A DNA stretch of 40,111 nt from a virus. The translations under genes and the position numbers were made by a program. Under the pieces are notes generated by a model. That model was not told where the DNA came from. It did no database searches and saw only the letters and a list, made by a program, of their open reading frames with translations. Of the stretch, positions 1 to 40,111 are shown piece after piece. Each line of letters opens with the position of its first letter. The stretch's first letter is position 1. Location of the stretch: IMG/VR virus record IMGVR_UViG_3300020171_000012, positions 1-40,111 of that record. The stretch is one strand, 5' to 3'.

Positions 1-463
1 AAAACCAGCTATTAAATCCCGTTACCAGCATCCCTCCCTGTACTTGCTGCACATATTCGACAGGTAGCTTGCCTGAAAGTAGATAGCCAACGTGGGTGTG
101 AATCAGGGGGCATTTAACCTCATATCCCGCTTCTTCCATGAGCCCATCAGGTGAGCAAAGATATTTCTTTAGTTCGTCAGGATAGACAACCCCGACCTGC
201 TTAACTTCAACGCCATAAATAAATTCAAAAGTCTTTCTTGCCTCTGCTTCCCTGATAGTACCCTCTTTCATGGCAAAACTTTGATATGTGTCGGGTTTGC
301 TGTTTGACAGCTTTTCTCCTGCAAGCTGATAGAGATATTTCTGCCGTGATTTTGACGGTTTGCCGTCTGACATTACAATCATATCAAAGTTAGAGGCTGA
401 GGGTTTGCCTATCTTTGCATTATGCCATTCCGGGGATCTCTGCTCGACATCTAAAATTATCAT
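1..463 (-). CDS. Lambda-type exonuclease (YqaJ family), N-terminal part
   Basis: This is the 5'->3' exonuclease partner of RecT and would resect double-stranded ends to give single strands for annealing. The frame opens at an ATG at 463 that overlaps the RecT stop (ATGA) and stays open to base 1. Because the sequence is circular, it continues at 39984 and stops at 39845, giving a 200-residue protein, the usual length for a compact member of the family. Seen: an N-terminal QRSPEW...G.PSAS block near residues 8-24, a metal-binding Asp in CSPDGL (D106), the E-V-K motif (E115, K117) and a Q-rich QQVQGG motif near 139-144. Together these are the YqaJ/lambda Exo nuclease signature. Translational coupling to RecT fits a two-component recombinase. 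Confidence 0.88.
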   Translation of the reverse strand, partial: MIILDVEQRSPEWHNAKIGKPSASNFDMIVMSDGKPSKSRQKYLYQLAGEKLSNSKPDTYQSFAMKEGTIREAEARKTFEFIYGVEVKQVGVVYPDELKKYLCSPDGLMEEAGYEVKCPLIHTHVGYLLSGKLPVEYVQQVQGGMLVTGFNSWF

Positions 464-1422
464 TCGACTTCATCTCCAGGCTCTCTTTTTATTTTTGCCT
501 TTATCGCCTGGAGTGCTTTTTCGTACATAGATATTGGCATAGTTTCAAGTGATTCAATTTCAAGGAGTGAACAAAATTCCGATTCGGGAGTCTCTTTATC
601 CGCAAGCATATCCCGCAAGGTGGATAATTGCTTATCGTCTATGTAGATTTCCGAATTGTCGGTAAGCAACGGCAACCCCGGCAACTTGCTTGTCTCTATA
701 ACATTATCCAGTTCAACCGCTTCCATAAAGTCAATACTGGCTGGCTGCATCTTTGCCATGTGCTTGATAACGGTCTTGCACATCATTTCTTCAGGCCATT
801 GAATCCATGGATTTTCCTTTGAATCGTTTTTTATTGAGTATTTATATGCCTGCGATTTATCCCTGCGCTTATAGATTTCATGCAAGGGCATAAACTCAAA
901 AGACTTTAAACCCTCTTTGTTTTCCCACACTGCATAAGCCCCTATGGGATTTCCGGCGTCTTCTTTAAGACATGGCTTATGAACGAGCTTCCGGCTTGTT
1001 CCGTATTCAATTTCAAACTCGTCTTTTTCATAAACTGTTCTTGCAAAAACATCCTTGATTTCTCCTGAACGCCTTGCAAGATCAACAAGCCCCTGATAGC
1101 CTATTTGAAACTGGCATTCCAGCACCTTCTCCCATCTGTTGCCGATCTTCTTGCTGTTCTCATAAGGTATCAGGTATGCCCTGCCAAGTATCGGCTCAAG
1201 GCCAAGCTGGGCGCATTGCATGATAGATTGTAAAAGGCTTTCCTTCGTACATTCCATCAACTTCGGGTTTTTAAGTGTGCTGGCAAAAACTATGCGGAGT
1301 AGCCTGTCAACCGATAGCCATTTGGGTAATGCCTGCGCCAGCGTGCTTTTGACATTATCCCCCTGTAAATAATCCCTCAATGATACTGCTTTTTCCTGTT
1401 GTACTGTTAATTCGTTTGCCAT
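460..1422 (-). CDS. recT: RecT-family single-strand annealing protein
   Basis: RecT proteins bind single-stranded DNA and anneal complementary strands in phage recombination. The 320-residue length and the core are typical: an N-terminal MQCAQLGLEP...AYLIPY block near residues 67-86, then QIGYQGLVDLARRSG and the DxFEIEYG region of the RecT fold. Its start is a TAATG overlap with the upstream coiled-coil gene, behind a GGAGGG site. Its end overlaps the start of the exonuclease (ATGA). The trio coiled-coil protein, RecT, Exo is a common arrangement in phages. The C-terminal ~60 residues are acidic and variable, as usual. Confidence 0.95.
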   Translation of the reverse strand: MANELTVQQEKAVSLRDYLQGDNVKSTLAQALPKWLSVDRLLRIVFASTLKNPKLMECTKESLLQSIMQCAQLGLEPILGRAYLIPYENSKKIGNRWEKVLECQFQIGYQGLVDLARRSGEIKDVFARTVYEKDEFEIEYGTSRKLVHKPCLKEDAGNPIGAYAVWENKEGLKSFEFMPLHEIYKRRDKSQAYKYSIKNDSKENPWIQWPEEMMCKTVIKHMAKMQPASIDFMEAVELDNVIETSKLPGLPLLTDNSEIYIDDKQLSTLRDMLADKETPESEFCSLLEIESLETMPISMYEKALQAIKAKIKREPGDEVE

Positions 1423-2471
1423 TATTTTAATCCCTCCGCTTTGTTGAGTATGTTCAATGCAATGCTTTCAAGATCGCGCTCGGCTTCTGCCAAAATCTTT
1501 TTTACTGCCTTGTTTTTTGGAACAAAAGCGCTCTCCCGGATATGTGCAAACAGGTCTTGGGCGTAAGCAACCAGCTTCACCTTGTCCGGTTTAAGCTCTT
1601 CGATTCGGGCTTTTTCTGCTATCTCTGCTTCTTCCCTTTCCTTTTTCTCTCTGGCTTCCCTCGCTACTTTTTCAACAGCTTCTTTTTCAGCTTTAATGCG
1701 AGCGTTTTCGGCGGCTTGTTTTTCAAATAATTCCCTGCCTTTACGCTCCTGCTCTTTGCGTTCAGCTTCTTCATGCGCCCTTATAGCCTCGCGCTTTGCG
1801 TCTTCAATGGCTTTCTTTTCAGCCTCTATCTTCAGGGCAGCCGCTTCCTGATCTTTACGAATATTCTGTAGCCGAAGATTTTCTGCAAATTGTTCTTGCC
1901 GCTGCTTTTCAAGTCGAGTCGATTCCTCCTCACGCTCTTTCTGTAGGGCAAGCCGCTCAGTTTCCATCCGCGCCTTTTCGTCGGCAATTCTTTTCTGCTC
2001 TGCCTCATAAGTCGTTTTCGCAAAAGCAAAGAGTGTTTGATATTCACCGTCCGACATATTGGCAATATCGACAAACGGCTTTATAACCCCGTATCTGAGC
2101 AAGTCGTTTATCTTTATCTCAACACATGCTCTTTCCTTGGCTTCCTGTTCAACCCTGATTCGCTCTTTTTCTTTTGCAACTTTGTCTTCTTCTGTTCGCA
2201 AGTGTGTTTCAATGGGCTCCATCAACTCAATCAGCTTACTGGCATTTGCGTTGTTGTTCTTGATAAACTTCTGTGCGTTCTCGTTTGCGCTTTTACGCAA
2301 CCTTTCGACAGATGTTCTGTGTTTAACCATAACCATTCTGGCGGCATGAACAGAATCAAACCCTTCCTGATCGTCAACATCCTTAACGGTAAGCTCCATA
2401 TAGATATTTGCCATCTTGGATATTTCCGCCTCATTCACATCGTATTTAACAATCGCCATCTCATTTTCCAT
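1422..2471 (-). CDS. Long coiled-coil protein upstream of RecT
   Basis: The protein has 349 residues, with a globular N-terminal ~90 residues and then about 200 residues of highly charged Glu/Lys/Arg/Ala helix with runs such as KEREEESTRLEKQRQEQ, which is certainly coiled coil. A short folded C-terminal segment follows (VAYAQDLFAHIRESAF...). Similar coiled-coil proteins often precede recT in phages and are annotated as unknown or SbcC-like; nothing here shows an ATPase. It starts directly after the small zinc-ribbon gene at 2472 and overlaps recT by one base, so the three are translationally coupled. A role in recombination is inferred from position only. Confidence 0.8.
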   Translation of the reverse strand: MENEMAIVKYDVNEAEISKMANIYMELTVKDVDDQEGFDSVHAARMVMVKHRTSVERLRKSANENAQKFIKNNNANASKLIELMEPIETHLRTEEDKVAKEKERIRVEQEAKERACVEIKINDLLRYGVIKPFVDIANMSDGEYQTLFAFAKTTYEAEQKRIADEKARMETERLALQKEREEESTRLEKQRQEQFAENLRLQNIRKDQEAAALKIEAEKKAIEDAKREAIRAHEEAERKEQERKGRELFEKQAAENARIKAEKEAVEKVAREAREKKEREEAEIAEKARIEELKPDKVKLVAYAQDLFAHIRESAFVPKNKAVKKILAEAERDLESIALNILNKAEGLK

Positions 2472-2618
2472 TTACCCCTCCCTTTCCAAGTCATAAATTT
2501 TATCTTTAAGTTTCTCTATTTCATCGTTTGCCGCATCTAATTTGCTCTCCATATCGCACAACGGGCAACCCCTACACTCAAAGCAAATCTGCTCATGTCC
2601 TGAATCACATAGTTCCAT
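2472..2618 (-). CDS. Small zinc-ribbon plus coiled-coil protein (48 aa)
   Basis: A short gene opens with ATG at 2618 behind AAGGAGGGATGA and stops one base before the next ATG. Residues 4-21 carry four cysteines (LC, ICFECRGCPLC), a likely zinc-binding cluster. Residues 23-48 form a charged heptad helix (ESKLDAANDEIEKLKDKI). Tight spacing with both neighbours and an excellent ribosome site support a real gene. Function unknown; the architecture suggests a small adaptor that binds nucleic acid or protein. Confidence 0.7.
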   Translation of the reverse strand: MELCDSGHEQICFECRGCPLCDMESKLDAANDEIEKLKDKIYDLEREG

Positions 2619-2620
2619 TC

Positions 2621-2647
2621 ATCCCTCCTTAAAATTTATAAATATAT
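2621..2647. repeat. Direct repeat, copy 1 (partner at 2975-3001)
   Basis: These 27 bases match 2975-3001 with two substitutions. The copies bracket the 103-residue gene at 2661-2972. On the minus strand copy 2 is the end of the upstream gene (GRYIYKF, stop, ribosome site), and copy 1 still spells GRYIYKF-stop although no gene uses it there. This looks like a duplicated gene end left by insertion of the intervening gene. Confidence 0.75.
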
Positions 2648-2660
2648 CTGCCCTCGTTCG

Positions 2661-2972
2661 TTAGTCCGTAGGATAAAATCCAAGATTGTTTAGTAGTCTG
2701 AGAATCAAGTCTTCCGCCGTTTCGATAGTTTCTTTTTCCGCTCCTTTTACTACAGGCTGCGGTAACAAGCCCGCCATTTCAAGCGTTTCCCGTTCAACAC
2801 AAATCTCCCTGGTAATAATCCCAAAGTTGTCCGTGCTGCCCGTGTGCCTATTTATAAGCTGGCATTTGAGGGTTACTGCCCATAGTTGCGGGTTGTCGTT
2901 CGGCTCACCTATTTTGATTCTGTAGGTTTTCCCTGTATCTGCCGTTGTCATTTCCACTAATGTTTGTCTCAT
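2661..2972 (-). CDS. Hypothetical protein (103 aa) flanked by direct repeats
   Basis: ATG at 2972 follows AAGGAGGGATAC. The protein is small and soluble, with a beta-rich N-terminal half (TGKTYRIKIG, LWAVTLKCQLI) and an amphipathic C-terminal helix (AEDLILRLLNNLG). I do not recognise a family. It lies between two near-identical 27-base repeats, so it is probably a separately acquired cassette in the operon. Confidence 0.7.
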   Translation of the reverse strand: MRQTLVEMTTADTGKTYRIKIGEPNDNPQLWAVTLKCQLINRHTGSTDNFGIITREICVERETLEMAGLLPQPVVKGAEKETIETAEDLILRLLNNLGFYPTD

Positions 2973-2974
2973 GT

Positions 2975-3001
2975 ATCCCTCCTTAGAATTTATAAATATA
3001 C
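2975..3001. repeat. Direct repeat, copy 2 (partner at 2621-2647)
   Basis: This is the other copy of the 27-base repeat. It encodes the last residues, stop codon and downstream ribosome site at the end of the gene at 2983-3234. Confidence 0.75.
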
Positions 3002-3234
3002 CTTCCTGTGTTCTTCTTAAAGTCCTCCTGCCTCGTTACATGCTTGCACTTATTCGGTATGTAGCGCCACATGACCATTTTGTGTATCTCCGCCATGACT
3101 CCACGTGTTGACCGCAGCTCTAATTCGTTGCCCCGTATGTCATGGGTGAAGTCAAGCTCCGGGAAGAAGATGGCTATTTTCACCACTATGCTTTCCGGTG
3201 TATCTATGTAATCGTATGGGTAAAGTTGGGTCAT
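2983..3234 (-). CDS. Hypothetical protein (83 aa)
   Basis: I chose the ATG at 3234 (MTQLYPYDYID) because it has an AAAGG site and begins 9 bases after the methyltransferase stop; a longer frame from 3291 would overlap that gene. The protein is soluble and mixed alpha/beta, with a basic C terminus ending GRYIYKF. No family recognised. Its position directly behind the methyltransferase suggests co-expression. Confidence 0.7.
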   Translation of the reverse strand: MTQLYPYDYIDTPESIVVKIAIFFPELDFTHDIRGNELELRSTRGVMAEIHKMVMWRYIPNKCKHVTRQEDFKKNTGRYIYKF

Positions 3235-3242
3235 GGTTTCCT

Positions 3243-3782
3243 TTATGCTATTAACGGTAACTGTTCCGTGTTTTTTCTCTCCGCCATGCAAATTGTATCG
3301 TTATGCGATCCGCCATGGCAAACAAGCATAATTTCTACTATTTCAAAGCCATATTTTATCCCCATACCAACAGTATTCCATCCAAAAGAAAGGACTGTGG
3401 CGCTGGGAGAACAAAGCTCGTTTATATATTTTTTCCATTGAGACCATGGCGCTTGCATATCTTGAGTCGTTCCCTTTTTACCTATCCCATCATAACACTC
3501 TTTGATTTGCCGAGTGCTGTATGGCGGATCAAATATTATTAAGTCGGCTTTTATGTTTTTTGTTACTAATTTATATAAAAAATCAGCGGCTTCGAGGTGA
3601 TATTCTGCTTCGGTATTTGGATTGAGGTCGTTGGTGTAAGTTGCCCATTTCTTATTCCTTGCAAATGGATCAATGCTTATCTCGCTTTTTTGCAGATACC
3701 GCCACACAAATTCACCTATCAGCTTAATATCAAAGGTATCCGCCGAAGGCATAGCCCATACTCTATTTATTTCTGGCTTCAT
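3243..3782 (-). CDS. DNA adenine (N6) methyltransferase, small DPPY type
   Basis: The enzyme would transfer a methyl group from S-adenosylmethionine to adenine in a short DNA motif, probably protecting phage DNA from restriction. Seen: catalytic DPPY at residues 85-88 within IIFDPPYSTRQI, and a degenerate SAM-binding motif I (SIDPFAR, residues 36-42). The order (motif I before DPPY) and the 179-residue length fit compact phage Dam-like enzymes. ATG at 3782 follows AAAGGGGATGAA. No restriction endonuclease is next to it, so it is an orphan methyltransferase. Target sequence cannot be told. Confidence 0.85.
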   Translation of the reverse strand: MKPEINRVWAMPSADTFDIKLIGEFVWRYLQKSEISIDPFARNKKWATYTNDLNPNTEAEYHLEAADFLYKLVTKNIKADLIIFDPPYSTRQIKECYDGIGKKGTTQDMQAPWSQWKKYINELCSPSATVLSFGWNTVGMGIKYGFEIVEIMLVCHGGSHNDTICMAERKNTEQLPLIA

Positions 3783-3806
3783 TTCATCCCCTTTCTCGCT
3801 CCGCCA

Positions 3807-3989
3807 TCAGCTATATAGAGCAATGTCCACCTCGCCAATCTTGATATGCAATGCAGAACACTTCTCTCCGTGAACTTCAAACCCTGAAATTATCAGATTT
3901 AATATTTCCGAATATCGGCGGATTTCCGATTCAGGAACTCGAAGTATTCGGATATTGTCTTTTGCTTCGTAGTTGGTTATTACGTCCAT
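3807..3989 (-). CDS. Hypothetical protein (60 aa)
   Basis: ATG at 3989 follows GAGGGGGTGAGTG, and this purine-rich ribosome site forms the end of the structured segment upstream. The protein contains an amphipathic helix (SEIRRYSEILNLIISGF) and a beta hairpin (ALHIKIGEVDIALY). No family recognised. A link to the putative RNA is possible only because of adjacency. Confidence 0.6.
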   Translation of the reverse strand: MDVITNYEAKDNIRILRVPESEIRRYSEILNLIISGFEVHGEKCSALHIKIGEVDIALYS

Positions 3990-4010
3990 CACTCACCCCC
4001 TCGTCCGTTC

Positions 4011-4207
4011 GGCTTTCTTGTTTGCTCGTCTCTCCGAGCTGTCAAGCCACTTCGTAGGTTTCACGTTGGTGGGACAGGATTTGGTACCTGCATGACGTAG
4101 CCAACTCCATTGCTGATAGTCGGTTCTGCGCTACACAGTACGTCAACATAGCTCCTCGCTATTGCGTCTACTTATCGCTTAAAATCGCTTCCGCCACCCA
4201 CCAAACC
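4011..4207 (-). ncRNA. Candidate structured RNA, about 200 nt, nested multi-stem
   Basis: Between two genes lies a stretch without a normal gene but with many complementary segments when read on the minus strand. Closing stem: 4197-4204 with 4066-4073 (8 perfect pairs, UUGGUGGG/CCCACCAA), extended by 4204-4207 with 4057-4060. Inside: a perfect hairpin 4158-4162/4148-4152 with loop GAGGA; an arm 4139-4145/4093-4099 (7 perfect pairs) that encloses a hairpin 4134-4138/4126-4130 and a hairpin 4119-4123/4101-4105. On the 3' side a two-tier hairpin: 4044-4048/4011-4015 around 4035-4039/4024-4028 with loop GAGAGA. Short frames exist but are broken by stops. The segment begins right after ATGA. Family unassigned; an orphan HEARO/omega-RNA is one possibility, although no IscB or other HNH gene is present in the genome. 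Confidence 0.6.
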
Positions 4208-4226
4208 GTTCATATGCAGTTTTCCA

Positions 4227-4451
4227 TTATGCTTTTATCTCCCTGTTCGGAAACCGCCTTAAATGATAGTCAGAGAAATACCGCTTCAGCAGGGCATCAA
4301 AAAGATTTTTCGTTATATCCTTACTGTTGCCCTCTGCTGTGAACCTATCAAAAGCATTGAAAATCTCCGTGTACGGTGTCAATTGTTGCTTCGGTTCACT
4401 TCTCCGTAACGCCCCGTACCACTTAACTATCCATTTTATTATTATTTTCAT
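4227..4451 (-). CDS. Hypothetical basic protein with N-terminal hydrophobic helix (74 aa)
   Basis: ATG at 4451 overlaps the stop of the upstream zinc-ribbon gene (TAATG) and follows AGGAGGGGGAATA. Residues 1-14 (MKIIIKWIVKWYGA) form a short amphipathic or membrane-surface helix; the rest is soluble, with FNAFDRFTAEG and a basic tail. No family recognised. It is the last gene before the candidate structured RNA. Confidence 0.65.
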   Translation of the reverse strand: MKIIIKWIVKWYGALRRSEPKQQLTPYTEIFNAFDRFTAEGNSKDITKNLFDALLKRYFSDYHLRRFPNREIKA

Positions 4452-4690
4452 TATTCCCCCTCCTTTTCTAACCATCCAAGCTTTTCTGTCGCCTCGTCAA
4501 CTGTCCATTCTGTATTTTCAACATAGTAGGGCAATGGATTGCAGGAACAACTAACTGCCACCTCACCATTAAAACAAGCTGGATTACAACACCGGCCACC
4601 AAGCCCGCCGCATATCACGCATGGCACGGAATTGTAGCCGTTTGTGCATAGATGACAGCCTTTAGTATAGACGTATTTTTTAGGTTTCAT
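4451..4690 (-). CDS. Cysteine-rich zinc-binding protein, DnaJ zinc-finger-like (79 aa)
   Basis: I chose ATG at 4690, six bases after GGAGG, over a TTG six bases upstream. The protein has about ten cysteines between residues 13 and 52, including CHLC, CVICGGLGG and CSC. The CxxCxG-type pattern resembles the zinc centre of DnaJ. The tail is acidic. Such proteins bind zinc and often unfolded protein or nucleic acid; the partner is unknown. It overlaps the next gene by one base. Confidence 0.7.
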   Translation of the reverse strand: MKPKKYVYTKGCHLCTNGYNSVPCVICGGLGGRCCNPACFNGEVAVSCSCNPLPYYVENTEWTVDEATEKLGWLEKEGE

Positions 4691-4692
4691 TT

Positions 4693-4800
4693 TCAACCTC
4701 CGAATATTCTTAAAATTAAATGATAGCCGCCGTACACTGCCAATCCGCCGATCGTCCAGAAGGCAGCCAATAAGAATGTGATTTCAAGTATTCGCATCAT
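4693..4800 (-). CDS. Single-pass membrane microprotein (35 aa)
   Basis: ATG at 4800 overlaps the stop of the upstream gene (ATGA) and the frame ends just before the next gene's start. Residues 3-24 are hydrophobic (ILEITFLLAAFWTIGGLAVY), one membrane helix, followed by a short tail RIFGG. Coupling on both sides supports expression. Function unknown; small membrane proteins in early phage operons often act on host membranes or in exclusion. Confidence 0.6.
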   Translation of the reverse strand: MMRILEITFLLAAFWTIGGLAVYGGYHLILRIFGG

Positions 4801-5276
4801 GATTTTTCCTCCTTCTCCGGTGTTCCGTCCGCCCGTTTTTGCTGAGAATGCCATCCCCGCGCTAATCTCTGAACATAGAACGCTATTTCCCGCAACTCCG
4901 GGACTATGCCTGTATCAGCGTTTTTATATTTATCTAAAACCGCAACGCCAATATTTTGAGCATCTCCAAACCGTGAAATTGTTTCTAAAATCATTTCGCA
5001 TATTTCTTTTTCTGCGCTTCTCTCCAGCAGTCTCATCTTGAGGCGCGTTATCACCGAGCCAACAGCATAATCATTTACCCATTTTGGATCTTTATCTACA
5101 AAACTCAAAACTGTGGCCCTGTCCCTATTCAGGTCATATAAAAGCCCCTCTATTGGCTGGTCAATAAATGTATCAATATCAGCCTCCATCGGCCCATCGA
5201 AGGACATAAACACAACCTTGCCCTCCGCCTCTTTTTTCGATATCACGCCTTTTAAGCTCGACTTGTCTTCTTTCAT
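4797..5276 (-). CDS. Hypothetical protein (159 aa)
   Basis: ATG at 5276 has the excellent site GAAGGAGGTTTTGCC. The protein is soluble and mainly helical with acidic N-terminal and basic C-terminal ends (MKEDKSSLKG..., QQKRADGTPEKEEKS). No catalytic motif seen and no family recognised. An overlapping upstream frame ends in its start codon (ATGA); see the gene at 5344-5886 for a possible frameshift. Confidence 0.7.
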   Translation of the reverse strand: MKEDKSSLKGVISKKEAEGKVVFMSFDGPMEADIDTFIDQPIEGLLYDLNRDRATVLSFVDKDPKWVNDYAVGSVITRLKMRLLERSAEKEICEMILETISRFGDAQNIGVAVLDKYKNADTGIVPELREIAFYVQRLARGWHSQQKRADGTPEKEEKS

Positions 5277-5343
5277 GGCAAAACCTCCTTCTCTGGTGCT
5301 CCATATTTATCAATATAGGATTTTACCTGCCGATATAGCCCGT

Positions 5344-5886
5344 CTAATCTCTCGTTGCTGATTGCGAGTTCTGTATGTCACCATGTTCTTTTAGGCGTAG
5401 TCGCAGCCGTTCAATCTCGGCATCCTTCTCTTTCAATTCCTGCTGCAATTTGAACTTGCCTGTTAGTAACTTATCTATGTACGCTTGGAAACTTTGAATC
5501 TCGGCAAGTAGCCGTTCTCTTTCCTCCCCAAATTTCTGGCAACTTTCATAAAGCCCGGCTGCTATGCTCTGCATTTGTATTTGCCCATTTTTGTATCCCT
5601 CAATCTCGGCATCCCTCTCGGCAAATTTCTCAACATAATAAGCATTTAGGTTTCGTATTCTCTTAATAACTTCCCAGGGCGGTTCGAGCCTATTGTCATC
5701 ACGACTGCGCGCCGGAATTGGATCGCACAATAGAACCTCTGTGATAATGCGCTGATAGTCGGCATCCTTCTCTTGCACAACCCTCGCTATCCGCTCTCTT
5801 AATATTCCATGATTAGGAATATGATTCCATCCTGGATAGACATCGTTAATTATCGCGTCAGCTTGTAGCCACACATCTGGTTTCAT
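5344..5886 (-). CDS. Coiled-coil hypothetical protein (180 aa), possibly frameshifted at its end
   Basis: ATG at 5886 follows GGGAGGTTGAT. The N-terminal ~60 residues are globular with two Trp; residues 85-170 form heptad helices (GEERERLLAEIQSFQAYI, QELKEKDAEIERLRLRL). After the stop at 5344 the -1 frame stays open to 5273 and spells a plausible helical end (ISNERLDGLYRQVKSYI) that finishes in the ATGA overlap of the next gene. The natural protein may therefore be about 24 residues longer, and this copy may carry an indel. I see no classical slippery heptamer at the spot. Function unknown. Confidence 0.7.
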   Translation of the reverse strand: MKPDVWLQADAIINDVYPGWNHIPNHGILRERIARVVQEKDADYQRIITEVLLCDPIPARSRDDNRLEPPWEVIKRIRNLNAYYVEKFAERDAEIEGYKNGQIQMQSIAAGLYESCQKFGEERERLLAEIQSFQAYIDKLLTGKFKLQQELKEKDAEIERLRLRLKEHGDIQNSQSATRD

Positions 5887-5887
5887 A

Positions 5888-6040
5888 TCAACCTCCCGCC
5901 GGATTAAAACAGCACATTAAAAAACAGGCTACAGCCATAATTGCAGATACAAAGGCGATATATATCGCTGACCTGATTACCCAATCCCAGCCTGAATCAT
6001 CATCGCCAAGCATTCTGTGAAACAATTCACGTGATATCAT
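5888..6040 (-). CDS. Single-pass membrane microprotein (50 aa)
   Basis: ATG at 6040 lies inside the end of the upstream gene, 9 bases after AAGGAG, and the frame ends one base before the next gene. Residues 1-20 are polar and acidic (MISRELFHRMLGDDDSG), residues 22-44 hydrophobic (SAIYIAFVSAIMAVACFLMCC), then a short tail. This is an N-out or N-in single helix. Function unknown. Confidence 0.6.
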   Translation of the reverse strand: MISRELFHRMLGDDDSGWDWVIRSAIYIAFVSAIMAVACFLMCCFNPAGG

Positions 6041-6320
6041 CCTCTACGACTCCTTCCGGCGTTGGCTCGCCCTCTTCGATTGTTTTGGGATTGTTGGAAA
6101 GTGCCTTGCCGATGGTGTTGTACTGCTTCTGGATTCCGTTGATTTTCTTTAGAGCTGCTTTCATATCCTTGCTATCGGCTCTGCCGGTGTTCAGCATGTT
6201 GATCAGGTTATCGACCGCATTTTCAGTTAAGGCTTCCCGCTCCGATCCGAGCATCAACACCTGATCGCCGTCCGCGTTAAGTCCGAGTCTGATTTTTGAT
6301 TTCGTGGCTTCCTGTACCAT
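6027..6320 (-). CDS. Hypothetical protein (97 aa)
   Basis: ATG at 6320 follows AGGAGGTCTAA, one base after the pentapeptide gene's stop. A beta-rich start (KIRLGLNADGDQVLML) is followed by helices (TENAVDNLINMLN, AALKKINGIQKQYN) and a disordered acidic tail rich in Glu and Pro. No family recognised. Confidence 0.7.
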   Translation of the reverse strand: MVQEATKSKIRLGLNADGDQVLMLGSEREALTENAVDNLINMLNTGRADSKDMKAALKKINGIQKQYNTIGKALSNNPKTIEEGEPTPEGVVEDDIT

Positions 6321-6758
6321 TTAGACCTCCTTTATCTTCCAGCCCTTTTCAGCGCATATTGCTCTTATCAACTCAACATCTGACAGCTTCGGCTTGCCCT
6401 TCTTCCATAATTCTTTTTTTAAATCGAATATCCAAAAGCGTTCTTCATCCTGATATGGGCAATCACCGCCTTTTGCCCAAATATCGAATCTTTCAGGATA
6501 TGGATGCGCCGCTGCATCACGCCTCATTAATTCGAGCGACAGTTTATCCGATAAGCCAGCGAGGTTTATTAAGGCTAAGGTTTTTATTGATGGAAATTTG
6601 CCAAAAATGATTCTGGCTCCGGACAGGTCGGCTCTGAACAGGTCGGCTCCGGACAGGTCGGCTCCGGATTTAACAGCCGCTTCAACCGCCAATTTTGAAT
6701 ATTTGGTTTCTAGTGAAAATAAAACACAGCTATTCCATCTTGATTTTATTTCGAACAT
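6321..6758 (-). CDS. Pentapeptide-repeat protein (145 aa)
   Basis: I chose ATG at 6758 (MFEIKSRWNS) because AAGGAGGCACC precedes it and it clears the upstream gene by 13 bases; a longer frame would swallow that gene. Residues ~32-52 hold the A(D/N)LxX repeat SGADLSGADLFRADLSGA, encoded by near-identical 15-base DNA repeats at about 6617-6665. Only four to five repeats are present, too few for a long DNA-mimic rod such as Qnr or MfpA. The C-terminal half contains CPYQDEERFWIFDLKKELW, a Trp-rich domain. Function unknown. Confidence 0.75.
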   Translation of the reverse strand: MFEIKSRWNSCVLFSLETKYSKLAVEAAVKSGADLSGADLFRADLSGARIIFGKFPSIKTLALINLAGLSDKLSLELMRRDAAAHPYPERFDIWAKGGDCPYQDEERFWIFDLKKELWKKGKPKLSDVELIRAICAEKGWKIKEV

Positions 6759-6771
6759 TGGTGCCTCCTTT

Positions 6772-6966
6772 TTAATAAAGGTACTCTTTTTTAATTTCCG
6801 TGAATATCTGCCTTGCTTCAAGATTCGTGTCAATGTCGTCACCATCAATATATACGGTATTAGTTTTAGGCGGGTCAACCTCGTGGCCTTGTTCCATAAG
6901 CCACTTGGTAAATTTTTCTTTATCTGGGTAATTCTTTGAAAGTTCAATAACGTGAGGCATTCCCAT
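6772..6966 (-). CDS. Hypothetical protein (62-64 aa), first gene of the early-left operon
   Basis: Two ATG codons are possible: 6966, three bases after AGGAG, and 6960, with better spacing; the second is favoured. The protein is small and acidic, with LSKNYPDKEKFTKWLMEQG and a beta segment NTVYIDGDDID. It is the first gene downstream of the near-consensus promoter at 6988-7016 and so the promoter-proximal product of the long leftward operon. No family recognised. Confidence 0.65.
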   Translation of the reverse strand: MGMPHVIELSKNYPDKEKFTKWLMEQGHEVDPPKTNTVYIDGDDIDTNLEARQIFTEIKKEYLY

Positions 6967-6987
6967 TACTCCTTTTTATTTTGGCTA

Positions 6988-7016
6988 TAAATAAAATTAA
7001 ATAGGAGCAATGTCAA
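6988..7016 (-). promoter_or_regulatory. Near-consensus sigma-70 promoter for the early-left operon
   Basis: On the minus strand TTGACA (7011-7016), a 17-base spacer and TATTTA (6988-6993) predict transcription from about 6981, some 15-20 bases before the first start codon. It stands at the border between the lysis region and the accessory operon, where no gene reads across on the minus strand. Confidence 0.65.
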
Positions 7017-7137
7017 ATCCGATTAGAGGCGATTATGAGGAGGAAGCAGGGCTTTTTCTTTGAATAGCTGTTGTTTTCAGCTTTTATCGAAGGTTTTTGA
7101 AATAAGAAGAATTTTGTTGTTGTTAATATACTCTTGA

Positions 7138-7320
7138 ATTTCTGCTAAGGATATTGAGTCTGGCAAAGCAACCGTTCACCAAGTAGAAAAAGAAATAAAA
7201 AAGCAGGAAAGGCAAGAAGTCATACAGAAACAAAAGGAATATTTATCTGAAAACAATCCTTCCTTACCAACTGGTTTGTTTCATGACCGACAGACACGTT
7301 TATCCTGGGTCATTTTATAA
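7138..7320 (+). pseudogene. Possible remnant of a helix-turn-helix or coiled protein gene
   Basis: In the 343-base gap between 6967 and 7309 the only long frame is this plus-strand one. It has no ATG and begins straight after a stop codon. It spells an HTH-like segment (SAKDIESGKATVHQVEKEI) followed by a charged helix (KKQERQEVIQKQKEYLSE). It looks like the 3' part of a gene whose start was lost. It faces the neighbouring genes and overlaps the DUF1353 gene end by a few bases. Could also be chance. Confidence 0.35.
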
Positions 7321-7714
7321 ACTCATGCCCAACCTTCAGTTTATGGTATGCTGTCCAACCGAAAGCCCGAACACCTAAAAACATGGGATAATATATCCGC
7401 CAAGGCTGGTGCCTGGATATCATTGCCAGCCTGAAATAGTCGTCTGCTTCTAATCTGGAGACAAGGGGATCGCTGTCAAGCCTGTATAGCCAGTCGTGGA
7501 GTACTGCCTCGCGGTGACTGCGGTTGCCCCATGCCGTATAAATAAAAGGGAGCCTGGGAACTGAAGCCAAGTCAGTTTGAAACCCCGCCGGAATGAGTAT
7601 GAGCGATCCGTCTTCACGCCGGAAATACAAGTTTTCCTTTAAGCGATATATCGTTTTCCCTTTGTATTCCCCAAGCTCTTCATTCACCATGTTATTCAGG
7701 AATCCGGCTTTCAA
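7310..7714 (-). CDS. DUF1353 protein
   Basis: The conserved signature GFQTDLASVPRLPF (near residues 44-57) and HDWLYRLD (near 73-80) identify DUF1353, a small phage protein of unknown biochemical role often found near lysis or tail genes. The ATG at 7714 overlaps the end of the upstream gene. The 134-residue length is normal for the family. Confidence 0.85.
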   Translation of the reverse strand: MKAGFLNNMVNEELGEYKGKTIYRLKENLYFRREDGSLILIPAGFQTDLASVPRLPFIYTAWGNRSHREAVLHDWLYRLDSDPLVSRLEADDYFRLAMISRHQPWRIYYPMFLGVRAFGWTAYHKLKVGHEFIK

Positions 7715-7968
7715 CGCTCTTCCTTCGGGAACAAGAAAGAAGCGAATACATCAATAGCCGGACTTACAATAGGTTTAATTTTTGTAAGCGTTTCTGCCTG
7801 TCCGCCTGTTGATATTGATTCCAAAGTAGAAAATATGGCATTAATTCCGTCCGTAACTTCCTCTTTCTTTATAGCTCCCGCGCCTTCTTCCGGATGCTTC
7901 TTCTGTGCCTCTTTTACGAATAAGGCAACAAGTTGAAGTATCAGTTGTAAAATTGCTACATAGTTCAT
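7711..7968 (-). CDS. Small membrane protein, holin-like (85 aa)
   Basis: ATG at 7968 follows AAAAGGAGAAAAG. The N-terminal helix (YVAILQLILQLVALFV) is hydrophobic, then comes a charged linker (KEAQKKHPEEGAGAIKKEE) and a C-terminal hydrophobic stretch (IVSPAIDVFASFLF). Its place in the lysis cluster and this layout suggest a holin or holin accessory, but no family is certain. Confidence 0.6.
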   Translation of the reverse strand: MNYVAILQLILQLVALFVKEAQKKHPEEGAGAIKKEEVTDGINAIFSTLESISTGGQAETLTKIKPIVSPAIDVFASFLFPKEER

Positions 7969-7994
7969 CTTCTTTTCTCCTTTTAAAGTTTTAG

Positions 7995-8423
7995 TTAAGC
8001 AGGCTCCCCCTGCTCAATAGGGCAATCTGGGCCAGCACCACCCCATGTTGAATTGTGGTCGTCAATATCTCCCTCGTCTTGCTCTTTGCCAAAATCAGAC
8101 TCTTCAAAGCAGTCACGGCTTTGCAGAATTTTTTGCATATCTTTGGGGAGGTCTGCAACAGGCACATCGATATATTCATCAAACTCGTTCCTTATCACGA
8201 TAGCAGTTGCCGCAATTTTGCTTTCCTCCAAAGTAATAAATTCCTGATTGTGGAAGAAGCATACAGGACAAAAAGGAAATCCTTTCAGCTTAAACCATAC
8301 ATAGTCCATCTGAAATCCCGGTTTATAAAAGCGCCCTTCCCACTCATGCCTAATTCCAACTCCTATCTGAATTTTTTCTGACTCGTCCCAAGCATTCTTA
8401 CATTTTGGACAGCTAATTTTCAT
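7995..8423 (-). CDS. Zinc-ribbon hypothetical protein (142 aa)
   Basis: A zinc ribbon is visible: CPKC near residues 4-7 and CPVC near 52-55, with FYKPGF...VWFKLKGFPF between. The C-terminal half is acidic. ATG at 8423 overlaps the stop of the membrane microprotein upstream (ATGA). Function unknown; its place among lysis genes may be incidental. Confidence 0.65.
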   Translation of the reverse strand: MKISCPKCKNAWDESEKIQIGVGIRHEWEGRFYKPGFQMDYVWFKLKGFPFCPVCFFHNQEFITLEESKIAATAIVIRNEFDEYIDVPVADLPKDMQKILQSRDCFEESDFGKEQDEGDIDDHNSTWGGAGPDCPIEQGEPA

Positions 8424-8536
8424 TTCTTCCTCCCGAATATCTTAAAATAGCCGATTACAAAAACTCCACCAGCACCGAGAACTATCAATATAAATCCTAC
8501 AAAGTCCTGCCAGCACGTTGGGCCGTATTCAAACAT
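8420..8536 (-). CDS. Membrane microprotein in the lysis cassette (38 aa)
   Basis: The ATG at 8536 shares a base with the endopeptidase stop (TAATG) and the frame ends in the ATGA overlap of the next gene. Residues 12-33 are hydrophobic and glycine-rich (FVGFILIVLGAGGVFVIGYF), followed by a basic tail KIFGRKK. A single helix with a positive end next to a cell-wall hydrolase fits a pinholin- or antiholin-like role, but that is inference. Confidence 0.6.
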   Translation of the reverse strand: MFEYGPTCWQDFVGFILIVLGAGGVFVIGYFKIFGRKK

Positions 8537-8988
8537 TAGTGCCCCCCGTTTTGTAACTTAACAAGCCGTTCATCTTCTGCAGGTTCAAGATAATCTTCTG
8601 GATTCAGTAAAGTTGTTGGATTCAACGACCACAACCCCAGATGCACATGCGCCTTCATCCCTCCGCCGTACTTATCGGATATATTCTGTGCTATGCCTAT
8701 TTCCTGCCCTCTTGCAACCCGGTTTATGATTAAATATTCAAATGGCGAAAAGTACCACATTTTAACCATATAATCATCCGCCCATATCGAAACACCCGTA
8801 TAAAATTTATCATTTGCATATGGGAATGAACGCATCATTTTGCCGGCCATCGGTGCCTTTATAACCTGACCGGGCTTACATAACCGGTCATACCCGGCGT
8901 GCGTTCTCTTGCCTCGTGACGCACCGAATTTGCCTGATCCTGCGGGGTCTTCTCTTAATCCCAGGCCTGTCCAGTTATATAGTATCAT
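8536..8988 (-). CDS. M23-family peptidoglycan endopeptidase (endolysin)
   Basis: M23 enzymes are zinc metallopeptidases that cut peptide cross-bridges of peptidoglycan. Seen: the HxxxD motif (H30, D34 in RTHAGYDRL) and the HxH motif (H114, H116 in AHVHLGLW), with the LAGRV-like MAGKM strand between, at the expected spacing. There is no signal peptide, so it needs a holin. The 150-residue length is a bare catalytic domain. It sits between an XhlA-like holin and a membrane microprotein, a standard lysis cassette. Confidence 0.85.
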   Translation of the reverse strand: MILYNWTGLGLREDPAGSGKFGASRGKRTHAGYDRLCKPGQVIKAPMAGKMMRSFPYANDKFYTGVSIWADDYMVKMWYFSPFEYLIINRVARGQEIGIAQNISDKYGGGMKAHVHLGLWSLNPTTLLNPEDYLEPAEDERLVKLQNGGH

Positions 8989-8989
8989 T

Positions 8990-9199
8990 TCAAGTACCCC
9001 AAATCTTAAAACTTAATGCCGCAATCGCTCCGCCGATAAGCCCGCCTGCCGCAGACCACGCTTTATTGATAAAAGACTTCCTCTCTAACACCTGCAATCT
9101 ACCATCAATACTTGTAAGAGTTTTAAAGGTCATCCAACTGCGTTGTTCCTCTGTCGCATGTTCCCACTCTTCTTCTTCAACTATTATACCAGATGCCAT
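8990..9199 (-). CDS. XhlA-like holin or holin accessory (69 aa)
   Basis: The acidic N-terminal 25 residues are followed by a short coiled helix (IDGRLQVLERKSFI) and one C-terminal membrane helix (AAGGLIGGAIAALSFKIW). This layout is that of haemolysin XhlA-type proteins, which act with endolysins. The gene ends two bases before the M23 start. Confidence 0.6.
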   Translation of the reverse strand: MASGIIVEEEEWEHATEEQRSWMTFKTLTSIDGRLQVLERKSFINKAWSAAGGLIGGAIAALSFKIWGT

Positions 9200-9211
9200 T
9201 GTCAGAGTCCT

Positions 9212-9688
9212 TTATTTTATTTCCTTTTCGTCAAAATCCACCACTTTCCGGTAAAACATTCTGTCTAAAAAACTTGAAGTTATAGAATCATATTCCCTGA
9301 TATTCCCATCCGGCATTTCAACAACTACTATTGCGTGATCTGCCGGTTGCATTGTCGTCACTATCCGAACCATTGCCCTGTGTGGATAGCCCAAGTATTT
9401 CAACGATCCTATCATTGCCACTGCCTTATCTTCACAATCGCCCATCAAGCCCTTGTTGGATATTTCTTTATAGGTGTCCCAGTGATCTCCTTCATCAAAT
9501 ACATAACTTGTCAGCCATTTAGTGCCTTCAAGAATATTATCAACAAGATCGATAGTCCAGCCTTCTTTCTGTTGCCTCTGTTGCCATTCTTTAATCTGCT
9601 CAAGATACTGTGCCTTCACGTCAACTGGATTTCTGACCAGAGAGCAGCCGGTTAAGAGAAGTATTAAAATCAGGGCAAGAACCTTCAT
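9212..9688 (-). CDS. Lipoprotein with transglutaminase-like cysteine peptidase fold
   Basis: A signal peptide (MKVLALILILLLTGC) ends in a lipobox with C15 to be lipidated, so the mature protein is membrane-anchored. The mature part carries the triad of the bacterial transglutaminase-like cysteine peptidase group: C85 in MGDCEDKA, H118 in PADHAI and D134 in REYD. Spacing matches that family. ATG at 9688 follows AAAGGATAAC. Possible roles are changing the host surface, superinfection exclusion or envelope disruption; none can be chosen from sequence. Confidence 0.75.
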   Translation of the reverse strand: MKVLALILILLLTGCSLVRNPVDVKAQYLEQIKEWQQRQQKEGWTIDLVDNILEGTKWLTSYVFDEGDHWDTYKEISNKGLMGDCEDKAVAMIGSLKYLGYPHRAMVRIVTTMQPADHAIVVVEMPDGNIREYDSITSSFLDRMFYRKVVDFDEKEIK

Positions 9689-9696
9689 GTTATCCT

Positions 9697-9768
9697 TTAT
9701 CCAGCAATTGCCAATGATGGCTGAACTGGCTTAATTTCACCGCAAGTTTTACAAGTCTTTGTTTCCAT
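9697..9768 (-). CDS. Zinc-knuckle microprotein (23 aa)
   Basis: ATG at 9768 follows AGGAAACTATAA, and the frame ends just before the lipoprotein's ribosome site. The peptide has a CxxC (TCKTCGEIK) as in half a zinc ribbon. Too short for certainty, but start and spacing are good. Confidence 0.4.
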   Translation of the reverse strand: METKTCKTCGEIKPVQPSLAIAG

Positions 9769-9849
9769 TTATAGTTTCCTAATTAATGCGATATGAAATA
9801 AACGTGCTTGCTGCCGTCTTAACTGTCCTGAAGGTAGCTGAGTTGCCAT
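9769..9849 (-). CDS. Possible short gene (26 aa), or broken end of a tail-protein paralogue
   Basis: ATG at 9849 has a strong AAGGAGAT site and the frame ends immediately before the next ATG. Another frame over the same bases spells SATFRTVKTAASTFISYRI, which resembles the end of the tail protein at 11535-11867 (VRNFRCINAVASSG...). The region between the fibre gene and the lipoprotein may thus hold a decayed tail-protein fragment. Which frame is used is unclear. Confidence 0.35.
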   Translation of the reverse strand: MATQLPSGQLRRQQARLFHIALIRKL

Positions 9850-9931
9850 AAATCTATCTCCTTATATTGCCAGAAGTCATTTTCAGATTCCTTCCTGTTC
9901 TTTTATCCTATCTTCATTTGTATTTTAATCC

Positions 9932-11518
9932 TTAAAACGTGCAGGGAATCAATTTCATTTTATAACCAAGTTTTTTATCGACAGGCTCGAAATTCCACTT
10001 CACATCAATCATGGCCTTGGCAATCGTACTGTTGATCTTGGTCCCGCCAGTCTGTTTTTGCGCCTCCATAGGCCGCGAGGAGGTTTCCAGATAATCGCCG
10101 TTTTCAATATCTCCGTTGGTGTCGGTAACCCTAATCTTGAAAAGTCCTACCTGAGCTACCAGATAGATTGGCTTGTCATCCTGCCCAAAGCTCTGCCCGC
10201 GTGAATCATTGCTCATCTTCCCGAACCATGTCCCATAGACACGCTTATCGGCTGGTTTGGATGTCGTATCTACGTAGGTGAAATACTCCTTGCCTGATAC
10301 ATCCTTACTAACAGAAACCTTGGTAGTGGTCGTTTTCTTGAAAGTTCCGGTTTTCTCATCGAAGGTAACCCCCAGTTTCAACTTTCGTTCCGTTTTAGCC
10401 TCCACTGCCGGAGAAACAACTACGGTTGTCAGAATGATCTCCTCCCCGTTGAAGGTGTATTTTTCTGCAGTCTCTTCTAATTTAGCCTCAGTTGTCACAG
10501 TCTCAAAAGCAGCTTCCTTCGTGATTTCCTCCTCGGTTGTTTCGTCCTTTTCAATCGTGACCTCACAGGGAATAATTTCCCCAAGGCTGACAATTACTGC
10601 ACCAAGAGGGGGTTCAGATTGGCCGTCCTTGAGCTGGGTATAATGGGAACCGACAAAGGCATTGTATGAAACTGTGGTTGTCGATACTGATATCGTGCCC
10701 TCTACCGTGTCGGCCTGCTCGATGTCAATAACTACCCCATCGTCCGCTTGACGGTTGACAGCAAGGGGGCTGGCTGGTGCCGTCGTCCCGATGCCGACGT
10801 TGCTGGTTGATGTTAATGTCATTACATCAGTAGCGACAGATTGAATTCTCAAGTCACTCCCGTAATAACGTATTTCAGAACCAGCTGTTGCAGAGCCTCT
10901 CCCGCTTAATACCATATACCTCGCCCCACCAACAATATCGCCAAATTTAATATCATCTGTATTCGCCACCCCATGTTCAATAGTTAATTTAGTATCCGGC
11001 GCCGTCGTCCCGATGCCGACGTTGCCAGAAGAGTCAACAAATATCTTATGGAGTTGGCGTAAATCAGCAACCGAAGTAATTGCAGTTGCATCAGTTACCA
11101 CTTTAGCCAGCCTGATACTATCAGCAGTAACAGCAGGTGCAGCAGCGGCATTGAGAACTTCGCTAAAGATATATGTCCCATCTCCTTTTAGGTCAACATA
11201 GGTATCTTTGGAAGCAGTATAAGTGCGAGAAGTAACTAATTTAACAATCCTTCTTCCTTGAGAATAGGCTACACCAGCCGAAATATCTGAAATAAGAGTG
11301 GCAGAAGTAGCTGGTAGGCAGCCAGAAATAACAGTATCTGAAATAAAATCTTTGGTGTGTAGTGCCATTGTTTGAGTATCATTGCCATAAGATTGAGAAA
11401 GAGCGGTAAACGTGCCTGGTGCGGGAGTTGTGCCGCCTATTGCTCCTGGAGTTTTCAGGAACGTATTCACCTCCGCTTGAGATATTCCATGTATCCCACC
11501 ATCATTTAAAGTAGTCAT
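9932..11518 (-). CDS. Tail fibre or spike with C-terminal chaperone-like domain
   Basis: The 528-residue protein starts with a short fibre-type head (MTTLNDGGIHGISQAEVNTF) and a PGAIGGTTPAPGTFTAL segment typical of phage fibres. It has two VGIGTTAPxxxL motifs (near residues 167 and 242) that mark fibre shafts before intramolecular chaperone domains. The last ~110 residues (FKIRVTDTNGDIENGDYLETS... STIAKAMIDVKW) resemble the C-terminal domains of Peptidase_G2-type or related fibre proteins; I see no S74 Ser-Lys signature. Likely host-binding role. Follows the 110-residue tail gene by 16 bases. Confidence 0.75.
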   Translation of the reverse strand: MTTLNDGGIHGISQAEVNTFLKTPGAIGGTTPAPGTFTALSQSYGNDTQTMALHTKDFISDTVISGCLPATSATLISDISAGVAYSQGRRIVKLVTSRTYTASKDTYVDLKGDGTYIFSEVLNAAAAPAVTADSIRLAKVVTDATAITSVADLRQLHKIFVDSSGNVGIGTTAPDTKLTIEHGVANTDDIKFGDIVGGARYMVLSGRGSATAGSEIRYYGSDLRIQSVATDVMTLTSTSNVGIGTTAPASPLAVNRQADDGVVIDIEQADTVEGTISVSTTTVSYNAFVGSHYTQLKDGQSEPPLGAVIVSLGEIIPCEVTIEKDETTEEEITKEAAFETVTTEAKLEETAEKYTFNGEEIILTTVVVSPAVEAKTERKLKLGVTFDEKTGTFKKTTTTKVSVSKDVSGKEYFTYVDTTSKPADKRVYGTWFGKMSNDSRGQSFGQDDKPIYLVAQVGLFKIRVTDTNGDIENGDYLETSSRPMEAQKQTGGTKINSTIAKAMIDVKWNFEPVDKKLGYKMKLIPCTF

Positions 11519-11534
11519 TTTCTATCTCCTTAAT

Positions 11535-11867
11535 TTAAAAGAAATACGAGGATTTAACACTAGCACCGGAAGAAGCTACGGCATTAATACACCTGAAATT
11601 TCTCACAGCTTCGACACCTCTGACAACATAAGACTGACCTACATCAAGTATATGACCTGCGCCAGTACCTTCGGTTACAGTCGGTGTCGTACCGTCCATC
11701 GTAAACCGTATAGACGCTGTCTCTACCGTAATTAGAGCAGACTTTGCCTCTTTATAAGAGTCACCTGTAGTTAAAGCTATCTTGGCAGTCGTGAAACCGA
11801 TAGAAGATGTAGTCGTGCCAATTTTCTCGTAGCTTTTGCATTTACCATCATTTGAATAAACTTCCAT
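11535..11867 (-). CDS. Small beta-rich virion protein (110 aa)
   Basis: The sequence is a compact beta domain of a type common in phage structural clusters: ALITVETASIRFTMDGTTPT, then GAGHILDVGQSYVV and RNFRCINA. Similar proteins are thought to decorate the virion or cap fibres. ATG at 11867 has AAAAGGAGAATGAA. It lies just before the fibre gene. Exact role unknown. Confidence 0.65.
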   Translation of the reverse strand: MEVYSNDGKCKSYEKIGTTTSSIGFTTAKIALTTGDSYKEAKSALITVETASIRFTMDGTTPTVTEGTGAGHILDVGQSYVVRGVEAVRNFRCINAVASSGASVKSSYFF

Positions 11868-12111
11868 TTCATTCTCCTTTTAATATTTTATTGTTTCTCC
11901 TTGTAAAAGTTCTCGGACAGGAGTTCTTTTGATATATTGGACTATCTCGGAAGGAGGAACCGATGATAAAGGGGGTGTCCCTTGGTTGGGAACTCCTGCC
12001 CAAGCTGTTTTTATGTATTTTTAGCCTTGCCATAACCCTCTTTATTAATAATCTCTGTTGTGGTGGCTTCTGGTGAAGTCTGCTTGCAAATGCTTGATAG
12101 TGTAGGGATTA
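11868..12111. other. Gap with broken small reading frames
   Basis: On the minus strand two frames look coding but lack proper starts: one after the ejection-protein gene (IPTLSSICKQTSPEATTTEI) that stops near 12006, and another that begins after a stop and spells VPNQGTPPLSSVPPSEIVQY and IKRTPVRELLQGETIKY to a stop near 11880. They would join with a one-base shift. A competing minus frame from an ATG near 12024 (55 aa) and a plus-strand frame with a good ribosome site (starting at about 11963, 37 aa) cover the same bases. A frame-disrupted small gene is the simplest reading. Confidence 0.35.
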
Positions 12112-14088
12112 CTACTGCCTGTTTAATAACCCTCGTCTTTTTTGCTCAAAAAGAGCCGATTGTTGGTTTCCTCTTGCCATATTTCGCTGTGCAACTTCTT
12201 CCGGTGTAAAAAAACCGGAAGGCTCTATTTCTTCCGGCCTTAATCTTTTAGCTAAATGCGATTTTTGATCTGGTCTTAATGGACTTCCTTTTTCCGGTAA
12301 CGCCTTCTCGCCTTCTCGTAAGATTGTTTTTAGTCTGTCAGGTAGTTTGCTTTTAATTAATTCTTTATTTGGAGTTAAAAGCGGCATTCCTTTTTTTGCT
12401 AATTTTCTTTCATTCTCAAGAAGTTTTATGTAGTCTTCAATTCTCTTTTTTTCAAAGGCTTTGGATATAGAAATCTCTCTTTCGGAGGCAGCTATTTCCT
12501 GATTGATTACCGATATTGGCCTTACATCCGCATCGCTTGTAATGTTTGATTTTAAAGATTCAGGTTGTTTTGATTTTGAATATTCGATAGATGACCTTTT
12601 AAGCGGTCTGCCTATATCCTCACCTTCAGTTGTTGACCAATCCTTTTTACTTAAAGCGTTTCGCTGGTCGGGTCTTAAAGGCAACTCCTTTTCAGGTATT
12701 ACATCTTTCGATTGAAAACCCTCATCCACTTTTATCTGTTTTAAAAGTGCATCCTTTCTTGCGATCATCTCCTGTGAAAGTTTATTGTGCTTTGCAATAT
12801 ATTCCTGCGCGGTCTTGTCACCCTCTTTTGCAAGAACAGCCATTTTCTCATTTTTATTGATAGCTTCGGATATTGTCTTGATTTCAGTTTCAAGTGCATT
12901 TATGGCAATTCTCTTTTCCGCAACAGTTCCGATTGCCTTACCGGCAGAATGTAATGAAAATGCCAATCTTGATTTGACAAGAGGGTGCCCTATCGTCCAT
13001 TCAAAGATAGCTGTTGGAATGCTCCTGACACCCAGCACCTTCGTTGTAAGACCAACTATATCCCTGTTGTCTATTCTTGCCGTAGCTCTCTCAACAGCTT
13101 CTTTCAGGGCAATATAAGAAGCATCTGTTTTATTCAGTTCTTTTATTTGCGGATAAAAACTCTCAAGGGAAACCATTGCTTCATGCGCCAATCCCTTTTT
13201 ACCCATTGTCTTAATCTGCCCCGCCAATGCCGTTGCCTCCGAACCGCCCCACTTCACTTCATCGTATAATTGCCTTTTGATTGAATTAAGCTGATTCGTT
13301 GGGATTGTTTCGCCATGCGCCATAAACTTTTCAGCTATCTCATCAACAAGTCCTTTTGCGCCTATAGGATCAGAAGACTTCAAGGCTCTTTCGTATGCCT
13401 TTTTAAGACCCTTATCCACAAGCTCCCTTGTAGCAACAACATCTCCTTGCGCAGCCCCTGTATTAACAACATCGTCAACAATGGCTCTTGTTTGCTTTTC
13501 AAGCTGTGTAATCGTGGCTATGCCGTGTTCGGTTGGGTATATTCTCTTTTCCAGTCCGGCACTTATAGCAGACATTCTTTTTGACACTTCCTTGCTCGGT
13601 AGTATCTCTGTCCATTTCTTTGTGACGGGAGCCTTGATTGCGCTTCCGTATAGTTTTTCGGGTAGTTTCGCTGTTGCATATTTAGCGGCTACCCCTACAC
13701 CTTTTCCGATTGCAATACCACCGGCTTCAAGTCCTACACCTTCAACAAAGTTCTGTCCTGTTTCGGCAACCTTGTTCAATGCGCCTCTTTCTGTCATAAG
13801 ATTTTCAGGTTGTCTTATTCCTACTGCCTGATCATACAGGTTGGCCGCTTCCTTTCCTGCGGCATACCCTATCCCTGCCCCTGCTATTGTTCCGGCAGGG
13901 CCAACGCCGCTTCCGCCTATCCCGCCGCCTATCATGCCTCCAAATTCAAGCACAGGACGGACGTAAGGAGCCGTCTTCTGCATGAAGGTTTCTTCAGGTG
14001 CAACCTGTACTTCCTGCCAGTCGTTAATCGGCACTTCTTTCCAATCGTCTATAGGAACTTCCTGCCAGTCATTTATAGCGGTAGGCAT
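12112..14088 (-). CDS. Ejection (internal virion) protein with glycine-zipper region
   Basis: The 658-residue protein starts with three tandem WQEVPI-type units (NDWQEVPIDDWKEVPI...) then a glycine-zipper stretch (GGMIGGGIGGSGVGPAG, AGAGIGYAAGK) near residues 50-80 that can insert in membranes. The remainder is helical and charged. In P22-like phages three genes at this place encode proteins ejected with DNA to build a conduit across the envelope. Order after coat, gp4 and gp10 supports this. ATG at 14088 shares one base with the preceding gene's stop (TAATG). Confidence 0.65.
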   Translation of the reverse strand: MPTAINDWQEVPIDDWKEVPINDWQEVQVAPEETFMQKTAPYVRPVLEFGGMIGGGIGGSGVGPAGTIAGAGIGYAAGKEAANLYDQAVGIRQPENLMTERGALNKVAETGQNFVEGVGLEAGGIAIGKGVGVAAKYATAKLPEKLYGSAIKAPVTKKWTEILPSKEVSKRMSAISAGLEKRIYPTEHGIATITQLEKQTRAIVDDVVNTGAAQGDVVATRELVDKGLKKAYERALKSSDPIGAKGLVDEIAEKFMAHGETIPTNQLNSIKRQLYDEVKWGGSEATALAGQIKTMGKKGLAHEAMVSLESFYPQIKELNKTDASYIALKEAVERATARIDNRDIVGLTTKVLGVRSIPTAIFEWTIGHPLVKSRLAFSLHSAGKAIGTVAEKRIAINALETEIKTISEAINKNEKMAVLAKEGDKTAQEYIAKHNKLSQEMIARKDALLKQIKVDEGFQSKDVIPEKELPLRPDQRNALSKKDWSTTEGEDIGRPLKRSSIEYSKSKQPESLKSNITSDADVRPISVINQEIAASEREISISKAFEKKRIEDYIKLLENERKLAKKGMPLLTPNKELIKSKLPDRLKTILREGEKALPEKGSPLRPDQKSHLAKRLRPEEIEPSGFFTPEEVAQRNMARGNQQSALFEQKRRGLLNRQ

Positions 14089-15617
14089 TATTTTATTTCC
14101 TCTGTTCCGTCAGAATAAACATACTTCGTCTTCCCTGTGCTTGGGCTTACGAACTTCTTTACTATCGTTTTACCTGCCGATTGAGGTGCTGAAGGTGCTT
14201 GCTCATCTCTCGACTGCCTTACATTTCCAAGCCGCCCCATTGTTTCCTTTATCTCGTCATCAACGGACTTCAGTCTGATATTAGCCATTTCTCTAGTTCC
14301 GTTCAGAACAATAAGAAGCTCTCTAAACGACAGGTTGACATCATGTATTTTTTCCCATTCGATTCTGTTTGATTCCGGTAATTGTGCTATTGAGGCCGCA
14401 GACCCTTGAGCCAGCTTTGCTATTTCGGCAGAAACCTCTTTCATGTATGCCGCCAAAACCTGCTCCTGACCACTACCGACAAACCTTGTAAGGAGTTCCC
14501 TTCTTGGCAAATCCAAAGCCCTTATGCCTATTCTCTTGACAATGTTTTGGCTTATCCTTTCAAGTTTATCTACCTGCCCGTTAATGTTTTTAACAAAGCT
14601 GCCCATCATGCCCCTGTTCCTCTGTTGCTGTGCCACAGAGGATGCTATCGCTTTTGATGCCGCCCTCGGTTGATTGAAATTAAAAGCGGGGTCTTGTTTT
14701 AATACCTCTTTTCTGATTGTTTCCTGTATCGGCACCCCAAAGGTGTTTTTTACGTTCTCTATCGTTTCCCTGCCATCTAAAACAGCCTGGGCGGTTCCGG
14801 CAATATCTATAGTGCCAAGTTTAGCACCAACCGCAGCCTCACTTTTTGCACTTACAATTTGGATGTCTCTACTTTGCATCCTGTCAAGAATAGCCTGGGC
14901 CTCCCCATCCCCCCTCAATGCCCTTTGGGTTAAAGCAGCCACACTCATGGGTTCTGCGGGTTCGGGTTTAGGCTCTAATTTCTTTCTAAAATTATCCATC
15001 TCACTTGTAGCTATTTTCATCTTAGATGAATCCTTTGCTTCATCTATAAAATTAGCATACGCATCAGCAGCCAGCTTCTCTCCTTCTGTTTTCGTTATAA
15101 GACCATCTATTATAGACTTATTAATTACATTCAATTCTTTAACTAAAGTCCCAACAGTTTTTTCTTCGGAACTTGAAATTAAAGTCTGCAATTCTTCTAC
15201 GTTTATATCTTTAAAAGAACCATGCTTTTGAAAAGATTTAATAACAGAAGGTAGTCCTTTATTAAGAAGGAGCTTTTGAGTAGGCCCGCTTGTCTCCTTT
15301 GCAGATTTTATAACAAAGTCAGCCATCTTAAAGGTATCATCTAATTCCTTCTGTTTGGCTGTAGCTTCCACTTTCTTCTTATCAATGTGCATTTTGCCGA
15401 CATTAATTAAATCGTCCTTGCTCAAACCACTTAATCTTTCAGCCGGAACTTTTAATTCGTCAGAAAGCACACCCGTTAAGTGCTGCTTCATAGCTTCTTC
15501 TTCCTGCTGCTGCTTCTGAAACAACATATCTTTTTGGGTTCTTTGCTTTTCTAAATAAGCCTGATTTCTTCCCTGAAAAAAGCCGCCTACCGCAACATCG
15601 TATGGTTTTAAATCCAT
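14088..15617 (-). CDS. Ejection (internal virion) protein, helical (509 aa)
   Basis: ATG at 15617 follows AAGGGAGAAATACT. Almost entirely helical with long coiled segments (EKQRTQKDMLFQKQQQEEE), Ala-rich repeats and a C-terminal beta motif (KTKYVYSDGTEEIK). No enzymatic motif. Position matches one of the P22 gp7/gp20/gp16 ejection proteins, although no sequence identity to them is obvious. Confidence 0.6.
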   Translation of the reverse strand: MDLKPYDVAVGGFFQGRNQAYLEKQRTQKDMLFQKQQQEEEAMKQHLTGVLSDELKVPAERLSGLSKDDLINVGKMHIDKKKVEATAKQKELDDTFKMADFVIKSAKETSGPTQKLLLNKGLPSVIKSFQKHGSFKDINVEELQTLISSSEEKTVGTLVKELNVINKSIIDGLITKTEGEKLAADAYANFIDEAKDSSKMKIATSEMDNFRKKLEPKPEPAEPMSVAALTQRALRGDGEAQAILDRMQSRDIQIVSAKSEAAVGAKLGTIDIAGTAQAVLDGRETIENVKNTFGVPIQETIRKEVLKQDPAFNFNQPRAASKAIASSVAQQQRNRGMMGSFVKNINGQVDKLERISQNIVKRIGIRALDLPRRELLTRFVGSGQEQVLAAYMKEVSAEIAKLAQGSAASIAQLPESNRIEWEKIHDVNLSFRELLIVLNGTREMANIRLKSVDDEIKETMGRLGNVRQSRDEQAPSAPQSAGKTIVKKFVSPSTGKTKYVYSDGTEEIK

Positions 15618-15629
15618 AGTATTTCTCCC

Positions 15630-17300
15630 TTAACTGAATAAATAACCGCCTAATTGACCTACTGCTGACCACATACTCGATGTATTGGCATCCTTCGTGG
15701 CTTGCTTTCTTTGAGCCTGTGTATCGGCAAGTATTTGTGCATTCCTGTTGGCATAATAACCTATCTGCTGATTCTGTAAGTTAGCCTGAGTATATGGCAC
15801 AAGAGCATTTGAATAGCCTGTAAGCAAAGAGGATGTTCTGCCTGGTATGCCTATTAATGCGTTGTATTGGTTGGCCTGTGCGTTCGCCTGTGAGTTCTGC
15901 CATGCTGTTATCTGACTCTGCCCTGAAGTTATCTGCCCACGCCTTGCTTCCTCGGTCAATAAACCCGTTCTTATATTCTGATTCTCCTGCGATTGAATAC
16001 CGGGAGTAGATGTCATAAAGCCGGTGCCAAGTTGTCGTGTTAAGGCTTCCTCGTTCTGTGCGTTCCAATCAGTTATCTCTTTTTCGAGCGCAGGGGATAT
16101 AGGAAGTTCACCGGCAAGGGCTTTCTGCTGCCTGTCAAGAGTCTGCTTATATATGGCATATTCCTGCTGTTCTGCAGGAGACATAAAAGACAGTTTTTCG
16201 TCTTCGGTTGCCTTTCTCCATTCTCCGCTTGCAGTATCCTTAACTATACCTGCGGCCTGATATATGAGCTTTGATAAGGCATCCGATTCTGACGATTGTT
16301 TGCGGAGAATATTCAACTGCTCTTGCTTCAGTTGGTCTTCAAGGGATAAATTGGAACTGGAACTGGAACCCGAATCTGAAGGCCAAGCCCTGCCTTCATT
16401 TTGCCCATACCGCTGATAATGCGCCCAAGCATCCATACCCGCTGCCGCCACATCGGGGTTCTGTTGTAAATATAATTGTGATGCTGTCATATTGCTACCT
16501 CCCGATGCCTGTGCTACTATTTTGTCATATTTGGCAAAAGCCGCATTAACTGCTTCCGGTGAATTCCCACTCGATTGAACACCTAAATCCTTACCGTCAA
16601 CCGACACTTGCCCTGTATTTGCATTAAGGGATACTGTTTGCCCTGGAAAAGCGGCATCCAAAGCAGCTTTTGCAGCATCATACGCAGCCTTTGACTGGTC
16701 TAAGGTTGCCTTGCTTTTATCTAAATTAATATAGTTGCTATAGGCTATTCCTGCAAATGTTACTTTCGCCCCAACTTCAGGAGCTGCAACTACACCCAAA
16801 AAACCAAGTATAGACCCAAGAACATTCTTGGCGTATCCCCATCCAGCTTTCATGTAAGCCGAATATGCTGAATCCACCTGACTTGTTTTTGTAGCAGCAT
16901 CTATAGGCCCAAAAAAACCGCGTAAAGAGGCATCAATCGCACTGGTGGAGCCACTAACACCAGAACCAACTCCGGTTGTTCCGCCACCACCAAGATCAGC
17001 AGGATCACCATAACCATATCCAAGTCCAGCAAGATCGGCTTGGCTAATCCCGGCATAACCCTCACCAAGCCCAGCAAGACCGGTGTTCCCCGCTGTTGGC
17101 CCTCCAAAATCCCAACCACCGTAACTATTTGGTACACCAGTAGTTCCCATAGGCCCCAAATTTTGACCAACATCGGGATCACCACCAATGCCCCCACCAC
17201 TACCACCAGCGCACAAGGCAACTTCACCTTCATATTCGTATGAGTCTTCCTCAATTACGTTAAAGTCAGCATCAAAGACTATCCTCTTATATATCTTCAT
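15630..17300 (-). CDS. Ejection or internal virion protein, glycine-rich (556 aa)
   Basis: I chose ATG at 17300 behind GGAGGCGGTA over a TTG 12 bases upstream; it overlaps the acetyltransferase end. A charged start (KIYKRIVFDADFNVIEED) is followed by ~90 Gly-rich residues, a hydrophobic helix region (AKNVLGSILGFLGVVAAP), then one unit of the NPDVAAA...HYQRYGQNEGR motif near residues 280-305. The end is Gln/Asn-rich helix. Likely the first of the three ejection proteins. Confidence 0.6.
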   Translation of the reverse strand: MKIYKRIVFDADFNVIEEDSYEYEGEVALCAGGSGGGIGGDPDVGQNLGPMGTTGVPNSYGGWDFGGPTAGNTGLAGLGEGYAGISQADLAGLGYGYGDPADLGGGGTTGVGSGVSGSTSAIDASLRGFFGPIDAATKTSQVDSAYSAYMKAGWGYAKNVLGSILGFLGVVAAPEVGAKVTFAGIAYSNYINLDKSKATLDQSKAAYDAAKAALDAAFPGQTVSLNANTGQVSVDGKDLGVQSSGNSPEAVNAAFAKYDKIVAQASGGSNMTASQLYLQQNPDVAAAGMDAWAHYQRYGQNEGRAWPSDSGSSSSSNLSLEDQLKQEQLNILRKQSSESDALSKLIYQAAGIVKDTASGEWRKATEDEKLSFMSPAEQQEYAIYKQTLDRQQKALAGELPISPALEKEITDWNAQNEEALTRQLGTGFMTSTPGIQSQENQNIRTGLLTEEARRGQITSGQSQITAWQNSQANAQANQYNALIGIPGRTSSLLTGYSNALVPYTQANLQNQQIGYYANRNAQILADTQAQRKQATKDANTSSMWSAVGQLGGYLFS

Positions 17301-17781
17301 TACCGCCTCCAAGCATCCTGTAGTGTTCCATCAGCTTTTCATCCCTGTCTATGTAGTAATATTTCAAGGTCTTTACCTCGAACCCAAAACATTTATCTTT
17401 CCAAAATTCTTCCGGCACTTGAGTTGAAGCCCATCTCAATCTCTTTATCTCTGTATTCACAACCGCACCGACAACAGGTTTGAATAATAGCTGTGACAAT
17501 CCTTTCTTCCTGTGGCTCTCTTTTATAAAGGCATCGTGTATGAACAGCTCCTTGTGATTGTATGCCCCGACAAGCTCCATAACCAGATAGCCATGAACCT
17601 TTCTTTCTTCATCAAAGATACCAATAACCTTATATCTCGACTTGTCATATACTGCGTTCAGGAGCCATTTCTGATATTCGTCAATAGTGCCGAACATTGA
17701 CTTCCATGTAATATCGTTCCCCTCCATGCAGATCAGCATGGAAACAATGTCTTTTGCGTTTACAATGTCTTCAACGGTCAT
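17287..17781 (-). CDS. GNAT-family acetyltransferase in the virion cluster
   Basis: Fold elements are visible: a beta-strand with acceptor region (KVHGYLVMELVG), the acetyl-CoA motif A (LFIHDAFIKESHRKKGLSQLLF, with the RxxG loop RKKGLS) and a C-terminal strand (FWKDKCFGFEV). The 164-residue length is typical. It lies in the slot between the tail-needle region and ejection proteins, where P22 has gp14. Substrate unknown. Starts with a TAATG overlap. Confidence 0.75.
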   Translation of the reverse strand: MTVEDIVNAKDIVSMLICMEGNDITWKSMFGTIDEYQKWLLNAVYDKSRYKVIGIFDEERKVHGYLVMELVGAYNHKELFIHDAFIKESHRKKGLSQLLFKPVVGAVVNTEIKRLRWASTQVPEEFWKDKCFGFEVKTLKYYYIDRDEKLMEHYRMLGGGNEDI

Positions 17782-18107
17782 TAGTCTTCTTCCCGTAAAT
17801 GTATATAAACAACTCTTGCAATCTTTTTCAGAATTATCTTCATTGCCGCAATCGTTGTTGCGGAATCAATCGCATCCGACACCCGCTGCCATGCCGGAAG
17901 ATTGTCTATAATCTCCTGTGCCTTTGCGTCTATCGCAAGACGAGCATCAATAATGTCTTGATCTGGAATCCATGCAGTTCCCGGAACTCCGTCCCTCTTG
18001 CTCTCATCAGCCGGTGCATCTTCCAGCAGGATTAATTCTTTGCCCGGTTGTGGTACTGCGTAAGAGCCTTTTACTTTTCCGTTTATGTCAAGATCGTAGT
18101 AACGCAT
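17781..18107 (-). CDS. Small tail-associated hypothetical protein (108 aa)
   Basis: ATG at 18107 follows AAGGAGGTTTT. The N-terminal part (YYDLDINGKVKGSYAVPQPG) resembles the start of tail-fibre assembly proteins that follow fibre genes; the C-terminal half is helical (DARLAIDAKAQEIIDNLP). It lies directly after the fibre-like gene at 18117, so a fibre-assembly role is plausible. Confidence 0.55.
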   Translation of the reverse strand: MRYYDLDINGKVKGSYAVPQPGKELILLEDAPADESKRDGVPGTAWIPDQDIIDARLAIDAKAQEIIDNLPAWQRVSDAIDSATTIAAMKIILKKIARVVYIHLREED

Positions 18108-18116
18108 AAAACCTCC

Positions 18117-19295
18117 TTATAAAGATTGTTCCCAGCCGATGGTAGCGATATAGACGGCCGCATCGGCAAGCATTCTATATCGTATTTGGGATGATGTGTT
18201 TGTTAGCACCTGAGCGAGATTACCACCACCCTGAGCGCCCGAAGATACTAATGGGGCAACGGTTTGTGAAACAGCCAAATCCGCATTATTTAATGATGAT
18301 AAATATGGATAAGCACCACCTGCCGATGCAACATTAACCAATGCTTTTGTTATAATCCCTCCCGGCGTACTCAAAGCCGCCGTAACCGCAGCCGTCCCTG
18401 GTGTGGCAGTTGATACATCCAGAATCGGCGTATCATACATGAAGGTTCTGTTAAGTCCTGTTCCCCACCAATCGCCGTTGATGATGTTGCTTGTCACGTT
18501 AATCCGATAAGATCCGATCAACCGCTTGTAATCATAGTTGGCTGGAAGAGTTGGCGTGATTCCTGAAATCTCGTTGATACTCCCAACCACGTCCACCACA
18601 TTGGTATCTGACCTTTTGATCTGCCAGATATGCAATGTGCCGACCTGAAGCGCAAATGTTGGATTTGCCGCGCCCTGATCCGCAGTTGTCGTCCCATTAG
18701 TTAATATCTCACCAAGCGTAAAAGCACCACTTCGGCTTATGACATAATACGTTGTAGTGGTTAAAACTTTTGCAATAATACAAGTTTGACTGCTTGTCTG
18801 TCCTGTGATCGTGTTCCCTACTACCCATGCCGTTGCGGGAGCTACATCAAGAGTCATGAGTTCAAAGGCGAGAGCTTCACCTGCGGACATACCACCGGCA
18901 GCAGTACCGACTGCCCAAGTAGCGTCGAACTGTTTTGTTATGGCTGAGGCAAGCACCATATCAGCGGTATCCGCAACATTTCTCGCTTTACCTGCTGCAA
19001 TTATAATGTCATGCTCAGTATCTGCTGCGTGGGACAGGGTAAGTCCGGAGAGAAGGCCAAGAGCCATTCCGCCACTAAAGGTTCCAGTTACGGTTAAATT
19101 AGCCGCAATAGCCGTACCTGTAAATGTTGGGCTTGTCAGTGTCTTATTCGTAAGCGTCTTAGTCGTTGCACTCAACAATGTATCAATCTGTGCAAGCGTT
19201 TCTTTTTTTGTTATGCCTGCCTGTGTTACGATAACCGTGTCTGTCGTGGCCGGTGTTACAACTGCGGTAAAGTCATCTATGGTTTTATTGCTCAT
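18117..19295 (-). CDS. Tail fibre- or needle-like protein (392 aa)
   Basis: The start carries the fibre motif TKTLTNKTLTSPTFTGT (residues ~45-61), then a beta-rich body low in charge and rich in Thr/Ala/Gly. It lies after the gp10-like gene, where P22 has the needle gp26, but it lacks obvious trimeric coiled coil. More likely a fibre or appendage. ATG at 19295 follows GGAGAATACCA. Confidence 0.6.
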   Translation of the reverse strand: MSNKTIDDFTAVVTPATTDTVIVTQAGITKKETLAQIDTLLSATTKTLTNKTLTSPTFTGTAIAANLTVTGTFSGGMALGLLSGLTLSHAADTEHDIIIAAGKARNVADTADMVLASAITKQFDATWAVGTAAGGMSAGEALAFELMTLDVAPATAWVVGNTITGQTSSQTCIIAKVLTTTTYYVISRSGAFTLGEILTNGTTTADQGAANPTFALQVGTLHIWQIKRSDTNVVDVVGSINEISGITPTLPANYDYKRLIGSYRINVTSNIINGDWWGTGLNRTFMYDTPILDVSTATPGTAAVTAALSTPGGIITKALVNVASAGGAYPYLSSLNNADLAVSQTVAPLVSSGAQGGGNLAQVLTNTSSQIRYRMLADAAVYIATIGWEQSL

Positions 19296-19307
19296 TGGTA
19301 TTCTCCA

Positions 19308-20888
19308 TTAATATGCTTTTGAACCTAAAGGCATGAAATCCACCATCATTTGAGATACAAAAAAACTCGTGCTAATTACATCGTTAAATACTTCCATCTG
19401 TATCCGCTTGCCTATCTTGCCCAATTTTATACTTAATTCCTGCAAGGTGTAAGAAGCGGAAGCGGTTATAGATACTACCCCGGCATATTCTCCGGCTATA
19501 ACATTATCGCTTTCATCAACAACATTATTTCCGCTTTCATCTATCAGGAAACCAAAACCTATAAGCTGTTCGCCATCTACAGATATGTTCATGTAAACGG
19601 TTTCAGTACCCTGCGGCACTAATACGAACCATGCCCTGTCAAATCTTTTTGTCTCCCTTGAATTTTCTATAGGCACATAAGGCGTTGTATATCCGTTGTA
19701 ATAATATACTCCATCATCACTAAAAGTGGTGCTTTCAAGCTGATACACATACCCGTTTGTGCCTCCGGTATATATTTTGTAATTTCCTGCGGATACTCTT
19801 ACTAATGCAGAGCATGAAGCGAATGCGCCTGAAGCGAATGTATGTTTTGACCAACCTTTTTCCGGGCCAAGATCAATGAAGTAAACAAGGCAGGTGTCAA
19901 TAGCTGTGTTGCCTTTTTTCACCACAAACAGCTTCAGGGCTCTTAATTCGGGGTCGTATATAATATGGAATTTGTTTATCTGCGATTTATCAACATTATC
20001 GTCTATCCACTTATTGATAAATGCCGGTCTTGTTAATGAGGCCGCCTTGTAATCGCCGTATGCTTCTGCCGAAGCAACAGAATAAACATCAAGGTCTTCC
20101 GTGACAGCCACAATGTCATTGGGTGTTTTGCATACAAGTCTTTCATGCGCCGCACCGCCTACCCATTGAGCCGCATCATAACCCCAATCAGCCGTGGCTG
20201 TGCTGGTATCGTCAATTACATAAGCCTGTTTTTTACCGAAGCATATTAGCCTGTCCCCAAATTCTACTCCGGCAACAATCCCGAACCCGTCCCCTGTTTC
20301 TATATTTATCAGTTTTACTTGAGCATCTGTAAAATCCGCTGAGCCGTTCTTTGAAGCATATACACCTTTGGGAGTTGTCGGACAGCCTATCGCCCATAAT
20401 CTTTCAGAATTTCCCCGACCATGCTTTATCATTGCCTTCGGGAAATTAGAACCTGCCCAATCAGTAGGAAGCAATGCAAGGTCGGAAGTTGAGGCCGCAG
20501 CACCATCCCATGTTTGAGGAACATTTGCACCATTACATATATATAAGGTGTTGTTAAAGACTTCGAAGTTTGAGTATTTGCCGCTTGTAAGCCCTGTTTT
20601 TAGTTGAGTTGTGTAATCTTTCTGTATCCTGCCGTTTGTCGTTCCGGTAACTATTGCTGTCGTCCCGCTTGTAAGCCTAAACTGGTATAATCCCATGATT
20701 TGAGGGGCATCGGTTATCACTGCCCCGTTTACAACTTCAACACCGCCCCTTGTGCCTCTGCCGCCCCTATTTAGATTGATATTGCTCACATCAATCATCT
20801 GCTTGGGAGATACAAGGTCGGTATTCGGGTTTGCGTTCCATCCCCCTGAATCGCAAGGCACTACATATGTTTCACCAGAATAACTCAT
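19308..20888 (-). CDS. Packaged DNA stabilisation / tail hub protein, P22 gp10-like
   Basis: A 526-residue beta-propeller-like protein. The start (YVVPCDSGGWNANPNTDLVS) and the repeated blades with NTLYICNGANVPQTWDG and RLICFGKKQAYVIDD fit the gp10 class of hub proteins that plug the portal after packaging. It lies directly downstream of the gp4-like adaptor, in P22 order, and overlaps it by one base (TAATG). In the virion it would sit at the tail vertex. Confidence 0.7.
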   Translation of the reverse strand: MSYSGETYVVPCDSGGWNANPNTDLVSPKQMIDVSNINLNRGGRGTRGGVEVVNGAVITDAPQIMGLYQFRLTSGTTAIVTGTTNGRIQKDYTTQLKTGLTSGKYSNFEVFNNTLYICNGANVPQTWDGAAASTSDLALLPTDWAGSNFPKAMIKHGRGNSERLWAIGCPTTPKGVYASKNGSADFTDAQVKLINIETGDGFGIVAGVEFGDRLICFGKKQAYVIDDTSTATADWGYDAAQWVGGAAHERLVCKTPNDIVAVTEDLDVYSVASAEAYGDYKAASLTRPAFINKWIDDNVDKSQINKFHIIYDPELRALKLFVVKKGNTAIDTCLVYFIDLGPEKGWSKHTFASGAFASCSALVRVSAGNYKIYTGGTNGYVYQLESTTFSDDGVYYYNGYTTPYVPIENSRETKRFDRAWFVLVPQGTETVYMNISVDGEQLIGFGFLIDESGNNVVDESDNVIAGEYAGVVSITASASYTLQELSIKLGKIGKRIQMEVFNDVISTSFFVSQMMVDFMPLGSKAY

Positions 20889-21571
20889 TATTCACCCGTA
20901 TTTATGTTCATTGAGGAACCGCTAAAAATATCGAATCTAACTTTCTTTGGGGGATTGTTTATCGCCTTTGACCGCGAAAGAAGACCTTTGGAATATGTCG
21001 CCATTGCAAGAATTGTCTGCGGCAAATTAACGCTGTTATTCTCCCCTATCTTTACGGCGAAGTTGTATATAAGGGCTTCTTTATATTCATTCGGCAGATC
21101 AACGGTTGTGTTGATGGCCGCAAATTCCGTGAAGTTCTTTTCAAAGTCGAAATATGCCGTGTATGCCGCATCCGGCTCATAATTAAATTGTATCTGTCCG
21201 AGTGGATATTTGGGCTTGTAATAAACCTTTGTCGGTCTGCCCTCAGAAGTCTTTGTTGTTATAAGATTGTATTCGTCTTCCCCCATCGGGCCTACAGGAT
21301 AATCATTGCCGTCTGAATTGCGGACGAAACAGTTTTTAATACTGATCGCCATTGCGGTAGCAATATCCCCGGCTGTGCCTATGGTGTATAATGATGTGCC
21401 GATTGTCAGGGCGAGGCTTTCAGAAACCACATAAGGGAACAGGGATTCAAGACCCCAGAGACTTATCATGTTATTCAGCTCTTCAAGCAGATTATCGTAT
21501 TCGGTAGAGTCTAAAGAACTGATCCCGACTTTTCTTGCAGCCGCATCTATTATAGTTTGTGCTGTTGCCAT
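20888..21571 (-). CDS. Head completion / tail accessory factor, P22 gp4-like
   Basis: Features of the gp4 family: helical start (TAQTIIDAAARKVGISSLD), then LLEELNNMISLW, a strand-rich core and a C-terminal helix (EYKEALIYNFAVKIGE). The 227-residue length compares with about 166 in P22, but many members are longer. It would bind the portal and extend the DNA channel. Followed immediately by the gp10-like gene. Confidence 0.75.
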   Translation of the reverse strand: MATAQTIIDAAARKVGISSLDSTEYDNLLEELNNMISLWGLESLFPYVVSESLALTIGTSLYTIGTAGDIATAMAISIKNCFVRNSDGNDYPVGPMGEDEYNLITTKTSEGRPTKVYYKPKYPLGQIQFNYEPDAAYTAYFDFEKNFTEFAAINTTVDLPNEYKEALIYNFAVKIGENNSVNLPQTILAMATYSKGLLSRSKAINNPPKKVRFDIFSGSSMNINTGE

Positions 21572-21572
21572 T

Positions 21573-22733
21573 TTATAACCTCACCCACCAAAGAGATTCT
21601 ACTAAATTAATATTATCGAATTTTTCCTCCACAGCTCTTTTAACCCCTGGCCAATTATAGTCATGGCCACATATATATTTATTGCACTTCGGGAGCCATG
21701 CCTCGATGTCTTTCTTGCACCCTTCGTAAGTATGGTCAGCGTCTATGAAAACCATATCAACCCTATCGCCATTAAACCTATTGGCAGCAGATAAAGAATC
21801 TTCCTTCATTATAATAAGGTTGTCTCTTGAGCCGACATTCTCAATAAACTGCTTATACACATCTTCTTTTAAGGCAAGAATGCCGCTAATATCTGTTTCA
21901 GTACCTTTCCAATGGTCTATTGCGTACACCTTGCCTTTGCATGACTTTAATAATTTATTAGTACTTCTTCCTTTCCAACTACCAATTTCTGCAACAGACT
22001 CACAATTAGAAGCTAAAAGCCCAAGCACGTTTAATTCTGAATCAGAAGTCCACTTACAAGAATTGTCCTGGAGGGCTCTTTCTGATAAGTAATTATGAAA
22101 GTTCCCGGTAAAATGCTTAATGCCGGTATGAACGAAATTTATATCTGGAACGATAAACAACTCACCCCCCATAGCAACCCATTGCTTACAGAAATAAGGG
22201 TCTTCGCCATACCATCTATCATCATTTTCAAACAACACGCCTGTTTTGAAAAAATGATACTTGCCATTCTTGTCTTTCTTTAGATTATAATAATTTACTA
22301 TCTTCTCTAAAGCGGCTCTCTTTATCCTCATAAAGCCCGTTGGAACCATTGTCGCTGTTACAAGACCAGTTGATTCTTCCATGCAATTATTGGTAATGTC
22401 GTCAAATTTTATGTGTGCCGGAAATTCAAGCGAATCTTGTTTGAAAGGATAAACACCAGCTATAATATCTTTGTCGTACAGCAATAACTTTGAAATAGCG
22501 TCATCATCAAAAGCAACATCATCATCTATGAAAACAAAATCGCTGCAATCAGTCTCAAGAAACTTTTGGACACAGATGTTTCTTGCTACGTCTATATATA
22601 TATTGCCCACATGATAATAAATGCTGACATTGTGGCCAATATCTCTTAAATGATGTGTGTTTTTTATAATCGAATCAGCACAAAAAACTGACGAACTCCC
22701 GCTTCTTGATACGATTGCGATAAATATATTCAT
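21573..22733 (-). CDS. Glycosyltransferase (GT-A)-methyltransferase fusion
   Basis: Two enzymes in one 386-residue chain. Residues 1-215: GT-A glycosyltransferase with nucleotide-sugar strand (MNIFIAIVSRSG), the metal motif FVFIDDDVAFDDD near 67-79 and a late GEDPYFCKQW acidic loop. Residues 228-386: class I SAM methyltransferase with motif I VAEIGSWKGRSTN and the Methyltransf_24 hallmark MVFIDADHTYEGCKKDI. It sits among head genes between the head-fibre and gp4-like genes, downstream of a terminator. Likely modifies a virion protein or host glycan and then methylates the sugar; the target is unknown. Confidence 0.8.
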   Translation of the reverse strand: MNIFIAIVSRSGSSSVFCADSIIKNTHHLRDIGHNVSIYYHVGNIYIDVARNICVQKFLETDCSDFVFIDDDVAFDDDAISKLLLYDKDIIAGVYPFKQDSLEFPAHIKFDDITNNCMEESTGLVTATMVPTGFMRIKRAALEKIVNYYNLKKDKNGKYHFFKTGVLFENDDRWYGEDPYFCKQWVAMGGELFIVPDINFVHTGIKHFTGNFHNYLSERALQDNSCKWTSDSELNVLGLLASNCESVAEIGSWKGRSTNKLLKSCKGKVYAIDHWKGTETDISGILALKEDVYKQFIENVGSRDNLIIMKEDSLSAANRFNGDRVDMVFIDADHTYEGCKKDIEAWLPKCNKYICGHDYNWPGVKRAVEEKFDNINLVESLWWVRL

Positions 22734-22750
22734 ACTCTTCCTTTAAAGAA

Positions 22751-22773
22751 GGGGGCAGGAATTACCTACCCCC
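22751..22773 (-). terminator. Hairpin between head-fibre and glycosyltransferase genes
   Basis: On the minus strand GGGGG-T-AGG, loop TAATT, CCT-G-CCCCC, followed by TTCTTT. Eight pairs with one mismatch (T-G) and a short U-rich tail make a partial intrinsic terminator. It would lower expression of genes downstream of the coat and head-fibre genes. Confidence 0.5.
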
Positions 22774-22780
22774 TAATAGT

Positions 22781-22996
22781 TTACGCTATTGTCAATAAAC
22801 CAAGATTGGAAAGAGTCGTTCGCAAAGCATGTAGGTCTGTAGCGATAACAGACGCTACCGTAGCTGTTGCGGTTGAGGTGAAAGTTGTCGTAGGTTTAAC
22901 TATCGGAGTCGCAAGACCGTAAAAGCCGATCTTATCGGTTGACCTCCCGAAGTCCGTACCATCATCATTTCCGTTTCCAATATAATCAACACTCAT
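22781..22996 (-). CDS. Small head fibre or decoration protein (71 aa)
   Basis: ATG at 22996 follows TTGGAGGTATAGAAA. It has a Thr-rich middle (TTTFTSTATATVASV) and the end ATDLHALRTTLSNLGL, a pattern seen in small head-fibre or decoration proteins that form trimeric C-terminal bundles. It directly follows the coat gene, which fits. Confidence 0.6.
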   Translation of the reverse strand: MSVDYIGNGNDDGTDFGRSTDKIGFYGLATPIVKPTTTFTSTATATVASVIATDLHALRTTLSNLGLLTIA

Positions 22997-23033
22997 TTTC
23001 TATACCTCCAAATAATAAGTTTAATTGTTAAGA

Positions 23034-24257
23034 CTACCCTCGCACTCTTACGGCCCATTCTGGCCTCAAGGTTTTATAGCCATAAAGAACATCGAGCCTC
23101 ATGGGGAACTTGTCATTCACAATGTCGTTGCCTCTCCACAGCCTCATTGCAATACCTTCGATGTTTGCGCTTGACATTCTGGCTCCTGGATCTTTGTAAA
23201 GGTCAGCCGTTACGAATGTGAAAGCGTTCTTGTGATATGCAAGGTTCTGTGCATATACAGCAGAAGCCGCACCTGAACCACCAGCAGCTACCCATACGAG
23301 AGCCGGTGTGCCTGTCCATGTTGCGTGATAACAGTTTTGTTTTGCACCCGACTTATACAGCGTAGGGGCCATTGAAATCGTGTCTGTTGCATCACAAATC
23401 TTGGCGGCAGTAACTACCCATTGCTTTAGGTGGGAATATGCCTGTTTCGTTTCGGGATTCACATCATAGATACCTGCGACTGTGAAAACATCACCGACTG
23501 TTAATGTCTGGGCGTTTGTTTGACCAGTAGTTATAAAAGAGGTGTCTCCATTGGCAGATACGGAAAGGTCTGCAACAATCGGGGTTGCATCAGTACGAGT
23601 TCCGTTGGTATGATTCGGAACCATATTTGATTCCCACCATTTCATTCCGGCGGCCTGACCGATATAACCACTTGAAAGGGCTTTCTCAAGCTCTCCTGCT
23701 GGCTGGAAGTAAACACCCATTGCCGCAACCGTAGCCGCCATTGCAACCGAATCCATCAGGATATTTCTGTCGCTTTCAGGGGCAAGCATCTGGCTTAATC
23801 TTGCATTTGCGGCAAGAACGGCTGAAAAAGAAGCGGGGGTTGTTGCCGGGGTTCCGGTCAGATTTGCAATATTGGCATATACGCCAGAAAGAACATCGTA
23901 TTCTACCTGTGCCGCAAGCCCGTCCATTGCAGGACTGACAATCTTTGCTTCATAATCATCAATATACATTGTTTGTTCGATTGAGCTGACATTTATATCA
24001 ACACCTTTCTGCGTTGCAACAGTAAGGGTCTGTGTGGTTTCCGTGACATCCTGTGTATCCATCACGGCCCCGGTTCGTACTGTAAACTGATTGGGGTCTT
24101 TGATGAGCAGTTCGCCGCCGTTCTTTGCGCCAGACTTGGCAAAGCGGGAATCATACTGCCTGTCGATTGTTTTTATGAATTTGAGTTTGTTGTGGAAAGA
24201 GGCGAGATACTTTCTTACTAAGTCGCCATCACTTAAATCCTTGATAGTATTAGCCAT
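23034..24257 (-). CDS. Major coat protein, P22 gp5-like
   Basis: The HK97-fold coat of the P22 type, 407 residues (P22 has 430). Diagnostic end: ALVWVAAGG..., YAQNLAYHKNAFTFVTADL, RLDVLYGYKTLRPEWAVR. Also MKWWESNMVPNHT matching the P22 inner region, and an Ig-like I-domain region between (DLSVSANGDTSF...). It follows the scaffold by six bases with AGGAGGATAAAATATT. Confidence 0.9.
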   Translation of the reverse strand: MANTIKDLSDGDLVRKYLASFHNKLKFIKTIDRQYDSRFAKSGAKNGGELLIKDPNQFTVRTGAVMDTQDVTETTQTLTVATQKGVDINVSSIEQTMYIDDYEAKIVSPAMDGLAAQVEYDVLSGVYANIANLTGTPATTPASFSAVLAANARLSQMLAPESDRNILMDSVAMAATVAAMGVYFQPAGELEKALSSGYIGQAAGMKWWESNMVPNHTNGTRTDATPIVADLSVSANGDTSFITTGQTNAQTLTVGDVFTVAGIYDVNPETKQAYSHLKQWVVTAAKICDATDTISMAPTLYKSGAKQNCYHATWTGTPALVWVAAGGSGAASAVYAQNLAYHKNAFTFVTADLYKDPGARMSSANIEGIAMRLWRGNDIVNDKFPMRLDVLYGYKTLRPEWAVRVRG

Positions 24258-24263
24258 AATATT

Positions 24264-25046
24264 TTATCCTCCGGTTCGTTGTTTAAGTTTTTCACGTTTT
24301 TTCTTGAGTTCAAGTTTGTACCAATCATCGTCATTTAACTTACTCTCGTCTATTGCTGTCGGACTACCCATTGCGCCTATAGGAACAATAGGGTCTGGGG
24401 CAGTCGTAAGTTTCTTTGTCTTCTTGGAAATCAGGTATTGAGTTTCCAACTTCCCTAATTCGTAAGCCTGTCTTTCTGCGGGAAGACCTGCAATTTTCAT
24501 TGCAATATCCCTGTTTATTCCGAGATAGTAGGCCAATTCGGGGCCGGTATCGCTTGTCAGAAGTACGGCTTTCATGCTTTCCGTAAATATCGGAGCAGCA
24601 ATAACATCGTCATAATCTTCATGTGCCGCTCTTAAAGCATCGGCCTTTTCGTTAAACTGCTTTACGGATTCGGCCTTTCTCCGGTTCTGCTCCACAAGTG
24701 ATGTTTCAGCCGCCCTTCTGTTTTCGTGCCATGATAAAAGGGCATCCTCATAAGACTCTGAGGTTTCAAACTGATCTATCTTCGGCCTTCCTGTCGGAAT
24801 TGCGGGTTTCGGCTGATCCGGGGCTTGCGTTTGCAAAGCCTTGTTTTTCCAGTATTCAGCTTCCCTTTCCGCTTCCCTTCGCTTACGGGTAATTTCGTTT
24901 ATTCTCTCTTGCGCTGACGGTTTCTTTGGTGCTTCTTCAGCGATTGCGGGTTCTCCCGTAGGTGCTTCTGTTTCAACAACTTCTTCTGCTACAACTTCAG
25001 GTACTTCCACTTCTGCGGCTTCTGCCGTGATTACTTCTTGTTCCAT
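24264..25046 (-). CDS. Scaffolding protein
   Basis: 260 residues, between portal and coat as in P22. Acidic disordered N-terminus (Glu/Val/Ala, about 45 residues), a charged coiled helix (AQERINEITRKRREAERE), and a basic C-terminal helix (YKLELKKKREKLKQR) like the coat-binding hairpin of scaffolds. It would direct procapsid assembly and leave before or during packaging. Confidence 0.8.
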   Translation of the reverse strand: MEQEVITAEAAEVEVPEVVAEEVVETEAPTGEPAIAEEAPKKPSAQERINEITRKRREAEREAEYWKNKALQTQAPDQPKPAIPTGRPKIDQFETSESYEDALLSWHENRRAAETSLVEQNRRKAESVKQFNEKADALRAAHEDYDDVIAAPIFTESMKAVLLTSDTGPELAYYLGINRDIAMKIAGLPAERQAYELGKLETQYLISKKTKKLTTAPDPIVPIGAMGSPTAIDESKLNDDDWYKLELKKKREKLKQRTGG

Positions 25047-25111
25047 TTATTTCTCCTTTTGCGCTGTTAAGCGGGTTTAAAACAATGCGCCATTATCGGC
25101 GTGTATGATTA

Positions 25112-26872
25112 TTAGGCTGGCTGTCCCTGCGGTTTAGGTTGTCCCTGCATTTGAGCCTGTGCCTGTTCCATCTGCTTCTTTATCTCGGTGTATATTTCCT
25201 CGGAGCCGGGGTAATCTGAGTATTTGAAAATAAGCGGTGCAATTACCGAAGACAACTGCGGGGCATACTGCAAGCTCTCTATCATCATGGCTGTCATCTC
25301 CTGCCTCTTAGACGAATAAGAAGCTCCGGCGGTTGCAATTAAATCGTAATTACCTACGGTCAAATCCTTTTCTATTGCCACTTCCCCATTCGGCAAAAAC
25401 CCAGAAGGAACATTCACATCAACAATCTTCTGCTGACCGTCTTCACCCATTATGCTTACCGCCCTCTGGGTGTCGTATATCTTCGGGATCATCTCGATTA
25501 TCTGTCTTCCGGCGTACACTATCGCCCTTGAAAGATTATCAACAAAGGTGTAAGTGCCTTTATCTGATTGAGCTATCCGCGCTATAATTGCCTTGCCGCT
25601 TCTCTCGTTTCCGGCTTCCCCCTTGGAAGACTCGTATCTGCCTAAATGGTCTTCAATGTCGTAAGCGGTTGATTGCATCATGCTAATTATTGCGGCGGGA
25701 ACCTGTGCTTGCGGCTCCCTATGGGGTTTATCAAGGCCGGGAATAGAGTTGTACCGAATATACATCTTGTTTTCTAAATGAGCTTCGTCCCATTCGGCTT
25801 CAAAACCCTTTATCTGCCGATGGTCAACAAAGTACGGATTTTTCGGGGTTAAAGCCACATTCTCCGTTGCCGCCGTAGCCCAATAATTATACATCTGCTG
25901 CGGCCCCTTCGCCCCTCTTGCAAGAGACAAATAATGCTTCGTGCCTCCGCAAACTATCTCATCACCAAGTACGGGAATTATCGGTATATTGCTTCCAACC
26001 CATTCTTTTTCTTTCTCAAGTATCTCGAAGCCGTTTGTCTTGCACCACATAACCTTATGGGTGTTTATTGTTCTTTCCTTGACAATCTCCCCGCCTTTGG
26101 ATTTTATATATTCAATCGTAACCTGACCGCCCAAGCCTATTGTCTCTCCTGTGGCAAGTCGCACTATCTTTTTTTGAACAGGCTCTTTCCAGAAGTATTC
26201 CGCAACCCGGATATTATCTCCCGTATCCCAATCACCTATTAAACTCGGGTCACCTGAAAAACCGGATACGTCGGCATCAGGATACAACTTTTCAAACAGC
26301 TTCTTGTCCACCATTTCCTCTATGAAGCAATATCGGGCATCACTTAATGTGAACTCAACAGCCATAGGGTCAAAATGAACCGATAAAGGGTTTAATATTC
26401 TCTTTATGCGTATCTCCTGGTCAAACGACTGATCTGATACATATTGAGTGGCAAGCCTGAAAAAACCTATAGAGCATGAAACAGCCGCCATATATGCGGT
26501 GTCATAAACGGTTTCAGCAGAACTTAAATACTCAACCTGCCTGATAAGCCCGTTGTAAAGCTCCGCCATTCCGGGGTCTGATTTATTATCTACTGGGATT
26601 ACCTTGATTCGGGGGCGGTTCATCATCTGATCGCCCCGAAGCTGACGTACAAACTTGAGGATTTTATTCGTGGTGATTATCGGCCTTCCGGCCTTTTCTC
26701 TCTTATCTCTTATATCTGAAGGCCATTGACCGGCACCCACATCATAAACAAACCGCAAATCATCCTCTGCGGCAGCATATATGTGCTTCCATTGGTCAAC
26801 ACTTGTTGTGTATTTATCCTTCAGATCATGTAAAAAGTCCTCGTCTGCCCTAACCGATTTCTTTTTTGCCAT
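25112..26872 (-). CDS. Portal protein, P22 gp1-like
   Basis: 586 residues. Typical of the P22-type portal: N-terminal WKHIYAAAEDDLRFVYDVG...WP, the long stem with NKILKFVRQLRGDQMMNRP, SIGFFRLATQYV, and a Gln-rich end (MEQAQAQMQGQPKPQGQ). P22 gp1 is 725 residues, so the barrel helix is reduced here. ATG at 26872 follows AGGAGA; its own promoter with paired operator-like sites is at 26893-26972. It is the DNA channel and packaging docking ring. Confidence 0.85.
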   Translation of the reverse strand: MAKKKSVRADEDFLHDLKDKYTTSVDQWKHIYAAAEDDLRFVYDVGAGQWPSDIRDKREKAGRPIITTNKILKFVRQLRGDQMMNRPRIKVIPVDNKSDPGMAELYNGLIRQVEYLSSAETVYDTAYMAAVSCSIGFFRLATQYVSDQSFDQEIRIKRILNPLSVHFDPMAVEFTLSDARYCFIEEMVDKKLFEKLYPDADVSGFSGDPSLIGDWDTGDNIRVAEYFWKEPVQKKIVRLATGETIGLGGQVTIEYIKSKGGEIVKERTINTHKVMWCKTNGFEILEKEKEWVGSNIPIIPVLGDEIVCGGTKHYLSLARGAKGPQQMYNYWATAATENVALTPKNPYFVDHRQIKGFEAEWDEAHLENKMYIRYNSIPGLDKPHREPQAQVPAAIISMMQSTAYDIEDHLGRYESSKGEAGNERSGKAIIARIAQSDKGTYTFVDNLSRAIVYAGRQIIEMIPKIYDTQRAVSIMGEDGQQKIVDVNVPSGFLPNGEVAIEKDLTVGNYDLIATAGASYSSKRQEMTAMMIESLQYAPQLSSVIAPLIFKYSDYPGSEEIYTEIKKQMEQAQAQMQGQPKPQGQPA

Positions 26873-26892
26873 TAGAGTCTCCTAATTTGCAT

Positions 26893-26910
26893 GGATAAAA
26901 AGTATCCACT
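26893..26910. promoter_or_regulatory. Operator-like inverted repeat, copy 1
   Basis: GGATA-N5-TATCC followed by ACT. It lies just downstream of the predicted start of transcription (about 26910) of the portal promoter and matches copy 2 at 26955-26972 at 13 of 15 repeat bases plus the ACT. A repressor or activator binding pair is likely. Confidence 0.55.
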
Positions 26911-26916
26911 TGAGAC

Positions 26917-26945
26917 TCAATAACATCGATTAAAACATGTGTCAA
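26917..26945 (-). promoter_or_regulatory. Portal/structural promoter
   Basis: On the minus strand TTGACA (26940-26945), 17-base spacer, TATTGA (26917-26922). It lies in the 145-base gap between large terminase and portal and would start a transcript near 26910 with a leader of about 38 bases, bracketed by the two inverted repeats. Confidence 0.6.
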
Positions 26946-26954
26946 CATAAATCT

Positions 26955-26972
26955 GGATACTTAGTATCCACT
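26955..26972. promoter_or_regulatory. Operator-like inverted repeat, copy 2
   Basis: GGATAC-TTA-GTATCC followed by ACT, a perfect six-pair repeat. It lies 10 bases upstream of the -35 box of the portal promoter. Centre-to-centre distance to copy 1 is 62 bases, about six helical turns, which would allow looping. Confidence 0.55.
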
Positions 26973-27017
26973 ATGTATCTTTTTGGCTACACTCGGAATG
27001 ACAAAAATTGGCAGGGC

Positions 27018-28679
27018 TTACAATCCCATCCATGCGCCGGGACTGTGAACTTCGGTTGATTTTGGCAGGGGTTTTATCTGGTCATACTCATAGGTTGTAC
27101 CGGTTAAAGAATATCGGTAGGTATTTTCTTGCATATGATCGAAGCCGTCTTTTGCTGGCTTACCGTCATCGTCGAACACCCATCTGTGAACCTCAAATAT
27201 CCATCTTTCGCAATTATCGAATATATATAAGGTCGGAAGTCCGTTTACACCTTTTAACATTGTCTGAATATTCTTTATACCGGATTCCTTGTCTTTTGAA
27301 GCCACATATAAAGTTATCCCATGATGAGACAGCTTTTCCTCAATTATCGAATATGTATCCCTTATGTTCGTTCCCAACTGATTCCGCATATAGGAGGTAT
27401 CGCCCTTACTCAAAGGATCAATAAACACCCTTTTGATGTTCCATGCCTTGCTTTTCTTCATCCTTATTATATCGTCTGCTATTTCCTCCGCAGATAAATT
27501 CTTAAAAACCTCATGTATTAAATAATGTATATCCTGCCGGTTCACAGCAAAATAATTAATCGCCTGGGGTACGCTTAAATGAAAATCTATCATAACCGTT
27601 ACAGGCCAATCGGTAGGCACTTCGAAAGGCTTTATTAAATGAATATTAGAATCAAACTCCTTCAGCACCCTCCCCACCAATGACTTAAATTGACCAAATA
27701 CCCTCGGAGGCACATCGGCAGGATCAATATCCTTTACAAACTTCAATATCTTTAATTCAACCAGCTTCTCGATCTTATCCAAAGAAACAGTCTTCTCTAA
27801 ATACTGCTCCGCCGCATGACCTTTATCGGTTACAGGCTTCTTCTTCTCAAAATCATCATACAACAATAACCGGAAAAACTCCTGCTTCTGCAATGTATCT
27901 AATCCCATATCGCCCAAAACCTTTAAATCGCTCTGAAGCAAATCCGGGTTATCAGTTATCTTCAAGCCGTCCACTATGCCTACATCACGACGACCACTTA
28001 ATACTATTTCATCTAATATCCACGCCTCTTTCAATGGAGTCAGGTTCAACAACGTTTTCCCCCTGTCCAATAACAAACCCCGGCTCATAGCTGAATACTT
28101 ACTCTTGGGCGGAGGTTCGTCCATTATAACGCCCTGTGCCCGAAATGACTCGAATAAATCATCGTCCTGGCTATACGACATTATCGTCAGTGTACTCTTA
28201 TTCATCCACTCCCAATAATACTCCGTCCCTTGCTCGTTCTTTTTCGTATTGTACCAGCCAACAGGAGCCCACTTCTTTAACTCCGGTATCAGTGTCCGAC
28301 CTATATGAGACTTCCAATCCTCACCGGTTAATATTATATTCACAGGAGGCTTTATACCTAAACTCGACTCCCGATAATACTGACCAAATAACTCAAAAGC
28401 ATCAGGATCTTCCTTCTTCCTCGGATTCCAAACCTCACAACCAAATAACCACGAAATCAATATGCAAACAGCAGCCGTACTCTTTCCAATCTTATTGCTG
28501 GCTATCGCAGCTATCGTACTCTTCTCCCTCACCATATCCAATAAACGAACCTGCCAGGGATAAGGCTTCCAAAAATACACACGATGCGCTTCCTCAAACT
28601 GCTTCATTCGCTCCGCAGAAGTCTTACCCTGCATCACCACAGGCCCCGCTGAAACCATACTGCCCTTCTTCTGCCTCAT
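27018..28679 (-). CDS. terL: Large terminase subunit
   Basis: The packaging motor and headful nuclease. I chose ATG at 28679, behind AAGGAAGGAAGAG and overlapping the upstream stop (ATGA), over a TTG 30 bases earlier. 553 residues. ATPase: Walker A ASNKIGKS near 60-67 and Walker B GVIMDEP near 183-189. Nuclease: Asp in VMIDFHLSVP, Asp in RVFIDPLSKGD and a later DGFDHMQE, the RNase H-like triad. Followed by the portal gene after 145 bases. Confidence 0.9.
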   Translation of the reverse strand: MRQKKGSMVSAGPVVMQGKTSAERMKQFEEAHRVYFWKPYPWQVRLLDMVREKSTIAAIASNKIGKSTAAVCILISWLFGCEVWNPRKKEDPDAFELFGQYYRESSLGIKPPVNIILTGEDWKSHIGRTLIPELKKWAPVGWYNTKKNEQGTEYYWEWMNKSTLTIMSYSQDDDLFESFRAQGVIMDEPPPKSKYSAMSRGLLLDRGKTLLNLTPLKEAWILDEIVLSGRRDVGIVDGLKITDNPDLLQSDLKVLGDMGLDTLQKQEFFRLLLYDDFEKKKPVTDKGHAAEQYLEKTVSLDKIEKLVELKILKFVKDIDPADVPPRVFGQFKSLVGRVLKEFDSNIHLIKPFEVPTDWPVTVMIDFHLSVPQAINYFAVNRQDIHYLIHEVFKNLSAEEIADDIIRMKKSKAWNIKRVFIDPLSKGDTSYMRNQLGTNIRDTYSIIEEKLSHHGITLYVASKDKESGIKNIQTMLKGVNGLPTLYIFDNCERWIFEVHRWVFDDDGKPAKDGFDHMQENTYRYSLTGTTYEYDQIKPLPKSTEVHSPGAWMGL

Positions 28680-29029
28680 CTCTTCCTTCCTTTCAATTTT
28701 GGCCTGCAATCCACAAGCCGAAACATACCACTGGTTAAAAGAGCATCGAGGAGCTTTGGGCCTACGGTGTCAAGGTAACGATGGTCAAAATGGAATATTC
28801 GATTGTCGTTGCTGTTCTCATAACTTGTATCCGCATATCGGACATGATCCTCTGTGAATATGGCTTCTATGGCTTCATGGCAGAGAATTTCCGCACAAAA
28901 GCGAAGGTCTTTGTAGTGGCCAACCTCAATTTCTCCCCGCCCTTCTAATTTCTTCCCGTTACACCAGAAGGCTCCGCCATTAGCTTTACGTGCAAAAGTC
29001 AGTTTATAATCACGCCCACATATTTTCAT
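28676..29029 (-). CDS. Hypothetical protein with HExxE metallopeptidase-like motif (117 aa)
   Basis: A helix LCHEAIEAIF (near residues 49-58) has the HExxE form seen in small phage proteins related to zinc metallopeptidases; the second His of HExxH is replaced by Glu, so catalysis is uncertain. N-terminal strands (ICGRDYKLTFARKANG) are followed by a DHRYLDTV helix. It sits directly before terL and overlaps it. Function unknown. Confidence 0.6.
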   Translation of the reverse strand: MKICGRDYKLTFARKANGGAFWCNGKKLEGRGEIEVGHYKDLRFCAEILCHEAIEAIFTEDHVRYADTSYENSNDNRIFHFDHRYLDTVGPKLLDALLTSGMFRLVDCRPKLKGRKR

Positions 29030-29047
29030 CTTAGCCCAATTCCTCCC

Positions 29048-29257
29048 TTAACCTAACTTTATCCTGTCAAACCCCGGCCTCATACCATCACGCTTCTTCT
29101 TCAACGGCTTCGCCCTATTACGATACTTAATCTTCTCTATCACCACCGGCTGACTTAACTCCCCAACTCTATCCATTAAACCATCTATCGCCAACCTGAA
29201 CGCCTTAACCTCAAACTCAAGTAACTCCACCCGCTCATACACCGTTAAATTACCCAT
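29048..29257 (-). CDS. Small coiled-coil basic protein (69 aa)
   Basis: ATG at 29257 is joined to the upstream gene's stop (TAGATG). An N-terminal coiled helix (ERVELLEFEVKAFRLAIDGLM) is followed by a very basic end (RAKPLKKKRDGMRPGFDRIK). Possible DNA or terminase partner, but unproven. Confidence 0.6.
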   Translation of the reverse strand: MGNLTVYERVELLEFEVKAFRLAIDGLMDRVGELSQPVVIEKIKYRNRAKPLKKKRDGMRPGFDRIKLG

Positions 29258-29401
29258 CTATCTGCTCTCTAAATGGTCACATATAAAAGATATTAAACAA
29301 GCCAATAACCACGCTACGCCAATAACAGAAAAATCATGGTTAAATGCTACTGCCCCTGCAAATATCCAAACTCCCAATACTAATGCCGACTTCGCGTTCA
29401 T
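29258..29401 (-). CDS. Two-helix membrane microprotein (47 aa)
   Basis: ATG at 29401 follows AAGGGGGTTTT. Two hydrophobic stretches (ALVLGVWIFAGAVAF and SVIGVAWLLACLISFI) are joined by NHDF, a hairpin like some small holins or superinfection proteins. It lies just upstream of the coiled-coil gene and terminase. Confidence 0.6.
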   Translation of the reverse strand: MNAKSALVLGVWIFAGAVAFNHDFSVIGVAWLLACLISFICDHLESR

Positions 29402-29735
29402 AAAACCCCCTTTTGTTTTAATCGGGTATAATGAGGGATATTATACATAAATTTATTTTTTCCATTGGCCCTGTACCCCCCACCTCTCGGCCTGGTTTCC
29501 TTGCCTCGTATAAATTTAATATCCTACTACTGGCGGCGCATTATATCTCGTTATGATCTACCCGGATACATAGCTACATTGTAACTACTGTATCATTATA
29601 CACACACACAAGACAGGCTGTAAAATGGCCATTCCATTATGCTATTGAGGATTAGTCAATCAAATAGAAGCGTTTTTATTAACCATATCAACTTGTTAAT
29701 TTTTTACCTCTTGAGAGATACCCCCAAAAATACCC
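29402..29735. other. Gene-free gap upstream of the terminase region
   Basis: About 330 bases with no supported gene. It holds the candidate promoter at 29595-29623, several TATAAT-like elements (for example near 29420 and 29435), a purine-pyrimidine (CA)n run at 29601-29610 and G/T-rich direct repeats near 29726-29740. It probably carries the leader of the transcript that includes the membrane microprotein, coiled-coil gene and terL. Confidence 0.5.
29595..29623 (-). promoter_or_regulatory. Promoter, minus strand
   Basis: TTACAG (29618-29623), 17-base spacer, TATAAT (29595-29600). The -10 is perfect and the -35 matches four of six. It would give a transcript reading left to the gene at 29258-29401 and terL with a leader of nearly 190 bases. 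Confidence 0.55.
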
Positions 29736-30206
29736 CTAAATGTCAATTATCTCCGAATTGTCTTGTGTGTCCTGCTGTACCTGTTTCGCCTGCCGGAATG
29801 CCTCCAAATCAGCCTGGATATTGACAAAGTTGCCGGTAGATAGACCACGCTCAAGGCGTTCCTTATCGTATAATATACCGAATGAGGCCATTCGCTGCAT
29901 CAGGGAGGCGTTGTTTATCGTAGTAGTATCAACAGATGCAAGCAATTTCCTCTGCATCTCTGATAGTATATCTGATCTATGATCTCTATATATTTTTGTT
30001 TCCGGTATTGGCAGAAGATTTGATATTGCTTGCTGAATAGCCTGGGGGGTTACTTTTTGAATAGCTGCTATTTCGGCGTACGAGAGGTTGTGATTATATT
30101 TCAGGTCTACGGCTTGCTTTTTATCAACTTTATTACATTTTTGTAACTTTTTAGTTTTTTTATTACAATTTTGTAACAAATTAGTTTGTTTGGCTGTTTT
30201 TGCCAT
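29736..30206 (-). CDS. Helix-turn-helix protein, probable small terminase subunit
   Basis: A 156-residue protein with a basic N-terminal arm, a helix-turn-helix near residues 42-66 (LSYAEIAAIQKVTPQAIQQAI) and a C-terminal helix block (SLMQRMASFGILYDKERLERG) typical of small terminases and related HTH proteins. It is the first gene before terL, four genes away, with a gap between. DNA recognition for packaging is likely; autoregulation is also possible because two palindromes lie in its own first codons. The start follows a promoter so closely that the message may be almost leaderless, and no Shine-Dalgarno is visible. Confidence 0.6.
   Translation of the reverse strand: MAKTAKQTNLLQNCNKKTKKLQKCNKVDKKQAVDLKYNHNLSYAEIAAIQKVTPQAIQQAISNLLPIPETKIYRDHRSDILSEMQRKLLASVDTTTINNASLMQRMASFGILYDKERLERGLSTGNFVNIQADLEAFRQAKQVQQDTQDNSEIIDI
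30133..30176. repeat. Tandem 30-base repeat containing two palindromes
   Basis: Within the first codons of the HTH gene two 30-base units repeat. They contain TTACATTTTTGTAA (30133-30146) and the perfect palindrome TTACAATTTTGTAA (30163-30176), centre distance 30 bases. The units encode LQNCNKKTKK and LQKCNKVDKK. They lie 30-75 bases downstream of the promoter at 30216-30244, in position to be autoregulatory operators. Confidence 0.65.
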
Positions 30207-30215
30207 AGTGTGTAA

Positions 30216-30244
30216 TTAATATAGCAATACAGGGATATTGTCAA
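30216..30244 (-). promoter_or_regulatory. Near-consensus promoter for the HTH/terminase gene
   Basis: TTGACA (30239-30244), 17-base spacer, TATTAA (30216-30221). The predicted start is about 30209, three bases before the ATG at 30206, so the message would be leaderless or nearly so. Confidence 0.6.
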
Positions 30245-30263
30245 GGCAAAAGTGGGGGAATAT

Positions 30264-30455
30264 TTACACTGGTTTGGTTTTGCTGTTGATATAGTTTTGG
30301 ATTTCAGCTGGGGAGAATATTTTGCAAGGAGGGGAGTATTTGCGGTAGTTAATGCCTTTGGTTTTAATTATCAGGTTTCCGAATTTGTCGTAGTCAAAAT
30401 ACTCGGAGGGTTTAAGTTTAGGATAGATTTGTTTGTTTTTATAAATATATTTCAT
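30264..30455 (-). CDS. Small hypothetical protein, Lys/Tyr-rich (63 aa)
   Basis: ATG at 30455; no clear ribosome site. Composition (KYIYKNKQIYPKLKPSEYFDYDKFG) is plausible for a short virus protein, and it is the first gene left of the control region. A plus-strand frame over the same bases is hydrophobic antisense and was rejected. Confidence 0.45.
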   Translation of the reverse strand: MKYIYKNKQIYPKLKPSEYFDYDKFGNLIIKTKGINYRKYSPPCKIFSPAEIQNYINSKTKPV

Positions 30456-30534
30456 GTTGTTTTGGATTCCGACAGTTTAAAGTGTTAATGTTAAAATATC
30501 CGCGAAGTGGTTTGAGATAAAGAGTTTTAATTTA

Positions 30535-30553
30535 TATTCTTAATATAAGAATA
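30535..30553. promoter_or_regulatory. Perfect inverted repeat, operator candidate
   Basis: TATTCTTA-ATA-TAAGAATA, eight pairs, no mismatch. It lies about 80 bases upstream of the gene at 30264-30455. Confidence 0.45.
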
Positions 30554-30843
30554 AGGATTCGGTCAGGCATTTGTTCAGCGGCGTTTTCGCTTTCGCGTGA
30601 CTTCGCTACAACGCCCGCTTGTAGCAACAACTGCTTTATTGCACAGATTTAAATTTCAGTCAAGTTATTTTTTTGTTTATTTTAACATATCCTTATTTTA
30701 AGCCATTTTGAGGTATAACTAAAACTTATACCTGGCGCGTTTTGCGATCAAATGTTTCAAAAACCGCTATTTTTCTGAAGATAACAAGGCCGACATTACA
30801 TTCTAAGATAAAGAAATATGGACGGAACACAGCAAAAAACGTA

Positions 30844-30948
30844 TGACAATTTTTGTCATTTTTTGACAATTCTTGCATGATAGTATTATCAATAGTTTAA
30901 CCCTTGTTTTATATGTAGTTATATGTTTTCGCCTGTCAATAATTGTCA
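30844..30948. promoter_or_regulatory. TGACAA operator-like cluster
   Basis: TGACAATTTTTGTCA (30844-30858, perfect palindrome), TTGACA (30863-30868, also a -35 box with TATTAT 15 bases on) and TGTCAATAATTGTCA (30934-30948, direct half-sites). The spacing suggests one regulator bound across the rightward promoter. Confidence 0.45.
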
Positions 30949-31048
30949 TTTTTACCCTGTTTTGTTCCTGCTTATTTTACCCCTCATAAATTATTATATC
31001 CTTTAATATCCTTGAGTTATACACTATTTATTGCTTTGCTTATAGTTC

Positions 31049-31064
31049 TGGCATGGATAATGCT
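31049..31064 (+). promoter_or_regulatory. Sigma-54-type -24/-12 promoter-like site for the rightward operon
   Basis: TGGCATGGATAATGCT matches the sigma-54 layout TGGCAYR-N4-NTGCW: GG at 31050-31051, GC at 31062-31063, correct 10-base gap. A start near 31075 would give a leader of about 45 bases for the first rightward gene. The same bases contain GATAAT, so a sigma-70 promoter with a poor -35 is an alternative. Confidence 0.4.
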
Positions 31065-31095
31065 TTACATATAGGTAACAACAACAATTAAACAG

Positions 31096-31107
31096 CCCCA
31101 AACGGGG
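31096..31107 (+). promoter_or_regulatory. Leader hairpin before the first rightward gene
   Basis: CCCC-AAAC-GGGG just before the ribosome site, preceded by AACAACAACAAT. This is the same leader pattern as at 32155-32195. Confidence 0.4.
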
Positions 31108-31120
31108 AAAGGCGGGAAAA

Positions 31121-31444
31121 ATGAACAGAAACGAACTCATAGAAAAATTATCAGCAATTACAGGCGGAACGTGGGTCGATGGAATGGGGCAAAACAGCGT
31201 AACAGATTTTGTTACAATCCCGGAAAAACTCCAGGAGGATGTTGAAATAATGGACGCGATTTGGTGGGCAGTTGAACATGAAATCGAGCAAACATTAGAC
31301 GCGGCTGCGGAATGTGTTGACGCGGACACGCTCGGAGAAAATGAAACGGCGAGCGGAATCGTTTGGGAAAAATGGTGTAACTGCCAAATAGAAGCTGATT
31401 TTTCCCAAATACAGGCGATAATAGACCGGTGGGAAAATATTTAA
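31121..31444 (+). CDS. Hypothetical acidic protein, first gene of the rightward operon (107 aa)
   Basis: ATG at 31121 follows GGCGGGAAAA. It is acidic and mostly helical (ELIEKLSAITGG, AIWWAVEHEIEQTL, SQIQAIIDRWENI). No family recognised. As promoter-proximal gene of the only plus-strand operon it may be an early takeover protein. Confidence 0.7.
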   Translation: MNRNELIEKLSAITGGTWVDGMGQNSVTDFVTIPEKLQEDVEIMDAIWWAVEHEIEQTLDAAAECVDADTLGENETASGIVWEKWCNCQIEADFSQIQAIIDRWENI

Positions 31445-31454
31445 CCTTTTACCC

Positions 31455-31484
31455 TGTTTCCGGGCGCGGGATGATCCGGAAACA
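31455..31484 (+). promoter_or_regulatory. Perfect nine-pair hairpin between rightward genes 1 and 2
   Basis: TGTTTCCGG (31455-31463) pairs with CCGGAAACA (31476-31484) around a 12-base loop. Outer TTAACC...GGTTAA (31441-31446 and 31494-31499) extends it. Not followed by a T run, so it is probably a processing or translation-control element and not a terminator. Confidence 0.5.
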
Positions 31485-31520
31485 GATATAAGGGGTTAAA
31501 CAACAACAACGGAGGGCGCC

Positions 31521-31718
31521 ATGGAAACCATGATTGATATATTCGGCAAAAAACAGGAGCTTGAATTTATAAGAAAAGCAACAAAACGGGAAACGTACTC
31601 CTGTCAATCGGGATTCAGGACTATACCCGTAAAGGCTGGATATCAGCGTGTTTTTATGGCGTACAGAGCGGAAGGAAACGGAAAAGGGTATTATTATCAA
31701 AAAGAAATAAACGAATAA
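31521..31718 (+). CDS. Small basic protein (65 aa)
   Basis: ATG at 31521 follows ACGGAGGGCGCC. Basic and beta-rich (RETYSCQSGFRTIPVKAGYQRVFMAYRAEG). No family recognised; conserved-looking GYQRVFMAYRA strand. Confidence 0.6.
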   Translation: METMIDIFGKKQELEFIRKATKRETYSCQSGFRTIPVKAGYQRVFMAYRAEGNGKGYYYQKEINE

Positions 31719-31730
31719 AGGAGGCACACC

Positions 31731-32144
31731 ATGACAGAACATGCGCAAGTGGCTAAAATTATCAGGGATATACTCAAGAAATCATATCCAGGAACTAAGT
31801 TTTCAGTGACTTCGAAAAGTTTTACAGGCGGAGACAGCGTAAGGATCGACTGGGAGGATGGGCCGACTTATAAAACGATACAGGCAATCGGAGACAGGTA
31901 TCAGATGGGGCACTTTGACGGGATGACTGATTGTTACGAATACAAGCACGGCAGAACCGGGCCGATGGTTAAATATGTAATATGCCAACGGTCTATGGCC
32001 GATAAAACAAGGGCGACCATAAGAACAGACATCGAAAAGAAATACGGTTGTGACCTGTCTGACGACAGAGGGATTTTTGACCGCTTTCAATGTTGGCCGG
32101 ACACGTTAATTTACAGAGAATCAAAGGACATAGCCCTGCCATAG
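31731..32144 (+). CDS. Possible LPD29-like polyvalent-protein-associated domain protein (137 aa)
   Basis: The centre (FSVTSKSFTGGDSVRIDWEDGPT... IQAIGDRYQMGHFDGMTDCYEY) resembles LPD29-type domains found alone or inside large polyvalent proteins of phages and plasmids. The C-terminal DKTRATIRTDIEKKYG helix is separate. ATG at 31731 follows AAGGAGGCACACC. Role unknown; such domains are found in proteins delivered with mobile DNA. Confidence 0.6.
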   Translation: MTEHAQVAKIIRDILKKSYPGTKFSVTSKSFTGGDSVRIDWEDGPTYKTIQAIGDRYQMGHFDGMTDCYEYKHGRTGPMVKYVICQRSMADKTRATIRTDIEKKYGCDLSDDRGIFDRFQCWPDTLIYRESKDIALP

Positions 32145-32166
32145 GGCAAATTAATTAACAACAACC

Positions 32167-32182
32167 GCCCCGGAAACGGGGC
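32167..32182 (+). promoter_or_regulatory. Leader hairpin before rightward gene 4
   Basis: GCCCC-GGAAAC-GGGGC between AACAACAACC and the AAGGGGGC ribosome site. Confidence 0.4.
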
Positions 32183-32198
32183 AACAAGGGGGCATACC

Positions 32199-32405
32199 AT
32201 GAAACTATCAAACGGGGTCAAAGTTTATTGCAAATCAATGGGCAAGGTTTTCCGCGTGGCTCATATTGCAAGGGACACGGCGGAGGCAAATAGTTTTTGC
32301 GAAAAGCACACGGATTGCAGCGTAATAGCAGAAGACGGAAACGGATTGATTTACATTGCGGAAACATATGGATTAACAGTCAAATCAGAGCTTTTGCCAG
32401 ATTAA
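32199..32405 (+). CDS. Hypothetical small protein (68 aa)
   Basis: ATG at 32199 follows AAGGGGGCATACC. An alpha/beta protein (VKVYCKSMGKVFRVAHIARDTAEANSF, LIYIAETYGL). The 'EANSFCEKHTD' helix is of a type seen in many small phage proteins of unknown role. Confidence 0.6.
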   Translation: MKLSNGVKVYCKSMGKVFRVAHIARDTAEANSFCEKHTDCSVIAEDGNGLIYIAETYGLTVKSELLPD

Positions 32406-32433
32406 TTAACCAAGGAACAGGGAGGGCAACACC

Positions 32434-32634
32434 ATGAATAAAATAGAAAAACACAAATTTGCGTTCGGTGTTTTTAATAACGGCAAGCCAGTTTTTATTA
32501 TTAATAACGCGGAATGTTCTCATGCTGTGGCGGCACTACTTGTTGGCATCCTGGACCTGGGCAAGAATTGCTTAGCGGAGGGCGATTATTTTGCGTGTGA
32601 TTATGAAGCGGAGGGGAAAAGATGGAAAAGCTGA
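32434..32634 (+). CDS. Hypothetical small protein (66 aa)
   Basis: ATG at 32434 follows CAGGGAGGGCAACACC. Beta-hairpin start (KFAFGVFNNGKPVFIINN) then a helix and acidic end. It overlaps the next start by 13 bases. No family recognised. Confidence 0.55.
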   Translation: MNKIEKHKFAFGVFNNGKPVFIINNAECSHAVAALLVGILDLGKNCLAEGDYFACDYEAEGKRWKS

Positions 32635-32768
32635 TTAACGCGACAACCCTGGGAATTATCTATCATCCTGAATTGAGAGGAAAATTATCGGATGAAGCGA
32701 AAAGCAATATACATGAGATGATAAAAACGCTTGTTGAATCTGTGTTGAACCAAATCAAACAACAATGA
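32622..32768 (+). CDS. Helical microprotein (48 aa)
   Basis: ATG at 32622 follows GGAGGGGAAAAG within the end of the preceding gene. The frame has a single amphipathic helix (DEAKSNIHEMIKTLVESVLNQI). Small and below usual gene-calling length; start and coupling support it. Confidence 0.5.
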   Translation: MEKLINATTLGIIYHPELRGKLSDEAKSNIHEMIKTLVESVLNQIKQQ

Positions 32769-32788
32769 AACGGAACAGGGAGGGTAAA

Positions 32789-32962
32789 ATGCCAGAAAAA
32801 CTCGTAAAAATCATGATTAAGGATTGCCCGTGGTCGGTGCGCCAGGAGTTTAAAAACGCGCTGGGACGGGAAACCATGCGTAAAGGTGAATATGTGGGAA
32901 TGTCGGAGAAGATCATCGAATTAATTCGGTTGTATAATAAGACGGCGGAAAACGGGGGGTAA
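32789..32962 (+). CDS. Hypothetical basic protein (57 aa)
   Basis: I chose ATG at 32789, behind GGGAGGGTAAA, over the ATG at 32765 that overlaps the preceding stop. Content (MIKDCPWSVRQEFKNALGRE, MSEKIIELIRLYNK) is helical, ribbon-helix-helix-like in length, but the fold is not certain. Confidence 0.55.
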   Translation: MPEKLVKIMIKDCPWSVRQEFKNALGRETMRKGEYVGMSEKIIELIRLYNKTAENGG

Positions 32963-32963
32963 A

Positions 32964-33113
32964 ATGTATTATGAAGAAAAGACAATCAGGGAGGTGTTGT
33001 ATTACAGAACGACCCCCAACGGAAGGTGGCGTTTATTCACGAAAGAACAATTAACACAACGAATAAAAAGGCTTGAAGAACAAATATATAATATGAGATT
33101 AATTAACCCTTAA
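32964..33113 (+). CDS. Small basic protein (49 aa), last of the rightward operon
   Basis: ATG at 32964 follows GGGGGGTAAA, one base after the preceding stop. A beta/alpha protein (EVLYYRTTPNGRWRLFTKEQ) ending in a charged helix (RIKRLEEQIYN). No family recognised. Confidence 0.5.
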   Translation: MYYEEKTIREVLYYRTTPNGRWRLFTKEQLTQRIKRLEEQIYNMRLINP

Positions 33114-33158
33114 GGAAACGGACGGCAGGTAATTAACGGATGAATGAAACGGAATAAA

Positions 33159-33185
33159 GGGTAGCCGGATCCCCACCGGCTACCC
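33159..33185. terminator. Bidirectional intrinsic terminator between convergent operons
   Basis: GGGTAGCCGG (33159-33168), seven-base loop, CCGGCTACCC (33176-33185): a perfect ten-pair stem. AATAAA precedes and TAATT follows it on the plus strand; on the minus strand the stem is followed by TTTATT. Located where the rightward and leftward early operons meet. Confidence 0.7.
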
Positions 33186-33271
33186 TAATTCACCGAAATA
33201 TGCTTCAACTCCTTCCCCTGAACGGATAATTTACCTGCCTTTGCCTTGTAGTTTCATAGCCTTACCCAAGT

Positions 33272-33308
33272 TGTAACATCTGTAACATTCAGCAACAAGC
33301 TGTAACAT
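33272..33308. repeat. Triplicate TGTAACAT repeat
   Basis: TGTAACAT at 33272-33279, 33281-33288 and 33301-33308. The half-site matches TGTAA in the palindromes at 30133-30176. Could be a binding site array for the same regulator at the end of the leftward operon. Confidence 0.4.
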
Positions 33309-33535
33309 CAAGCCACCTCGTCTTCAACTTCTTCGAAAATTATCTCCGGCTTAATTGTGTAATATTTCGGGTCTTTAAACCATGATGCTACGATTAGAAA
33401 CGGAATACCCTGCTTCTTGGCAATACGTTTAACCATTCGCACCCACGCTTGCTTTTCGGAATACGCATAGGCATACTCAACGAAAACGGATTTGTTTGTC
33501 TGCAAAAGACCTTTGTATAATGTTTGTACGCTCAT
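33308..33535 (-). CDS. Hypothetical protein after the helicase (75 aa)
   Basis: ATG at 33535 overlaps the helicase stop (ATGA). It is a small alpha/beta protein (SVFVEYAYAYSEKQAWVRMVKRIAKKQG) and its acidic tail (FEEVEDEVA) ends the leftward operon. No family recognised; similar small proteins follow helicases in some phages. Confidence 0.65.
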   Translation of the reverse strand: MSVQTLYKGLLQTNKSVFVEYAYAYSEKQAWVRMVKRIAKKQGIPFLIVASWFKDPKYYTIKPEIIFEEVEDEVA

Positions 33536-34830
33536 GGTTTTCTCCAAGGTTCAGTATTGTGGAATTTGCAACCTTCAATCAGTTTAAAATCAATCTCAAG
33601 GCCGTTGGGATTAACCTTTGAATCCCGCCAGTTCTTTGCCTTAACTATTTTCAATATACCGGGTCTTAACGATAAATATAATCTTGCAAGGTTCTTTGTT
33701 CTTTCCCCGCCCGTGCCTTCATCCCTATTCTTTGGTTTCTGTAATGCGATAAAAACTATACCACTCTTTAACGCTCGGCCGATTTTATCAATAATACTGG
33801 CCATTAAATAGAAGTTGTCAAAAAGCTCTAAATAATCAATGATATTAATAGCATCAGGTTCAATTAGTTGGTCGAAATCCTCATAGCAATCCTCGAAAAA
33901 AACAAGGTTCTTATCCTCTCCAATATCAGGCCAGAAGTGATCCGTTCTATCGAATAGTTCCTGCTTACCCATTTCGGAGCTATAATAGTTTACCTTAAAC
34001 ATCGGTGTATTCTTTTTTGCGAAGTTCATCAGGAAGGCCGACTTGCCGGAGTCCGTTTCACCTGCGATTATAAAAACGCATCCTGGCATGGGCTTAATAT
34101 AGTTCTCAATGCCAAAGGGGAATTTAAGAAGCAGCTCACCTTTAAGGTCTGAACGATTAGACAGGTCAATTAACTTAGCGGTTTTACTGACAGTTTTATA
34201 TGTGCCAGCAACACCACTATATTTAACTACGAGCCGATCCTCGCCCTCGGACAGTCTTTTCAGGATGATTGAAACATTCTTTTTTTCATCCCTTGTGGAC
34301 AGCTGTAGACACGTGTAAATGGTCTGTAGATTAAATGTGCCATCTTGTAGACACACCCAATCCCTGATTTGTTGAGCTAAACTGCCCCCTTTTTTACTTA
34401 AACCCAAACTCTTAATATCCGCTCTTGCATTTTCAACCAAATCAACCAGGTCAATCGTATTGCTATAAGCAGACTTTGCCATCCTGTCTGCTATCTCGAT
34501 TAATTTCCTTCGTGATGAACACTCCTTGATAATCTTGGCAACGTGAGAAATATTAACAGCCTGGGGCATGTCCATAAGTTGTGCGATATAGGTTCCCATG
34601 CCGTTATCGAATTTATTCATTGACTGTAATTCGATTACAACCTCGGCAGATCCCAAGGGCTCCCTGTTTTTATAAAGAGAGTGAACGGCTGTAAATATGT
34701 TCTGGTGCGGCTTTTTATAGAAATCTTCCGGCTCAAGTATAGCCATTGCGTCATCCGGCTTATTTCCCAGGAGGAACGAGCATAGTAAACTCTGTTCAGC
34801 TTCAATATTATTCGGTGGATTTTTGGGCAT
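33532..34830 (-). CDS. DnaB-like replicative helicase with inserted winged-helix segment
   Basis: 432 residues. N-terminal DnaB-type domain (NNIEAEQSLLCSFLLG...EDFYKKPHQNIFTAVHSLY), a middle segment that looks like a winged helix (residues ~150-215, IRDWVCLQDGTFNLQTIYTC... IILKRLSEG) and a C-terminal RecA-like ATPase with Walker A AGETDSGKS (near 259-267) and Walker B NIIDYLE. Normal DnaB has a linker, not a winged helix, there, so this is a variant that may recognise the origin itself. It is the only replication enzyme recognised, so the host provides polymerase and primase. Confidence 0.75.
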   Translation of the reverse strand: MPKNPPNNIEAEQSLLCSFLLGNKPDDAMAILEPEDFYKKPHQNIFTAVHSLYKNREPLGSAEVVIELQSMNKFDNGMGTYIAQLMDMPQAVNISHVAKIIKECSSRRKLIEIADRMAKSAYSNTIDLVDLVENARADIKSLGLSKKGGSLAQQIRDWVCLQDGTFNLQTIYTCLQLSTRDEKKNVSIILKRLSEGEDRLVVKYSGVAGTYKTVSKTAKLIDLSNRSDLKGELLLKFPFGIENYIKPMPGCVFIIAGETDSGKSAFLMNFAKKNTPMFKVNYYSSEMGKQELFDRTDHFWPDIGEDKNLVFFEDCYEDFDQLIEPDAINIIDYLELFDNFYLMASIIDKIGRALKSGIVFIALQKPKNRDEGTGGERTKNLARLYLSLRPGILKIVKAKNWRDSKVNPNGLEIDFKLIEGCKFHNTEPWRKP

Positions 34831-34863
34831 TAGTTTCCGATCGTTAAAAGTTTATCGTTTCGA

Positions 34864-35262
34864 TTACCGCGCCGAAGTAAATAACGGCACTCCTGCCACT
34901 TCGCATTGCTCTACGATCTTGTCCACCCACCCAAGCCGCATTAATCGACCCATTTTGTTTCCGAGTGTTTCACCGCCAAGGATTACAGCGTCAATTTTTT
35001 TCCCTGTTTGCCAGTGGGACATATAATTATCAGTTGTACGCCCCACCCCTGTTTCTCCGGTTATCCAATTATGCCAGCAATGTGCCGAATACCAATATTT
35101 AGGGTTTATCTCCCCCCAACACGGCTCAATGCTCAAAAATTTCTTCCCCGGCACCTGGAGAAAAACCGGGATTTCCTGTTGGTTGCAGACAGTGAGGCCA
35201 TGCCAAATCCTGTCTGTTGTGAATGTCATTGATAAATCATCTATTGATAACAAAAGACTCAT
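34864..35262 (-). CDS. DUF5131 (Gp37/Gp68 family) protein, N-terminally truncated
   Basis: Conserved C-terminal signature: RIWHGLTVCNQQE, FLSIEPCWGE, DAVILGGET and WVDKIVEQCEVAGVPLF. Full members are about 240 residues and start with a Cys cluster (metal site); here 132 residues begin at the middle, so the metal site is missing. A remnant IAARD-type seam (35283-35297) lies just upstream, suggesting loss of the 5' part by recombination at that seam. Function probably lost or altered. Confidence 0.7.
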   Translation of the reverse strand: MSLLLSIDDLSMTFTTDRIWHGLTVCNQQEIPVFLQVPGKKFLSIEPCWGEINPKYWYSAHCWHNWITGETGVGRTTDNYMSHWQTGKKIDAVILGGETLGNKMGRLMRLGWVDKIVEQCEVAGVPLFTSAR

Positions 35263-35282
35263 GATTTCCCCCTTTCTTAAGT

Positions 35283-35297
35283 AGTCCCTCGCTGCGA
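35283..35297. repeat. Seam repeat AGTCCCTCGCTGCGA, copy 1
   Basis: On the minus strand the bases read as AARD(F/Y)L codons. It lies between the 47-residue gene and the DUF5131 fragment. Other copies at 35499-35513, 36874-36888, 37518-37532. Confidence 0.7.
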
Positions 35298-35308
35298 GAG
35301 CGAATTAT

Positions 35309-35452
35309 TTAAGCATCCAAACAAATCATCCACCAAAGAAATAACCAATTAACTTTTTTAAAAGGCTTCCCATCTCCAGATGAATGCTCTGCACAACAAC
35401 TTGGAATTATGTGAAATTTTCCTTTTACTGCTGGGTGTTTAATAATTTTCAT
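35309..35452 (-). CDS. Hypothetical small protein (47 aa)
   Basis: ATG at 35452 follows AGGAGATAAAAAA. N-terminal strand (KIIKHPAVKGKFHIIPSCC) with paired Cys and a hydrophobic end (WLFLWWMICL). It lies between seam copies 1 and 2. No family recognised. Confidence 0.55.
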   Translation of the reverse strand: MKIIKHPAVKGKFHIIPSCCAEHSSGDGKPFKKVNWLFLWWMICLDA

Positions 35453-35466
35453 TTTTTTATCTCCTT

Positions 35467-35871
35467 TCATGTTGTTGGCTTCAAATTGTTCCTCAAGAAG
35501 TCCCTCGCTGCGATAGCCGGATTATACGCAAGCAATAGCCAAGTGCTTTCTATTGTCTTTAGTCCCGTTCTATCTGGATGAGGGTCGTGAACCATCTCGC
35601 CGTTTTTATATACAACTACATGTTTAAAATCTCCTCTTGGAGACTGTCCCACAACTAAATAATATCCTTTAAATTGAACCTCATAATCCCATCTTACCAA
35701 TTCAATTTCATAGCAATCTTCCAGCCAGCGCATAAGCTGAAAATACCAATCACCGCCCTCAAAATAAGGTATTTCTTCTATGTCCATTTCGAGGATGCTT
35801 GCTATCGCCGCTTGCATGCAGTTCCCTTTTGTCTGTTCTGTGTGCAAAATAGTCTGTTTTATTGGTATCAT
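35467..35871 (-). CDS. Papain-like cysteine-peptidase-fold phage protein (134 aa)
   Basis: The pattern GNCMQAAIASILEMDIEEIP (Cys near residue 18), FKHVVVYKNG (His near 83) and MVHDPHPDRTG (Asp near 95) is a well-spread phage family with a papain/C39-like fold; the Cys-His-Asp set is complete, but activity is unproven. The end AIAARDFLRNN carries seam copy 2. ATG at 35871 follows GAGGTGAAGA. Confidence 0.65.
   Translation of the reverse strand: MIPIKQTILHTEQTKGNCMQAAIASILEMDIEEIPYFEGGDWYFQLMRWLEDCYEIELVRWDYEVQFKGYYLVVGQSPRGDFKHVVVYKNGEMVHDPHPDRTGLKTIESTWLLLAYNPAIAARDFLRNNLKPTT
35499..35513. repeat. Seam repeat, copy 2
   Basis: Same 15 bases as copy 1. With copy 3 it shares 24 identical bases (35494-35517 with 36869-36892). 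Encodes IAARDFL at the end of the peptidase-like gene. Confidence 0.75.
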
Positions 35872-35874
35872 TCT

Positions 35875-36186
35875 TCACCTCCCAAGCCACTTATAAACTG
35901 CATCCCGGAACTTGCCGGTGTCGTCCAACATAAAGTCCTCTAAGTCTAAGAATGAATCATCTTCAAGCCAAAATTCATCTTTATCCACCAGCAGCTTCAG
36001 CAGTTGCACCCGCCCTGCTTCGCTGGTGAAGTCGAGATTCTTTGGCGGAGTTTCGGAGCTATTGCAACGATAGCCACATTTAATGCAAGTAAATGAAGCG
36101 TGATCTGACTTCCATTCATGCCAACAAATCCCTAACTTCTCGCATATAAACTTATCCTTCTCTTGTGTCATGGGATACCCCTTCAT
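35875..36186 (-). CDS. Zinc-ribbon protein (103 aa)
   Basis: ATG at 36186 overlaps the upstream stop. Zinc site CEKLGICWHEWK and CIKCGYRC near residues 15-41, then an acidic helical end (FWLEDDSFLDLEDFMLDD). Small phage proteins of this type are frequent; function unknown. Confidence 0.65.
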   Translation of the reverse strand: MKGYPMTQEKDKFICEKLGICWHEWKSDHASFTCIKCGYRCNSSETPPKNLDFTSEAGRVQLLKLLVDKDEFWLEDDSFLDLEDFMLDDTGKFRDAVYKWLGR

Positions 36187-36407
36187 TTTGTTGACTTCAT
36201 ATTACTTATAACTTTATTCCTGCGATGAACCGGCATATCAACAAGTGCGTTATATGCTGCCATAACGGAAGCAGCCACCAGGTGATCCGTTCTTGTGAGT
36301 CCTTCCCAGTCATTCGTGAATCTCCACGCTCTATCTCCAAGGGCTTCTCCCGGTCTTGGCCATGCCATGCCGTCAAATAAAATATATATTTCGTTTTTCA
36401 AAAACAC
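36183..36407 (-). CDS. Hypothetical protein (72-74 aa)
   Basis: Start uncertain: GTG at 36407 or TTG at 36401, the latter better placed behind GGGAGG. No ATG fits. Content (FDGMAWPRPGEALGDRAWRFTNDWEG and a helix HLVAASVMAAYNALV) is globular. The Trp-rich N-terminal half is unusual. No family recognised. Confidence 0.55.
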   Translation of the reverse strand: MFLKNEIYILFDGMAWPRPGEALGDRAWRFTNDWEGLTRTDHLVAASVMAAYNALVDMPVHRRNKVISNMKSTK

Positions 36408-36628
36408 CTCCCACTTTTTTTGGGCTTTCCAATTCTATACGCTCGAAATAGAACTCTGGTGCCGTTCAAAACGTCCTGCGTTTCACCATCAACTATCAAG
36501 AAATCAAGTCTGTGTTTTAGGCCGCAATCACAACACTCCATCTTATAATCCCGCATTTGAGGTTTTACCCATTCCCCATCTGTAACTTGCTTGTATTTAC
36601 TCATGCAGCTTAGCTCTTTTAAATTCAT
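36398..36628 (-). CDS. Zinc-ribbon protein (76 aa)
   Basis: I chose ATG at 36628 behind AAAGGAGATTGG over an upstream start that would overlap the previous gene. Zinc motif CCDCG near residues 33-37, then strands (HRLDFLIVDGE). Basic end KKSGRCF. No family recognised. Confidence 0.6.
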   Translation of the reverse strand: MNLKELSCMSKYKQVTDGEWVKPQMRDYKMECCDCGLKHRLDFLIVDGETQDVLNGTRVLFRAYRIGKPKKSGRCF

Positions 36629-36638
36629 CCAATCTCCT

Positions 36639-36857
36639 TTATCTCTCACACATAGGACAAGAATTTGGTTTGCAATCTCGCACATACTGTTTTTGTGTAG
36701 GCCGTGTACCTTCGTTAATATGCCTTACCTTTACCCATTCGGTGTCTTTTGAATAAACAGCATCACAATATGAGCAATGTGCCAGAGTTGGATATTTGGA
36801 CATCCATTCAGGCGGTGCATAAACTGCGTCTGATTGTCTAAAGAATCTTATACTCAT
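36639..36857 (-). CDS. Zinc-ribbon protein (72 aa)
   Basis: ATG at 36857 overlaps the preceding stop. Zinc site: CSYC (near 28-31) and CKPNSCPMC (near 62-70), typical four-Cys ribbon. Basic. Possible nucleic-acid or protein binder. Confidence 0.65.
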   Translation of the reverse strand: MSIRFFRQSDAVYAPPEWMSKYPTLAHCSYCDAVYSKDTEWVKVRHINEGTRPTQKQYVRDCKPNSCPMCER

Positions 36858-37285
36858 TTCTCCCTCCTCAAGAAGTCCCTCGCTGCGATTGCGAAGGCAA
36901 AGTTTTCATCTGTCAGAAAGCTTATAGGAATCCAGTTAACAAAATACAAATCCTCCAACCCCAACCCACACGTCTTAATAATAAACGGTCGGATCTTTTT
37001 TATTTTTTCCATCTCCCTCAACAGGCTTATCTTGCCGGAGTCAGTTGTGAAGGTAGTTCCTTCCTCAAACTCCCATCTATCACGTCCATCTTCATCAAAA
37101 AATTCAACTTGTATATGTTTTGCTGGTTTGTATTCAATCCCAAGCAATTCGCAGAGTTCTTTGCTGATTTCGTCTTTGTTTATCTTTCGTCCCGCAATCC
37201 TTCCGCAAAGCTCACATGGGTGTGTGATATGATGCAAACACCCTTTATGCTCACATGGCTCACCGTCTTTATATTTTCTTTTCAT
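36854..37285 (-). CDS. Zinc-binding hypothetical protein (143 aa)
   Basis: ATG at 37285 overlaps the upstream stop. Zinc motif HKGCLHHITHPCELCGR near residues 13-29, then an alpha/beta domain (IQVEFFDEDGRDRWEFEEG). The end FAIAARDFLRREK carries seam copy 3. No family recognised. Confidence 0.65.
   Translation of the reverse strand: MKRKYKDGEPCEHKGCLHHITHPCELCGRIAGRKINKDEISKELCELLGIEYKPAKHIQVEFFDEDGRDRWEFEEGTTFTTDSGKISLLREMEKIKKIRPFIIKTCGLGLEDLYFVNWIPISFLTDENFAFAIAARDFLRREK
36874..36888. repeat. Seam repeat, copy 3
   Basis: Same 15 bases as copies 1, 2 and 4; part of the 24 bases shared with copy 2. Encodes IAARDFL at the end of the zinc-binding protein. Confidence 0.75.
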
Positions 37286-37485
37286 GGCTTCTCCTTTTCT
37301 CCCAACGAACCCGAACCATTACATTTGGCACAGACTGTATTTGGTATTCTATATAATTCATCATGGCCGCAGCACGGGCAACCATTGGCATGTCCAAGCA
37401 GTCGGGCTCCAAGGGCATCAATAAAATTATGATCTGGATTATTACATATTTCTTTCCCTGTACCATTACATTCATCACATTTCAT
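37282..37485 (-). CDS. DnaJ-type zinc-finger protein (67 aa)
   Basis: Seen: CDECNGTG (residues 3-10), CPCCG (near 36-40) and CAKCNGSG (near 52-59): two CxxCxGxG units as in the DnaJ zinc centre, without a J-domain. ATG at 37485 follows GAGGTGAAAG. May bind unfolded protein or nucleic acid. Confidence 0.7.
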   Translation of the reverse strand: MKCDECNGTGKEICNNPDHNFIDALGARLLGHANGCPCCGHDELYRIPNTVCAKCNGSGSLGEKEKP

Positions 37486-37517
37486 CTTTCACCTCATAAT
37501 CTTTTGTTGTTTTAAAA

Positions 37518-37532
37518 AGTCCCTCGCTGCGA
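37518..37532. repeat. Seam repeat, copy 4
   Basis: Same 15 bases. An open frame around it spells FKIAARDFLKQQ and ends just before the DnaJ-type gene, but no complete gene uses it. Confidence 0.7.
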
Positions 37533-37543
37533 TTTTGAAAACC

Positions 37544-37646
37544 TCAGGAATCATCATACGGGAAATCTGGGCTTCCAAAGCCACAAGAAGGACAATTTTC
37601 AAACTCATGTTTTTTTCATCCGACCAAGTTTCACGGTGGGTATCAT
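37544..37646 (-). pseudogene. Zinc-knuckle microprotein broken in an A7 run
   Basis: ATG at 37646 overlaps the upstream stop (ATGA) and the frame stops after 13 residues at a run of seven A (ATG-A7-CATGAG). Removing one A joins it to a frame that reads GRMKKHEFENCPSCGFGSP and ends at 37544. The restored product would be 33 residues with a CPSCG knuckle. Either an assembly or real indel, or slippage on the A run. Confidence 0.5.
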
Positions 37647-37945
37647 ACTGCATCAATTACTATGATTGGATTTGGATGTGCAGCATCGTTCTCAAAAGTG
37701 CAAATGTCTCCATCGTCCCATTTAATGCACACTATCCCAGAATTTCCTTCGTCATCTGCTAATATATCGCCTATGTTGTATTTCATGGCTTCATCCTCAT
37801 AAATGATAACGTAATACTCAGTCTCAAGAGTCCAGTGTTTTCCATTGTCCTCAATTCTTGTCCCATAGCCAGCTTCGTTTAGTGCGTCCACCAGCTTCAT
37901 TCGAGCCTTCTGGTCTTGCATCTTTAACCTGCAAATTTGCTTCAT
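37643..37945 (-). CDS. Hypothetical acidic protein (100 aa)
   Basis: ATG at 37945 follows GCGGGGTTAA. The two halves look separate: an N-terminal helix-strand part (LVDALNEAGYGTRIE, YYVIIYED) and a C-terminal strand part (YNIGDILADDEGN... VCIKWDDGD) with its own plausible start in frame. Likely a fusion of two small modules. No family recognised. Confidence 0.6.
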   Translation of the reverse strand: MKQICRLKMQDQKARMKLVDALNEAGYGTRIEDNGKHWTLETEYYVIIYEDEAMKYNIGDILADDEGNSGIVCIKWDDGDICTFENDAAHPNPIIVIDAV

Positions 37946-37957
37946 TTAACCCCGCAA

Positions 37958-38179
37958 TTAATAAATTACAACATCATGTAGTCTATCGCTTACATCAATT
38001 ATCTTGCCCATTGTTTGAATATGCGCCGGTAGTCTTGAGTGAAAGAAGACCCTGCTTTCCGGCTCCATATAATATTCAGCAACTCCTTCTGGTATAAGGT
38101 CTGTTTTAATTTTCAAGGCAACATAAACAAGCGTATCACCATAAAGTATGGTTATTAAAAAACAGCTAAAATCAGTCAT
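37958..38179 (-). CDS. Hypothetical protein (73 aa)
   Basis: I chose ATG at 38179, behind GGGAGAGAAGCC and overlapping the upstream stop (ATGA); earlier starts would cover the upstream gene. Alternating hydrophobic strands (FLITILYGDTLVYVALKIK) and an acidic end. No family recognised. Confidence 0.55.
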   Translation of the reverse strand: MTDFSCFLITILYGDTLVYVALKIKTDLIPEGVAEYYMEPESRVFFHSRLPAHIQTMGKIIDVSDRLHDVVIY

Positions 38180-38331
38180 GGCTTCTCTCCCTTTGAATTT
38201 AAATAAGATTGATAAGATTCGCATCTCTCGACATCCTGTTTGCAATTTTCACAGGCAAAGATACCGACATCGATGCCAAGTTCCGGGCAAAAAATAATGG
38301 GCGGGTGTGCAGTCAGATTATAATCTTTCAC
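38176..38331 (-). CDS. Zinc-ribbon microprotein (51 aa)
   Basis: GTG at 38331 follows AAGGAGG with only three bases between, unusually short. Four cysteines (C15, C27, C30 in CENC, C37) fit a zinc ribbon. It ends in the ATGA overlap of the next gene. Small but well placed. Confidence 0.5.
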   Translation of the reverse strand: MKDYNLTAHPPIIFCPELGIDVGIFACENCKQDVERCESYQSYLNSKGEKP

Positions 38332-38368
38332 AAGCCTCCTTACACAAATTCTTTAAGGTCTATGTGCT

Positions 38369-38545
38369 TCATCGTCGGAGATTCGCCAGAGCTCTCGTCA
38401 GCTCCATGCTGGCACGCCGAAGTGCTGCGGTTCGTTTTGAGCCTAAAATCCCAAGATATTTATAATCATCTGCCGTTAATTCTTTTTCCCTGCTTATAAA
38501 TATCCTCGCCGCTGTTACCGCTTTTATGATTGTTTCTTTTTTCAT
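38369..38545 (-). CDS. Small basic helical protein (58 aa)
   Basis: ATG at 38545 follows GGGGAGCATGAAGC. An N-terminal helix (KKETIIKAVTAARIFIS) and a basic C-terminal helix (TAALRRASMELTRALANLRR). It may bind DNA or RNA. A ten-codon frame (38340-38372) follows with ATGA overlap but is too short to call. Confidence 0.5.
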   Translation of the reverse strand: MKKETIIKAVTAARIFISREKELTADDYKYLGILGSKRTAALRRASMELTRALANLRR

Positions 38546-38569
38546 GCTTCATGCTCCCCTTCATGGCAG

Positions 38570-38986
38570 TTATATTGACAATATTTCAAGCTCACAGCGT
38601 GGATTAATGCGATCAATCTCTCCGAATCTGTAATCTATTGCTTTAATAACTTTCCATGAATCATCTGATATAATACCTAAATCAATTAAGGCATCATCTG
38701 TGAATTTCTGGATAATTGGTAACACATTAGCAAGATCAAATTTCCTTCCTGTTGCCGGATATATGGTATAAACAAAACGAAATGGAGATACTATTGTTTT
38801 AGCCTTTTCCCAATTTTCTCCGGCAGATGCCAACACTATTTTCTTAACCTCGTCTGCATATAATTTTTTTGCCTTGTTGAGTGTTTGAAAATGCGTGTTT
38901 CTATACGGATTAAGGCCAAGATAAAATCTTTTATCGGGTGATTTTTTGTGCGGAATATCTACAAATAAAGGAAGTATCAATTTCAT
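38570..38986 (-). CDS. RusA-like Holliday junction resolvase
   Basis: The pattern PFRFVYTIYPATGRKFDLANVLPIIQKFTDDALIDLGIISDDSW corresponds to the RusA core: an Asp in GRKFDLANV, paired Asp in TDDALID and ISDDS, giving the metal site. Start ATG at 38986 is behind GGGGG; an upstream ATG four codons earlier is possible. It would cut recombination or replication junctions before packaging, consistent with Exo/RecT nearby. Length 138 residues is normal. Confidence 0.7.
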   Translation of the reverse strand: MKLILPLFVDIPHKKSPDKRFYLGLNPYRNTHFQTLNKAKKLYADEVKKIVLASAGENWEKAKTIVSPFRFVYTIYPATGRKFDLANVLPIIQKFTDDALIDLGIISDDSWKVIKAIDYRFGEIDRINPRCELEILSI

Positions 38987-39041
38987 ATATGCCCCCAATT
39001 TTTTCTTGAAAGTACATAATTTAATGCCGTATGGCTTATTC

Positions 39042-39263
39042 CTAAGTCTCTTGACAGCTTAGCTTTTGCGCCCCATGCTCTCCTTTACTCTCGCTCCTTT
39101 CCTCAATCCACTCGTCTTCGTCCTTAAATTGAGGGCAATCCTTCAGCCACCACCCGCCGGAAGCGAAGCAATACCCTCTCCCTGCCAAACCAAGTCCGGC
39201 ATAACAATGTAAAAAGTCACACCTTATTTTACCTTCGATTGGCATATATGTATCGTAATTCAT
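39042..39263 (-). CDS. Cysteine-containing small protein (73 aa)
   Basis: ATG at 39263 follows GAAAGGAGGGCT. Contains C, H and C residues (CDFLHCYAGLG, GYCFASGG, KDCPQF) compatible with a zinc site and an acidic, Ser-rich end. Family not recognised. Confidence 0.55.
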   Translation of the reverse strand: MNYDTYMPIEGKIRCDFLHCYAGLGLAGRGYCFASGGWWLKDCPQFKDEDEWIEERSESKGEHGAQKLSCQET

Positions 39264-39273
39264 AGCCCTCCTT

Positions 39274-39474
39274 TCAAAATGCGTTTAATCCCTCCGCCCT
39301 TGCCAGCTTTTTCATTTCGCCGAAGAATGCTGTGTTCCAGCTCCTGTAAAACTCCTCAACATTCCCTATCGCTCTTACTCCATGCAGCTCATTTGCGTGC
39401 CGGACAGCGTGCTTTATAAGCCCGTTCTTTATCTCTTCGTATTCATAGTCCGCCGTCGTTCGCTTATATTCCAT
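39274..39474 (-). CDS. Hypothetical protein (66 aa)
   Basis: I chose ATG at 39474 behind AAGGAGGAAGTG; earlier starts would use a frame that crosses the duplicated leader. Helical (EEIKNGLIKHAVRHANELHG, AFFGEMKKLARAEG). No family recognised. Confidence 0.6.
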   Translation of the reverse strand: MEYKRTTADYEYEEIKNGLIKHAVRHANELHGVRAIGNVEEFYRSWNTAFFGEMKKLARAEGLNAF

Positions 39475-39570
39475 CACTTCCTCCTTTTTGATTCCGGCCT
39501 TATCCTGCCTTTGGCCGGTTTGGGCTGGCTGTGCTTCCCCAAGCACGCAGGAGCCCGTTTTGTTGTTTTA
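39475..39570 (-). repeat. Duplicated leader, copy B
   Basis: The leader shares two blocks with the leader at 39736-39847: AACAACAAAACG plus TCCTGC at its 5' end and GGCAGG-ATAAGGCCGGA near its 3' end, with unlike sequence between. It has no gene of its own. Confidence 0.5.
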
Positions 39571-39735
39571 GTCTTCGTCACCACGTTCATCTTCATCTTC
39601 ATCTTCATCGAAATCGAAATAATCGCAAATACACGAGGGCATCCCACCCTCTGACTCAAATCTCTTGGGGCAATGGTTATGGCACCAATGCGATCTGGTG
39701 CAAGGTTCATGTTCTCCATTAATTACATAGCTCAT
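39568..39735 (-). CDS. Cys/His microprotein with acidic tail (55 aa)
   Basis: ATG at 39735 follows AAGGAATTTATAACG. Cys/His cluster CTRSHWCHNHCPKRF (near residues 12-26) and CIC (35-37), then a strongly acidic tail DYFDFDEDEDEDE encoded by a short hexamer repeat at 39587-39610. Zinc binding likely; the tail could mimic DNA. A basic frame over the same bases was rejected. Confidence 0.55.
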   Translation of the reverse strand: MSYVINGEHEPCTRSHWCHNHCPKRFESEGGMPSCICDYFDFDEDEDEDERGDED

Positions 39736-39847
39736 CGTTATAAATTCCTTATTACCCGGATTATCCGGCCTTATACCTGCCCTTCAGCCGTTATCGTGGT
39801 GGTTGACAGGAGGAACGCCCTCTTGCAGGAACCACGTTTTGTTGTTA
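39736..39847 (-). repeat. Duplicated leader, copy A
   Basis: The leader of the Cys/His microprotein gene shares two blocks with copy B (39475-39570). It lies directly after the exonuclease stop. Confidence 0.5.
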
Positions 39848-40111
39848 TAGTCTCCGCAGTTTTTCGGTTATCGCTTCTAATTCATCACAGAATATTGAAA
39901 GTTCAGATTTCAATTTGTTGCAAAACTTCTCGTCACGCTCAACTTCGATTATCAGGGGCGGGAGGCCAGGATAGTAGCTCATGAAAAACCAGCTATTAAA
40001 TCCCGTTACCAGCATCCCTCCCTGTACTTGCTGCACATATTCGACAGGTAGCTTGCCTGAAAGTAGATAGCCAACGTGGGTGTGAATCAGGGGGCATTTA
40101 ACCTCATATCC
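39845..40111 (-). CDS. Lambda-type exonuclease, C-terminal part (continues across the circular join)
   Basis: This is the 3' part of the exonuclease gene that begins at 463. Bases 39985-40111 duplicate 1-127, and the frame is continuous across the join: 463 coding bases before it and 140 after it make 201 codons. This part holds the QQVQGG motif and a C-terminal coiled region ending in EKLRRL. An internal ATG at 40036 makes the piece look like a separate short gene when the sequence is read as linear; it is not one. Confidence 0.85.
   Translation of the reverse strand, partial: GYEVKCPLIHTHVGYLLSGKLPVEYVQQVQGGMLVTGFNSWFFMSYYPGLPPLIIEVERDEKFCNKLKSELSIFCDELEAITEKLRRL
39985..40111. repeat. Terminal direct repeat identical to bases 1-127
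   Basis: All 127 bases match positions 1-127 exactly. The repeat interrupts the exonuclease frame only if the sequence is taken as linear; as a circle the gene is intact. A 127-base overlap equals a commonly used maximum assembly k-mer, so this is best read as a mark of a circular or terminally redundant genome and not as a biological terminal repeat. Confidence 0.95.

What the first reader, a model, noticed from the sequence alone, without database searches (positions are those of the whole stretch)
4011..4207. A highly structured, gene-free 200-nt segment: candidate new or orphan noncoding RNA
Read on the minus strand, six stems pair without crossing: an eight-pair closing stem, an enclosed perfect five-pair hairpin with GAGGA loop, a seven-pair arm with two inner hairpins, and a 3' two-tier hairpin with GAGAGA loop. 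This density is far above what coding neighbours show, and frames inside are broken by stops. It starts just after ATGA and ends at the ribosome site of the next gene. Size and the ATGA border recall HEARO/omega RNAs as I remember them, but no IscB-like gene is present, so it could be an orphan guide RNA, an insertion remnant, a phage regulatory RNA or an unknown class.
Basis: partly seen in the sequence, partly recalled or inferred. Interest (0 to 1): 0.8.

Follow-up and report, generated by a model that had tools for sequence, protein, structure and literature searches.

The report
Phage tRNA-like RNA that cannot decode
The segment encodes a degenerate transfer-RNA look-alike that keeps the 'top half' of a tRNA but has lost a usable anticodon, followed by a small hairpin; both parts recur in many unrelated phages and neither is an Rfam family.

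Summary
The stems are real, but fold energy alone is not exceptional (z about -2; 14 of 211 other minus-strand stretches are as low). What the RNA is was settled by comparison. Window 4203-4067 (-) is a Leu-type (class II) tRNA-derived RNA: 7-bp acceptor stem, U8/A14, 3-bp D-stem, T-arm, with a 25-nt D-loop and a 72-nt interior holding a 5-nt-loop hairpin and a branched arm instead of an anticodon arm and normal variable arm. A covariance model of 36 phage tRNA-Leu-like RNAs, built without the window, finds it at 37.2 bits (E=1.4e-6; next best in the window 11.3 bits). A model of its own T-loop-variant subclass gives 57.2 bits. Downstream (4044-4024) is a second element, UGACA-N4-GGARAGAC-N4'-A, found in well over 100 viral contigs with strongly covarying stems, often about 5 nt before tRNAs or tRNA-like RNAs. 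HEARO/omega, GOLLD, ROOL and introns are not supported. The wider class (constant tRNA top half, hypervariable non-decoding interior) occurs in at least 120 viral stretches for one acceptor sequence alone. I found no description in Rfam or the papers searched. Best guess: host tRNA-processing enzymes act on it, as mRNA punctuation and/or a tRNA mimic. Identity is strong; function is inferred.

The parts
4067..4203 (-). tRNA(Leu-type)-like, non-decoding RNA domain, 137 nt
   Evidence: Model R1 (36 phage tRNA-Leu-like RNAs, window not in training): 37.2 bits, E=1.4e-6 over the whole window with filters off, next hit 11.3 bits. Model R2 (T-loop-variant subclass, window not in training): 57.2 bits, E=2.1e-11, next 12.6. 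Only descriptor hit in the window.
4197..4203 (-). acceptor stem 5' strand UGGUGGG
   Evidence: 7/7 pairs with 4067-4073; L400 carries the identical 5' strand UGGUGGG
4192..4196 (-). U8-G9 and D-stem 5' strand GCG (class-II motif UGGCGGAA)
   Evidence: UGGCGGAA; U8 and A14 invariant in alignment A3
4164..4191 (-). 25-nt D-loop (insert, no GG) and D-stem 3' strand CGC
   Evidence: similar D-loop inserts in L401, L407, L043, L031
4148..4162 (-). hairpin AUAGC-GAGGA-GCUAU at the place of the anticodon arm, 5-nt loop instead of 7
   Evidence: MFE and centroid
4093..4145 (-). branched arm with two inner hairpins at the place of the variable arm
   Evidence: MFE and centroid; hypervariable region of the family
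4074..4091 (-). T-arm GCAGG-UACCAAAU-CCUGU with variant 8-nt T-loop
   Evidence: variant loop UAYCAAAU recurs in 21 viral stretches, at least 11 distinct ones with a Leu-type D-arm and acceptor
4067..4073 (-). acceptor stem 3' strand CCCACCA, followed by A (discriminator position) and no encoded CCA
   Evidence: the next bases are ACGUGA
4045..4066 (-). 22-nt linker
   Evidence: sequence
4023..4044 (-). phage hairpin module UGACA-GCUC-GGAGAGAC-GAGC-A
4227..4475 (-). upstream flanking ORF, function unknown
   Evidence: no Pfam match
3807..3992 (-). downstream flanking ORF, function unknown
   Evidence: no Pfam match

Best explanation
Identity (shown by comparison): 4203-4067 (-) is a phage-encoded, non-decoding tRNA(Leu-type)-like RNA. 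It belongs to a large family of phage RNAs that keep the acceptor stem, U8/A14, the short D-stem and the T-arm of a class II tRNA, while the anticodon and variable regions are replaced by an interior of free length and sequence. It is followed by a separate, widespread phage hairpin, UGACA-N4-GGARAGAC-N4'-A. Mechanism (inferred): the RNA is transcribed as part of a co-oriented phage operon, and its conserved top half is recognised by host tRNA enzymes (RNase P at the 5' end, then 3' trimming and CCA addition). That would cut the operon transcript there ('punctuation') and release a stable tRNA mimic. The interior varies because the partners read only the top half. The hairpin would be a further processing or protein-binding mark that phages place between RNA units. 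Rough confidence: identity 0.9, top-half-recognition mechanism 0.35.
For: R1, trained without the window on RNAs with normal T-loops, hits 4203-4067 at 37.2 bits, E=1.4e-6, against a next best of 11.3 bits. R2 gives 57.2 bits, E=2.1e-11. 49 control viral loci (260 kb) gave one R1 hit at 24.9 bits and no R2 hit at E<=1. Relatives found by the T-arm motif alone: 10 of 19 carry the D-arm motif (about 1% expected), and acceptor positions 1-5 pair in 47 of 50 cells (about 19 expected) with 8 different acceptors. Covariation in A3: 25 both-side changes against 6.7 shuffled, including the D-stem. In a sample fixed only by a 25-mer 5' end, 83 of 96 have the 3' acceptor partner, 80 of 83 a canonical T-loop just before it, length 72-161 nt, and 0 of 83 a 5-bp/7-nt anticodon arm. 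Interiors show no excess structure (mean z -0.11) and little shared sequence, so conservation lies in the top half. Flanking genes in the window are co-oriented; in the sample 43 of 83 are co-oriented on both sides and 10 opposite on both. Hairpin: 45 of 56 distinct relatives have a full 4-bp stem; 55 both-side changes against 19 shuffled; within 45 nt upstream of 8 of 83 tRNA-like RNAs against 0.05 expected; it ends about 5 nt before the 5' end of many tRNAs and tRNA-like RNAs and of a tmRNA in L110, i.e. just before RNase P sites.
Against: No transcript or processing data. No relative of the window's own locus was found, so its interior has no covariation test. The window's T-loop and D-loop depart from the normal elbow (8-nt loop, no GG), and bacterial RNase P and several tRNA enzymes contact that elbow (own knowledge), so processing may fail. 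In the window the hairpin lies after, not before, the tRNA-like RNA. The window's interior is somewhat more structured than shuffles (z -1.27). R2 members were collected with the window's T-loop motif, so part of that score is circular. In Vibrio phages the hairpin lies on the strand opposite the structural genes, so it is not simply an mRNA mark.
Confidence: 0.62

Rival explanations
1. Trans-acting tRNA mimic or decoy: after processing, the RNA occupies host factors that read tRNA top halves (EF-Tu, CCA-adding enzyme, LeuRS, which is largely anticodon-independent) or absorbs a tRNA-targeting defence nuclease.
For: Leu-type scaffold with U8/A14 kept and A after the acceptor in most relatives; anticodon arm dispensable. 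Several copies per contig, e.g. L031/L032, L061, L223, L241.
Against: No partner known; the window subclass loses the normal D-loop/T-loop contacts; no gene association was tested.
Confidence: 0.27
2. tRNA-scaffolded antisense or guide RNA: the hypervariable interior is the functional, target-specific part and the tRNA shell gives stability and defined ends.
For: Constant scaffold with unrelated interiors (213 of 3403 pairs share any 8-mer); interiors not structured on average.
Against: No excess of complementarity or repeats in the same contig; host targets not testable here.
Confidence: 0.15
3. Decaying tRNA pseudogene left after phage tRNA-array turnover.
For: Phage tRNA arrays turn over quickly (own knowledge); the window copy lacks a normal anticodon arm and T-loop.
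Against: Acceptor pairing is kept by compensatory change (47/50 cells) and the variant T-loop recurs in unrelated contigs; decay would break these first.
Confidence: 0.08
4. HEARO/omega RNA, GOLLD, ROOL, intron or other Rfam class.
Against: No Rfam match in the window at gathering thresholds or at this locus at E<=10 except an unrelated RsmY chance hit; tRNA-like models match instead.
Confidence: 0.01

Closest known systems
Class II (Leu-type) tRNA (Rfam RF00005)
   Same: acceptor stem, U8/A14, D-stem GCG/CGC, T-arm directly before the acceptor 3' strand, A at the discriminator position
   Different: 25-nt D-loop, 5-nt loop where the anticodon loop should be, 53-nt branched arm, 8-nt T-loop UACCAAAU; not detected by ARAGORN or Rfam's tRNA model
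YrlA-type bacterial Y RNAs, reported to mimic tRNAs (title cited in PMC9569102; details from own knowledge)
   Same: noncoding RNA with a tRNA-like domain
   Different: here the tRNA-like part is closed by its own acceptor stem and followed by a hairpin; no Rfam Y RNA match at this locus; no Ro/Rsr found among the 20 window proteins scanned
GOLLD and ROOL (PMC12286853)
   Same: phage ncRNAs of unknown function near tRNA islands; GOLLD sometimes holds a tRNA
   Different: much longer and nanocage-forming; no Rfam match here or in the hairpin-bearing loci scanned
HK022 put RNA (PMC9378689)
   Same: a compact phage RNA element, compared only for the hairpin module
   Different: put is a ~70-nt two-stem element; no sequence relation was tested

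Membership tests
Functional tRNA | 7-bp acceptor stem, D-stem and T-stem in tRNA order | tested here: met
Functional tRNA | 7-nt anticodon loop on a 5-bp stem | tested here: not met
   5-nt loop GAGGA; 0 of 83 family members have the canonical arm
Functional tRNA | canonical T-loop GTTCRANNC | tested here: not met
   8-nt loop TACCAAAT; recurring subclass
Functional tRNA | found by standard tRNA models | tested here: not met
   ARAGORN 0 genes; Rfam tRNA no hit at E<=10
Phage Leu-type tRNA-like family defined here (R1/R2) | significant covariance-model match with the window left out of training | tested here: met
   37.2 bits, E=1.4e-6; 57.2 bits, E=2.1e-11
UGACA-GGARAGAC phage hairpin | UGACA, 4-bp stem, GGARAGAC loop, closing A | tested here: met
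   window 4044-4023; exact 21-mer shared with >=120 viral stretches
HEARO / omega RNA (RF02033) | Rfam covariance-model match | tested here: not met
   no hit at E<=10 in 3900-4330
HEARO / omega RNA (RF02033) | adjacent IscB-like gene | tested here: inconclusive
   flanking ORFs have no Pfam match; not every ORF of the window was scanned
GOLLD / ROOL / group I-II introns | Rfam covariance-model match | tested here: not met
Y RNA / YrlA | Ro-binding stem and Rsr partner gene | tested here: inconclusive
   no Rfam hit; no TROVE/Ro domain in the 10 proteins scanned with Pfam; 10 others scanned with PHROGs only

The most novel reading that the evidence does not exclude
Phages of many hosts carry a large, so far unnamed class of RNAs in which a constant tRNA top half presents a hypervariable, non-decoding interior, with a second widespread phage hairpin (UGACA-N4-GGARAGAC-N4'-A) marking RNA units; together they form a phage RNA system that acts on host tRNA machinery or on targets read by the interior.
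Probability: 0.45. Interest if true: 0.9.

Novelty: new variant of a known kind. Interest (0 to 1): 0.74.

Why it matters
Phage tRNA arrays are usually explained by codon supply. A broad family of tRNA-derived RNAs that cannot decode, yet keep the tRNA top half under compensatory selection, needs another explanation: processing marks, mimicry of tRNA for host enzymes or defence, or a tRNA-scaffolded variable RNA. Ordinary gene finders miss them, and two covariance models and simple motifs now make them countable and testable.

Tried and rejected
Rfam at gathering and at E<=10: nothing relevant. Direct DNA similarity of the whole segment in phages: only the hairpin part matched. Relatives through the flanking ORFs: none. 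Relatives through the nearby methyltransferase: 49 loci, none with this RNA. Antisense or repeat targets of the interiors in their own contigs: no excess. Interior secondary structure as a family trait: no excess. Fold energy as the main argument: dropped, because other stretches of the window reach the same z. Antitermination (put/nut-like) for the hairpin: considered because RNA polymerase is universal; not tested and weakened by Vibrio phages, where it lies on the opposite strand to the structural genes. The loop GGAAAGAC equals, from memory, the 23S rRNA peptidyl-transferase loop around A2058; not tested. A first sliding-window fold scan timed out. A query with masked interior found nothing in isolated phages. 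A regex check of the four bacterial R2 hits returned nothing, so they are not claimed as members.

Full report
Starting point. The window is a 40,111-base viral record with phage genes: portal, major head, terminase, tail fibre, tape measure, RecT, DnaB-like helicase. The segment lies on the minus strand between two co-oriented ORFs of unknown function. The fold energy alone is weak evidence: z about -2, and 14 of 211 other minus-strand stretches of the same length are as low. No relevant Rfam family matches and ARAGORN sees no tRNA.

The hairpin module. A sensitive search in named phages matched only one part, the 3' hairpin, in intergenic regions of Vibrio and Gordonia phages. A scan with a variable stem (TTGACAHNNNGGAAAGACNNNDAA) gave 56 distinct sites, of which 45 have all four stem pairs, against about 2% by chance, with 17 different stems. 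On 32 distinct sequences, non-pairing background included, 82.8% of cells pair (48.4% in shuffles) and 55 cells change on both sides (19 in shuffles; slid versions at most 14). So UGACA-N4-GGARAGAC-N4'-A is a real RNA hairpin. Hairpin loci have T-loop sequences nearby (within 120 nt upstream in 53 of 186, within 140 nt downstream in 75 of 186), and the hairpin often ends about five bases before a tRNA or tRNA-like RNA, once before a tmRNA.

The tRNA-like body. Reading those neighbours showed many RNAs with a Leu-type 5' end (acceptor-TGGCGGAA..GTAGACGC), a normal T-arm and a matching acceptor 3' strand, but unusual interiors. The window segment has the same order of parts. Model R1 was built from 36 of these, without the window. 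Its training rows were chosen by requiring paired acceptor and T-stems, so the covariation counts are biased and are not used as evidence. With filters off, R1 finds one significant place in the window, 4203-4067 (-), at 37.2 bits, E=1.4e-6; the next best is 11.3 bits, E=1.3. A control set of 49 viral loci had one hit, at 24.9 bits. A simple descriptor finds the same single place and gave six hits in 200 one-strand shuffles.

A T-loop-variant subclass. The window's T-loop is an 8-nt UACCAAAU. Searching viral contigs for CAGGTAYCAAATCCTGYCC gave 21 stretches. Among 19 distinct ones other than the window, 10 have a TGGYGRAA D-arm upstream (about 1% expected), and with the 5' end fixed by that motif alone, acceptor positions 1-5 pair in 47 of 50 cells (about 19 expected) with 8 different acceptors; L400 has the window's own 5' acceptor strand UGGUGGG. 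Alignment A3 keeps U8, A14 and A15 and shows compensatory changes in the acceptor and D-stems. Most of these D-loops lack the usual GG, so both halves of the tRNA elbow differ from normal together. Model R2 from this subclass, without the window, gives 57.2 bits, E=2.1e-11, next best 12.6, and no hit in the control loci. It also finds L230 at 68.4 bits; that locus was fetched through the hairpin, not the T-loop. The R2 score is partly circular in the T-arm, because that motif was the search key; the acceptor and D-arm are not.

The wider class. Of 96 distinct usable copies, 83 have the 3' partner CCTGACT and 80 of those 83 a canonical T-loop directly before it; total length is 72-161 nt, median 106. 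None has a 5-bp/7-nt anticodon arm, whereas ordinary tRNA-Leu genes in the same kind of loci do (e.g. L007:6343, L010:1289, L051:385). Interiors share an 8-mer in 213 of 3403 pairs, are no more structured than shuffles (mean z -0.11), and show no excess sense or antisense match in their own contig. The hairpin lies within 45 nt upstream in 8 of 83, against 0.05 expected; this sample was drawn without reference to the hairpin. No close match of this type was seen in isolated phage records. R2 gave 4 weak matches in 148 bacterial genomes of one class, not confirmed by inspection.

How it may work. Shown: tRNA top half kept by compensatory change; decoding part lost; separate hairpin module; position between co-oriented genes. 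Inferred: host tRNA enzymes read the top half, cutting the operon RNA and releasing a tRNA mimic. The non-standard elbow of the window's subclass is the main worry, because RNase P and others contact it (own knowledge). Rivals are a trans-acting decoy, a tRNA-scaffolded guide, and decay; decay is disfavoured by the covariation.

Limits. E-values of the home-made models are rough. Literature search covered open-licence papers only; no paper holding the hairpin sequence, or combining the terms tried, described this class, which does not prove it is undescribed. No expression data were available.

Noticed in passing
L282-L397 and L028, L031, L032, L035: At least 120 viral stretches share the exact 5' end AGTCAGGTGGCGGAATGGTAGACGC of a tRNA-Leu-like RNA with hypervariable, non-decoding interiors of about 23-112 nt.
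   Followed up: partly
L005-L124, L196-L281: Widespread phage hairpin UGACA-N4-GGARAGAC-N4'-A with covarying stem, sometimes in tandem (L073, L134, L142).
   Followed up: partly
L008, L036, L056, L080, L089, L094, L111, L130, L132: With the GGAGAGAC loop, the hairpin is often directly preceded by a second stem, (G/A)ACGCC...GGCG, in short gaps between phage genes.
   Followed up: no
L002 about 2110-2870, L003 about 2130-2815: Vibrio siphophages have a largely unannotated region of about 700 nt near the major capsid gene, with the hairpin on the strand opposite the structural genes, an embedded tRNA and a terminator-like end; no Rfam match except tRNA.
   Followed up: partly
L195 400-1930: crAss-like phage cr272_1 has a 1.5-kb noncoding region with several variant copies of the hairpin and a RAGATH-1 hammerhead ribozyme (1069-1141).
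   Followed up: no
L194 500-660: Iodobacter phage PhiPLPE: the hairpin is followed by a tRNA-like element enclosed in a perfect 16-bp helix.
   Followed up: no
L193 1217-2075: Bacillus phage 055SW001 has about 860 nt without annotated genes, containing the hairpin, after the capsid maturation protease gene.
   Followed up: no
L025:3651, L037:5103, L039:4448: ARAGORN reports tRNA-??? with 2- or 4-base anticodons right after the hairpin, possibly members of the same tRNA-like class.
   Followed up: partly
L110 1543-1876 (-): A complete tmRNA gene in a viral contig; its 5' end lies about 5 nt after the hairpin, the same spacing as for tRNAs.
   Followed up: no
window 31365-31561, 26805-27001, 22625-22821 (-): Stretches whose fold energy is lower relative to shuffles (z about -4, 20 shuffles each) than the reported segment.
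   Followed up: no
hairpin loop, e.g. window 4035-4028: The common loop form GGAAAGAC is, from memory, identical to 23S rRNA around A2058 in the peptidyl-transferase centre; could be chance (8 nt).
   Followed up: no
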